Part shown: positions 1-64,000 of the stretch, piece by piece | Position numbering within the stretch: the first letter of the stretch is position 1 | How the letters are laid out: each line of letters opens with the position of its first letter | NCBI RefSeq assembly: GCF_949628265.1 | Contig: NC_088788.1 | Coordinates: forward strand, 7,626,001 to 7,690,000 | DNA: 64,000 nucleotides | Direction: 5' to 3' | Source: Cloeon dipterum | Lineage: Eukaryota; Arthropoda; Insecta; Ephemeroptera; Baetidae | Program-made: the position numbers and the translations under genes | Notes under the pieces: model-generated | What the model saw: only the letters and a program-made list of their open reading frames with translations | Database searches by the model: none | Told to the model about the DNA's origin: nothing

Positions 1-2
1 AC

Positions 3-236
3 AAGCGGAAATACGGACGCAGAGTCGTTGACGACTTTAAGGTACGAGTTTATCTGTTTTATCCTATCATTGTGACGGCCACTTTGCCCTCCGAGCACGA
101 GGGAAACCTTCAAGAGGCGCTCCAGCGATTGAATAATGAAGACCTTATCGCACTAATTTGCTTAATTTGTGGTTTACAGGGAAACACCGGAAGTACCTAC
201 AAGAAAATGCTGATTGCTTTTTTCGAGGATATTTGA
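3..236 (+). CDS. Annexin, 3' end only (last two exons; gene starts outside the window)
   Basis: Two exons are visible: one running in from the left edge to 41 (donor GTACGA) and a last exon at 180-236 ending in TGA. They encode KRKYGRRVVDDFK and then GNTGSTYKKMLIAFFEDI. These match position by position the last two exons of the two annexin genes downstream, so this is the end of annexin repeat IV and the annexin C-terminus. Annexins bind acidic phospholipids through calcium. The two neighbouring paralogues carry signal peptides, so this copy is probably secreted too, but its 5' end is not here. It is followed by a decayed SPH fragment, the same order as in the annexin at 3910-6120 followed by SPH-A. 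Confidence 0.85.
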   Translation, partial: KRKYGRRVVDDFKVRVYLFYPIIVTATLPSEHEGNLQEALQRLNNEDLIALICLICGLQGNTGSTYKKMLIAFFEDI

Positions 237-394
237 CTCTAAAATGAAGGGTCAAAAATAATAATAAATTAATTAATAAACAATCATATATGTAAAGTCA
301 ATTGTATTCTAATTCTACGCCAATAAGCAATTAATAATTATTCTTCCGTTCTATAATTTTTAACATTTCAGCAATGAGATCAAAATGAAGGCTA

Positions 395-830
395 AATCAG
401 CAATTTTTCGTTAAGTTTTTATTCTGTACATATTTATTACTGTTGCAAGTATTTGGCGTTTAATTAGACACCGGTATTCTATGGAAGATCCAGTCGCGAA
501 AGAGGGAGACTTCGATGTAGAGTCCAGGATTTCCGCAGGTGGGATATTGAGCATAGGAGAGGCCACGAAGCTCGCCGTCATAAACTAGAGGAGCTCCAAC
601 GGCGTTGTAAGAGCACATGCCGGTTCCATTGTCGGAATCCCCGGCGCAAATTAAATTTGACAAATTAACTCCTGGATACGATCTTGTCCAGAACCGGCAT
701 GTCCAGCTTTAACATTCGATGCGATAAATGATTGTATAGCGTAGGAATTTTTATTATTATTTGAAACTCAACTGATTCATCCCAGCTCGAGACTGTTGTT
801 GAGTTAATTCCTCGTTCAAAACGAACAACA
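395..830 (-). pseudogene. Decayed 3' fragment of a serine protease homologue (SPH) gene
   Basis: The stretch 400-660 is nearly identical to the 3' UTR and last exon of SPH-A (6254-6580), including CAGDSDNGTGMC and GAPLVYDGELRGL. Compared with SPH-A it has two extra bases near the stop, which change the C-terminus, and a deletion of about 15 bp around the codons for KCYSS. From about 690 to 830 only scraps of the preceding exon can be recognised, and no 5' exons exist between here and the annexin that starts at 1042. This is a non-functional relic. It was probably carried along when an annexin plus the neighbouring SPH 3' half was duplicated. The near identity of the UTR suggests a recent event or gene conversion. 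Confidence 0.8.
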
Positions 831-983
831 ACTCTAAGCTAAACATCGATAGTTATAACGTGGCCACGCGGAGGAAATCTGTTACTTTGACCCCTACTTA
901 TTGCACCAATAATATGCGATATGTTGTGGTTGGAGGGGCTGGACAGCGGACAACCTTTGACCCTGTGAGGGGCACGAGACGTT

Positions 984-989
984 TATAAG
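984..989 (+). promoter_or_regulatory. TATA box of the first complete annexin gene
   Basis: TATAAG lies 53 bp upstream of the ATG at 1042. About 20 bp further on is GCGTTGAGGAGC, and nearly the same sequence (ACGTTGAGGAGC) precedes the next annexin, consistent with a shared transcription start region. In the downstream paralogue the TATA position reads TTATTTAA (3857-3864), a weaker match. Confidence 0.6.
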
Positions 990-1041
990 AGCGGTGTCTC
1001 GCGTTGAGGAGCGATTGGAATATAATTTAATTGTTCTCAAC

Positions 1042-3561
1042 ATGGCTCGGCTCGTATTACTGCTCTCGGGCTTCGCTCTTTGTGCGTCGGTTGGCCATGC
1101 ACAAAATGATCCAAAAGTAAGTTGCGAAATTATTTGATTATTTTTCTAATTGTAATAAATTTTCAAAATGATTCGTTTAGAAATAAAAATCATTGTAATA
1201 TTTGATTTTGACCGTTAGAATAAATAATCTAAAATAATGGCTTGGATCTGAAATAATTTAAAACCCTTGGTTTTTAAGGCTGTTTTCATTTGCCTCTAAA
1301 CCGAAATAGATATTTAAACATCACCAACAGAAATATTCATTAAAACATATTGTTTAAATATTTTTAGTTACATATTAAATGGGTTTAGAAACTGAATCGA
1401 GAAATAATATAAATTTTGATTGACGACACAACATAGCATATATTTTTATCAATGTATTTTATCTGGTTGAAAACAAATATCTGAGCCTGATGTTGCTACG
1501 CGGAAAACTTCTTGCTAATATATTGTTTCGACCTATTAAACGACCTTTTTGCCGAGTATAAAAGACAAGAGGAAATTAAACAACATAATATATATTTCTT
1601 TCATTTTTAAGGTTTCACAAGAGAATCAATTTTTGAGCACAAATAAATATTAAAAAGCTAGATTTGTTTTGATCTTTGAATTTTAATAAAAAAGTAGATG
1701 CGCATTGTTGGACACACCAAATTTTGTATTGACCATTTTTTCGGCTTGCAGCCTAAGCCAACAGTGTTCCCAGCATCTCCGTTTGACGCTGAAGCCGATG
1801 CCGATAATCTGCACGAAGCAATGAATTCGCAGCAACAGTCCAATCCATTGGCCATCGAATCCATCCTGTCGCGACGCAGTCTCAAACAAAGACTCCAAAT
1901 TGCGGAAAAGTACAAACAGAGTTTCAGAAAGGTCCGTTCTTCTAGCATAAAAAGTACCAAACTAATTCTAGCTTATCGAATAGAACCTGGAAAACGATGT
2001 ATCAAAATTCGCAGAAAACTGTTTAGTTTGTTCCTCGTTCGGGCAAATGAGCGAGCTTATGTTTAGTCCTCTGCCCGTGCAGTACAGCCATCATCTAAGT
2101 AAAGCCATGGTTGGTCCGGGGACGACCGAGTCGGTGCTCACCGAGATACTTTGTGGCAGCAAAAACAACATGATCAGGAACATCACCCAGGCGTACGCCG
2201 AGAGTAAGTGTCTCTTCGATCTAAATAATATATAATTGCAGCAACATTTAAAATATCTAAAATGCTGTATATTCACCAGATCTGCGTCATTTTTAGTTTT
2301 TATCGAATTCTTTTTATTTCAGCAACAAACTTTAGCATGATTTGATTACAAACCATTTTCTTATAAAAATAACTATTGCTATTGTGACATTGTAGAACAA
2401 TTGTTTAAATATAAATATTATTGTTTCTAAAAATTCTTAAAAAATGTTAAATGCATTTTTTCGAGGCAAATAAATAATTGTCATGATTTCGTTTTTAATT
2501 TTTAGATCGAATCATCGAATTTATCAAAGTTAAAATTCAAATGGTTCCACAGCGAATTCAAATTTCTTATCTCAACCCTTTTTTTAAATTAATTTTCTGA
2601 TTTATAATGGTGACGAAAAAATCTCTTGGTGGAAAGGTCTATTAACTGGTTTTTTATATGGGCTTATAATGCCTTGAAATTCCATGATTCGTGCTCATTT
2701 CAAGTTAATTACATCTATATCAGAGACGTTCCTGAAAAATAGATAAAAAAAATATTTGAAAGAAAACCACAATAAAATTTTTTAACGCATCTACGTGTTT
2801 CCCGTGAACAAAATAAACTTTAGACTTTCAGGGTACGACGGCAAGAGCTTACTGGCCGATCTAGAAGACGAGACCTCCAGCGATCTGAAGAAACTGTTGG
2901 TGCTGTTGATGCGGGCGAACCGCTCCGAGACGTACCAAGTGAACGCCCAGGCTGTGAACGATGACGTGTTGGCGCTGTTCAACAACACCGACATCAACTG
3001 GTGTGAAGACTCCAGCAGGCTGAATGAGGTGCTGGCGCTGCGCAGCTTCCCGCACGTCCGCAGGGTCTTCCACGAGCTGTCCCGCAAGACCGGAAAGACC
3101 ATCACAGATATTGTCAATGAACAATTCTACTTTGGCAACAAAAAAGGATACGTCGCATGCGGTAGGCATAACCACCTAGAATTAATTCCAATTGAATATA
3201 TTCTGCAATTTTAAATTTTCAGTGCGCGTGATGCAAGAACCACAGGAATACTTTGCTGATGTTTTGAACGATGCAATCAAGGGTTTGGGTACTAACGATG
3301 ATGCCTTGATCCGTGTTACCCTGACCAGATCGGAGATCGACCTGGAAACCATCTCGGAAAAGTACGAGCAGAAATACGGAGACTCAGTCATTGACAGCAT
3401 TAAGGTACGAGTTTATAGCTGCAAGGATGCTAATTAAAATTATTTTATCTCGTTGAGGTGGGCACTTTGCACCACGATCTCACTAATTATGTGCTTCACA
3501 GAGAGACACCGGAGGTACCTACAGGAAAATGCTGACGGCCTTTTTCGGCGGGGATGATTGA
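1042..3561 (+). CDS. Secreted annexin, with a damaged third exon (possibly rescued by cryptic splicing)
   Basis: Exons seen: 1042-1116, 1752-1931, a third exon ending at 2203, then 2832-3161, 3223-3404 and 3502-3561. Exon 1 encodes a typical signal peptide (MARLVLLLSGFALCASVGHA), then QNDPK. The rest gives four annexin repeats. Repeat IV is the best preserved (KGLGTNDDALIRV, RSEIDLETI). Repeats I-II lack the usual GxGT calcium loop. Exon 3 is unusual: aligned with the next annexin it has lost the AG acceptor and carries a tandem duplication of GAGC, which breaks the frame. A phase-consistent alternative exists, with donor after 1953 and acceptor before 2015 (a 61-bp intron), giving about 345 aa with a short novel linker. 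Without that splice it is a pseudogene. Annexins are normally cytosolic, so the signal peptide is noteworthy. Confidence 0.7.
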
Positions 3562-3909
3562 GGCATTAACTTCATAATTAGGTGGACCAGAAAATTAATT
3601 TTCACGTCACGAAGCGTTTGATGTCTACTAAATTTGTTATTTATATGAAAATAATAAAAAATATTAATTAATAACTCGATTACCTTTTTTAAACAGCAAT
3701 CACAGCAATAAACAAATAGTTTTAATATCATTTTTTAAAGATACAATTTGTTATCATTAAAATTTAAAATGTTTTTTCATCCAATATTAATGGCGATGAT
3801 GGTAATATTTGGATTGCGGTGGGAGATAAACTTTTGATTCGGTGGGGGGCATGAGATTATTTAACAGAGTGCAGTGTGGCCAATCACGTTGAGGAGCAAC
3901 ATTTTTGCT
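3562..3909. other. Intergenic spacer between two annexin genes
   Basis: It holds the AT-rich 3' UTR of the upstream annexin, with AATAAA-like signals around 3650-3720, and the promoter of the next annexin. The stretch 3830-3900 resembles the TATA region of the upstream copy. No SPH fragment is present here, unlike the spacer at 237-1000. I see nothing else. Confidence 0.5.
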
Positions 3910-6120
3910 ATGGCTCGATTCGTGCTATTGCTCCTGGGATTCACCCTCTCTGTCTCGGTTTGCCACTCGCAAAATGATACACAAGTAAGTTAAAAATGAT
4001 AATAAAACAAATTGATTTTGTTCAAATTGTAAATTCCCTAATAAATAATTCCCTATTGGCCAAAAGATATAAATATATAAGGACGAAACAAACGCAAAGG
4101 TCACAGCGATTAATTTGCAACGTTGCCAGATAACCTTGGCCTGTTTTTTTAGGGTCGAAAAATCTCCCCAGGTTTCTCAAAGGTTCCTAGTGAAGCTACT
4201 CTTTCCTAGTCGCCTTAAAAATTGTGGGGCAGCGCTTGGTTATTTTTAGCAATTCTCTGTCAACTTCTGCTAATGAACTTTAATGGAAATAAAAAATTGT
4301 TTTTGCTGTATAGTAACATTGTTTTTTCAGTCATTTTGTCACTTAATGTGCTTCAAAAATTCTTAATTTTTATATAATTTACAAATAAATCGTCCAAACG
4401 ATTAGAATTAAAAAAAAACTGGGATATTTAATAAAATATTGCATCAACCATTTTTTCGGCTTTTGCAGTTGAAGCCGACAATAGTTCCTGCGTCATCATT
4501 TGACGCGAGTACCGACGCCAACGTGCTGCGCGAGGCCATGGATTTGACTCAGAAGTGCAACCAAACGGCCATTGGGTCCATCCTTTCCCGACGCAGTCTC
4601 GCACAAAGGCTCGAAATTGCTGAAAAGTACAAGTTAAATTTCGGAAAGGTCCGTAGGTTTTTTTTGTAAAAAATAAATTCTGATATAGTTTTCGACCAAC
4701 AGGACTTGGCAAATGAATTATTTAGCTCGACCTGTCGGTCCCGCGGCTCAATGCACGCACGCATGAGCAAGGCCATGGTCACTCCTCTGCCCACACAATT
4801 CAGCAGTTTCCTTGATCTCGCAATGTTTGGCCAAAAAACGATCGAGTCGGAGCTAACAGAGATCCTCTGCGGCAACAACAACGCCATGATCAGGGACATC
4901 GCCCAGGCCTACACTGATGGTAAAATAAATATAAACATGCTCCGTATTAAGTTAAGACGAAAAATTAGGACTCTTTTAAAGAGGAAAATTTTCAGAAGCA
5001 TTATATTGATTTGTTTGAGAAAAAATAACAGAATTGTACCTTTACTGAAGTCTATATTTGACCAATCAGTCTGTGCGACATATTATAAAAACCCTGTGTA
5101 TATAAAATGTTTTGAAATAATTTCTTGATTTTTAAAATATAGTAAGGAAATTTGTTGAAAAATTCTCATTTGTATGAAAATATTATTATATTATAGTCAA
5201 TTTCATCTATTTCAAAGAATGAAATTTTGGAAATTGTGAAAATTATCCTCATAACAAACATTATCAAAAAAACATTGCTTTGAAAATTAATAAAATAGAG
5301 TTTGTTGAAATAGAAAATAGTTTTTATTAAATTAGCTTTTTCATAATTCATATCCGTGACCACCTTAAATATTCAACAAACTTTTGCCCGCCATTTTTCC
5401 CTCAGAGTACAAAAAGAGCCTGCTGACCGATCTGGAGGGTAAGACGACCGGCGGTCTGGAGCGTCTGCTCGCGCTTCTGGTGCTAGCAAACCGCAACGAG
5501 TCGTCTCAGGTCGACAGCCAGAGGTTTAGCGACGACGTCTTGGCGCAGTTCAACGGTGGCAAGGTCAACTGGCACGACGGCCCAGGAAGGCTGAACCACG
5601 TGCTGGCGCTGCGCAGCTTCCCGCACATCCGCAGGGTCTTCCTTGAGCTGTCCCGCAAAACTGGAAAGGACATTAAGGCCCTCATCGAGGAGCAGTTCTC
5701 CAGCGGCACCAAGGACGGATACGTAGCTTGCGGTGAGTCACACAACGAGATCAAATTTATAAATTTATGGTAAAAAAAATTACTAAGTAAAATGCTGATT
5801 CAACTTTAAAATTTCAGTGCGCATCATTCAAGAGCCTCAGGAATATTTTGCTGATGTTTTAAAGCAGACGTTGGAGGGTTTTCTCGGTTCAGGAGATCCA
5901 ACCATCGCCCGCGTCGCCCTGACCAGGTCGGAAATTGACCTTGGAACCATTAAAGAGAAGTACAAGCAGAAATACGGACGCGCAGTCATTGACGTAATTC
6001 ATGTACGAATATTTAGCTGAAAGTTTGCAGATTTTTATATTATGCTCTAAATTGTATTTTGGTTTACAGGAAGACTCCAGCGGTGCCTATAAGGACTTGC
6101 TGACTGCCTTTTTCGGCTAG
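3910..6120 (+). CDS. Secreted annexin (complete, signal peptide plus four repeats)
   Basis: Six exons with consistent phases: 3910-3984, 4469-4648, 4703-4919, 5406-5732, 5818-6002 and 6070-6120, giving 344 aa (annexin cores are about 310-320 aa). Residues 1-20 are a hydrophobic signal peptide (MARFVLLLLGFTLSVSVCHS) in its own exon. Repeat I follows (SILSRRSLAQRLEIAEKYK), then repeat II (ESELTEILCGNNNAMIRDIA), repeat III (LRSFPHIRRVFLELSRKTGK) and repeat IV (RSEIDLGTIKEKYKQKYG). The canonical GxGT loops of type II calcium sites are missing from repeats I-III and altered in IV (FLGSGDPT), so calcium-dependent membrane binding may be weak. The likely job is extracellular phospholipid or glycan binding; this is inferred from the family and the signal peptide. 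AATAAA lies at 6160. Confidence 0.9.
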
Positions 6121-6320
6121 AGTTTTAAATGCAATTCCAAAATTAGGGGTCTAGAGCTCAATAAAGAAAAATTAGTAAACAATTAAATGTAAACTCGATT
6201 GTTGGTTTATGCCTTTACATATTTAACACACTAATTCTAAACTATTAAGTGAATTAGCAATTTTTCGTTAAGTTTTTATTCTGTACATATTTATTACTGT
6301 TGCAAGTATTTGGCGTTTAA

Positions 6321-7576
6321 TTAGACCCCGGTATTCTGGAAGATCCAGTCGCGGAAGATGGAGACTTCGATGTAGAGTCCTGGATTTCCACAGGTGGGAT
6401 ATTGAGCGTAGTAAAGGCCACGAAGCTCGCCGTCATAAACTAGAGGAGCTCCAACGGCGTTATAAGAGCACATGCCGGTTCCATTGTCGGAATCCCCGGC
6501 GCAAATTAAATTGGACAAATTAACTCCCGGATACGAGCTGTAGCACTTGATCTTGTCCACAACGGGCATGTTCAGCTTTACGAGAACATCTGAGGGCACA
6601 AATGGTGCCTATTTATTTTAATTATTTTTTTTTAGTGGGAATTATTTTTTTATTATTATTCGATACTCACTGATTCATCCCAGCCCGAGACGGTTGAGTT
6701 GATTCCTGGCAAGGATTCTTCGTTCAAATCGGGCAGCCGCACTGGTTCAATGTTAGAATTGAACTCGAATGGTGGATCCACCCGCATTAAGGATAAAAAA
6801 CCGATTTCGTTGTTAATAGTTTCGTTGATGCTGTGGATCGAACCAGGATTCGTCCAATTCACGGTCCCAGCTACTACTCGGCCATCTTTTTCTGGTTTAC
6901 TGTAGTGAATGTTACAATCATTAGTTTTCTTTCTTAAATTATTTGTTTTGAAATTACCTTGAAATAAAATTAAAAACTTTTTAACCAAATAATAGTTTTT
7001 AAATATATTAAAATACTGTATATATTTTTAAATTTTGACCATTGATTGTTGATCTTTAATCTTGACTTTTTTTATTAAAATTATAATTTATTTGTAATAA
7101 AGAAGTCAAAGTTTGGTTAAAAATCTCCAGGAAAATAGGAAAATAGATAAATTGTTTAAAAAATCAATTCATATAAATTTATATAAATCTGTCTCACCAT
7201 TGCCAATTAATTAGTATTTAATTAATAAAAATAACCCACTACACTCGTTGAATATGACACTCACAATATACAAATCTGGTCAGTGATGATAAATTCCGTG
7301 GAGATAATGCTGGCATCGCAAACGTGTATCCAGGTCTCGTTGGAATCAAAGAACTGGAGAGACACGTGCCACGGGAATTCTCCCTCCGCAGCCGGCGTTC
7401 CTCCTATGATTTTGCTCTTTCTAAACTCATTGCTACGTTGGAACCTCGTCGGAAGGCCTAAAAATAGGGCAGTAAAGCGGTCAGACTACTTAGCAATTTT
7501 AACAAATGTGGAGGAAACTACCACCGGCGAGAACGATGAGACAACACACTGCAAAAATCACTACTAAACTTTGCAT
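6321..7576 (-). CDS. Secreted serine protease homologue SPH-A (catalytically dead trypsin-like)
   Basis: Exons in transcript order: 7522-7576, 7265-7457, 6671-6899 and 6321-6608, all joining in phase, for 254 aa. The signal peptide is MQSLVVIFAVCCLIVLAGG. After a short pro-region comes the zymogen-type site K|IIGGTPAAEGEFPWHVSLQ. The S1 (chymotrypsin) fold is clear and the cysteines of three canonical disulphides remain (42-58, 168-182, 191-220). All three catalytic positions are lost: TAAHC is TDQIC, the Asp102 loop reads NNEIGFLSLMRVDPPFEF, and GDSGGPL is replaced by SYNAVGAPL. It therefore cannot hydrolyse peptides by the usual mechanism. Known insect SPHs act as cofactors, decoys or adhesion proteins; which applies here is unknown. 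It is first in a head-to-tail cluster and lies tail to tail with an annexin. Confidence 0.9.
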
Positions 7577-7918
7577 GCTGAGTTTAAAAATCTATAACTT
7601 TAAAATATCTCAACTGAATTCTGCATTCGATTAGTTCTTGATAAGAATAAAAATTATAAGATAACGAGTTTTGATAAGATGCGAGTCTTGTTTAATTGAG
7701 GTATTTTAATACGTCGGAAAAAGAGAAAGCGAATGTCAGAATTATTTTTTTTTAATTCAAAATCAGCTAAAAATTTCCTAATTAAATTAATATTTGTTTC
7801 TTTTGTTGAACAAAGCCCAAACTTGCATTGAAATTACAAAATGCAATTTATTTTGGTTTAACAATCTTTCTCATGAAATGTAATTCACTTATATATTGTG
7901 TCTGGTGCGACTGGGGAT
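7577..7918. other. Spacer between SPH-A and SPH-B
   Basis: It contains the upstream region of SPH-A (a weak TTATAG element near 7600) and the AT-rich 3' UTR of SPH-B. No other gene or repeat was recognised. Confidence 0.4.
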
Positions 7919-9653
7919 TTAGACGCCAGTAACTTCTTGAATCCAGTTGCGGAAGGGGGAGACCTCGTTGTAGAGTGCGGGATATACACATTGGCCAACG
8001 TCGCCTAATTCATAGTCGAAGAGGCCACGTAGCTCGCCGTCAAAAACGAGAGGGCAACCGTAGGCTCTGTCGGTGCACATGTTAGCCTCATTGTCGCCAT
8101 CTTCGACGCAAAGTACATTGGTCAAATTTTGCCAATAATAAATGCTTTCGCAATTGGTCTTGGGCACGACTATCACGTCCAGCTTAACTAGTTCTTGAGA
8201 TGGCTCAAATGGCGCCTGAGAAAATAAAATTCAAGACAAACCGAGGAAGAGAAAAAATATAGTCAGCACAATTTCACCCATGCCTGAGACTGTCATGGCT
8301 GTTCCTGGCACGCTTTCTTCGTTCAAAGTGGGTAGCTGGATGGGTCCGATATCGGAGTTGAACTCAAAGGGTGGATCCATCCTCAAAAGGGCAAAAAAAG
8401 GCTCACCAATGATGTTTTCGGCCACGGTGTGGATCGAGCCTGGATCGGTCCAATTCAAAGTGCCGGCGACCACACGACCAAAATCATCTGGCCTTCTGCA
8501 ACGCGAGACATATATATGGCCGGTGGAAATAATCTTTCCAAAATAAAATATGCCAGGATTTTTGGCTTAATTAGGGCTGTTCATTTTTACGGTCGGCTAT
8601 TTCTTCATGAGCGCAAGGTTGTCAAATGAGCACAAATCATGCAATTTAACCGCACACTGACCAAATCCTATAGTAAAACTATATAATGTGTAGCGGTACA
8701 ACAACGCGGTCCTGCTTTTTGTTGGAAGCCAACAATTGTCGGCGGTTTGAATTATTGTAATTTTGCATTATTGTTTAACAGCAGAAAGATGATTTTAAAA
8801 TAAGAATTCAGTTTTCGTCCGTCAGCCACACGGTGCTGACGTGATTCGTTTGATTGTGCAGAACCCGATTCAAAGGGGTGAGTCCAACCGTCAGTTAAAC
8901 TAAAGAATTTGTAACTTATTATTGTAAACCATTTCAGTTCTGGTTTTTGATTAAGTATCCGATCGGATTTCCAACTGTAACCAATCCACCAACAAAATTC
9001 GTCAATCTGAATTCATCGGTCTTCATCATTTCAAACCCTCTTCATTCTCCCTAAATATGCGTTCGTTGCCGAACAAGTTTTCGCTCGGAACTTTTCCTTT
9101 CAACCGCATAATTTAGGCCTGGAAATTTTTCTAACCATATTTCCGACATATATTGGATTTTAAATTTTTACGAGTGACACTAATTATTTCATTTTTGCAA
9201 ATATTCTCACCATTAAATCTCGGGTTCTATAAAGAGTAAAAAAAACTGCACACCACTCGACTCGTCTCGACCTTCCCTATAGATAGCCAAAAGTAAACCC
9301 ACTTCTCCGTGCGTTAAATGAATTTTTAAAAAGGAAATAATAACATCTGAACTAGTAAAAAACCTACACTCGACAGTTGATATCTGTGAGGATGAATTCA
9401 TTCGAGACAATTGCACCATCGCAAACATGTACCCAGTTTTGAGCATCTGAAGACAACTGGATTGAGACATGCCATGGGAATTCGCCCTTCACGGCCGGTG
9501 TTCCACCAACAATCCTGCTGCTCAACCCTTGCTGCAACGGTTTTGGGGAACCTGTGACCAAGATGTTAAATTTAATTAATTAGGAATCCCGGCGGACTTA
9601 CCAGAGGCGAGAGCGGCGCAGCCAGCCAAAACTAGGACCGTTTTTAACAGCAT
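7919..9653 (-). CDS. Secreted serine protease homologue SPH-B (catalytically dead)
   Basis: Exons in transcript order: 9602-9653, 9368-9551, 8270-8495 and 7919-8215, joining in phase to 252 aa. The signal peptide is MLLKTVLVLAGCAALASG. Activation-type cleavage is at SSR|IVGGTPAVKGEFPWHV. The histidine motif TAAHC is TDINC, the Asp102 loop is GEPFFALLRMDPPFEF, and the serine loop is CTDRAYGCPLVFDG, so no triad residue remains. An extra cysteine sits in the serine loop (GCPL). The disulphide cysteines and the family signature GELRGLF are kept. Intron 2 (8496-9367) is enlarged by an interspersed repeat at 8689-9051; without it the intron would be about 500 bp. Intron 3 is only 54 bp. The donor of exon 3 (ATT|GTGCTG) is weak. 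Confidence 0.87.
8689..9051. repeat. Interspersed repeat, copy 1 (unclassified), inside SPH-B intron 2
   Basis: It starts TGTAGCGGTACAACAACGCG and closely matches 36907-37262 in the same orientation with only small indels. Shared internal blocks include TTCGTCCGTCAGCCACACGG and GTCCGATCGGATTTC (here ATCCGATCGG). No long ORF, no clear terminal inverted repeat, and no clear tRNA-type A and B boxes were found, so the class is open (non-autonomous element). Confidence 0.75.
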
Positions 9654-11256
9654 GCTGACAATCAGGCAGTTTGAGTTTACAGCACCAATCACTGATTTTT
9701 ATACGAATCAATCGTAAGGACCCTCTCTTTGCGGGTTGTGATAAGTTCGAGTTGGATGATAAAGAATTACGTATTTGAAACAAAGACGTCAGGAAATATG
9801 CGTAACTGTGTAATCTTTTTAATTGTTCTTAATTGGTTTATCAAATTAACAATTGAATAACATGCATTTGCATTAGATACGAATAAAGCTGAAATATTAC
9901 AATTTCCTTTCCATTTACTGGCTCTTATTTATACTTTGCCTTCAGTTTAATTAATTGTCAGTATGCCGTGTAGCTCGCCGTGATGAGGGATACAGGTTTG
10001 CAAACACACTTCAGAGCAAAATTGAAATTTATTGGAAAAAAATCTAATTTAATAATTTAAACATCATATTAAACTCATCTAGTCTTCATCCCATTGATTC
10101 CTCTAAGGGTAAAATTTGATTTTGGCATCATTCTAACAATTTATTTTATTTAAAAAAAGATCAAAATGTGCAAAAGCATTTGGCACTCACTTAAAGCTGC
10201 AATCCAGGATTGTGACGAAACAATTATTCGAGATTTGATAACTGCCATCGTCAAACCAACGCTCCCTTTGAATACAAACGCAAATTATTCTGCACAATTC
10301 TCGATAAAATCATTGAGCATTCTGATAATATCAACGACGTTACATAAAGTGCCTCTCATCTGAGACGGTGGATTACTTCATTTTGAAAGGAAGCCTGCGC
10401 TTGATTACGTCCCTCGTTCTGCTCATGATTATATGTATGTGATTAACTAATTAATTGAGACAGCATGCGTATTCTTCAATATTATGCAAGTCATAACTTT
10501 GATTGCGTAAAATTATTATGTCAGCGATAAAGCAACCAAGCATTATTAACACTACTTAGATTGATAATATATTGTATATTTGTAACTCGAATAGATACAG
10601 ATTAAAAGTTTCTCTTGGTTTAGCATTTAGGCACATTCAAATAATTAAATTATAAATTAAATAACAATTTCAATGGAACTAATTTAGTTCAAAATTAACT
10701 TATTTAAAAAAATATCTTTGACTAAAAAGTTATATTATTTGCAAATTTACAAAATTAAGCCTAAATTAATTACTGCTCGGATTTTTATAGTTTAAAACTA
10801 GAGTATGGCTCAAAAGGCAAACAATTCATGCTCATTTGATGTGCCTGCAACTATTTTAGCTCATTATTTGGCAGATAAAGATGTCCATCACCAAAAATTC
10901 AAAGCAGCGAGCGAAAAATTGTTTTAAAATCTCTAAGACACTAAATTTCTGTCTCATTTGTAGGAGGTTTAAGTCCAGCGTAAATATACCACCAAATAAG
11001 AATTTATATGTCCTTTCTGGACACCAAAATCTATGTCTGGTTTTTTTATATACATTTTTAAGTATATTGGAAAAAGACTCATAGGCGCATTATAGTTAGA
11101 CGAATTATTTTATTTTGCTCTAAAGCAAAACAACATCACATATATATACCTACACATTTAAATTCAAACAGGCAAAAATTTGATTTTGTGAGTTAATTTT
11201 TTGGCTGTTTTTCCATAATTAAATTAAAAACTAAAATAATTTAAATATTATTATCG
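9654..11256. other. Spacer between SPH-B and SPH-C; possible SPH relic near 9965-10110
   Basis: The minus-strand TATA box of SPH-B is at 9695-9703 (TATAAAAAT). A short match to the conserved SPH segment for GELRG (CCGTGTAGCTCGCCGTGATG, near 9965) and a weak match to the exon 3 end near 10085 (CTTCATCCCATTGATTC) hint at a heavily decayed SPH copy. The rest is AT-rich and holds nothing I can identify. Confidence 0.35.
9695..9703 (-). promoter_or_regulatory. TATA box of SPH-B
   Basis: TATAAAAAT on the minus strand lies about 45 bp upstream of the ATG at 9653. The same TATAAAAA arrangement precedes SPH-C and SPH-D, so the cluster shares a strong TATA-type promoter design. Confidence 0.6.
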
Positions 11257-12328
11257 TTAAACACCAGCAATCTCGTAGATCCAGTCGCGGAAGTTGGACA
11301 CTTCGACGTAAATGCCAGGGTAATCACACCCTCTAAATTGGCTGCGGAAAAGCCCTCGCAGCTCACCGTCTAAAACGAGAGGGGCTCCCAAGTCAATATT
11401 CGAGCACGACCCTGTGCCGTTGTTGGCGTCTCCAGCGCAGATGTAGTTTTCAAAATCAAACGGCGAATTGGGGAACAGGTCCGAACACCAAGCCTTGGAC
11501 AAAACCGGCGACTCCAACTTCATTAAAATGTTAGTTTCATCCTAAAATCAAAACATTATTTAAAATAAAAATGGAGAAGGTTTAAATATTTTGAGAAACA
11601 TACAATTTCGCTCCAGGCTGAGACTGTCAGAATTGTGCCTGGAAAGGTTTCAGTGCTCTGATGAGGCAGAAGGATTGGTCCAGTGTTGGAATTAAATGCA
11701 AAGGGTGGGTCAACCCTCATGAGGACAATTTCCCTAGATGAGTCATTTCGAATGGTTTCAGCGATGAAGTGGACCGAGCCAGGGTTTGTCAAATCCAAAG
11801 TTCCGGCAATTACTCGGCCAAACTCGCCAGATTCCCTAGATTTAGTCATTACATAGATTTAAATCGTTTAACTACAAAATTTCCTTGGATTTAATTAAAA
11901 ATATTATTTTTCAAGAAGATTGTTATAAAAAAATCAATTTGTATATGATTGTAAATATTTTAAATGAAGATATTTTGATAGATTTAAACTAAAAAATATT
12001 CATTTTCACTCACATGGCGCATATTTCGTCGGTGAGGATGAATTCCTTGGAGATGATGGTGCCATCGCATTTATGAGTCCAGTGCTGCCCATCGGAAGTA
12101 TTCTGGATGGCGACATGCCACGGAAATTCACCTTGCTCAGCCACTGTGCCGCCAATAATCCTGCTATTAATGTCCTCGGTTGACTCAGTAAGTTCCATTT
12201 CCTGCAGATTTGAAGGAACGCCTGAAAAAACAAAATTACAAACTGTGTTCAGTTAAATTTATTTTAATATACTTACCGCAGGCAATTGCGGCGATGCAAG
12301 CCAGAACGATCACTGCTTCGGTCTGCAT
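11257..12328 (-). CDS. Secreted serine protease homologue SPH-C (catalytically dead)
   Basis: Exons in transcript order: 12277-12328, 12014-12221, 11604-11835 and 11257-11541, in phase, for 258 aa. The signal peptide is MQTEAVIVLACIAAIACG. A pro-region with the acidic stretch ESTED precedes NSR|IIGGTVAEQGEFPWHVA. TAAHC is TDEIC, the Asp102 loop is DSSREIVLMRVDPPFAF, and the serine loop is CSNIDLGAPLVLDG, so the triad is absent. The serine-loop block CAGDANNGTGSC strongly resembles CAGDSDNGTGMC of SPH-A. The first and last exons match the other SPHs in length. The gene is complete and looks functional as a secreted non-enzyme. Confidence 0.9.
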
Positions 12329-14139
12329 GGTGAGTTGATTTGTGTGTGTCTGCATGTTGGCAGCCAGACGACTGCTTTTTATACAGAAATTATCTAGAGC
12401 AAAAGGGCTGTGCAAAGGGACTCTGCACTTTTCCTGGAAAATATAATTGAGCGCGCGTTATCGGATTTTAACTTGCTCCAGTTACCAATTCTAATTACTC
12501 TGGGAAAAAATTGAAAAGATTGTAATATCAGTGATGATTGTATGCGGCTCAGTTGAATAATTATTATCTTTGAGGAGCGCACTCCTATGTTTTTTAAAAA
12601 TTAAAAATTGCATTTGTGGTGCTGACTAGGTGTTATATGTTATTGGAGGGAAATAAGGGAAAATGGATTACAATAAAATTAATTTCAGGATCTTATGTGC
12701 AAATTTTCCTGAGAGCGGTTCCGTGTACAGGTAGCAGTTTTTTAAATTTGCAAAAAGCTAATTGATAAGATTAAAGATAACGATAATGAGTATTAATATT
12801 GGCTGTTATTTGTAATTAGGTCAAACTTACTGATATAAAATAATATCACGCGTGATTTTCACCATTCAAAAATTGATTGCATTTCTTCAATTTTTCCAAG
12901 AACCCCATTTGATCAGCCGCTCATTACGGTGAGTGTCCATAATGATTATACGTGGCTTTACGTGATGAATATTCAAACCGAAATCATGACCAAATAAATT
13001 TGACTTTTTAACAATTTGAGAAATGAATTTCAAATAAATTAAAAAGTAGCTATAATTAAACTTCATTTGATGTGGCTTCATTACTGTCTATTTCAAATTA
13101 ACACTAATTAAAATCAAGACAAAAACAATTAAAATTAAAAAACACCATTGTTGGACTTAAATTTCCATATCAATTCTATTTAATATACGACTCAGTAAAG
13201 CACCAAGCAGATTGTGACGCAGCTGGCCCAGTTCAGAAACTGATAATGTTCTTGCAACTCTTTTTCCCAGAATAAGTATACAGAGTCCCTTTTACTGCAC
13301 TTAAGTATAGTATAATAAAGAGCGCGATGCTTCCAACAGATTTTTAATTTAGCTAAACATGCAGAGGAGAGTGGCCACGTCTTCGGCTCTAGTTGCGCCG
13401 CACTCACTCGCAGTAAGAACTTTTTATTTCCTTCATTCTCTAGTTTAAAAAGAAATAACTGAATTATTGCTGTACTTTCTAAAACCAATTTTTTATAGGA
13501 ATGATTTTACTACACGTTGTGTCGGAAAAAATAGCAACAAATACCATAAAACTAAATGTGGATATTTCTTTCGTCTTCTAAATTACCTGTCTTATTGGGA
13601 AAATATATTTATGCATCTAAGTCATCCTGGTGGCGGTAAAATTAATTCCATGAAGTCGGAGCAAACAGGGGAACAATAATTATTCCTTTCTGTTAGAAAT
13701 ACAACGAATTATTAGGAATACACGTTCAATACCGCAGCAAAGAAAGTTTCCAGATTAGAATTTTAAAATTAATTGCCTTTTTGCAACACCAAAAGAGCAA
13801 TATTTTTATACTGATAGCATGCAATTAAAAAATTGTCAAACCTATTTATGCAGTCAAGATATTCACAAAACTCACATTTTAATAAAATAAATTTCAAACA
13901 CAGCCTGCTGATACTTTGCTCTATTAAAAAACAATAAAAATTAATTATTACTAATGCAAAGGAAATTTGTTTTAGTAAAATTGTACCCACCTTCGAAAGG
14001 TGGCAGTAAAAATCTTTTTTTTTTTTTGTAAGTCTACATTGTAGTTAATGGGTTTTATTGAGTTACACAATCCTGTTTAATAATTTCTCAAACAACTTCA
14101 GATTTATTGAAATTATTATTAATCCTCCTCGTTACAGCT
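12329..14139. other. Spacer between SPH-C and SPH-D
   Basis: The minus-strand TATA box of SPH-C (TATAAAAAGC) is at 12374-12383. The remainder is AT-rich. A moderately GC-balanced patch at 13190-13430 carries opposing short ORFs but has no recognisable product. A T-rich tract lies at 14013-14027. No gene is supported. Confidence 0.4.
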
Positions 14140-15619
14140 TTAGACGCCAGCGATCTGCTGAATCCAGTCGCGATATCGGGGAATGTCGGCGTAAAATGCA
14201 GGATAATAATTATAGCACGGCTCGTATTGAGAGAAAAAGACGCCACGCAACTCGCCATTGTAAACCAGAGGGGCGCCAGGGTTTCTGTTAGAGCACATGC
14301 CTATTTCAGAGTTGCTAGCTCCAGCGCAGAGAATATTAGTCAAGTCTACTTCTGGATGAAAGGAGTTGCACGAGAGGAAAGATATAACGAAAATGTCCAA
14401 CCTCATGATTTGGTCTACCTGATTCTGTAAATAAACACATGACACATAATTTAAAAGTGCAGCAAAGTACAAAACTTACACCTTCGCCCCAACCCGTGAC
14501 AATCATCCCGGTTCCTGGATCGGATGTGGCGTCCGCAGGGGGCAGCATAACAGGCCCGATGTCAGGAGTGAATTCGATTGGAGCGCTTAGTTTCAGGAGG
14601 GCCACGTAATTGACGGGGCTGACAATCGTATCGATCACATAGGAAACCTGGCCAGTGAACGGTACATTCTTATCTACATATCCGGCTACTACGCGGATTT
14701 CTTCCCCTTGTTGTCTGAAAAATAGGAAAAGATTTTTGAACAGTTTTTTTGACACAGTTTAATTTCTTCCCTTCTACACAAGAAATATGTACTATAATGA
14801 CGGTTTTAAATTATGGATCGATACAGGGTGACAATGGAAAATTATTTGAATAATTGTTGGATGCAATAAGCAGATAAAAACAATAATTATTTGTTCTACA
14901 GTTTGCAACAGTAAAAAATAAGCTTATGTTAGAGTAAAAATTCAAATTTTTGATATTTTCTCCAAAATTTCCAGCGCTTGACCATTTTGTTGGCAGATTA
15001 AAATTATTCCTCTTTTGTCGCGATCTGTCCAACGGTGTATGACACTTTTTGGGGAAACTGTGTTTTGAAATAAAATCAAATTTCAAGCAGGGAGACAGTC
15101 CTCACCATTTGAAAAGCCACTTTTCTAAAAAAATTATTCGTGTATTGGCAACAAGGATTTTCCAGGAAATCCTCTTTAATTTTGATTATTTAAAAAATAT
15201 GCGTTTTTATCTAAATTATCTATAACATTGTTCTATATGTGAATTTTAGGAATTTTCCATTCAGGATAATCATGAGTACTTACGATCCGCAATAATAAGA
15301 TGCAATGACGAATAGATTTGAGATGATGGCGCCTTCACACCTGAATACCCACAACTGAATATTTTCATCATTGGCGTCAATTGTGACATGCCACGGAAAA
15401 TCTCCGAGAGCAACAGGAATTCCTCCATCGACCCTGTTTGATTCTCGAGGCTCAACCTCATGTGGTTGGACTTGACGTACTGCTGACGTACCACCTGTTG
15501 AAAGGAAAAATAAAGTTAACAATTTAAACCCGTTCTGGGGCGAAGAAAGTTATGAAATATTCAATACCGCAGACTAATGCAGTGCAGCAAGCCAAAACGA
15601 TCACCGCTTTCCTCAGCAT
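14140..15619 (-). CDS. Secreted serine protease homologue SPH-D (catalytically dead, divergent)
   Basis: Exons in transcript order: 15568-15619, 15284-15494, 14480-14714 and 14140-14424, in phase, for 260 aa. The signal peptide is MLRKAVIVLACCTALVCG. The activation site is degenerate (SNR|VDGGIPVALGDFPWHV), so zymogen-type cleavage would not yield the usual IVGG terminus. TAAHC is ASYYC, the Asp102 position is Tyr in NYVALLKLSAPIEF, and the serine loop is CSNRNPGAPLVYNG. It keeps GWGEG and LLKL, closer to active trypsins than its neighbours, which suggests an earlier branch of the cluster. Intron 2 holds a TTAA-flanked MITE (14806-15179). The TATA box is at 15651-15662. Confidence 0.88.
14806..15179 (+). 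mobile_element. TTAA-flanked MITE, copy D (internally deleted), in SPH-D intron 2
   Basis: It is bounded by TTAA at both ends. It shares with the copies at 36335, 33994 and 60620 the internal blocks GATCTGTCCAACGGTGTATG, GGAGACAG and TTGGCAACAAG. It is shorter than the ~440-bp copies because of a deletion near the right end. Its termini are more diverged than those of copies B and C. The TTAA target suggests a piggyBac-type or similar transposase acting in trans. This copy lacks a transposase ORF. Confidence 0.75.
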
Positions 15620-15650
15620 CTTGAGTGAATTCAATGATTAAATCCATTTG

Positions 15651-15662
15651 CTGCTTTTTATA
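15651..15662 (-). promoter_or_regulatory. TATA box of SPH-D
   Basis: TATAAAAAGCAG on the minus strand lies about 35-45 bp before the ATG at 15619. SPH-C has nearly the same element, TATAAAAAGCAGT, at the same distance. Confidence 0.6.
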
Positions 15663-17639
15663 ATGAAATTATCTCTAGAAAAAACCGCAAAAGAATACTT
15701 TGGACTTATTTGAGATGTTAGTCTTGTTGCTACATGACCAAATCCTAAAATAATTGAATGTTGTTATAACATATCGATAAAGAAGTTGAGCTTATTTCTT
15801 TGGTGCCGACGAGAAACGCACCATTATAAAAATTTTCACTGCGATTTAATGCCCGAAATTCCTGCCTAATAGAGAAGTGGAAACGTATATAAATTCCTGG
15901 ATTTTTTAATTACATCTAGGCATTTCAGGAGTTCAAATAAATCGATTTTCCAGGTATCATATTATATTGGTTTTTCGTTCTAAATTTAAAATTTAATATA
16001 TAATGATAAGATGAACGATAATTTTTGGCCAGTTAATAGACAAGTGCTCATAATTTTTTGCACCACTGATATGAATTGTAAGAGAAAAACAAAGACAAGA
16101 TAAAGCGTTCCTGTAATTATGATTGACAGAGTAATCAGATTAAAAACATCATATCCAACGCCTAAAATAAAACAAAAGAACAAATATGATACATATCCGG
16201 TCCAGGTGTCGGAAATTTATATTTGGCGTCGAATTTCCAGAATCTTTATACACATCACTGAAAAGGCTCTCACGTGTGACATCATTAAAATCGTAATTTT
16301 TTGCTTGAAAATTTCGTCAAAATCTAACTAGAATAAATAATTTATCTCTACACGCGAAGGATTGAGATTTTTCGCCGCCCCACAAAGGAAAAAATAAATT
16401 ATCATTGGTCAAGGTTCTCTGGGGCAAATTTTCCCCCCGATTTTAATAAAATAAAATAATTTCTAATAAAAGATACGAGGATTCCGAATCTGCCTCCGTA
16501 TGCCTCGTTTCGTCCTGAAAGGCTGATCGATTTTTTGCTTTCTATATAATGATATCCAAATCGTTTTTCCAAAGCATAAATATAAACTAATTAAAATATA
16601 TGATAAGCAAAATGATGAGTTGGTGACAGTTGAGATGCGTAATTGTATATTGAAGTACCTGGGTGTGTACATTTAAGTTACTGTTTTGGACTTGGATCAC
16701 CTCCAAGACGCAAATATAAAGTAGCGCGTCAAAACAAAAACTGGATCAATCTGCATGCTGACTGAGTCACCACTCACGGTAAGTGCATCAAGGCGAAAAA
16801 TCGACTCTGTAATATTTGTGATAGGGAATCCCTTTTGACAAGTCATTTTTTGTGATAAATGACTAACACAAATATGTATTATTTTTAAGTGAGAATAAAG
16901 ATGATTATTGTGAATTCAGGCAAGGCGTTTTCCTTGCCTAATCTCTGTGATCGTTCTCCTTCGAACCTAAATTGAACTTGCTATCGAAAAGCAAAGTTTG
17001 ACAATGACTGGTAAATAAAGAAACGAAATAGAGTTACTCAACGGACATCAGTAAAACAATAAAATATTTTACTCCATAGTATTATATGATTTCAAACAAT
17101 AAAAATTGTCTTGTTATTGAAAACCACAAGCCCTTCAAAAAGATCAAGATAGTATAAATAAATTGAAGTATAGAGCAATAATAGTTAATAGTCTTGTTAT
17201 TTTTGTTCCACAGAAACGTGACGCAAAAACCACAGGTATATAAAAATCATAAGTCATAGGCGAGGAAAGGGACTCGCAGAATTAAAGTCTAAATTATAAT
17301 ATTTTTGTTTATTCATGCTCTAGTCAAATAAAAAAATACACAAAGCAAGAAAGGGCGAACAAAAGTAGCGAAAAATGCTAACATCACGCCACACTGAGCC
17401 GGAAATTACATTTTAATACTAATCACGCTCACTGAACACTTGCCTTAAGTGCTTCTTGTAGAGGGTGAAAAATTTGATAAGCTTATTTTTATACCAGCTC
17501 AAAAGGCTCGGCCGCTCAGTGGTTTTATTCAGGGATTTTAATCTAAAGAATATAAATTAATTTTTTAATTGATTTTAAGTGAGTGTAAACACGGAAAATA
17601 ACAAATTGACTATTCTGATAATTTAATCTGATGCGTCTC

Positions 17640-18150
17640 AATGCAGCGGCCAATACAGGTTATTGCCCCCACTAAAATTTATCATAGTCGCCACCTCCTT
17701 GCGCCTTGTGGCGGAGAGTGATGATCATTCTGCATAGAACCGCCGAGACGGCGAGTTGTGTTTCCATTCAATAAATATATGAGTGCAAATAAATGAGTTG
17801 TGTAGTTAATGTCGAGATTGCCCCAAGTAAGTCAACTTTACATTAATTATCACTTTACGTAATTCTCCCTTGCACTCGCCCTTCTGGCAGTGGCGGAAAC
17901 TCGAGGACAAGGACACAGCTACCCTGACGGCTCATTCGGCAACAGGCAGGGGTTAGCTAGTGCCCAGCTTCTGGCGACACCTAGCGGACAGTAGAAGCTA
18001 GAGAGTGCGGCAGCTCCCATCTGGAGCAACCGCAGGCTTGAACAGGCCATTCTCTCAGGCTAAGGCGCCCAATCGGCGCCGAAACACGGTCCTTTCCATT
18101 TTCCTAATCAAACCCTAGACACACGTGTCACATCAAGATGTCACGTGTAG
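17640..18150. mobile_element. Unclassified GC-richer insertion present only in duplication unit 1
   Basis: The flanking sequence is contiguous in unit 2 (about 24945-24975). The insert is much less AT-rich than its surroundings and contains no convincing ORF. It ends near CACACGTGTCACATC. I cannot assign a family; it may be a fragment of a transposable element. Confidence 0.45.
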
Positions 18151-20031
18151 TCTGCACGTTTACTGATAAAAAAGATTGAGAAATTTGGAACAGCAGGCGC
18201 TACCATGATCTCCGGTCGTAGTCCACTGAGCCTAGATTTAGACTCTCTATCAATAGTTAAAGTCCACAAAATAAGGATTACAGTTTATTAGATTAGAATT
18301 AGAAAACCCACGGTGTAAAACAACAAAAGTTAATAAAATATTAGTTATTGAAGATCGTAAAAAACTGTCAATAAAAATCAAGCCGTTCAAAAAGGCTGAA
18401 TCACTTTGTATATGATTAGATTAAAATTAACTAAAAGATCACCAAACTGTTGGTGATTTTTGGTCCAGAGGCATGTTCCCGTGGATGAGAACACCTGATG
18501 GTTTAGAATGATAATGATAAGGAAAGGGCCTTCAGTTTTAAAGTCCAAAATTGATAAGCATGTTTTTCAAGCATTATCATCGCGATGAGTAGGACCCTAC
18601 TCAGACGCACCTCCTCAAGAATATAAAACCTATTAGGTAGGGTTATGCATAACCGGCAAAAACGAATATCGATTATTTTTTCTTGAGCCTTTATGATGTC
18701 CAGAGTCCAAAGTCCAGACCATCAAATATTAATGTGTATGAATCATTTTGACAGGTTTTCAGAATATATTATATTCGAATATTTCATCCAAGCCGACTAT
18801 TTTTTATTATCTTCCACAAAAAAGTGATTATTGACTGATTTTTTTAAATGTTTTTTTCCGACTGAAATCCGCGCAATCCGCAAAAGTGCTACAGTTTTTC
18901 AGCAGGGAGGATTTGCCAAACTCAAATTTAAGAAAGAGATTCTTGAAAAAAAGATAAAAAAAAGGTGTGAGAATAATTAATATTTTAATTTAAAAATACC
19001 TGCTTCTCTTGCCCAAATTTTAGTATTGCTGTTTATCTTTTAAAGGTGTTTTTCACTACTTGATTTCGATCCCGTCATCGAGATATATCCAATGGTGTGC
19101 GAATTATGAGAAAATTTCCCTTCTAGAGAAATAAACCAAATTTCCAATGAGAGGAGACTAGTTGAATAGCATGCAAAAGCCTAGGGGCCGATTTTCTCAA
19201 AATCTAAACGGCAACCTGGAATTGTTCCTAATTTTCATGTAAAGAAAAAAATGATTTTCTTTCTTTTGCTCTAAAAAGAGGTTTACTTGAACAACTACTT
19301 TATTAGCCACTATTTGATTTGGAATAGTAAAGATCGCATGAGGTGAGCAGATACTGATAAGCTATTTTGCTAAACTGGCGCCAAATTTTGAAATTATTTT
19401 AGCCAAAACAAATTATTGAATAGTACGAACTAACAATAAGAACTTGTGTTGCCTCCAGCCCCAGTCCCAACGCAGAATAGCCACTAAATGAAATATGGGC
19501 CGCGACAGCCACAAACGTGGGCCGCTTGACAGTCAAGATTAGGAAATATTGGCCGGTCTGGTCGGCCCACCGTGGTTTCGCCCGATTACCAGTCCGGGCC
19601 TGGACACTACACTGATTATTATATATATTAAATTTTGCCTCGTAACCGATCATGAAACCGATTCAATTACTGGTTACTGAGCAAAACAATCAGCGCTGGG
19701 TGATTTTTTGCGGACCCGTTTTTTGTGATTTTTTGCAGCTAGTTTCGCCCGCATTATTGGTGCCCATTAAAAATTAGATTTAAATTGTTAAAAAAATCGA
19801 CAACCCATGAGTCAACAAAAAATAATAATAAAGTAATAAAGATTAATAATAATAACCAAAAGCCCGTTCCCTCTCCATAATAATATTACCATGAGCCGCA
19901 AAAAACCGCACAAAACTGGAAAATACCGCAAAAAATCACTGCACTGCAAGTTTGGGAATCTCCCAGGGAGATACCCAGCCCCGATAACAATCGATTATTT
20001 CTTTGCCGAAGCGACTATTTATGCACTTCAG

Positions 20032-20039
20032 TATATAAA
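20032..20039 (+). promoter_or_regulatory. TATA box of P450 gene 1
   Basis: TATATAAA lies about 75 bp upstream of the ATG at 20110. The equivalent site of the paralogue is TATATATA (26263-26270). An insertion of roughly 300 bp ends about 45 bp upstream of this TATA box and is absent from the paralogue. Confidence 0.6.
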
Positions 20040-20109
20040 CTTAGCTGCACGAGTGGATTCATCGGCAAAACAAATATTCCTGCTGAACGAGACACTCGTG
20101 GTCGCAGCA

Positions 20110-22075
20110 ATGGTTTTGTCCCTGCCGCTCTGGCTCAACGTGCTTTTGAGCCTTTCAGCCGTTTTTCTGGGTCTGCTCTACTACTACCTAACCTACAACT
20201 TCGATTATTGGAAGAAAAAGGGCGTCAAGTAAGATTAATGAATTAATAAATCAAATTAAACTGATTTTTTTAATATTTTAGACATGAGAAAGGTTGGCCA
20301 CTGTTCGGCTCGGTCTTTACGGCCATGACCCTGAGGGAGCACAGGGTCCACTGCCTCGATAAAATCTACAAAAAATACAGCGGTGAGAGTTTCGTCGGCT
20401 ATTACCAGGGAAGAGACCCGGCTCTTCTCGTCTTAGATCCTGAGCTGATCAAGAGAATTCTTGTCAAAGACTTTAGTTATTTTACCAGCCATGGCGTCAA
20501 GGTCAGTCATAAATTATTAAAAACTAAGAAATTAAAAATATTTAATTTCAGTTTCATGAGCAAAGAAACCCCATGTTGGCGAAGAGTTTGTTCGGTTTGG
20601 ACGGACAGCGATGGCGAGACATGAGGAGCAAAATGGCGCCGACCTTCACCACGGGCAAAATTAAAATCATGGTGCCACACATGGCCGAGGCGGGCCGAAA
20701 TTGGCTTCAGTTTTTGTCTAAAAACGTCTCCGATGAAGCGGTCGATCTGAAGGTACAATTTTTATTCACAAAAATATCATACATTCATTATGAAATATCA
20801 GGAGCTTGCGGTGACCTACACAGCCGACGCAATCGGAAGCTGCGTCTTCGGCGTGAATTACAATGCGTTCGAAAATCCGAACAATACGTTCATGAAAATG
20901 GGCAGAAGATTAGTTAGCTACGACTTTAAGAGAGGATTTAAGGCGTTTTGCGTGTTCCTTTTCCCAGAGGTGCCTTTTATAAATCAATTAATTAAATTGG
21001 TTTGATTTAACTTTATTCCGTCTAGCTCGCGAAATTTTTCGATTTGGAGTTTTTTGAAAAGAGCACGGTTGAGTTCTTCTGCAACCTACTTACGGAAATG
21101 ATGGATAGCAGGAAGAAAACGGGACAGACGCGCAAAGATTTTCTGCAGTTGATGATTGAACTGAAGGAAAAAGGTTCCGTGGCTTCAGACAACGCAGAAG
21201 AAGAAAAAGAGAGCAAAGAACTCGGTGGATTAGAAGATTCCCAGCTTTCATCGGGCAAATTCGGTTAGTGCTTCAATTTGCACATGTTTGAAATCAATTA
21301 AATTATAATTTTCAGAATTTTCTGACGAGGATCTATTCGCCCAGGCGTTTGGTTTCTTCATTGCTGGATTTGAAAATTCGTCGACGCAGATTTCTCTTGC
21401 ATGCTTAGAGCTGGCTGTCGAGAGCACATTGCAGCAAAGAGCACACGCCGAAATCGATCAGGTTTTGAAGGAACACGACGGAAAATTGACTGCCGAAGCG
21501 CTCAAAAAAATGGTTTACCTCGAAAGCATAGTCCAAGGTAAAAGGTTCAAGCAATAATTTAAGAACTTTTGGCTCATTTTTTCCTTATTTTAAAGAAACG
21601 CTTCGAAAATACCCGGCAACGGGAGGACTGATCCGCAGCTGCACCAAAAACTACATGATCCCCGGCACCAACGTGCGTCTCGAAAAAGGCACAATCGTCA
21701 TGATTCCATCTTACTCGCTCCAAAACGATCCCAAGTACTTCCCTGACCCAGAAAGGTTTGACCCTGAACGCTTCTGTGACGAGGACGCTCACCACAAACT
21801 GCAGTACCTGTACACACCCTTTGGAGACGGACCGAGACACTGCATAGGTTTGAGAATTCAACCGCATATATAGGGCTCAACTAATAAATTTTTCGTTTAT
21901 AGGAATGCGATTCACTCTGCTTCTAATCAAAACTGGCCTGGTTTCGATTTTGAGCAAATTTGAAATCTTGCCATGCAAAGAAACGGTATATCCGCCAACA
22001 ATCGACCCGCTTCGCATGCCTCTGAGCGCTGTTGGTGGAGTTCGAGTGAAACTGCAAGAGCGAATAGTTAAATGA
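20110..22075 (+). CDS. Cytochrome P450, CYP3 clan (CYP6/CYP9-like), gene 1
   Basis: Eight exons with consistent phases: 20110-20228, 20282-20501, 20552-20752, 20802-20969, 21026-21263, 21316-21537, 21596-21847 and 21903-22075, giving 530 aa. An N-terminal membrane anchor (residues about 5-25) is followed by TYNFDYWKKKGV, typical of CYP6/CYP9-like proteins. The C-helix WxxxR is WRDMR, the I-helix oxygen-binding motif is AGFENSST, ExxR is ETLR, the PERF motif is FDPERF, and the haem loop is FGDGPRHCIG with the proximal cysteine. All key residues are present, so an active ER monooxygenase is expected; CYP3-clan members commonly oxidise xenobiotics or plant compounds. The substrate is unknown. 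An acidic insertion, EEEKESKELGG, lies between helices G and I. Confidence 0.95.
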
Positions 22076-23087
22076 GTGTATGTGTGACACCGGGAAATTG
22101 TACTAGAAAAACGATTAAATGGTTTGCTTGATATGAGGTTGCTCTGCTGTAAATACGAAATGAATTGCGAAAGGTAAAGCATGTACTTAAAGACTTCTTG
22201 AGGACTGTGGGTTATTTTTTCAATAAAACATAAAATAAAAACTTGTGTTTTTAATTGACGTTTTGACCGTTCAACACATGCAGGGTATATTTTGTAAGAT
22301 AATTTTTTTAACACGCGTAACGCAATGGTAACCTTTGTCAATAAATAAAAGGCAAATTTAATTCTTATAAAATAGTTTATTCTCTATATATCTCATTTCC
22401 ATTTGTGTCCGGTGCAACATCAACCGTGACTATTAAGTAACATGTAATCTGTTTGCACAGTCACTGTACGCGTCGAAAGTACAAAAAAGGTGTATTTTGG
22501 CCAAGGACGATCAGAAGATCACACGTAGCCACCGGTCCTGGTCCAAATTCCCCTAAATCTATCTTATCAGAGATTTAGCAGAGTCTGTTTAGCATGATAA
22601 TCAGCATTTCAAGAATTTTCATGATAAATAATACTTCTCCAAGAGAGCATTTTCTTTTTTTGCTCTTTTTATACCTGTCTGAAGACCGGGAAGGGCGCGC
22701 ACTGCACTAGCACGAATGTTGAAACCCGGGTCCCAATAACACCGCGATCGGATTACATGGGCGCACCAGAGGCCGCACAGGGACCCAGCCCACTCAAGGG
22801 CCACTCGCCTCCGCACAGAGGACTGCATTGAAACGCTAGACATTCGTCCCGTGAAGCCAAATCACGCATGCTGGAAAGCTGCAAAGCAGCAAGTAGCGAG
22901 TCGGCGCCGGTGCGCCTCCCAGCCCGTTGGGCAATTTGAGCAATTCGAGTCACTACAAACTAACCACTTTTTGCCATCTCTGACACTGGGTAGCCAGTAT
23001 TAGATCTCCCAACTGCTCAAATACCTCACATTGCTTTGACACTCCTGAGAATGCCTTAACAATGCGAGCCAACACGGGCTGGTTTCA
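22076..23087. other. P450 3' flank and GC-rich junction between the two duplication units
   Basis: Sequence to about 22620 belongs to unit 1 (AATAAA near 22222). From 22620 to 23087 there is a distinctly GC-rich stretch (22680-22960) not found elsewhere in the window, followed by the start of unit 2. Short ORFs on the minus strand (for example 22753-22953) match nothing I recognise. This may be an insertion at the duplication breakpoint. Confidence 0.45.
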
Positions 23088-26000
23088 CTGCGATTAAATG
23101 ATTCAATTGATTGGCAGTCTTGCCTAATTGAGGAGAGGAAACGTATATAAATTTTTACATTACATCTAGGTATTTCAGGAGCTCAAATAAATCGATTTTC
23201 CAGGTATATTGATTTTTTATAAAAATTTAAAATTTAATGTGTAATGATAAGATGAAGGACAATTTTTGACCAGTAAATAGAGAAGTGCTCAAAATTTTTG
23301 CACCACTGATATGAATTCTGAGAGAAAAACAAAGACAAGATAAAGCGTTCCTGTAATTATGATTGACAGAGCAATCCGAAAAAAATAAAAGACTTCCTCA
23401 ATGTTAAAATCATTATATCCCACGCCTTATATAAAATAAAATATCAAATATGATACATATCCGATTCAGAGGTGTTGGAAATTTATATTTGGCGTCGAAT
23501 TTCCAGACTCTATATACACATCACTGAGAAGGCTCTCACGTGTGACATAATTAAAGACATGAATTTTTGCTTGAAAATGTCGTCAAAATCTAACTAGAAT
23601 TTAAATAATTTATCTATCTGCACGCGAAGGATTGAGATTTTCGCCTGCCCACAAAGGAAAAAATAGATTATCAGTGGTCAAGGTTCTCTGGGGCAAATTT
23701 TTCCCTGATTTTAACCAGGCAAATTTCTTGTAAAAGATACAGGGATTCCGAATCTGTCTCCTATGCATACCTCGTTTCATCCTGAATTTTTTGCTTTCTA
23801 TAATGATGTCCACATTGTTGGTCCTCAATGAAAATTCAACGCAAATTGACACAAGATATAAATAATTTGAATATTTGATAAGCTAACATGCAAAATGTAT
23901 GAGTTGATGACAGTTAAGACGCGTAATTGTATATTGAAGTACCTTTTGGTATGTACCTTTAAGTTACAGTTTTGGACTTGGATCACCTCCAAGACGCAAT
24001 TATAAAGTAGCGCGTCAAAACAAAAACTGGATCAATCTGCATGCTGTCTGAGTCACCACTAACGGTAAGCGCATCAAGGCGAAAAATGGACTCTGTAATA
24101 TTTGTGATAAGGAGTATACTGCGCGCGCAGTATGTTTCAGGCCAGACGTTTTAATTGCGTATAATCTGTGATCGTTCTCCTTCGAACCTAAATTGAACTT
24201 GCTATCAAAAACAAAGTTTGGCAATGATTGGTAAGTAAAGAAATGAAAATAAAGTTACACAAGAGACATCACTAAAACAGTAAAATATTTTACTCTACTA
24301 TTACATAGTTCCTAACAAATTATATTTTGTCTTTTTATTGAGAGCCATAAGCCCTTGAAAAGGATCAAATCGTTGATAAGATAATACTATAAATAAATAA
24401 AAGTATAGACCAATTAGGACCGTGCTATTTTTGCTCCACAGAAACGTGACTAAAAAACCACAGACATATTACAATGACAAGACATATGTGAGGAACGGGG
24501 CTTGCAGAATTGACGTCTAAATTATTATAATTTTTTATTCTATTCCTGCTCTATAGACAAATACAATAAAATAAATTTAAATAAAAATATTATACAAAGC
24601 AGGAAAGGGTGAACAGTACTAGCGAAAAAATGCTGAATCGATTCATCACTAACAATAAGTAATATCACGCCGCACTGACGAGCCGCAAATTATAACACTA
24701 CTTAATCAAGTTCACTGAACACTTACTTTTGCAATAAGGGGGAGAAAATTAGATAAGCATTTTTATACATTTGAATACCAGATCGCACAGTGGTTTTATA
24801 GGGGGATTTTATTCTAAAGAATAATATAAATTAAATTTATTTTCCTAGATTACTAATTTTTCAGCAAACCTAAGTAAGCAAAGTCAAATGGAGTGTAACA
24901 CGGAAAATAACGAATAAATGAATTGACAATTTAATCTGAGTCACTTTTCTCATGCGTCAAAGTGTAATCTGCACGGTAACTGATAAAAAAGATTGAGAAA
25001 TTTGGAACAGGTGTTACCATGATCTCCGATCGTAGTCCATACTGAGCCTAAATTTAAACTCTCAATCAATAGTTAAAGTCCACCAAATAAGGATTACAGT
25101 TTGTTAGATTAGAATTAGAAAAACCACGGCGTAAAACTACAAAAGTTTATACTCATCTTTTATTTAATAAAATATTAGTTATTTAAGATCGTAAAAAAAA
25201 CTGTCAATAGAATTTAAGCCGTTCAAAAATGCTGAATCACTATATGATTAGATAAAAATTAACTACAAGATCACCAAACTGTTGGGGATTTTTGGTCCAG
25301 AGGAAAGTTCACCTAATGGTTTAGAATGATATGAAAAATAATAATAAGGAAAAGGGGCTTGCAGTTTTAAAGTCCGAATTTGATAAGCTTAGTTGATAAT
25401 CTTGTTTTTCAAGCATTATCATCGTGATGAGTAGGATCCTACTCACACCTCCAAAAATATAAAACCTATTCGTTAGGGTTGTACATAACCGGCAAAACCG
25501 ATTATTTTTTCTTGAGCCTTTATGATGTCCGGACCTTCATATGAGTGCGAAGCATTTTGACAGATTTTAAAAATATAATTTTTTCGAATATTTCATCCAA
25601 GCCGACTTTTTTATAATCTTCCATAAGTGATTATTGACTGATTTTTATTACGTGTTTTTCTTCCGTTGAAATCCGCGCAACAGGGAGGTTTAAAAAGTAT
25701 AATTTAGCAAAGAGATTCTTTAAAAATAAAAAAAAACAGGTGAGATAATTAATAATTCAATAAAAAATACTTGCTTCTCTATACTTGCCCAAATTTTAGA
25801 TTTTTTTTTTATCTTTTAAAGGTTTGTAAATGGTTTTTTCAGTACCTTCGTCGCGAATGGTGTGCAAATTTTGAGAAAATTTCCCTTTTGGCGAAATATA
25901 TCTTAATTTTCAATAAGAGAAGACTGATTAGCATGAAGCCAAAGAGCCGATTTTAAAAAAAAATTAAACAGCAACCTGGAATTTTTCTCCAATTTTCAGG

Positions 26001-26262
26001 TGAAGAAAAAAAGGTTTTTTATTCTTTTGCTGTTTACTTGAACAACAAATTTAAGAGCAATATATGATTTGGAATGGTAAAGATCGCATGAGGTGAGCAA
26101 ATACTGATAAGCTATTTTGCTAAAAGTAAAGAAAAGGATGAGACACTACACCGATTATTTTAAAGATTATATTTTGCCTGGTAACCGATCATAAAAGCGA
26201 TTCAATTACTGAGTATAACAATCGATTATTTCTTTGCCAAGTCGATTATTTATGTACATCCC

Positions 26263-26270
26263 TATATATA
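26263..26270 (+). promoter_or_regulatory. TATA box of P450 gene 2
   Basis: TATATATA lies about 75 bp before the ATG at 26343, followed by the same CTTAGCTGC and GAGTGGATTCAT blocks as in gene 1. Confidence 0.55.
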
Positions 26271-26342
26271 CTTAGCTGCGCACGAGTGGATTCATTGGCA
26301 AAACAAATATTCCTGCTGAACGACACACTCGTGGTTGCAGCA

Positions 26343-28329
26343 ATGGTTTTGTCCCTGCCGCTCTGGCTCAACGTGCTTTTGAGTCTTTCAGCCGTTTTTC
26401 TGGGTCTGCTCTACTACTACCTCACCTACAACTTCGACTATTGGAAGAAAAAGGGTGTCAAGTAAGATCATAAATTAATTAATCAAATTAAACTGATTTT
26501 TTATTTTTTTTTCAGATATGAGAAAGGCTGGCCACTATTCGGCTCGCTGTTTACGGCCATGACCCTGAGGGAGCACAGGGTCCAATGCCTCGATAATATC
26601 TACAAAAAATACAGCGGTGAGAGTTTCGTCGGCTATTACCAGGGAAGAGACCCGGCTCTTCTCATCTTAGATCCTGAGCTGATCAAGAGAATTCTTGTCA
26701 AAGACTTTAGTTATTTTACCAGCCATGGGATTGAGGTTAGTATACAAAATTGTTAAAATAGCGGAAATTAATTTAATTTTTTTTATTGCAGTTTCATGAA
26801 AAAACCAACCCCATGTTGGCGAAGAGTCTGTTCGCTTTGGACGGACAGCGATGGCGAGACATGAGGAGCAAAATGGCGCCGACCTTCACCACGGGCAAAA
26901 TGAAAATCATGGTGCCACACATGGTCGAGGTGGGCCAAAATTGGCTTCAGTTTTTGTCTAAAAACGTCTCCGATGAAGCGGTCGATCTGAAGGTAAATTA
27001 TTTTATTTAAAAATTATACATTTTATTATAGTATTCATTCTGGAATATCAGGAACTTGCAGTGACCTACACTGCCGACGCAATCGGAAGCTGCGTCTTCG
27101 GCGTGAATTACAATGCGTTCGAAAATCCGAACAATACTTTCATGACAATGGGCAGAAGACTAGTTAGCTACGACTTTAAGAGAGGAATTAAGGCGATTTG
27201 CGTGATCTTTTTCCCAGAGGTGGATTATAAATGAATTAATAAATTTATTTGATTTAATTTTTTTCCATCTAGCTCGCGAATTTTTTGGATTTTGAATTTT
27301 TTGAAAAGAGCATGGTTGATTTCTTCTGCAACCTACTTACGGAAATGATGGATAGCAGGAAGAAATCGGGACAGACGCGCAAAGATTTTCTGCAGTTGAT
27401 GATTGAACTGAAGGAAAAAGGTTCAGTGGCCTCAGACAACGCAGAAGAAGAAAAAGAGAGCAAAGAATTAGGCGGATCATTTGAAGATTCCCAGCTTTCA
27501 TCGGGCAAATTCGGTTTGTGCTTCAATTTGCATATGTTTGAAATCAATTAAATTACAATTTTCAGAATTTTCTGACGAGGATCTATTCGCTCAGGCGATT
27601 GGTTTCTTCGTTGCTGGATTTGAAAATTCGTCGACGCAGATTTCTCTTGCATGCTTAGAGCTGGCTGTCGAGAGCACATTGCAGCACCGAGCCCACGCCG
27701 AAATCGATCAGGTTTTGAAGGAACATGACGGAAAATTGACTGCCGACGCGCTCAAAAAAATGGTTTACCTCGAAAGCATAGTAGAAGGTAAAAGGTTTAA
27801 GCAATAATTTATGATCTTGTTGCTCACCTTTTTCTTATTTTAAAGAAACGCTTCGAAAATATCCGCCAACGGGAGGACTGGTCCGCAGTTGCACCAAAAA
27901 CTACCTGATCCCCGGCACCAACGTGCGCCTCGAAAAAGGCACAATCATCATGATTCCATCTTACTCGATCCAAAACGATCCCAAGTACTTCCCTGACCCT
28001 GAGAGGTTTGACCCTGAACGCTTCTGTGACGAGGACGCTCACCGCAAACTGCAGTACCTGTACACTCCCTTTGGAGACGGACCGAGACATTGCATAGGTT
28101 TGAGAATTCAACCATTTTTTATTAATATAATTAATGAAATTTGGCATTTTTAGGAATGCGATTCACTCTGCTTCTCATCAAAACTGGCCTGGTTTCGATT
28201 TTGAGCAAATTTGAAATTTTGCCATGCAAAGAAACGGTATATCCGCCAAAAATCGACCCGGTCCGCATGCCTCTGAGCGCTGTTGGTGGAGTTCGAGTGA
28301 AACTGCAAGAGCGAAAAGTTAATAACTGA
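26343..28329 (+). CDS. Cytochrome P450, CYP3 clan (CYP6/CYP9-like), gene 2
   Basis: Eight exons in the same pattern as gene 1: 26343-26461, 26516-26735, 26792-26992, 27052-27219, 27273-27513, 27566-27787, 27846-28097 and 28154-28329, giving 532 aa. All P450 motifs are intact (WRDMR, AGFENSST, ETLR, FDPERF, FGDGPRHCIG). Differences from gene 1 include FHEKTNPM versus FHEQRNPM, SLFALDG versus SLFGLDG, GGSFEDSQ versus GGLEDSQ, KYPPTGGLV versus KYPATGGLI, and the C-terminus KVNN versus IVK. Several of these lie in or near likely substrate-recognition regions, so substrate range may differ slightly. It is the recent tandem paralogue of gene 1. Confidence 0.95.
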
Positions 28330-28870
28330 CTCATTGTGAGTGTGACACCGGGAAATTGTACTAGAAAAACGATTAAATGGTTTGCTTGATATGAGGTTGC
28401 TCTTCTGTAAAATGAATACGAAATGAATTGCACAGCATGTACTTACGGACTACCTGAGAAAAATATTGGACTGCGGGGTATTTTTTTTTAATAAAAATAA
28501 AATAAAAACTTTTCAATTGACGTTTTGACCGTTCAACACATGCAGGATATATTTTGTATAATAATTTATTAAAAATTTGTAATGCATTACTGTTGTCAAT
28601 TGATAAAAGTCAAATTTATTTCCTTAAAATATTTTTTTATTTCTCATTTTCATTTGTGTGCGGTGCAACATCAACCGCGACTAATAAGTACGTGTAATCT
28701 GTTTGTACAGTCACTGTACGCGGTGAAAGTACAAAAAATGTGTATTTTGGACAAGGACGATCAGAAGATCACACGTAGCCACCGGTCCTGGTCCAAATTC
28801 CCTTAAATCTATCTTATCAGATATTTAACAGAGCCTGCTCAGCATGATCATCAGCATTACAAGAATTTTC

Positions 28871-31409
28871 GAAAAAAATTATTATTATTTCTCTGTTAGC
28901 GAATTTTTTATAGAAAATTAATGATTATTTTCCGGTCGACATCATATTTAAAGTGATATTTTCCTGTAATACACTGAGCTTTTAATTTTTCGGCACGTAC
29001 AGAACAATAACTCCCTATTTTCAATGCACGTCTCTTATTTCAAACAGAGCTTTGCTTATTGTTTATTGTTTCCATTCCGTAATTCGGATGGCTGATTAGA
29101 AATTTGGGATGGTTTGGGATTCCCTGAACGAGCCCACGGAGAGAGGGAGAGATTATATGAGTTATAAATTTCACGTTCTATTGCTTCACACTTGTTTTCA
29201 ATTTATGATTCGGTCCAAATCGAATTTTCGTCTCTTCTTTCAAAGGCTCGTTTCCCGGCTTATCCAGATCACATTTTAATCAAAATATTAAATTTCCGTT
29301 ATTTCTAAAACTGTCATTAAACGAGGAAATCGTTTTTAAATGGCTTTTTTTAGCCGGAAATTTTCAATTTAAGAAATTTTGAGCCTGCGTGGCAACTCTA
29401 AATACACATTCGAACTTTAGATTTACAGCAATGAGTATTATATCTGACACTTCAAACTGCTACGGAACAATGATTTCAAATCAGAAGCTTTACGACCTTT
29501 GCGACCATCGCTCTTATCTTGATTAATTTTAAGTCGGTAAAAATAGACCATATATTTGACGCACCGATTGAATCAAAGAATCCATTCAAATAAAGAATAA
29601 TTTGAAAATTTAAAGATATTTTTTTTTATTTAGAAAATAAGAATCTCAACGTGCATGAATTATTGCAAATTAATATGAATGTACGACACGCTTCAAGTTT
29701 ATTAATTTAATTTTAATTCTTTAATTTAAATCGCACTAATCCTTCATTTTATCTTGATCAAATGTTTTTTATCCTCAGGTTAAAGTATTTTTTTATAATT
29801 TAAGAAAAATAATTTAGTTGAAACAATCCTTTAAATTGTTTATGCATCACCTTTAAATTCTATGACAATTTTCCAAAGATTTGCAGCAGAATTACTCCTA
29901 ATAGGGTTCACGGTTCACCTGTTCTGCGAATTTGCAGAGAATTCAAGAGCTGCTGGCGCACTACTTCCAAATTATGGAAGTTTGAAGTTTTATATTTCTA
30001 CGGCAAGCAGTTTTAACGCTTAATTTGAATTATCAGCACCGTAGATTTTAGTGCTTTTAATCTATAACATTATCCTCTGGTGTCTCTGATTGCTAAATAT
30101 TTTCATCGATTGGTTTCGAAGAAATCGAGCAGACAACTAAGGTGAAATTTTTTAGATAAGAGAAATTGTGGTCTCGTGTTTTTGGCCTTTGAGATTAGAT
30201 TTGATATCTGTTTTCCGTTGAAGCACAAATAATGCGGTCCTAAAATGATTAAAAAAATTATTTGCTAAAATTTTGGTTTGCTAAGATTTTTATTAATACA
30301 AAATTAGCTCCGTTCAGTTTTGCAGGTAAATTTTTAACTAATGCACCACATTTCAGCATTTTATTCGGTATTTTTTTTTAATTATTTTCAGATAGACATA
30401 TTGATTAAAATATAATTTTGGGGAAAATAATTATTCAGCACTTGTCTTAGTTATTCTTTTAATAAATCGACTTGGATCAAAGTTACTCACAAACGGCGAA
30501 CAATATCAAAGAAAGTACCATCCAATTCAGTAATTGTAATTGCGATAAAGAGGAAACTTTTAAAGTGGATTGATTGTTAGACTAAAAAAAATTCCTTTTT
30601 GTGATTCGCTTGCGTTCCATTAACCTTTGTCGCGTTAATATCACTATGGCGCTCTAAATTAATTTATAATAAATATTTTTCTCACGTCACAGGGTAGTTA
30701 ATGAGAATTATCAGAATTGTTGGCTACAGTAAGAAGTTCATCAAGGGGTTAGTTTTAACAATTTGTTTCACAAAAGAGAGCCTTGCACCTTGCTACTAAT
30801 TATATTCCAATTTGGCCACTTTGTGTGGAAACTTTTTGATCTAAAATTAGATATTGCAGGTAGGGAGACAGTCCTCGTCACCACTAATTGATAAGCATGC
30901 AAACTTTGCAGCAACTTTTTCGTAAAAATTTAATTAAATCCTCAGGGATAAATTTATGCATTGGAAACAATAAATTTCCGGGTTTTTGCAGAATTAATCC
31001 TCTTTGAACGTGATAAAGAGAAAACACCTTCAAACTATCAGCGATAATTTTGCTCATTGTCAAGGTGAAAGACGACGAGAGATAAAATAACCGTGGCATG
31101 GTTTAACTGCTGCGTTTATCAATTTTGATAATTTAACTGATTAAAAGGGATTGAAGAAAAGTCGGCAGGTTGGTAACATTGCTAGATTATATATTTCAGT
31201 GAAAGCATAATTTCTTGATTTTATTGCAGATTCGAGTTTGAATTGTACACAGAGAGAGAAGTTAGCTACAATAATGCGATCTGTACACTGTCGGTTCGAA
31301 ACATGCATTTACTTTGACGTGTGTGTAAGAATATAAGTGTCCCAGCCTCAAATAATGATACACAAAATTAAATCATCGATTTCACGGAAGATGCAGCGCG
31401 GAGGCCGAA
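28871..31409. other. Gene-free AT-rich stretch between P450 gene 2 and the RYamide gene
   Basis: No coding exon could be supported on either strand. A weak relic of the TTAA MITE family may lie at 30855-31015 (GGAGACAGTCCTCGTCACCA and a TTGGAAACAATAAATTTCC-like block). Otherwise I see nothing. Confidence 0.4.
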
Positions 31410-33649
31410 CTACTCGTCGGAGCTCTCTTCGCTGCCCTCCTTGGCCGCCGCCTCCGCCGCGCTCCAACCTGACTCCTCACTCCTGAAAATTAACGTGAAT
31501 ATTTTTATATTTCTTTGAAGTAATCATCTAGATTACAATGTCAATAATTTCATGATTCTCTGATGTTGAAATACATATAGGACGCTAACACTTGTGATTT
31601 TAAGTATGTTACATCATAAGATTATTAGGCAAGCAAGTTAATTTATTATTTTAAAGTCGAAAAAAAAATTGTTAAATTTAATACACTATATTGAAATACA
31701 CAAAAATTATTTAGAAAACAAATTTTTAATTATAAAAATATTAGATACAAAATTTTATTTATTATAAATTTTATTTAAACGTCTTTTAAAAATATGTTTA
31801 ATAAATTATGTATAATTATTATTTATATAAAATAATACTTTACATAAATAGTTTTACACAACAAACTCTACTTAATGCAAAGAAAATCTTGATCTAGTAC
31901 GTTTTTTATTTATTTTAAATTTGAATATTTAAAAGAAGATTTTGACCTTTGTAAACAGTGGTAGAGGTGGTTCATTCCAGAATACTTGCAGACGAGGAAT
32001 TGCGATTCGGCGGCGGGCGACTCAGTCAGCAGCGGATAAAACTCTTCTGTGAAGCAAATTCATTAATTAATTGTTTCAACTTTCAACGAGAAAAAAGTCT
32101 TTTAACCCGAGCGAAAAACACGTGTGTGTTGCTTGCTAGCTGCATATTAAATAACTGGCACTCGCTCGGCGAAAATAATTGGCTTAATTGCTCTTTTTAT
32201 GTCTTGTTCAAGAGTGTGCAGACTTTCAACTTAATTCACGACGAGACTCGGAAACAGTTTTTCTCGCCGTATAAGATAAATTGAATTTGCTCTAGTGCTT
32301 ATCTTTCTGAAGTTTGGTTGATTTTTCAATTTTCATCTTTGAGTCCTTTTAAAACACTTGAAGGTTTTTTTGTAGAGAAACACTGATAGAGCTTTTATTT
32401 AATGATGATATTTATTTCGTTCAACGAACCAAAATATTTTTTTTAAAAATAATTTTGCATTGGTTTTACTGTTCCAAAGTGTTTTTTAATATAAAATAAA
32501 TTTAACATTTAAAATCATTACATTGGACAAGAAAAAATACAAAAAATATCTCTGCGTTAACTAAAAATAAATATTTTGTTCCAAGAAGTAATCTAAAACT
32601 TGGCAATAATTCAGACATACATTTTGCTCTGCTTGTGTTTTTCCCCCGAAAAGAATTTTACCGACTGACCTTTGGATTGCGCGGGCGGAGATCTTTTGCC
32701 GTAGCGACTGTTGATGAAGAATTTATCCGCCCTGGGCTGCACGTTTCCCTTGGGCCGGCCGCCGCTCCACAGACGAGCCATGTTGCCTGCTACGCACACG
32801 CTCTTGTTACTTATTATATCGCCGGAATTCCGCAAACTTTTAATTAAACCGTCTGCTCAACATGGTTTTGCGGACCAAATTGATGACGATTTAAAAATAA
32901 ATAAGAATAACTTTATCTTGCTTAAATAATATGACTTTAAAGGGGATGAAAAAGTTTCTTGTCCTTTAATTTTGGGAAATTTTTATGAAAATCTTAATTT
33001 ATTTCGACTTTCAATTTGCCTCCGTCATCTGCTTGGAAAAATTATTAAAATATGGCTAATTTTTAGACCAATTGAAAGAAAACATGTTTTAAAACTTTTA
33101 AAATTAATTTTTTATAGGCAGTGAAAGTTTTATTAATTTGATTAATTTATTTTTTTAATTAAGTCGTCCTGGTCCCGGCAAAATTGCGTAACTTTCAACA
33201 ACCAAACGCGAATTTCCTTGTTGCAAGAAAAGGTCAACAATCAATTCGACAATGAAAATTTGGGTGTTTGTTGAACGTTGCGCAATTTTGCCGGGACCAG
33301 GACGAAGTGCTACATTAAAGGACCTTTTAACACTTAAATATTTGAATTCTTTTGAAATTGTGTCAAAAAATCTCTTAATTCCATAGAGACTCAAATTAAA
33401 AAGGCTCTAAAGGAAGGCATCGTAGAATTTCATCGAAATTTTAGATTATTTCTACAGACCCATAGGACCGGGAATGCGTTTCCCGTATCGCGAGTTGGTG
33501 AAGAAGAGCTGCTTGGCGTCCGCCGCGTTCTGTCTGCCGTAGCGCGTGAACGTCCGGAACTGCTGGTGTTGCTGCTGATCGCCGGACGCCTCGGACACCA
33601 CCACCACAGACACCACCACCAACACCCACCACGACAGCACCAACCGCAT
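31410..33649 (-). CDS. RYa: RYamide neuropeptide precursor with three predicted RYamides
   Basis: Exons in transcript order: 33460-33649, 32670-32786, 31947-32046 and 31410-31482, in phase, for 159 aa. The signal peptide is MRLVLSWWVLVVVSVVVVSE. Amidation and processing sites then give FRTFTRYG|R, NAADAKQLFFTNSRYG|KR and, after a single Arg, ADKFFINSRYG|KR. Each Gly would become a C-terminal amide, and the latter two fit the arthropod consensus FFxxxRYamide. The C-terminal region has a paired-cysteine segment (CKYSGMNHLYHC) and an acidic tail. Insect precursors usually carry two RYamides; the first one here, FRTFTRYamide, is the unusual one. RYamides act on a GPCR related to the NPY-receptor family and affect feeding and water balance in insects. 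A TAG acceptor just before the ATG suggests an upstream non-coding exon. Confidence 0.93.
33165..33304. mobile_element. 140-bp hairpin MITE with AAGT target duplication, in RYamide intron 1
   Basis: The ends are near-perfect inverted repeats: GTCCTGGTCCCGGCAAAATT at the left and its complement at the right. Much of the interior is also palindromic, so the whole element can fold into a hairpin. AAGT flanks it on both sides (33161-33164 and 33305-33308), consistent with a 4-bp target-site duplication. Diverged copies lie at 38829-38962 and about 62270-62420. Confidence 0.8.
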
Positions 33650-33993
33650 CTTCGCTCTTCAAACTGCAACTAGAAAATTACAGCATCTTGAGAATTAGAT
33701 TTAAAAAAATTATTTTGAAATATAAAAATACAGAGTTAAATAAATAAAAATATTTAATCGTCGAATAAAATTAACTTCAAATTTAAATTGAAAATCCCTT
33801 TTGCAAATATTTTTTTTTAATATTTTTAATCTAACAACAATTGGTCGATTATACTCATTGTTGGCCGTGGATTTTTGACACCTTAATTACGTTTTGTGAA
33901 AAAAGCTCGCAATCACCTCAATAATAAGATCAAGTTACAGATTTCGTGGATTTTCTTTTAAGTTTCTGCAACAAATACATTTTTCCTTTTTTT

Positions 33994-34434
33994 TTAAAGA
34001 GGAATGATAATGCAAAAGCCTGGAAAAAGCTTGTTGCCAATGCATAAACTCATCCCTAAGGATTCAATTAAAGCCAAATTGACCTAAGAAGCACTGTATT
34101 TTTTTGAAAAAATTGGCTGGAAAGTTGCCGTGCTTTTCAAATGGTAACGGCTGTCTCTTTACTTGAAATCCGATTTTATTTCAAAACCAAGAGTTTCTCC
34201 AAAAAGTGGCATACACCGTTGGACAGATCTCGACGAGAGGAATCGAAATATGCCAAGAAAATATGTTCAAGCACTGTAAATTTTGGAGAAACTTAGCAAA
34301 ATTTGAATTTTTACTGTCGGAAGGTCCATTTTTATTATTGCAAATTGTTGAACAAATTGTTTATCGGCCAATTGTTTAAGGCATCCAACAATTCAAATAA
34401 TTTTCAATTGTTGCCCAGTATCATTCCACTTCAA
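33994..34434 (-). mobile_element. TTAA-flanked MITE, copy A
   Basis: It begins TTAA followed by AGAGGAATGATAATG and ends CAGTATCATTCCACT followed by TCAA (one change from TTAA). It is in reverse orientation relative to copy B and contains the complement of GATCTGTCCAACGGTGTATG. No transposase ORF is present. Confidence 0.85.
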
Positions 34435-36334
34435 ATTTATTTATTTTTTAATGCGTTGCTTAAGAGGAAATTTTTTTAAATCTATATATTTGGAATTGCA
34501 GACACACATTAACTTCAATGAACAGGACCATCTCCTTGCAGTATCTTTAAAACTTTTTACGAGTTTTCTTCTATTTCTGTTTGTGCTCTGCAAAGGTAGG
34601 AAAATGCAAAAAATCAATTATGTCACCATCAGCAAGCATCATATATGTATATAGTCTTTATGTGTCTTTGGCTCTTAGTCGCGGTCGTCCGTGTCCTGTC
34701 CTTTGACGGATTGTGACTTATTCCGCTCTAATTGCCGCTAATCGAGAGACCCTTCAAAGAGAGCACTTTCCTCCTTTGCAGCATCTTTCCCGCCAGCCGC
34801 TTCTGCACATCTAAACGTGAATGACGACCTAATTATGCTTGCACAAAACCGCAAACGGGATAGGCAATGCGCACAACATATCTGTCCAACCGGTTGCATA
34901 GCTCTAAATCTTTATTTGGCGCAAAAATTCCATGTATAAATTTTAAATTTCTCTAATTATTCAAATAAACCACTTCTTCCATGATTATTTATAAGGTTAA
35001 TTGATTGAGTAATGCCGAAGGAGCAAACGTTTATAGATATGATAGAAATTTGAGGTGCATGTAGTTATAAAAAAAATAAGAAAAATTAGTTTATTAAATA
35101 TTTTAAATATAAATTCGAGTGCAAAATGTTTTATCATAAGTATTTCTTTATTAAAGTAATTACAAAATTGTGTTTATAATGCGTCTAGGCAGTAAAATAA
35201 AAAATGTAAGGAATATTTGCAAATTTGGTAAAGTTTTGATGGCAGATCCTGACAATGAGTTCTTTAATAAATTTGAATTTTAATCGAGGAAAAATCTATT
35301 ACTGATTTTTATAGATGTTTGTAAACTCTTTTTTAAAATATAAATATTAATGGTTAAAACATTTACTAACAATGTCAGAGTTGAAGCTTAAAAAATTGTT
35401 GTTATTTGAGCACCAGAACCTTTAGAATTGATTTGTACTAAAAAAAGAGAATCTGCATCACGCAAACAAATTAACCAAAAGACCATTTTATGAAATATCC
35501 ATTAAATAATTTCCTTTCTAAATAAACTTTCATTGAAGTAAGGAAAAGTAAAAGAATTTGAATCCGTGGCAAAAAAAATCGATAACATTGGAAAGGGCAG
35601 GTGCAAACTGCAAACAGCGATTAATCATGTATGATCAGGTGTTAAATTAATTTTTTTCTCCCCGTTCTCTGTGTGTACGCTTGCTCCTTGCTTGCGGTGA
35701 CAGACATCAGTCTTCTTCTCGGATCGGAGGTGCAGCAATTCTCGCTTGTTTGCACCTGGGGTGACGGGCCAAAGAGCAGGCTGTAAAAATTAATGGCGTC
35801 TCTCTCGTCGCCGCGTTGATTTTAATCCGTCTGTTTGCGCACGGGCCGACTCGATTACACGCGGCTTTCCCAGCGGCAAACATTTGTCCTCCTGCTAATG
35901 CACTCCCCCGCGCTGCAGATCAAATGTGCCATTTCATCTCTTCTCGGCCAGCCGCGCCGGAAGGGCAATTAATTTATATCTCCATCAGCCGAAACCGAAA
36001 CCGAAGCCGACGACGACGACACCGCCGCCGCGATTCTCTCATTTTTTGGTCGCGAAGGAGACATTGAAACTCACTCAAAAAGCACAAATGAAATCTAGAT
36101 TAGTCTACAAGCTCGATGACACGGACTTTTTTGCCCCCTTGATCTTAAAGCAGCAATTTTTTTTACCAATTTCTTGCGCAGGAAATGAATTTGTAGCGGT
36201 TGCTCCCACTCCTTTTTCATTTTTAGTCTAGGGTATTGTTATTAATGATTGTTAGAAATTCGTTAATGCAACAGAGAGAGAGATTTTGAATTTAAATTAG
36301 TTTTCGCCGGACACACGAGCCAACAAGTCGCATC

Positions 36335-36776
36335 TTAAAGTGGAATGATACTGGGCAACAATAGAAATTTATTTAAATTGTTGGATGCCTTAAACAATTG
36401 ATCGATAAACAATTTGTTCAACAATTTGCAATAATTAAAAAGGACCTTCCTACAGTAAAAATTCAAATTTTGCCAATTTTCTCCAAAATTTACAGTTCTC
36501 GAACATATTTTCTTGGCATATTCCAATTCCTCTCGTCGAGATCTGTCCAACGGTGTATGCCACTTATTGGGCAAACTCTTGGTTTTGAAATTAAATCGGA
36601 TTTCAAGTAAGGAGACAGCCATTACCATTTGAAAAGCACGCTAACTTTCCAGCCAATTTTCTCAAAAAATGACAGTGCTTCTTAGGTCAATTTAGGCTTT
36701 AACTGAATCCTAAGGGATGAGTTTATTCATTGGCAACAAGCATTTTCCAGGCTTTTCCAGTATCATTCCTCTTTAA
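36335..36776 (+). mobile_element. TTAA-flanked MITE, copy B (best ends)
   Basis: It has TTAA at both ends and terminal inverted repeats AGTGGAATGATACTGG / CCAGTATCATTCCTCT (one mismatch), and is 442 bp including the TTAAs. The left and right arms also show long internal inverted similarity to other copies. The ORFs at 36335-36628 and 36398-36610 lie wholly inside it and are not genes. It is non-autonomous. Confidence 0.88.
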
Positions 36777-36906
36777 GAGTTCCGAGCGTTTAATTGTGAA
36801 GGACCCGGCTCAATCGGGTAAATTCTTTTCTTATTTAAATTGTTCTTCAAGTCAATTCTCTTAAATTGATAATCCTAAAGTCGAATATCAATTCTGTTTA
36901 AAGGTC

Positions 36907-37262
36907 TGTAGCGGTACAACAACGCGGTGCTGCTTTTTGTTGGACACCAACAATTGTCGGCGGTTTGAATTATTGTAATTTTGCATTATTGTTTAACAGC
37001 AGTAGAAAGATGATTTTAAAATAAGAATTCAGTTTTCGTCCGTCAGCCACACGGTGCTGACGTGATTCGTTTAATTGAGCAGAACCCGATTCAAAGGGGT
37101 GAGTCCAACAGTCAGTTAGAAAAAAGAATTTGTAACTCATTATTGAAAAACAATTTCAGTTCTTGTACTTTATTAAGTGTCCGATCGGATTTCCTACTGT
37201 AACCAAATTCGTCAATCTGAATTCATCGGTCTTCATCATTTTCATCCCTCTTCATTCCCCAA
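36907..37262. repeat. Interspersed repeat, copy 2 (unclassified)
   Basis: It matches 8689-9051 from TGTAGCGGTACAACAACGCG to CCCTCTTCATTC in the same orientation with few indels. The sharp loss of similarity on both sides indicates a mobile unit of about 355 bp. Confidence 0.75.
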
Positions 37263-38828
37263 AAATTTATTCCATTTTCCCGTGTAAAAATCTAAAATTT
37301 GCGGTCGGAGTGGTCAAATTTTCCTCTACTCTGCCGACTTTTTCTATCAAACTGCAATTTTTCTGCCTCAATTTCTCCAATTTTTTATATCCAGATTAAC
37401 AAAATTATTTAAAACTGAGGTGCAAACATTTCCTGCGTGAAACTGGTTAAAACTAATTTTTTACAACCCTGATTTGAACATTTTACAGTTTTTAAAATAA
37501 ATTTGTAATTTAATTTCAAACCACTGTAATAACGGCATTTCACGCGGCTTGGAAGCTGATTCTGGCTCATGTAATCCGATTAACGCAGCCAATTTTTCCA
37601 TTTTTATTCAGCGATGTTGAACATTACTTCAGCGTCCCACGCGGAGCATGATTCCAATTTTCAATTCAAATAGGCTTTCTGACATTTTTCCTCTCCATTC
37701 AATTTACTTCTCTCATAAATAAAAAATGATGCTCTCCATTAAGAACTTTGTGACGCGCGCGTGTCCTTCGCAGAAAAACAAACATTAATCCAGTTTTTCC
37801 GGGTCAAAGTAAGAAGGGCGAGCGGCTTCTTTGGGATTTCACTCTCTCTGACACTCCTACAAAAAATTAGGTCGCAAAAAGAGCAAAAGAAACAAATTTT
37901 AAAATATAATTTTCTATTCTGTATTCAGGAGCTAAAATTGTTGTCCTGAATTTTTTTCCTTTGCGGTAAACCTGGCATCAAACTACCTGCCTTTGCAGTG
38001 GTGAAGCTTGAAATAAATTGAAATTAATTTGAGGCTCAAAACGAGGCCTGCATTTATTCCCATCTCTATAATTAAAATTAATTCAGCTCCATGCTGCATA
38101 ACAGTGCACACGGTGTTTCGATTTGTTGTTGAAAAGTGGCGAATCGAATTAATTGAAAATAATGACCAGCCGGTGCAGTGTAATTACGTGCACATTAAAT
38201 TACGCGTTAATTACACGAGGAAAACGAGTTTCGTGCTGCCGGCAGCGGCCGAGAAAAGAGCCTTTTTAATTTGCCATTGTGTTTCTGCGGTGTCTTTTGA
38301 GAAGAGAGACAGAGATTTAATGGCGGATGATAATGCTCGCCTCATCGGCCGTTAATTAAAAGCCAAAGAGCGCACTTAACTGCCCACCTACCTGGCCTCC
38401 CACCCGCGACTGCTATGCACTTTTAATTACACGCACAAACGCCCTTTGTTTCAGGTGGCTTTATCGATTAATCGCGGCGTGAAACGTAAATATTTCTGTC
38501 ATAAAACACGCCAAATGATCGTTTTAATTTGGTTTCGAACCGTAAAATTGTACAGTAGAATTTTTAATAACTATTTATTATCTGTTGGGTTTGAAAAGAA
38601 TAAATAATTTTATTTCCAATGGAATTTTCCTCAGTTTTCTTTCAATTTACTGATGGATAATTTTAACCTTGATTTAATATATCATCTAAAAATAGGGAAA
38701 AGAGCTTAAATTTTCCTATTCCAATCTACATGAAAATTGGCTCCAAAGTTTCAAAAAATGTTAATTATTAGAAAAAACCAAGAAAATCGTTCTGATTTAA
38801 CTATTGACAAGTGAAGAGAATAGAAATT

Positions 38829-38962
38829 CGCCCTGGTAGCGGCAAAATCGCGCAACTTTCAACAACCAAACGCAAGTTTCCATGTTGCAAGAAAGGGCCA
38901 ACAATCAATTTGAGAATGAAAATTTAATTGTTTGTTGAAATTTGTGCAATTTTACCGCGACT
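38829..38962. mobile_element. Hairpin MITE, diverged copy 2
   Basis: It has the same order of blocks as 33165-33304: GCGGCAAAATCGCGCAAC, TTTCAACAACCAAACGCAAG, TTGCAAGAAAGGGCCAACAA and TTTGTTGAAATTTGTGCAAT. The terminal inverted repeats are decayed, so it is older than the copy at 33165. Confidence 0.75.
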
Positions 38963-41395
38963 TTTAACTATTGCTCAATTCAACAAACGATAGAGCCTAA
39001 CAATTAAATAAATTTAAAGGTTACGTCTTTTAAATATTTTATTCATATATGTAGTTAAAACAGTTAGAAAAATAATTTTAAAGCAAATTTTGGTGATGAA
39101 AATTCGGATCAAAGCTGGGTGTAAGGCTAAAGGACACTTTTTCGTAAAAGTAATTGTTGATTGATATTCAGGAGACATATTTGGTTCTTTCTCTTGCTTA
39201 AAATAACTGCTTGGCAAAAAATCTAGCCTAAATTCATATTTTATCGGCTTTTAAGAAGTTATAAAAGAAATTTAATAGCAATTTTTAACAATTTTTGTGT
39301 GACTATAGAACATAATTTATTCCCAAGAGTTTCTGTCATCTCTTCCTGTCTTTTATTTTAGGCTTTTGAACGGGAAAATCTGTAGCCAATAGCTTTAAAT
39401 CCTTTCGTTTCGCATTTCAAAGAAGCTTGATCACAACTTTGTGTTCCCCACCGATATCCGCTCAAAGAGAATCGCCAATGGAGCGGAGACCACGCTCAAA
39501 GTAAATAAAAAGCATCGTGCGTAATGATGGAGAAGAGCTGAAAATTATATCCGAAAAGGAGGCTCGTGTATTAACTTTTAAAAGGTAAAAAAATGATTAC
39601 GCTTTGTTTAAATTTACATTGCGTAAAGGCTCATAGAAAAGCTATTATGTTTTCAATATTGTTGCGCAACACGAAGCAAATTAATATATCATGCAAGTGA
39701 AAGATCAAAACCTCGACTGAACTTTCTCTAATTGATCAATTGCGAAAGCAGAGAATTAATTTCTCGTTTGCGCCCATTATTGAATCTTTCGAAACTGCGC
39801 GAAACCCTAACAATGAACGGAAACCCGCAAGTCGAAGGCAAGTTGCAAATCGTTATTTGAAGCAGCTCCCTGGCAATGGCAACTATTCCGATCGCACTGA
39901 AGTTTCGCAAGGAAAAAAATATCAACAGCGCGTCCTTTGTTGCGTCGAGCGCTCAATTTGAATGTTAATCACGGCGTGCTATAGCAGCTTTGAGCCGCGA
40001 CGGAGCTTTGTAACACACTCGCTGGTGTTGCCGGTTTTCAGAAACAACACACTGCTTCGAAATGAGGCCACTTTACACTCCCAAAAAAAGGCGAGAATTT
40101 TCAATGCAGTTATTTTCTTTCGATCTGATTCAGAAAATATAAAACAGATTTAGGAGATCTGAATTTTAAAAGATTGTTCGCGTGCGTGTTACATTTTTTT
40201 TGTTAGAAATTTAAATTGATTTTTTTAAAAGATTAAAATAGGATTTTGCATGGTTTTTCCTTAATATGGACCAAAAGATAAAACGCACTCAACATTTTGA
40301 GTTGATTTTTATGATTCTACGGGAGAAATACTATTTTTAGAGATGGTTTGCAAGCCGAATGAGACCTCTTTTTCCTATTTGTGCTATTTCGGAGCTAAGA
40401 AAATTTAACATTAAAGGCTTTAAGGTTTCAGAATAATGGTTAAGGTCAAATAAATCGGGAATTTCCTTATTTAGTCTGAAACTTTTCTCAAGATCCTCAG
40501 AAGCCAGACAATTATTTTTTTAAATAGCATTCAATTTTTACTGGTAAAATTGGTTAACTCTCTGATTTTGATTACAAAACCAACAAGATTGAAAAATCAC
40601 ACGACTAAATAAAAGAAAATTGAGTGATTTTGAGCTGATTTATTTTATGAACTCTGGCAATGGTTAAATACAACCAGAATTCTACATACGGACCATTTTC
40701 TTTTCTTGAACCAACAGATTAAAAAAAGAATCCTAAAATAAATCTTTAATGCAACATACGGCAATTTAGTCTACGTGTTTTTAATTAAAGCATTTTCAGG
40801 CCTCAAAATGCAACGAAAATGTGAAATTTAACGTGGCCCAAAGCCATCTATGTAAATTTAGCGTTCGTTTAAATTTAAATCTGAATACACTGAAAATATA
40901 TTCCAGGTGGATTGACAAAGGGCATCATTTGAAATTCATATAATGACTACAAATAGCATTAAACAAAATTTTTATATTCAATATTTTTATCAACAATTTG
41001 CAATAATCAAGTCAGGGAAGAGTATAAAAGGTAAATTTCCGTTTTGACGAATTTTTCGGAAAAATTTAGTTTGATTTTGATTCATCGGTGCGTGTAAATG
41101 GTCAATTTTGCTACTAGAGTGAAACAGATTACAATTTTACAGTAAGGAGTCATCGCTCACCCTTGATAGGAATACAAACTTTCAGGTGTTGCTGATTTTC
41201 TCTTCCCAAGGTAAATTTTTCTATAATGAGATCCTCTTTAAACTCCCAACTGACTAAACCCGGTTGTCAGTTAAGTTTTAATCAAAGGGAAGAGAAGATT
41301 CCTTATTCGAACAATTCCCTAGGTTAGCAGGCAATTCCAGGAAGAAGCCGAAGATGACTTACTTTGAAAAAGAAAATTGATCGGAAAATACTCAC

Positions 41396-41645
41396 GGAGG
41401 AGGCTGCTGGCAGGCTGGTCGGTCAGCGCGTCGCGTCTCTGGCAGCTGCGGCGGGTCTAGCGGTCGGAGGGCGCGCGTCCAGATTTTTAAGCGTGCGTCG
41501 GCATGCGCCCCTAACAGGTGGGCGTCGCGTGCGCCGCATCCCCAGGGCGCCACCGCGCGGCGCGCACCCCTCGCGTCCGATATCTTTCTTCTCTCCCTCA
41601 GCATCAATCGGCGGCGTGAGTGTGAGTGGGCACACCTGCGGCTTC
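41396..41645 (-). promoter_or_regulatory. CpG-rich island with a minus-strand splice donor; candidate promoter / 5' UTR exon
   Basis: This ~250-bp island is far more GC-rich than its surroundings and has no conserved protein in any frame. At its left end the minus strand reads CTCC|GTGAGTATT, a strong donor. The only minus-strand gene downstream with an unexplained acceptor just before its ATG is RYamide (TTTTCTAG at about 33672), so this could be its non-coding first exon 7.7 kb upstream. A plus-strand donor-like GTGAGTGTGAG also occurs at about 41616, so the direction is not certain. Confidence 0.4.
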
Positions 41646-44600
41646 GAATCAAAGCCTAATTAACCGCTGCCGACGAGACACGTGATTCCGAATTCAATTC
41701 AGATACTTTTGCTTGCGCACATCAAACGGCGCGGTAATTAATTAGCTTCGCCTCAAGACAATAATTCTGTTCCGACACGTTGCGCGTGTCCATTGTTAAC
41801 CAATCCATGCAGCAAAGACGGATATAGCTTCAAATTATTTGTTTCCTGCAAGAAAATAGTGCAATTCGCGAGGAAATATGGTCAAATGGAACTTTTTATT
41901 TGATTGGGAAAATAAACGCTTGAATTTTTATTTTTATCGCTTATTCCAAGAACTCTAAACGAGATCTTCTTAACGGATGTATGCTTTTCAGTCGGGGAAT
42001 CTAATTTTCCGTGATTAATAATTAAATTAAATTATGATTTTTCTGCAGGAGACTCTTACTTCCCGCCTTTTAAAACAGATTATATCTCACAGCAACCCTT
42101 TCTCTGAAAATTTTAATTGCACCTAATTAAAATTTGGATTAAAATACATCCCACGACGGTCTTGCAATTGGGTGGAAACGTGCGATTCGCAGTAGCATTT
42201 TTTATTGTTCTCAGAATATTATTAGCTGATCATTCTAAAATAATTTCCACGCAGAGTAGAAACACTCAGTCAGAGTAGTAAAATTAAAACTTTTAAAATT
42301 ATTTTAAAGCGTTTATAAATATATTGTATTATTTAGCCTATCACTCTAATGAAAATTGACTCACTATCCGCGTGTTTCGTGGCATTTTTACTATTTATTT
42401 TATTTTCGCCTATGCAAAGGGTGCTCTATATTGATGAAAAAAGGACGAAGTTGATTAAGAATGCTGTAAACATGTAGTTTATATTTTATTTGAGCTATTA
42501 CTGTTAAATGAGCAATTCCCCCAGTGATAAAACATTTAAAATGCGTTAGTGTTGGACTCCAGGTTTTTTTATTAAAGAAATTGAAGGTTTCTGAGTAAAA
42601 AATAGATCAGACACACGAACAAGTATTTGTATTTTCATTATAAAAAACTTGTATCAAAATATATGGCGTTTATTCCTCGTTTAAAAATATTTTAACGCAA
42701 GTTTCGTCTGCAATTTGACGATATTGTTAAAATAATCACTCGTATGCGAACAAACAAGGAATGGTTGGCTCAAAAATTAAAATAATTACAAAGCAAATAT
42801 CATTTATCAAATATTATCGTTGTGTACAGCGACTGCTTTGGACCCTAAGGACTCATCACATCAACAATACACTAACCTCCAAAATAAAATACGATGATGT
42901 GTGATAATTGTTTTTCAATTTTCGAAGCACATAGGTGTTCCTTTTTTCTTCGCCTACGGCAGTAGCCATTTTAGAATCAATTAAATTAAATAATTACATT
43001 TTTATTTAATGAAAATTTATATCTTAGAATAAAAACAGTCCAACGGACCAGCTTCAGGAATAAGAGGCGCAGAGTTTCGAGTCCTGGCGTGACGTCAAAT
43101 TGATTTTCCAAAGAGCGCGGAGGCAGTAGGCAGTGAGAGAAGAGAAAAGAAAAAGGTGCAGTCGGAGCCGCTGAACAAACGCAGAGAGCGCGCAGAGATT
43201 CCGCTGCTTTCGCTTCCGGCGCGGCGTTGGTTGGAACATTCGCGTGTATCGAGTATCTCGCGATCGCATTAAACGCGAATTAAAGAGCTGAAAAATGGGG
43301 TCGGGGCTGCAGCGTGTGCGTCGGGCGCCGACCAATATTTGAACTCGGGATTCGCCGCTATTTGCACTGAAATATCAAATTCTCCGCCGGTGCTGCGTTG
43401 CTGCTGCGTTGGCGGCGAGAGCGAGCAAGCAAGCAAACGACGGGAATTAACACCAACTTGCGCTTCTCACTCGCTCTTTGCATTGTGTGCACTGCACGCG
43501 CGCATTACTAAATTTCCATCGCGCTAACACACACGTGTAGTTGTAGTTGCGAACTTTGCTTGTAATCGGCGCGACACGAAATGTGAATTTGCACCTCCCC
43601 GAGGCCCACTTTCTTATTAGTTGCGCGAAGGGAATCGTTTAGAGAGCAGGCGCTTGGAATTCGTCAAAATGAGTGCCGAGTGGACTTCTTGACGCACTAA
43701 AGGAATGAGAATGGAGCGCAAAAGTTTGTTTTCATTTCCTTGCCGTAAAACTGAGTGCAAAATTAAAACAGAAATGTGGTTTCTCAACATTTAAAGCATC
43801 AAATTTGCTAAAATAGCTCCTTTGACGAATTTGGTTAATTAATCTGTGGAAAATTAAATTATTAATTAAACTGGAAGCGCAAGCGAGAGTCCCATTTGTT
43901 TCTGTGTGCGTGTGTGTTGCACTTACTCGAGTTTATGCAGTACACTTATAATCACGGTGCTCGCATTGAAAGAGATTATTCATATTGTTTCATTTCATAC
44001 CAGTGTTTGCTGGATTTGCTCCATTTCTTTTGTACAATATTATAGATTTGAATTATTGCTTGATAATTCCTTCTTCAGAAGAGTGGAATTAAAATTAATA
44101 CGCTATTTTGTTTTTATTAAAAATTATGACACCGAACTGAATATTTGGCTTGGATTTATTTCTGAATATACATTGACGTTATTAATGGTACTAAAAACGT
44201 ATAAAAATCAATAGAATAAACAACAGAATAACATAAATTTAACTTTTCTTTTTTATTATTAATTAGAAAAGTTCCAAGGCTTGGCCATGTTTTGATTTGT
44301 CCTTTCTCAATTAGCCGACAAATGAGTGGCTTTTAATTGTGAGCAAAATTGTCCCCTCCAGACAAATAAATCAGCTGGAAAATATTTCTTGTCACCACTG
44401 ATTTGGTGCAAAATGCAACAGAAGTTTATTGCACAGCAAAAAGTTTATCTCGGTTTTTTCAGCTCATTACGCGGGAGGTCAAGTCAAGACAGACGAGTTG
44501 AACAGTGTGCAGCTTTGGAAATTCGAACCATTAGAGAAAAAAGAGAGATTTAGAGGTGGAAATACTTAAAAAATTAAAAAAAACGAGTTTATTATTTATC

Positions 44601-45912
44601 TAGAAATTGCAATTTTCAAGAAGTAATCTTTATTATGGTTCTGCAGGGCTATTTGCCCCATACATTGCCATATTCAGAGAAAATAATATCAGTTTATACA
44701 TAATTTTTTTAAAAGAGAGGTGGTTCAATATTTCTTGAAAACCTGTTCCTTTAAAAATTCCTTGAAAGCACTTTGGTCTCCGCTGAGACATAAATTCGGT
44801 GGGAGGTTGTTCCACAGGCGCTAGCTTTAAACTTGGAAACAGTTTTCGGGCACTTCAACACTTACAAATGGGGCCAGCAGTTTCATTTGATGCGCTCTTG
44901 TCCTGCCAAAAAGGTTTACGTCGTTCATTTTGGATACTAAATGGCACAGACAAGGTGGAAAAGTTTTATGCAGAATTTTGTGTGTCTGCACTAACACGTG
45001 CAGATTTCTCCTATCAACAACATTATTTAGTATTTGAACTTTTTTATTGAGAGCAGACAAATTAACACAAAAGTTTACATGCAACTTCATTTCAAGGCTT
45101 TTTCAGGTTTTTTAATAGTTGCTGTTTTAAAAATTAAGAATGTATATTACACCCTAAATTAAAAAAAAACTACCCTTGAACTTGACTGCTGGTGGATGAC
45201 TTTAAATTAGGTGTTCATCCAAACGGACTTGAATGAAGGATTTCCAAGCACTTTTTTAATAAATATAATTTTAATCTAGGCCACCAGGGAGAACAGCGTT
45301 TTGAAATTTGTGCCAAAATGTTCTGTAAAACCAAAAAATATTAAAACTTCGACAAAATCTTTCTCACAAGATCACATAGTCTTCACTGATCATCGTATAT
45401 GGACCTGAAACTATTTATCCGAAACTGTGCTCCAACCCGTCCGTTTTGTTTGCTCTTTTACGTCTCACCAAGTTTGAAATTTTCGATGGGTTAAAAGGAT
45501 TTTCTTTAATAAAACAGCAGACGATTTACGTGTTTTGTAGGTTTATTAAGTAAAAACTTCTCTTGCACGAACATAATTTAGAACATCAATAAAAAAATCA
45601 TTTTGCTTACATTACAACTTTGTTGTTTTTTTTATTTATCTGTAACGATTCACAATCTTCTGATCTAAGAAAATCATGACCGCTTTTGCAGCTTCCCTGC
45701 AAATTTTATTTTCCACATAATATCAAAAGAATTGTATCAATTCAAACTCTAAATTCATCACGACTAATAATTTTTTCAATAATTACAATTAATTGTGTTT
45801 GGTTGGATAACGCAGAAGCACTTTACCACAGTTTTTTTCCGCTATTCACGACTACTCACTTTGGTCCACTTTTAAGTTTTCGTTTTCGTTCTCACTTGCC
45901 TGCTGATCGGAG
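41646..45912. other. Gene-poor stretch between the CpG island and the MED16 3' end
   Basis: It holds a second GC-rich island at 43040-43560 with a CRE-like TGACGTCA at 43090-43097 and many short ORFs on both strands, none splice-supported. From 43560 to 45912 the sequence is AT-rich with no recognisable feature. Confidence 0.4.
43040..43560. promoter_or_regulatory. GC-rich island with a CRE-like site; possible promoter
   Basis: This CpG-rich segment is flanked by AT-rich DNA. It contains the palindrome TGACGTCA (43090-43097) and GCGATCGC-like and GGCGCCGACC elements. The only ATG in a reasonable context (about 43295) opens a short frame. It is a promoter candidate by composition only; no adjacent coding exon was found. 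Confidence 0.35.
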
Positions 45913-48900
45913 TCAGTAGTGGCTGAATTTGTGAAGGCGCCAGGCGCCGCCGCAGCGGCACGACTTGATCCAGCGCTGGTCCCACGCCTTGATTGCCGCC
46001 GATATTCGCTGCGAGTTGTGTGTCTGCGACATCCCGCCGCACCTGCACACCCGCAAAACACAATTAGCTAAATTGCCCGGCTCGAACCATAAACGGAGGG
46101 AGGAAATTAATTAGTAGAGACTAGAGACAGTCGAGACGGAGCAAAAAAAATTGTTACGGGCCAAAAAAGCCTTTGAAGAGGCAGGCACCGGCGAGATTCG
46201 AACTCACGATCTCCTGTTTACTAGACAGGCGCTTTAACCAACTAAGCCACGGCGCCGTTGTGGAGGGGCAGCGCGTTCGGAACAATTTTAATGCAATTAT
46301 GGTTTATAGGATAGCCCAATGCATTACATTTTACTAATAATTTTCAGAGACAGTTTAAAAAGCTAAATAAACTATTGATTTTGTGGAAAAAAGTCGGTTC
46401 AAATTTGTAAAAAAATATTTAAAAGCCAAAAGGGACGTCCGAATGCAGAAAATTTTTAATTTAATCCCGATTTTTATTTCTGGATTGCGTCTCACCTGCA
46501 GCACACTCGAACAGCGTAGGGACTCTTGCCGAGGAAAACGTGTCTGATGCAGTCAATCACCTGTTGCGTCTGCACAGCCCCTTCCACAGGGTTGTTTTCC
46601 ACCGGCATCTGCAGGTTTTCCGGCTCTGTACCAAACTCCAGCTACATAACAACAAAAATTAAGAAAAATTGCGTTAAAATAAGGCTAAAGATATTAAAAT
46701 ATTTAGTAATAATTCTAGCTCCTTCAACCTACAGCATTAAAGGATGGCAAAATCCACCGTTTTTAACTTTAAAAGTATTATTCTGGCTCTAGAGTCGGTA
46801 ATAATTTAAATATCAAGGGTTCTTTAAAGGCCACCGACAACCACCATAATTATTGTTTAAATTTATCTTGAATCTACCATCTTTAAACGCGAAGGTTTTA
46901 TTGTTTTAAACAATTTAACATCAAATAATTGGAAAAAAATTAATTTTTATCAATTTAAATTGGCGACTCTAACTCTCATTTAACTTTAAAGGTCCCCTAA
47001 GCTGGTCATATTGAAAATTTCTCAAGGTTGATGGGAAACAAATAAAAAATCCACATCCGTTTCAATTAAACTGATTGTTTTCAATCGTTGTTGCCTCAAC
47101 GAAGCAGAAATAAAATGGCAGAGGCGCATTGTGCACGCACTTTTGAATAAATTGCGGAGGAGTTTGAGGAAAACGACGCACCTGAATGGGCAGCGGATGG
47201 TAGAAGAGGGCGGGGGTCATGACGACGGCGGCGGAGCTGCTCGAGCTGATCTGCGGGATCCTCACTTGGCTTGGCAGCAGCAGGCACTCATCTAGAAACA
47301 ATCACCGGGGCTCAGCTCCCATCGCGGCAAAATAATCACAAAACAGCAGAGAAATCACGTGCGTTGACAGCGAGCGAGAGGAATGGAGGCGAAAAACGTT
47401 TCTGACTCGCCAAATATTATTGCAGCTGCTCCCTGCCTCGAATTCGTAACATCATGCTCCGGTAGATAAAAACATATATACAAACGCACACGCAATGCCG
47501 GAGCAGAGAGAAATGAAACGAATCACTCGACGACGGTCCCATCTCTTAATCACTATTCCACTTCCGATGAGTCTCCCATTCCGAATTCAGGACTCTGCAA
47601 AACTCGCTCCGACAACAAGAACAACATATTTATACTACGGCGAATAGAAATCAGATTCAAATTTATTTCAAAGACCGACGAGAAGAAGAAAAATTCAGAG
47701 AGGCTTTTTTCTGGTATAAAAATGCTTGCAACTGACAAAATGATATTTGGATTTTCTTTATTTTCATATCCAGGAAAGCTGCTTGAAAACATTTAAATAT
47801 GAAGGACAAAATTAAAAATGGTGACTTTTAAAACATTTTTAAATCAGCTGTTTGCAATTGATATAAATTTAAAGAAGCTATAAATATGAGGATGCTTGAA
47901 GAATCAAAAGGAGGCCATAAAAACATGAAGAGGAATGTCCTAAAAGTACGTTTGTCATCTAAAAGGTATTGGAATTTTTTTAAAATCAATATTTTCTTCA
48001 ATTCATCAATAAACAAAACTATTGCACGCACTGCCAGCCTCATTTCCTACCATTTAAAGTTAAATATCTGGGAGCTGTAAAACTGCAACGCCCTCAAATT
48101 TAATTTCGAAGTTAAAAACTGCAGATATTATTGGCAGAGTCCGCAAGAAAAGACGATCAGAGTTCAGGCGAAGTGAGGATGGCGAACTGTCCTGGCGTGT
48201 AATGCTCAATTCCGTCTTCAGTGACCTTGATAATGGCCTCGCTGGTCACAGACTCCTTCCGGAAGCCACCGACGAAGAACTCCACCTGGGAGCTCTGTTT
48301 CGTCAACACCTTCCGCGCGTCGGGCACCTGCTGAGTGGCTTCTGACCCTTCAGCAACCACTTGAGTGACCTCTTCTTCTTCAGAGGGCACTTTGCAAACC
48401 TCGATTCCGTCAGAGCTCTCTTCATCAACGTCACCTTCCGAGGACACTTCACGTTCAGGATGCTCAGTAATAATAGCGTCCTTCTGCGCACTCTGCGGCG
48501 ACTCAGGGCCTTCGTGTATGGCCAGCACGAAGCTGGTGCGAGGCGTGACGTAGATGGTGCCCCTGTGGAAGACGTCATCCTCGCTGGACGCAACGCTGAC
48601 CGCCTTCAGGGCCTCCTCGATGTCCCGCTCGCCCAGCACGACCGACCCTGATTGTGAGCCGGACTCCATCAGGGAGACGCGCTTGCTCGAGCCCGTGTAC
48701 AGCGCCTTGGTGCTCGACTCGTCCCTCCGAAAGGAAGCTGGCGACCCTGACTCTGACTGGGAGTTGTTGTCCTCTTCTTCAATAATCACAGAGGGATAAG
48801 ACCTGGGTGCTTTGGGCAGCAGACCGTCCGGCTGCACTAGACAAAGGTTCGTCTCGAATGGCACCCCCTGAGATTGTGAAAGAGGAAGCCGTAAATAATA

Positions 48901-51900
48901 TTCCTTTTGTCCCAGAGGAATGAGGAGAAAATCCGTTTAAATAATGATATTTGTCCTTACAATTAGCAAAAGGTTTGAGAGGTGGTATATCAAAGCGGGA
49001 GTGCCTTAAAATAATATTAAAAAATGTGGTGGCGCCATTGATACACCAGTTGTATAAATCCTTAGTGATCAACAACAGATGGCGCCACCGTATACTTTAC
49101 TTATAAGTTTAATTTAAAGGCACTACCACCGCGATTTCAGACTCAATCCTTCCACTGTGCATTTTTTACTTAATTTGTTTTCTTTTGGTGTGCTGAAAAC
49201 CAAAATCGATTAGGTCAATGGCTGTAGAATCGTGAAAAGTTATTTTTTGAAAAATAAAAAATATTTTCCGACGTTTCTACAGCAAATGGCGGGACTGATT
49301 TTTGTTTTCAGCACGTCTAAAGAAATAATTCTAGAAGCAGAATGCACATTGACAGGATTGAGTCTGAAATCGCAGCGGAACGTGCCTTAAAATTAAATTT
49401 ATTACTAAAGTATACGGTGGCGCCATCAGTTGGCGACTTCAAACACTTCAAACTGGTGTGTATTAGCAAATAACTGTCATGGTAAAAGTTCTTTGAAAAA
49501 TGAGTGAAAATCTCTACAAAATCAAGGTCGTTCTACATCAGGTCCCGTCCGAATCAGGCCAAGAATACGGATTTTTGGCGGAAACGAGCAGAGTTAAAAA
49601 TGGCGGGAAATTCAAACAACCGTTGACGAATTGTTCAGTTATTTGCTCGGTCAAGCCGAAAAATGGATCATTTATTTAACCGATATTTTAAGTAATACTA
49701 TTAGTCCATTTGCGCAGTTGGCTTGGAATTTCTTTGCTTTAAAGCCTGGAAATATTATTCAACCTGCAGATAAAAAAGGGAAATTTGCAATATACTTGAT
49801 AAGGAAGAATGGAGAAAGTGATTTATAAAATGAGAACGGATTAGATACGCTTCAGTTCCGCGTGAGTTCATCAAACCCTTGCTAAAAGAAAATAAAAAAT
49901 CGGACAAATATCATTTTTTTTATCCCGGACGACTCCTTAGGGTCAATATTATTTGCATCGCTTCACCTGGGGTCTGGTGTCGGCGAGGTGCTTCTGCCGC
50001 TTGGCGAGCATGGCCTTTCCGATGCGGCTCCTCTGCCTGTGTGCGCACCAGCAGACGAAACAGCAGAGGGGCAGCGACCAGAGCAGCAGGGCCGTCAGCC
50101 ACACGAGGCTGATGACCGCAGCGTGCAGCGGGGGCGTCCTTTCGAGCCACGCGTCGGCCATCGGCGGCCACACCACGTACCAGAAGATGGTGAAGTAGAG
50201 ACAGCCGCCGACGGCCAGCAGCAGCAGAGGAGGGAACCTGTGGCTCCGCTCCTCCTCCTCCCGGTCCGCAAGATGCTCCTGTTTTTTGGTCATCCTGAGC
50301 TCAAGACTCGCCTGTCGGTGCCACAAGTGCAGAACGACTGCCTGCCTGACACCGAGTTATCGGCACGAACGCACGCGATAACGCCGCCACTGCTACCACA
50401 TCCTGCTTGTGTGCCGGCCTTCAGGCGGCCAAAGAAATACTTTTCCGCGAGACGAGGGAATTAATTCTCAGCGTATGAATTGAATTTCAATAAGCTAGAA
50501 ATTTTCAGGGAGTCCCTCTCGCCATTACAAAATATATAATTCATTGTCAGGTGAACGAGTTTTGTCTTATTTGAACAGTGTCAGTTAAATTAAAAAAGCT
50601 GTATTTTAAATCCATTTTGCGATTTTAAGCATTTTCTTAAAATTTCCAAAAATCAATTGTATCAGGAATGGCTACACTAGTTCAATAGTTTCAGCAAAAA
50701 CTAAAACGCCGACATCGAAGTGTTTCCCTGCTGAACATGTTTTTCATTCAGATTTTGAGTCTTTAAAAAAAATCTATACAAAACCGAGATAAAATTTACC
50801 TATTAAACGCTGTTTTCCTTACCACTTTGATTCGATTTACTAATAATTTTGCACAGTCTTCTCAGTCAATTTTAGTTACAAACCAAATTTAGTAACCATT
50901 TGAAGACCATCAAGCCAAATTTCTGGACCAAAACCAAACACAGTCCTTTGAAAACTTTGAAGTACCTAATTTCGAGAGGACAAGAAACCAGGAGCGACCT
51001 TAAAAACCTTGCAATGTCAGCCAATCATCAGTAAAATAAATAAATCAAACAATAATTCCGTCTCTCTGCTCGCTGTCAGTCACAAAATTTAAATAAAAGT
51101 TGGCAGACTCACCAATGAGGGCCTCGTCCGGCTCTGGGCTCTGCACCAGGCGTGAAAGCAGCTTGAAGCAAAGGGCGAGCACATCCAGGTTTTCAGTCAG
51201 CTGCACAAACACAGGGAGGCATGTCGGCCGTAGAAGGCCCCAGATTTTAATGATGACAAACAGCTCTCGCAATTCATTCAGCGCGTTCACGTCGCGGATC
51301 AACTCGTACTGAAAACAAGATGTAAAAATTTAATGATTTTTTAAGGGCAGGAACATATAATTTGTTTAGAACTGCTTTTCATGAATTTTGCAGTGCTAAA
51401 ATTTTTTCTTCGCACTGTAGGATTTGACTTGTTTATTTAAACAATTGTATTTGTTTTGGCCAAAATTGCAGTAAAAAAATCAATTAATTAACAAATATCA
51501 CTTTTAACGAAAATAACATTTAAATCAGGATTTTATATGGCACTCACCCCCGAGTTTCTCTGCTGGCGTTGTTCCGGGATGCGTGCGAGCAGGTTGAGCG
51601 CCAGGTCGGCCACCCACTGGATCAGCTGCTGCAGTGACTGCAGCGTACTTGGCTCCACGGTGCACTCTTTCGGCTCCACGATCAGCAGGATGCGGTTGAT
51701 GTCCGACACAGGCTCCAACATTGCCGCTACAGACACAAATTTCGCAATTTTCAAACAAAATTGTTACTAAACGTCGCAGAAATCAAATATCAATTCCTAA
51801 AAGGGCATTTGTTAAAACAAAATCAATGAACTTATTCGAATTAAATTACCAGCAATGCCCTCAGCAGGGCTTTTCTCGTGGTTGACTAGGTCAGACGGTC

Positions 51901-54900
51901 TTAGGAGCGACTTGAAGGCGGTGGAGATTGAGTGCAGCATGACGAGGTTGAGCAAATCGGAGGAACGTTGCTGGCCGTTGGTTGAGAGCCGGTTGAGGGA
52001 CGCCTTGATGCAGAGATAGTGCGACGAGAGCAGCTGCTGCGTGCACGCTGGCTGTCGGTTAAATGACTCGGTGAATCGGTCGCAGACAGCGTCAATCATG
52101 GACGGCCGCAAAGCCAGCAGGACGTCCCACCAGTCCAGACCGGATATCAGACAATACTCCAGGAGCGTCACCGCGTACGGGACTGTCAAAGGCCCACCTG
52201 GAACGGAAATCACAGGAATTTAAGACTTTTGTTACATTTTTTTGGTTAATCAGAGGAAAAGGTTGAAAAAAATATTGTTTGAATGGAAATAGCTGCAAAA
52301 AAATCAGGAAATTAAACTTAATCTTCCCAATTAAAAAAAAATCAATTTTAAAACCTTTTACAAGCTAGACAACTCACTAAACCCAAATTAAAATTCTATC
52401 ATCAAATTTTATAACATTTTAAGCTACCTAGAAAGTATTTTAAGCACCAAATGGCTCCAAAATCATTTTAGAAGTGACAGTACGCCTTCTACGACCACTA
52501 CTTAATGGCAACGAGGAGCAACGCACCCCCTGGATCAGCGACTGGAAGCACTTTGTACAAGTAGAGTTGTCCTCTGGTGTCAGCGACGAGGAGCGCACTG
52601 CCAGCCCAGGTCAGATCCATGGCGGCCGCATTTACCTGGCCCCTCGACATTTTCGGGGAAGGCTCGTCGCACCTCCAGGACGAGTGCAGCGACGCACTTG
52701 CCACCTAAATCATTTAAGACAAGGTTTGACGCAGGCTACATAAAGAAATTTCTATTTATCAGTTAATCCAGGATGGAAAAATCAATCATAAAAGGCTATT
52801 TATTTAGAGGTCCGGTTTAACCCATTATAGACTTGAACTTTCGTTTTTTTTTACCTGCTTGAGTGACTCCCTATGCAGACAGTAGAGTTTTGAGTCATCG
52901 AGCGCCACCATGACGTAAGTTGAGGCTGGGGCAGCGGTTGAAAGCGCCCCTTTGGTCGTGCACATGGCCTGAATCTTGGACGACGCCTGCCAGTGTGACT
53001 GGTGCTGCCAGACCTAACAAATTCATCAAATTAGCAAGTTTTAATTGTATCCAAAATTTAAATAAAAGAGGCTGGTTATATTAATACAAAATTAATTCAT
53101 ACCACGATTTCAAATGGATCTGGCGGCGGACTGGACGACTTTTGAAGCACTTTGTGTACCGAAATGACTTTTTCCCTGAGTTCCCAGATCTCGACGATGC
53201 CGCCTGTGTCGCTGTTTGAGGTCACAACCAGTGAGTCGGCGTCCTCACGTACCACAAACCGAAGTTGCACCACGTTTTGGTCTAAATTAAAACAATGTAT
53301 TAGAGAAATCAAACAGAGATATTTTCAGGGACTGACAGCTGTTGTCCTTGAGGGTGTTGCACTGCAGGAAAAAGCTGGGCAGCGCCTGACTTGTGATGGT
53401 CATCTTTTCCTCATTTCTGTTGATCGACACCCCATAGCACTGGATCGGCAAATTGGTCTTGCCACCGGAGACAGCGACCAGAAACTGTCCATCTGCAATA
53501 CAATAACGTTATTATTAAGTAATGTTTTGTCGTTCCTGGAGGAAAATTATAATTTTGTTCTATTTAATGGAGTTATAAAATTAATTTAAATAAAATGCAG
53601 ATAAAAAATCTATGATTTACTTGAAATGCTTGATTTTTCAACAAGGCTGTTTGTCAGGAAAAATAGATTTTGTGTGACCTTCTCTTTTGTTAAGAGCTGA
53701 GCAGATTGAAAATTAAAAAATCTAAATAATGGAATGTTCCATGATTGCTCAATTACACTTTAAAAAATACCGCTGCCCAAAAACAACGCTCCCTATTCAT
53801 CTCTGTCTGTACATTTCAAGTATGAACCCAAAAATCAGCCATTATTTCAGAAAAATAAAATACTTCTGAGTTAAACTTCAACCAGGGCTCCAAATAAGAG
53901 GGCTTTTCCTCAAACTCGGTGGTTTTCTCTGGATTATTCCTGGTCTAACCCGTCTTTTTTTCTTTTACTGGTCTTTTGCTAAAAAGTTGCCACCAAGGCA
54001 CGGTTTCCCAACCTTAATATGGATTTTTAAGTGTTTTAAAAGGTTTCTGAAATTATAAATAATTAATAAGTGTGTTTTAAAATGAACTTGGGCGTTAAAT
54101 TTCATAATAAAAAAAATACTTGAACAATTAAGCCAACACAACTTTTAGAAATTCTCCAGTCTACAAGAAAAAATTACTTGATTGTAAGGATTGTAACAGG
54201 AGCATCAAATGGGACGTAAGGCTGCGCGTTTTAGTTGATTTTTCATAGCAAAATAGTTGGTTTTTGAATCGGAATTTAAGAACTTTAAAACTGTTTTATA
54301 AAAAAAATATCGAAAAAATGCTATTTTGTACAATTCAAATTATTACTAAATTTTCTTATTAAAAAGTCACACATTAACAACTCAACTGGTCAAATTTTAT
54401 TCATAAAATCAGTCAAAACCAGCGGAATTATGCTGGTTATAGCTAGATCCAAACCTTAATAGAGAAAAAATGGCTTTTAAAAATTTTCTGCCAGTGAGGG
54501 ACAAAATTATGGAATAACATCAAGATAAAAAATTCCAACAAAGTGTATAAAATAATTAAATTGTTAATTCCTGCTTTGAATGAAAAAAAATGCCATATAA
54601 CTAGCCTAGAATTTCATCAAAATTTCCCACAAAATAAAACATCAACTCACTCTTTCCATAGCAGATGTCAACAGCTCGGACGCGTTGCCTAGTGGTCCCA
54701 AGGCTTTCAGAGGCAGTGAGGGAGTGGAAGGCCGGTCCTTCCGGAGATTCGACGCCCTTGGCCGGCTCGCGGACGAGGGTAACCACCCCGACCATGCCAG
54801 TGGCAGTGACGACGATGCAGCCCTCCAAAGGCTGGCCGCCGAAGTACCGCACAGTCGGTGCGATCTTCACGTGCGTGAACTTGTCCGAGTAGAGAGGCGT

Positions 54901-55608
54901 GTCCTTCTTCTCAGCCACCAGGCCCAGTTTGCGACCATTGTGGAAGAAGGACGCCGCTAGTACCTGTTCGCCAGGGAAATGTGCCGAGACCAGACAACTC
55001 CAGTCATTCAGCATGTGCTCGCTGGAGCCCAAAATCTGCACCAGGCCATCGGCGTCGGCCACCAGCAGCTTCGAACCCGGCAAGTCCCACTCCAGGGCGG
55101 TTATCTCCACATCGTGAGACAATATTCTGTACAGAAAATTAAAATTAGAAGCTGGAAGTTGATATTATATAACGAATGCACTTATTAAGGAGTTTTTATA
55201 CCAATATGACTTTGGTTTTGTTTATAAAAAATATAGATACACTCAACCAAAATTTTCAATGATCTAATTAATATCCCAATTCAGCGAAAATTTATGATCA
55301 TAAAGAAGAAAAGAGAATTTCAGCCATTGTACTCACTTGTAGCTGCTCCAGGGGCAATTCAGGTCAGCAACATAGACGTGAGAGCCGAACGTACTGCCCC
55401 TGATGTCATTCAACTCGCAAGTTGTTGTGAAGGCCACTACATTTCTGCTGGAAATCGAGCACAGCGTAGGCCCTTCGTGCAGGCTGGAGATGAAATAGAA
55501 TTGGAGCAACAGCATAAAAAAGTCAAAAGAGTATCCTTACAAATCGGACGCTTGGCTTAACTTTGACGGGCTGGATTGTCTCGCGCTTACAGCGTACACG
55601 ATGTCCAT
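45913..55608 (-). CDS. MED16: Mediator of RNA polymerase II transcription subunit 16 (complete, 13 exons)
   Basis: Exons in transcript order: 55541-55608, 55337-55483, 54651-55126, 53337-53492, 53103-53281, 52855-53013, 52527-52704, 51850-52197, 51548-51726, 51113-51308, 47182-47291, 46496-46641 and 45913-46042. All phases agree, giving 823 aa (human MED16 is about 877). It starts MDIVYAV (compare MDLAYVC in human). The N-terminal half is a WD40-like propeller (ITALEWDLPGSKLLVADADG, VRYFGGQPLEGCIVVTATG). The helical C-terminal half includes VTLLEYCLISGLDWWDVLL, LQSLQQLIQWVADLAL and ELFVIIKIWGLLRPTCLPV, then DECLLLPSQVRIP. The end has cysteine-rich CCRCGGM and KAWDQRWIKSCRCGGAWR. MED16 sits in the Mediator tail and links activators to Pol II. 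Two other genes lie in its introns. Confidence 0.96.
46183..46256 (-). tRNA. tRNA-Thr (anticodon AGU), inside MED16 intron 12
   Basis: On the minus strand it begins GGCGCCGTGGCTTAGTTGG. The 7-bp acceptor stem pairs GGCGCCG with CGGTGCC (one G-U), the anticodon stem is CCTGT/ACAGG around loop CTAGTAA (anticodon AGT), and the T arm contains GTTCGAATC. It is 74 nt without an intron. The internal A box (TGGCTTAGTTGG) and B box are intact, and a run of six T's lies about 12 nt downstream as a Pol III terminator. It is on the same strand as the host gene. Confidence 0.95.
48157..50293 (-). CDS. Unrecognised two-TM protein with long acidic tail, nested in MED16 intron 10
   Basis: Two exons, 49967-50293 and 48157-48867, join in phase (donor CAG|GTGAAG, acceptor CTCAG) to give 345 aa. 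The first ATG in frame is at 50293; longer open frame upstream lacks an ATG. Residues 1-20 are charged (MTKKQEHLADREEEERSHRF). Hydrophobic segments at about 22-45 and 58-85 look like two membrane helices. The rest is acidic and serine-rich and ends in EDGIEHYTPGQFAILTSPEL. No family is recognised. Long antisense ORFs here (for example 49988-50464 +) are composition shadows. It lies wholly within a MED16 intron on the same strand, so it needs its own promoter or would depend on processing of the host transcript. Confidence 0.8.
49078..49427. mobile_element. ~350-bp foldback element in the intron of the nested gene
   Basis: The left arm begins GATGGCGCCACCGTATACTT and the right arm ends with its complement. 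The two arms (about 150 bp each) are inverted copies, including GCGATTTCAGACTCAATCC and GTGCTGAAAAC, around a short centre. A further partial arm at 48999-49040 (GTGCCTTAAAAT and GGTGGCGCCATTGAT) suggests an older, truncated neighbour copy. No ORF is present. Confidence 0.8.
53493..54650. other. MED16 intron 3 (1.16 kb)
   Basis: AT-rich, with no coding potential, repeat or RNA gene that I can support. The flanking exon phases agree (phase 1 on both sides), so no exon is missing from the frame. Confidence 0.5.
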
Positions 55609-57114
55609 TATGGACTAATCTGCCTATTTCAAGCCGGCGAAATGGCACGGGAAAATCGGAAAACAGCGAAATTATCGGGGAAACAGCCAAACTTGCAGCG
55701 GTCGTACTTGTTTGTTTATGTTTACCGGGGACCGAGGCTTACAACGATCACACACACAAAGGCATCCATAGGCAGTGGCAGCAGTTGCAGCTTCAGCCAC
55801 TGGAGCAGCGGCAGCACTGGCGGTCGGGCCGGGTAGTCGTGTGATGCGGAATGGGAGCGCGCAATCGCAAACCTGACACGAACGCACTCATCATATTAAT
55901 CAGCTCAAAATTACCAAAACTGATTAAAACCTGAAATCGGTCTGGCCGGCTAAATTATACTTACCTAATAAAATCTAGTTATTTTAACTGATAAATCTAA
56001 CGATTTGCTTTGAAAATTATTTTCCTATTTAATTTTTTACAAATAGTTCAATTTTTCCAAAAAATTAGTTTTTTAAACGATATCATAAAAAATGCTATTA
56101 ATTTACCGGGTCTTCAAGACACTATAATCTTTTTACCTTTAGAGTTTAGAAGCTTTATCTCTAATTCGCTCGCATAATACCCGTAATACACAGTCATATC
56201 ATAATCATTGAAGAAAATTTTTGCTAGAGAAATTTATTAATTGTTAAGTTTGTGGTAATTCTAAAGTGATGTTGCATAAAATGATTCTGCTGGCGCAGTC
56301 GGCGGCTTTTATGTGCAGCAAAAAAGTACCCTTAGAATTTTGAGGAACACAATAAGTCAGTCAACACTCAACAATGTGAACGAGGACGGATCGATTAAAA
56401 ATAATTAAAATTAAAATTTTTTTTTAAATAGAAATATGTATTTATATTGGCGGGTGGGACCAACTTCTAAATAATATTATAATTGTCAATTTTTAAATGG
56501 GTTGTACTTTTATTAAGGATTGCAAAATATTATTTTCGTTATTTTCCCGTCCTCCAAAGTCCTTACGATATTACCGTTAAATCTTTAAACGCTTGCGAAT
56601 TTTATTTTCTCTTCAAATATATCAATTTAAAATAGAAAACCTCTAAAATTAGGATTTAATCCGTCTATTTTGCAAAAAAACTGCGTGATCTGGATTAAAT
56701 TGCCGTCGCAGCGGTGATTGCCTCCGACAAAGGGTTGAATTTTAATTCTTGAATGGATTGTTGAGCGATTTTTGCAACACTGAAATTTACGTGTCATTGA
56801 AATAAAGTTAAACAGCCGCCACGCAGCGAAATGTGATTGTTGCTTTCTTATAAACATCGATTGTTTTCAAGTTAACAAATAAAATATTGCATAATTTGAT
56901 TGAAGAAAATACATACCATTGAGTGACGATGAGGCCAATAGAAAAAATTTAGCTTTGTGTCCCGATGTCAGCTTTAATTAATTCCATTTGACCGCATACA
57001 CACGATAGTAGAACAAAACATAGCTTTTAGAGTTTGAACGCGTTTCTGTTTAATTTAGAAAGATCGAGTTACGTGCTCCGCGTGAGTGTTTAATTTATTT
57101 TCATTTAGACTTGA
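55609..57114. other. MED16 upstream region and AT-rich spacer
   Basis: The first 280 bp are GC-balanced and contain the MED16 promoter; opposing ORFs at 55563-55887 are compositional. No TATA box is evident, as is common for housekeeping genes. From 55900 to 57114 I see no feature. Confidence 0.4.
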
Positions 57115-57792
57115 GATATTATTAAAATTTATATTAGCACACATAGTGGTTCAGCTGATGTGAATCGTGCGTTCAGAAACCTCTTCGGCAGCAGCGACGT
57201 GCAGAAAATCAAGGCCATTGCCGAGTCTGAAATGAAGATTTTGGCTGTGCACCTGCTCTGCCAGACCCTGGTCTCCGTCAGGTGGCATCACACGCAGTGG
57301 AAGCTTCCCACCTTCTTCCAATTCGTCCTTTCCCTTTCGCTCAACGCTTTTTTCCGCGAAATGAAAAATTTCTGGATTAAAATATTATTTTCTTGCAATT
57401 TCCTGTTCCTCTGCTTCTTGGTCTCGAATGAGTTGCTGGGGTTTTCCATCCTCTTCAAACGATTCACCTGTCTGAGAAGGGTTGACTTACTCCCCTGGGC
57501 CATCTGGTACCAATTCGTGGTCGTGGTCGTGGCCGTCGCCACCCTTCACCTGGCGGGGTTGGTTACCAGCCCAATTTATGTCGTGATATTTCCGTGGCTG
57601 TCGCTGCTGTACAAATGCTCTGAGCACCCGTCCATCCTTCCCTGGCGCTACATATTCGTCCAAGGACAAATAAGGACCTTCATCTTGGTCCTCGTGCTTC
57701 TGGTGCTGCTCCCTCTCAACAGCGGCGTCTGCTACTTCAACACGCTGAATGTGCTCTTCAGGTTACTGGGCGACAAACTGACCGGCTTGTAG
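57115..57792 (+). CDS. Unrecognised multi-pass membrane protein ORF (5' end uncertain)
   Basis: The frame is open from 57115 to a stop at 57790-57792. The first in-frame ATG is at 57232 (MKILAVHLLC), giving 186 aa; an upstream exon joined at an AG near 57146 or 57154 is possible. Several hydrophobic helices are visible, including YQFVVVVVAVATLHLAGLV, IYVVIFPWLSLLY and FILVLVLLVLLPL, with basic loops. I do not recognise a family. Just downstream are short open stretches in two frames with natural-looking composition (57807-57899, 57901-57987) that do not connect by good splice sites, so the locus may be a decayed or frameshifted gene. Confidence 0.45.
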   Translation, partial: DIIKIYISTHSGSADVNRAFRNLFGSSDVQKIKAIAESEMKILAVHLLCQTLVSVRWHHTQWKLPTFFQFVLSLSLNAFFREMKNFWIKILFSCNFLFLCFLVSNELLGFSILFKRFTCLRRVDLLPWAIWYQFVVVVVAVATLHLAGLVTSPIYVVIFPWLSLLYKCSEHPSILPWRYIFVQGQIRTFILVLVLLVLLPLNSGVCYFNTLNVLFRLLGDKLTGL

Positions 57793-57989
57793 GACAACAT
57801 CATAGCCTGGAGGCACGCATTGCCAAAATTATAGCTCAGTGCGAGTTGATCATCGAGGGAGAAACGCATTTGTTCAACATGCAAAAGCCTTACGAGTATT
57901 AAAAGAATTGACTTTGATGAGAATGGCATGATTTTATTCGCAACGTGGTGGAAAAAAGGAGAGGAAACGACGGGCTATGTGTTGAAAGG

Positions 57990-58441
57990 ATGCGCGTAAA
58001 TCGAGAAACAGGGGAATGCGTCGCTCTGGAGAAATACATCAACTTACAATTAAAAGCTTTGACGCAAGCTGGACTGGAAGTGAGTCAATAATTTTCTTTG
58101 ATTATGTCTCAAAAATTCATTCTCAACTTGAGTCGAGACTAGGTTTCCCAGAAGAAAACAATGATGGCTTTTACATTTGGGTGAACCGCGGCTGCAGGCT
58201 GGATAAAAGCATTGTTCAGGCGGTCATCGATCCGTTCAACACGACAAATGATTGCGACGATGAAGAAGTGTATCCTAATATTTCTAGTGATGACGACAGT
58301 GGTGATGATGACGATCAAGGGCAAATTTTTGAAGAAGACGATAATGTGGACAGGGTTTATGCTCGGCAGGAAATCACGTCAATGCTCGGAAAAAGTAATT
58401 CTGAAAACTCTCCCAGCACTACGCCTGGAATTTGTGGCTGA
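57990..58441 (+). CDS. Small acidic protein, unrecognised (two exons)
   Basis: Exon 57990-58079 starts at ATG and ends at donor GAA|GTGAGT; exon 58133-58441 starts after CTTGAG and ends in TGA. The join is in phase through a 53-bp intron, giving 132 aa. The product contains MRVNRETGECVALEKY, then GFYIWVNRGCRLDKSI, then a strongly acidic tract (EVYPNISSDDDSGDDDDQ). It may instead be the 3' part of a longer gene that includes the membrane ORF upstream. No function can be assigned. Confidence 0.45.
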
Positions 58442-59343
58442 CTTGATTTTCGAATTAAATTGGTTGTAAGAAATTCAAACGTTTTGAAATTAAATATATA
58501 AAACACCTTGTTTTTCTTTGCTAGTAATTTCAAAATTATTTAACGTATCTTATAATTCGGAAAAAAGCAAAATTATTTAGATATAAGAAATTAAAAATAT
58601 GATCAGTGAAAATCATAATATATACTGTCAAATTAAACTAAAAAGGAATATAATGAAGGCACCGTTAAATTAAGGTACATTTTCAATGTCTTCAAAACTC
58701 ACTTTTAAATTAATTCAAAAGTAAAATTATCCATCGTTTAAAAATAATATTTAAAATTTATACAGTAAAAAAGTTAAACATTTCGAAACACACTTATATT
58801 TCCTGTTATTTTTTTTTTTTTGAGAAAGACAATTTCTTCATTAAACAAATTTAATGGCACGGGATGTAGAAATATTAAGAGCAAAACGCCTGCAGAGCAG
58901 TGAGCATGGGCAACCTGCGTGGCTCGATAACGTGCTAAACGCAAGAATCTAAATCCATGAGGAACAAATTGGTTCTAATCATTCTTTATTATAAACTACA
59001 AAAAATATTTTTCTATATCTAAATTGCGATGTGTGTACTAACCATAAAAAGGGGTTTAGATTATCACGTGATCAAAAAGGGAATAAAGATAAAATTGAAC
59101 CGTAACTTTTTGTAAGATTTTTTTTTAATAATATTTTTTGAAAAGCTCCGTGCTGATGCTTGTAAATATGGCCATAATTGAATTTCTGATAGTTTAAGCT
59201 TAATTCTCCAAGAAATTAAATAACAGCATTAAGATTAATCAAACGCTGTAAGTAATTTGATTAATATTTTATTCAATTTCTCCGCAGCAATAAATAAATA
59301 CATCAATTTATTTTTCAAACAAAGATAAATTAAAGAGATGCTG
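58442..59343. other. AT-rich spacer before SPH-E
   Basis: It contains a T-run at 58807-58821 and the SPH-E 3' UTR near 59235-59343. I see no other feature. Confidence 0.4.
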
Positions 59344-61563
59344 TTACACTCCGGTGATTCGGAAGATCCACTCGCGGAATAGGGACACTTCCGTATAAAG
59401 CTCAGGTAAGTTACAACCAGGCTTGCTGTATAAAATACCACGGAGTTCACTGTTATAAGCCAGAGGAGAACCATATCCGATACTAGTGCAAAAGCCGGTT
59501 GTTTCGTCGGAATCCCCAGCGCAAATTAAATAGATTAAATCCGCTCCTGGCAGCAGGATGGAGCACAAGTCCTTGGACACAATCGGCACCAGCAGCTTCT
59601 CGAGTCTTCCAGAAGGCTGATAAGGGGCCTAAATCGAACTGTTAATACGTTTTGTTTTGGATTTGAGCTTTAGAAAACCTTACAGACTCGCCCACGCCTG
59701 AGACCGTCGTGACAGTTCCTGGCACGGAAGCAGAGAACCGAGCGGGAAGCTGGACAGCTTGAATGGAGCAATCGAATTCAAACGGTGGGTCCACCCTGTA
59801 GAGGGTCAGGTGGTTGCTTGTTCGGTCGTCGTTATAGGCTTCGGTTATGTTGCGAGGGTTGGTCAAATCCGAGGTGCCAGCTATTACTCTCATAGTGTCC
59901 AGACTCTCCCTAAGGCATGGAAGAAAAAGTCGCATTTTTGTTATTAAAATTTCTGCGCTGTTATCATTTCTTTGGTCATGGTCAAATATTAATATTGAAT
60001 ATTTTATCAGCTTTCAGAATATGTTTGGTGGTTTTTTTCTACGACTGACCATGAAAAATTAACACAGCCCAGGAGAAGCAATTATAATAGAAAATTAATA
60101 TTTTGCTCTTAATGTCGAAATCGACCCAGCGATGATCGATGTGCCTCAAGAAAATACAAATTTATGTAAATATATCTAGAAAAAACTGTATTTTTTATTG
60201 ATTTTGAAAGCTGTTGCCTTATTAATTGTTTTAAATCCCGTATCGCTATAATCATCAGAAAATAAAATACGTACAAGCTACAAAATGCGTCCGTGAGGAT
60301 GAAATCTCTGGAGATGATGCTGCCGTCACAAAAATATACCCATTCTGATTTCATTTGGTCAAAATACTGGAGCGAGATATGCCAGGGGACCTCGCCCTTC
60401 GCAACCGGCGTTCCACCGATGAGTCTGCCAGCACCAGCCTTGCTCAACCCCAACTTGCTAATCGGCAGCTTATTTGGAAGTCCTAAAAAGCCGAAACCAT
60501 CGAATTATTTAAACAGCTACATTTAGTTTAGTTAATTTCATAACATAAAAAAATAATAATAATAATATGTAAAATAAAATTTGACTCGTAAAGACATGGA
60601 GTCTGTGCTCTTTCATTAATTAAAGAGGAATGATACTGGAAAAGCCTGGAAAATGCTTGTTGCCAATGCAAAAACTCATCCCTTAGGATTCAGTTAAAGC
60701 CTAAATTGACCTAAGGAGCGCTGTAATTTTTTGAGAAAATTGGCTGGAAAGTTAGCGTGCTTTTCAAATGGTAATGGCTGTCTCCTTACTTGAAATCCGA
60801 TTTAATTTCAAAGCCAAGAGTTTGCCCAATAAGTGGCATACACCGTTGGACACATCTCGACCAGAGGAATCGGAATATGCCAAGAAAATATGTTCAAGCA
60901 CTGTAAATTTTGGAGAAAATTGGCAAAATTTGAATTTTTATTGTAGGTAGGTCATTTTTTATTAGTGCAAATTGTTGAACAAATTGTTTATCGAAAAATT
61001 GTTTAAGGCATCCAACAATTTAAATAATTTCCAATTGTTGCACAGTATCATTGCACTTTAAACAGCATTGATATAGAGGGCAGCAATTGAAATCAATTAG
61101 AATAGTTGCCTTTTACTACATAGCACTTATGTTGTTCGTCAAATTGTTTTTCGGAATAAAAATCTGAACAATGAGAAACAGTAAAATCAGGATCCGGTAA
61201 CAATTACATTTCAGATTTTGCCTAATTATTTAACTAAACTGGTTTTTGAAGATAATTTTTCGCATGATTTCAATTCCTCAATTTGGTCTATCCTCCGATA
61301 AGTGGGCAAAATTTCTCTTCGGATAAAATAAACCGCGATTTTCAATAAGGAGACAGTGCTCGCCGCTTGATCAGCATGTTGTGCAACTTGGCAGATGATT
61401 TCCTGGTAATTTAAATGGCAAACCTGGAAAATGTTTGCTCTTCCCCATTTTTCAGAGCATAAAAATTGCAAATTAAATTAATTTACGATTTGTAAAATTT
61501 TAACTCACCGCCGGAAAGAACTGTGGCGCAGCACGCCAACAACAGGACCACTTTGCACAACAT
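59344..61563 (-). CDS. Secreted serine protease homologue SPH-E (catalytically dead)
   Basis: Exons in transcript order: 61509-61563, 60275-60482, 59684-59909 and 59344-59628, in phase, for 257 aa. The signal peptide is MLCKVVLLLACCATVLSG. Cleavage would be at AGR|LIGGTPVAKGEVPWHIS. TAAHC is TDAFC, the Asp102 loop is TSNHLTLYRVDPPFEF, and the serine loop is CTSIGYGSPLAYNS. GELRGL is here SELRGI. Exon lengths and phases match SPH-A to D although the gene lies 44 kb away, so the family spans both ends of the window. Intron 1 (61508-60483) is expanded by a TTAA MITE (60620-61061). The TATA box is at 61601-61610. Confidence 0.9.
60620..61061 (-). mobile_element. TTAA-flanked MITE, copy C, in SPH-E intron 1
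   Basis: TTAA lies on both sides; the ends are AGAGGAATGATACTGG and ACAGTATCATTGCACT. It has the same orientation as copy A and the reverse of B. A further diverged scrap at about 61345-61460 (GGAGACAGTGCTCGCC, AACCTGGAAAATGTTTGCT) may be another relic. Confidence 0.87.
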
Positions 61564-61600
61564 GATGAAAAATATTGATATTGAAAGCCTCTGAACCTAG

Positions 61601-61610
61601 CCTTCTTATA
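61601..61610 (-). promoter_or_regulatory. TATA box of SPH-E
   Basis: TATAAGAAGG on the minus strand is about 40-45 bp upstream of the ATG at 61563, the same spacing as in SPH-B, C and D. Confidence 0.55.
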
Positions 61611-61926
61611 CGAAATAATGCCACATTATCTAAATAGGCCAGGTCCGCGAATTCAAGTGACTCTTTAGCCGGCTAAAGCTTCATTTAATCTCGTGGAAAT
61701 GAGAGCCGCAGAAATCTTAATTTCGCACTGACGCCAAGAAAACCAATAGAAATTTGTTATTTTTTTTGTGACGCAAGACGCGACAAATTTCCTATTATCT
61801 CATTTGAAGAAATTTATAGTCAACGCGTATTTATCTATTTTGACAGTTATCAATTTTGTATAGGGATTATTGTAACTTGTGACTTATCTAAATAGGTTCT
61901 GACACGTAATTAAGCTTATTGGTATT

Positions 61927-62111
61927 TAGGGCTGCCAACCTCCGGGTTTCGACCGGAGATCTCCGGGTTTAGGGGGATTTTCTCAGGGTCTGTCTTTGAA
62001 AAAATACACGGGAGGCATCGGGATCTCCGGGTTCTCGGTACCAGAATTTAGCATTGGCTTATTGGAGTGGTGGGGGAAATCTCCAGGTTTTAGTTTTGGC
62101 TAGCATCCCTA
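61927..62111. repeat. GC-rich block with repeated CTCCGGGTTT motifs
   Basis: It begins TAGGGCTGCCAACCTCCGGG and ends GGCTAGCATCCCTA, giving short imperfect inverted ends. ATCTCCGGGTT or a close variant occurs four times (one ATCTCCAGGTT). It may be a small hAT-like non-autonomous element, but no clear target duplication is seen. Confidence 0.4.
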
Positions 62112-62269
62112 AATGGAATCTAAAAAAGACGACTTATCGGATTAGCGGTTAATATGCTACCTGCATGGCTCGAACACGCGTCGAAACTCTTAATTTGATA
62201 GCACAAAATATCTTAATTTTTACGTTAAATTATCAAATTAATTTTGATTTTGTCAATAAAAAGGTACAT

Positions 62270-62420
62270 TTGTATTGCATACGTAATCGCTTAATAAACA
62301 CCCAAATTTCAATTGTCAAACAGATTATTGCTCTTTTCTTGCAACAAGGAAAGCAATTCAAGTTTTTTTTTATTAAGAATAGAGTGATTTTTACTTCTGA
62401 TTTACCTCGAGACTCTGGCT
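62270..62420. mobile_element. Hairpin MITE, heavily diverged copy 3
   Basis: The stretch AAACACCCAAATTTCAATTG through TCTTTTCTTGCAACAAGGAA matches the complement of 33165-33304 in order. The ends are decayed and no target duplication remains. Confidence 0.5.
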
Positions 62421-62920
62421 GGAGCGGGCATATTTTGAAAATATTTAATTACTGTTGCGCAAAGAGCTCAAACCCAAGAATGCAGTGAGCTGTGTAAATT
62501 TTTAGGGTATAGAACAAAAAACTGTTCACATTTTAAAAGCTAATACAATTTACTACTAATTTGAACTCACTAACGAATATTAACATTTATAGAAATTTTT
62601 GGTTTATTTTTTAATACATGTTTAATGGAAAACTCTTCAGTTAATTCAGTAAATTAAGTTTTTTTTTAAATTTCCCCAGCTATAAAAATTGAACTACCTG
62701 TAAGTCAGCTCATTGTCAGATTGAAGGTTTGGAAACATTATATTTCGAAATTATTTGCAATTTTCCCCGCAAATGTATCAGTGATCTTTTTGCCGCGTTT
62801 ATCAATAATGGTCAATATTTCTTTACATGTACATTTTATTTGTTGTTTAGCATACAATTTCATTTTACAATTTGTTACCTTTATTTAAAAGTTAAGGTTT
62901 CAAATTTAAACTAAACAGGT

Positions 62921-64000
62921 TCAGACACCGGTGACATCGGAGATCCATTCGCGGAAGAGGGAGACCTCGGTGTAGACGACAGGAAACTCGCAACCAGTCT
63001 GATAGTGGAAGAGGCCACGAAGTTCACCATTGTAAACGAGAGGTGAGCCAAAACCGCCTGCATGGTTGCAGAATCCGGATTCGTCGCTGGAGCTTTTGGC
63101 GCAAATGTGGTAGACCAAACTTCTGATTCCCGGAGCCAGCGGGTAGCACAGCGCCTTGGACACGATCAACGAGTTCAACTTGACCAGCTGGTTGGATGGC
63201 TGATATGGTTCCTGGTTGATTTTGAGAATGTTGTGATTTAAAATGTTATCATAGGATCCTAATTTTTTAAGGAATTTCGTTGAATTTAATAAAAAAAATT
63301 AACCAGAGTGATTTTAATTTAAAAAGACGCTTCGCAAATAATGTTAATATTTTTAGGTGGTTTATAAATTTGTACATTGGACGCAAAATAAACTCACGGA
63401 TTCGCCCCAGCCTGAGACTGTCATTTCTGTTCCTGGACACGATTCCACGAACGCGTCGGGTAGGCGAACGGGTGAAAGGAAAACGGTGAACTCGAACGGA
63501 GGATCCACCTTCCAGAGGGTGAGGGAGCCGTAGTGGAGTGGGTCGTCGATGAATTCGACAACTTTGTGAGTCGAACCAGGGTTTACCCAATCCACGGAGC
63601 CAGCTGCTACTTGGTACGTGTCAATGTCGAACCTGCGTTAAATTTTAAATCCAATATTAGCTACACATTTTTTTTAAACAAATTTCTTTCTGCTTCAAAT
63701 TGCAGTGAAAATATGATTTTTAGACCGTTTTAGATAATTTAGTTTGGGAGCACTACTGGATTTTTTACCTCAAAAATGTTTTAGATAGTTGCTCAGTAGT
63801 CTTAAAATACCTAAACTCATATGCTCGTTTGGTAACTAATTTTAAGAAAAAGCTCAAAAAAAATCTAACATAACTTACGATGAACACCAGCCGTTTGTAA
63901 TGACGAATTCGGTCGAAACGATGGCGCCGTCACACAAATGCGTCCAGTTATAGCCAGGAATTGCACGCTGGATGGAGACATGCCAGGGAAATTCGCCTTT
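62921..64000 (-). CDS. Secreted serine protease homologue SPH-F (5' part outside the window)
   Basis: Exons in transcript order: 63879 to beyond 64000 (partial), 63398-63632 and 62921-63211, with the same phases as the other SPHs. The visible product starts KGEFPWHVSIQ. TAAHC is TNGWC, the Asp102 loop is HYGSLTLWKVDPPFEF, and the serine loop is CNHAGGFGSPLVYNG, one residue longer than in its paralogues. The usual CAGDSD block is CAKSSSDESGFC. GWGES and GELRGLF are kept. The signal-peptide exon must lie beyond the right edge. It is head to tail with SPH-E. Confidence 0.88.

Follow-up and report, generated by a model that had tools for sequence, protein, structure and literature searches.

A clade of trypsin-fold genes with replaced catalytic triads in Cloeon dipterum

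We analyzed a window of 64,000 nucleotides from Cloeon dipterum (contig NC_088788.1, forward-strand positions 7,626,001 to 7,690,000), in which six trypsin-like genes, SPH-A to SPH-F, lie on the minus strand. Each has four exons with stop-free frames, GT-AG introns in phases 1, 2, and 0, and an N-terminal leader that is hydrophobic (assigned by inspection rather than by a predictor), in agreement with the shared exon phases and signal peptides reported in a preliminary description of this DNA. SPH-A (6321..7576; exons 7576-7525, 7457-7265, 6899-6671, and 6608-6321) carries I, F, and V at positions 57, 102, and 195, respectively, and SPH-B (7919..9653; exons 9653-9602, 9551-9368, 8495-8270, and 8215-7919) carries N, F, and Y, with an additional Cys at 197. 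SPH-C (11257..12328; exons 12328-12277, 12221-12014, 11835-11604, and 11541-11257) has I, E, and L at these positions, and SPH-D (14140..15619; exons 15619-15568, 15494-15284, 14714-14480, and 14424-14140) has Y, Y, and P. The two remaining genes lie toward the far end of the window: SPH-E (59344..61563; exons 61563-61509, 60482-60275, 59909-59684, and 59628-59344; F, H, and Y) and SPH-F (64161-62921, inside the window 62921..64000; exons 64161-64110, 64050-63879, 63632-63398, and 63211-62921; W, S, and F), whose exon 1 and first 50 bases of exon 2 fall beyond the window end. A broken partial copy of SPH-A is also present on the minus strand (~460..815, ends approximate), comprising the tail of exon 3 and an exon 4 that has lost an internal segment and whose frame is shifted. 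It is 93% identical to SPH-A over query residues 182-250 (C3:7626478-7626684), and neither exon 1 nor exon 2 was seen for it. This copy was absent from the preliminary description.

Four further genes (G to J) lie directly beyond the window and two more (K and L) lie ~0.36 Mb from it, giving 12 genes, which is a lower bound because the genome searches used only A, D, and E as queries. Exons 2 to 4 are open with usable splice sites in all 12 genes, as is exon 1 in the ten genes A to J; exon 1 of K was looked for and not found, and that of L is a candidate only. The motif TATAAAA occurs 43 to 55 bases upstream of the ATG in five of the ten genes A to J, the only five with a TATA at the usual place; a slightly broader motif was found in 14.7% of random 130-base windows. 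Outside the set of gene models are Q, two stretches of L014 (near 2123 and near 4742), the L015 remnant near 8368, and the L018 to L022 genes.

By their Pfam Trypsin matches (10 of 10; in SPH-A, residues 34-247 over model positions 1-220, E = 5.8e-27), genes A to J are assigned to the S1A family (chymotrypsin/trypsin fold), and K and L, to which the Pfam scan did not extend, align with them throughout. An active serine protease is defined by His57, Asp102, and Ser195, each of which is retained in 0 of the 12 aligned sequences (position 195 counted back from Pro198). All 12 are thus classed from sequence as serine protease homologs, having an S1A domain with replaced triad residues. The residues at position 57 in A to F are identical to those listed in the preliminary description, which had reported that no catalytic residue was left; we add the correction that SPH-C retains an acid (Glu) at 102 and, alone among the 12, Asp194. 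A bulky apolar residue occupies position 57 in 10 of 12 members, and position 195 likewise in 10 of 12. Because side-chain volumes at the two positions do not covary (Spearman's ρ = −0.14, p = 0.66), this test lends no support to a finely packed plug. The six core cysteines (42, 58, 168, 182, 191, and 220) occur in all 12, the last displaced by one place in H, consistent with the three conserved disulphides described earlier, with pairing as predicted from the fold. A basic residue precedes residue 16 in 10 of 12 genes (lost in G and L), so the activation cleavage site is indeed kept in most. The loop from C191 to P198 spans seven residues in 10 of 12 genes, eight in F, and nine in G, compared to six in the triad-intact relatives R, T, U, and V; it is longer in every member, as had been claimed, but by one to three residues rather than one or two. 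Structure prediction for exon 4 alone (95 aa, six rows) gave a mean pLDDT of 58.1, and this low-confidence model was set aside.

Two residues are newly fixed in the clade: His30 and Asp/Glu43 are present in 12 of 12 genes and missing from the relatives O, N, P, R, T, U, and V. Such a pair might be taken as part of a new catalytic center built from other residues. However, a scan of the columns present in R listed three derived fixed positions, 27, 30, and 43, and none of these has gained a conserved Ser, Cys, or Thr, while positions 57, 102, and 195 are variable and 57 and 195 mostly apolar. We regard a new catalytic center as highly improbable. Domain content bears on a further alternative, that these proteins are immune cofactors. 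Known cofactors of the phenoloxidase cascade bear clip domains, whereas in A to J Pfam Trypsin was the only match (no second family, clip domain included, at E values up to 0.1 in 10 of 10) and the pro-region is short. A cofactor role is therefore improbable, even though phenoloxidase activation in insects does include non-proteolytic homologs, as stated in the part of the Nilaparvata lugens study available to us (PMC4085338).

To place these genes among their relatives, we built rooted and unrooted trees. In the rooted tree the 12 genes form one clade (support 100/99), with O as sister (100/99) and N branching next (94/88), nested within a family of chymotrypsin-like genes carried by the same chromosome. 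Within the clade, SPH-D sits on the longest branch. W and X (23.6 Mb) were dropped from trees and counts on account of stops or shifted frames, probably reflecting an extra intron. The relatives can be arranged as a ladder: R, T, U, and V have intact triads, P lacks Ser195, N lacks His57 and Ser195, and O lacks all three residues, with a C191-P198 loop longer by one residue and an altered 214-216 wall. Identity to R is 38 to 43% in 11 of the 12 genes and 31% in D. The motifs RVDPPFxF and GELRG had been read as signs of selection for a new role. Because triad-intact R carries both (RVDPPFVF and NGELRGI), these shared signatures are ancestral, and we rejected them as evidence for such a role.

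Across 209 gap-free codon columns, the 12 genes have an overall dN/dS of 0.42 (different from 1, p ~1e-40); the value for the five relatives P, R, T, U, and V is 0.17. Constraint is uneven within the clade, with dN/dS of 0.77 in the cleft loops versus 0.32 elsewhere (p = 5e-8), or 0.62 versus 0.24 when multi-nucleotide changes are allowed (p = 8e-8). The relatives showed no significant difference between cleft and rest (0.20 versus 0.15, p = 0.26; 0.11 versus 0.09 with multi-nucleotide changes, p = 0.35) in a control set of only five genes, one of which, P, itself lacks Ser195. The loop set, which we took to reflect the S1A loop literature, was fixed after the per-site selection list had been seen, and the contrast could partly reflect general loop variability.

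Plain site models hint at positive selection (M8 versus M8a, p = 4e-5 for the 12 genes and 4e-4 for the trio H/I/J), with none detected in P, R, T, U, and V (p = 0.70). Sites with posterior above 0.8 fall in 17 of 50 loop columns versus 9 of 153 others across the 12 genes (Fisher p = 2e-6), and in H/I/J the cleft loops hold 7 of the 8 sites (p = 8e-4). When columns within two of a gap were dropped, leaving 10 to 13 cleft columns, the M8 test gave p = 0.003 to 0.006 and mean cleft dN/dS was still higher (p = 0.002 and 0.03), but the cleft enrichment of selected sites vanished (Fisher p = 0.13 and 0.57). Allowing double and triple nucleotide changes made the tests marginal (p = 0.055 for the 12 genes and 0.075 for H/I/J), and we did not retain positive selection as an established result. 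Because the tests weaken in this way and cleft dN/dS in the 12 genes is below 1 once multi-nucleotide changes are modeled (p = 0.007), relaxed constraint on the cleft is an adequate reading.

A variable set of cleft loops, in genes that arose among chymotrypsin-like relatives with triad-intact members, is also what might be seen if the proteins were decoys, sequestering protease inhibitors from the diet or from parasites and so sparing active gut enzymes. Canonical inhibitors, however, need three elements for binding: the strand at 214-216, the S1 pocket, and the oxyanion region. The alignment shows other residues in place of Ser214 and Trp215 in all 12 genes and of Gly216 in 11 (a gap in I), and Gly193 is replaced in 11 of 12 (counted back from Pro198), which makes decoys quite unlikely.

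The youngest trio, H/I/J, bears on whether these genes are functionless duplicates decaying toward pseudogenes. Near-neutral evolution, which the preliminary description had set against a maintained role, fits the overall dN/dS of this trio (0.975, not different from 1) but not that of the family. Decay would also accommodate the broken SPH-A copy, the lost activation sites of G and L, and the missing exon 1 of K. Against it stand the open exons and usable splice sites described above, the overall ratio below 1, and two features of the trio itself. From the changes inferred in H/I/J, ~7.5 stops would be expected under neutrality and none is seen (P ~5e-4, somewhat favorable by choice because the genes were modeled for being open), and dN outside the cleft (0.07 to 0.12) is below intron 2 divergence (0.25 to 0.41). 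Intron 1 divergence is only 0.03 to 0.12, and dS is raised in the cleft too (0.28 to 0.46 versus 0.14 to 0.18 elsewhere); gene conversion in the 5′ part has likely muddied the signal of the trio. By simple counting, cleft dN/dS in H/I/J was 0.90 to 1.16 versus 0.46 to 0.80 elsewhere, which was not significant (Fisher p = 0.07 to 0.24). We consider decay unlikely; the open frames, the constrained scaffold, and the overall dN/dS of 0.42 support the earlier view of a maintained, non-proteolytic family.

We consider it reasonably probable that at least 12 dead S1A homologs, derived from chymotrypsin-like proteases, now act as secreted non-catalytic binding or regulatory proteins. The clade descends from the chymotrypsin-like, probably digestive, family found on this chromosome. 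It has lost its catalytic residues, and intermediate states survive in P, N, and O; its framework is held by purifying selection while loops around the old cleft vary. Under this model, the products would be secreted proteins, most of them cleaved at the former activation site, with disulphides holding a double-barrel fold in which the active site is plugged. Paralogs might then offer differing loop surfaces to differing partners. By analogy with relatives and with Tenebrio homologs, the site of action would most likely be the lumen of the gut, or else another extracellular fluid. More tentatively, and with appreciable doubt, the old substrate cleft may have become a hypervariable recognition groove, in which tandem birth and death supplies a repertoire with a fixed framework and loops, including position 57, that selection diversifies for the binding of varying partners, for example microbes, parasites, or proteins from the diet.

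Dead enzymes retained by evolution are common, but the path of loss and gain is usually hidden because the intermediates are gone. Here, one chromosome holds triad-intact genes, three stages of loss (P, N, and O), and a dead radiation of 12 genes. Together with the fixation of His30 and Asp/Glu43 and the variable cleft, the order in which residues were lost yields direct, testable predictions about how a protease may become a binding protein.

Catalytically dead S1A domains that serve binding are known from haptoglobin, HGF, and azurocidin, which are vertebrate proteins, mostly single genes, with the triad usually partly kept. Among insects, the available part of the N. lugens study describes trypsins 23 to 27 as inactive and signal peptide bearing, their triads being incomplete and their family one in which a scaffold carries several loci (PMC4085338). 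The Cloeon genes resemble them in their putative signal peptides, incomplete triads, and multiple loci per scaffold. In Tenebrio molitor, most of 125 homologs have a signal peptide, 102 lack regulatory domains, and non-regulatory proteases and homologs are mostly expressed in feeding stages only, according to the portion of that study drawn on here (PMC11172050). These homologs share with the Cloeon clade S1A domains with substituted triads and no clip domain. They differ in that His57 is kept in 42 of 125 and Asp102 is substituted in only 13, whereas each is kept in 0 of 12 here (with one Glu at 102). By this one yardstick, the earlier claim of an unusually dead family is supported. In kind, however, an inactivated trypsin-fold multigene family is not new, because the SMIPP-S of scabies mites provide a close parallel. 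As described in the available text of PMC4930577, these form a trypsin-fold multigene family with mutated triads, duplicated beside an active digestive protease, some members being inhibitors of human complement; intact triads were present in 2 of the 18 Sar s 3 homologs of dog scabies mites. Both are multigene families with most members inactivated at the triad, and all 12 in the Cloeon clade lack all three residues, a likeness drawn from the description of SMIPP-S rather than from comparison of their residues. The SMIPP-S are mite homologs of the dust mite group 3 allergen, whereas the Cloeon clade is nested among the chymotrypsin-like genes of its own genome.

The genome analyzed spans 190 Mb in 10 contigs (window, C3:7626001-7690000) and contains at least 169 trypsin-family exon matches. 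It also has 94 Chitin_bind_4 matches and 5 to 7tm_6, the odorant receptor family, which is a marker of insects. Gene models were obtained by reading the minus strand, with exons spliced where GT-AG borders allowed. Six four-exon genes, SPH-A to SPH-F (A to F; A to D at 6321-15619, E and F from 59344 to past 64000), have introns in phases 1, 2, and 0, as do four genes directly beyond the window (G, plus strand; H, I, and J, minus strand). Two more, K and L, are located at C3:8.057-8.061 Mb; an exon 1 candidate is present for L, and a search for exon 1 of K found none. The preliminary description spoke of a cluster for A to F. Other genes, including a cytochrome P450 and mediator subunit 16, separate D from E, so there are two sub-clusters. 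The cytochrome P450 exons between them (20274-20624 and 27815-28153, plus strand) belong to two similar genes, probably in tandem. A broken partial copy of SPH-A (~460-815, minus strand; 93% identical over query residues 182-250), for which no exons 1-2 were seen, is separated from A by annexin-like exons and represents birth-and-death within the cluster.

Taking position 195 as the residue three before Pro198, residues across A to L read INIYFWFIFWGL at 57, FFEYHSFHQHRF at 102, VYLPYFGYYYFW at 195, and AADNGGIGGGGG at 194; as read from these sequences, the 12 are serine protease homologs (SPHs) by definition. Bulky apolar residues (V, I, L, M, F, W, Y) occupy positions 57 and 195 in 10/12 genes each and position 102 in 5/12 (73 other variable columns: mean share, 0.35; 5 reach 10/12). 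Ser214 and Trp215 are replaced in all 12. The claimed retention of the core disulfides and, in most members, of the cleavage site was borne out: all 12 keep the six core cysteines, and 10 have a basic residue at the activation site. An odd seventh cysteine, found in 7/12 members at three different places (116 in E, H, I, J, and L; 131 in F; 197 in B), could permit disulfide-linked dimers.

The 12 genes form one clade (support, 100/99). Its sister is gene O (C3:15.18 Mb; 100/99), and N, from the same locus as O, joins at the following node (94/88). Outside this grouping are P, R, T, U, and V, located at C3:16.7 and 23.6 Mb. P groups tentatively with N, O, and the 12 (68/89). Residues 57, 102, 195, and 194 are H, D, S, D in R, T, U, and V ("active" meaning triad intact in sequence); H, D, D, D in P; R, D, T, D in N; and S, F, D, D in O, which has the longer loop. 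P (L016/L015, C3:16.7 Mb) lacks Cys58 and Ser195 and keeps His57 and Asp102. Parsimony on the tree suggests loss of Ser195, then His57, then Asp102 together with the loop change, followed by gain of His30 and Asp/Glu43. Asp194 was lost inside the clade or more than once, because C retains it. Shared signatures had been taken to imply a new role; triad-intact R carries both RVDPPFxF and GELRG(I/L), so both predate inactivation. The locus of N and O (L014, C3:15.176-15.185 Mb) also has an isolated exon-4-like stretch near 2123, with Thr at 195 and Asp at 194, as well as part of an exon 3 near 4742; these would be either further intermediates or remnants. A degraded exon-4 remnant near 8368 of L015 carries GELRGL.

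Codon models were run in our own code, whose M0 likelihoods matched IQ-TREE in the three sets compared. Overall dN/dS was 0.42 in the 12 and 0.17 in the relatives P, R, T, U, and V; the trio H/I/J reached 0.975. Across the cleft loops (35-41, 55-64, 95-102, 143-152, 169-176, 185-195, and 214-226), dN/dS in the 12 exceeded that of the rest both without multi-nucleotide changes (0.77 versus 0.32, p = 5e-8) and with them (0.62 versus 0.24, p = 8e-8; cleft below 1, p = 0.007). The framework is therefore constrained, and the old cleft is either released or diversified. The relatives P, R, T, U, and V showed no significant difference between cleft and rest in either model (p = 0.26, 0.35). For H/I/J, the values were 1.33 versus 0.76 (p = 0.16) and, with multi-nucleotide changes, 1.77 versus 0.68 (p = 0.051), the cleft not significantly above 1 in either model (p = 0.35, 0.15). 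Divergence among H, I, and J (68593-74394, beyond the window end) is 0.03-0.12 in intron 1 versus 0.25-0.41 in intron 2, and a gene-conversion tract likely crosses their 5' ends. TATAAAA lies 43-55 bases before the ATG in B, C, D, F, and G, with a CAG after it in B, C, D, and G; I and J have a related upstream motif, ATAAAAAGCAG. This motif type is perhaps a common core promoter.

The lack of extra domains, the leader, and the kin of the 12 speak for a protein secreted into the lumen or another fluid. Of the Tenebrio proteases and homologs that lack regulatory domains, most are reported to be expressed in feeding stages only (PMC11172050). Such a protein might serve as a decoy for protease inhibitors; loss of the 214-216 wall and Gly193 speaks against this. 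Together with the arguments for secretion, that loss leads us to favor a putative role in binding or regulation, with variable loops. Dead trypsin-fold paralogs can acquire a binding job, as described for complement inhibition by the scabies-mite inactivated family (SMIPP-S; PMC4930577). The 12 plausibly work in the same manner by analogy; they differ from SMIPP-S in host, descent, and completeness of loss.
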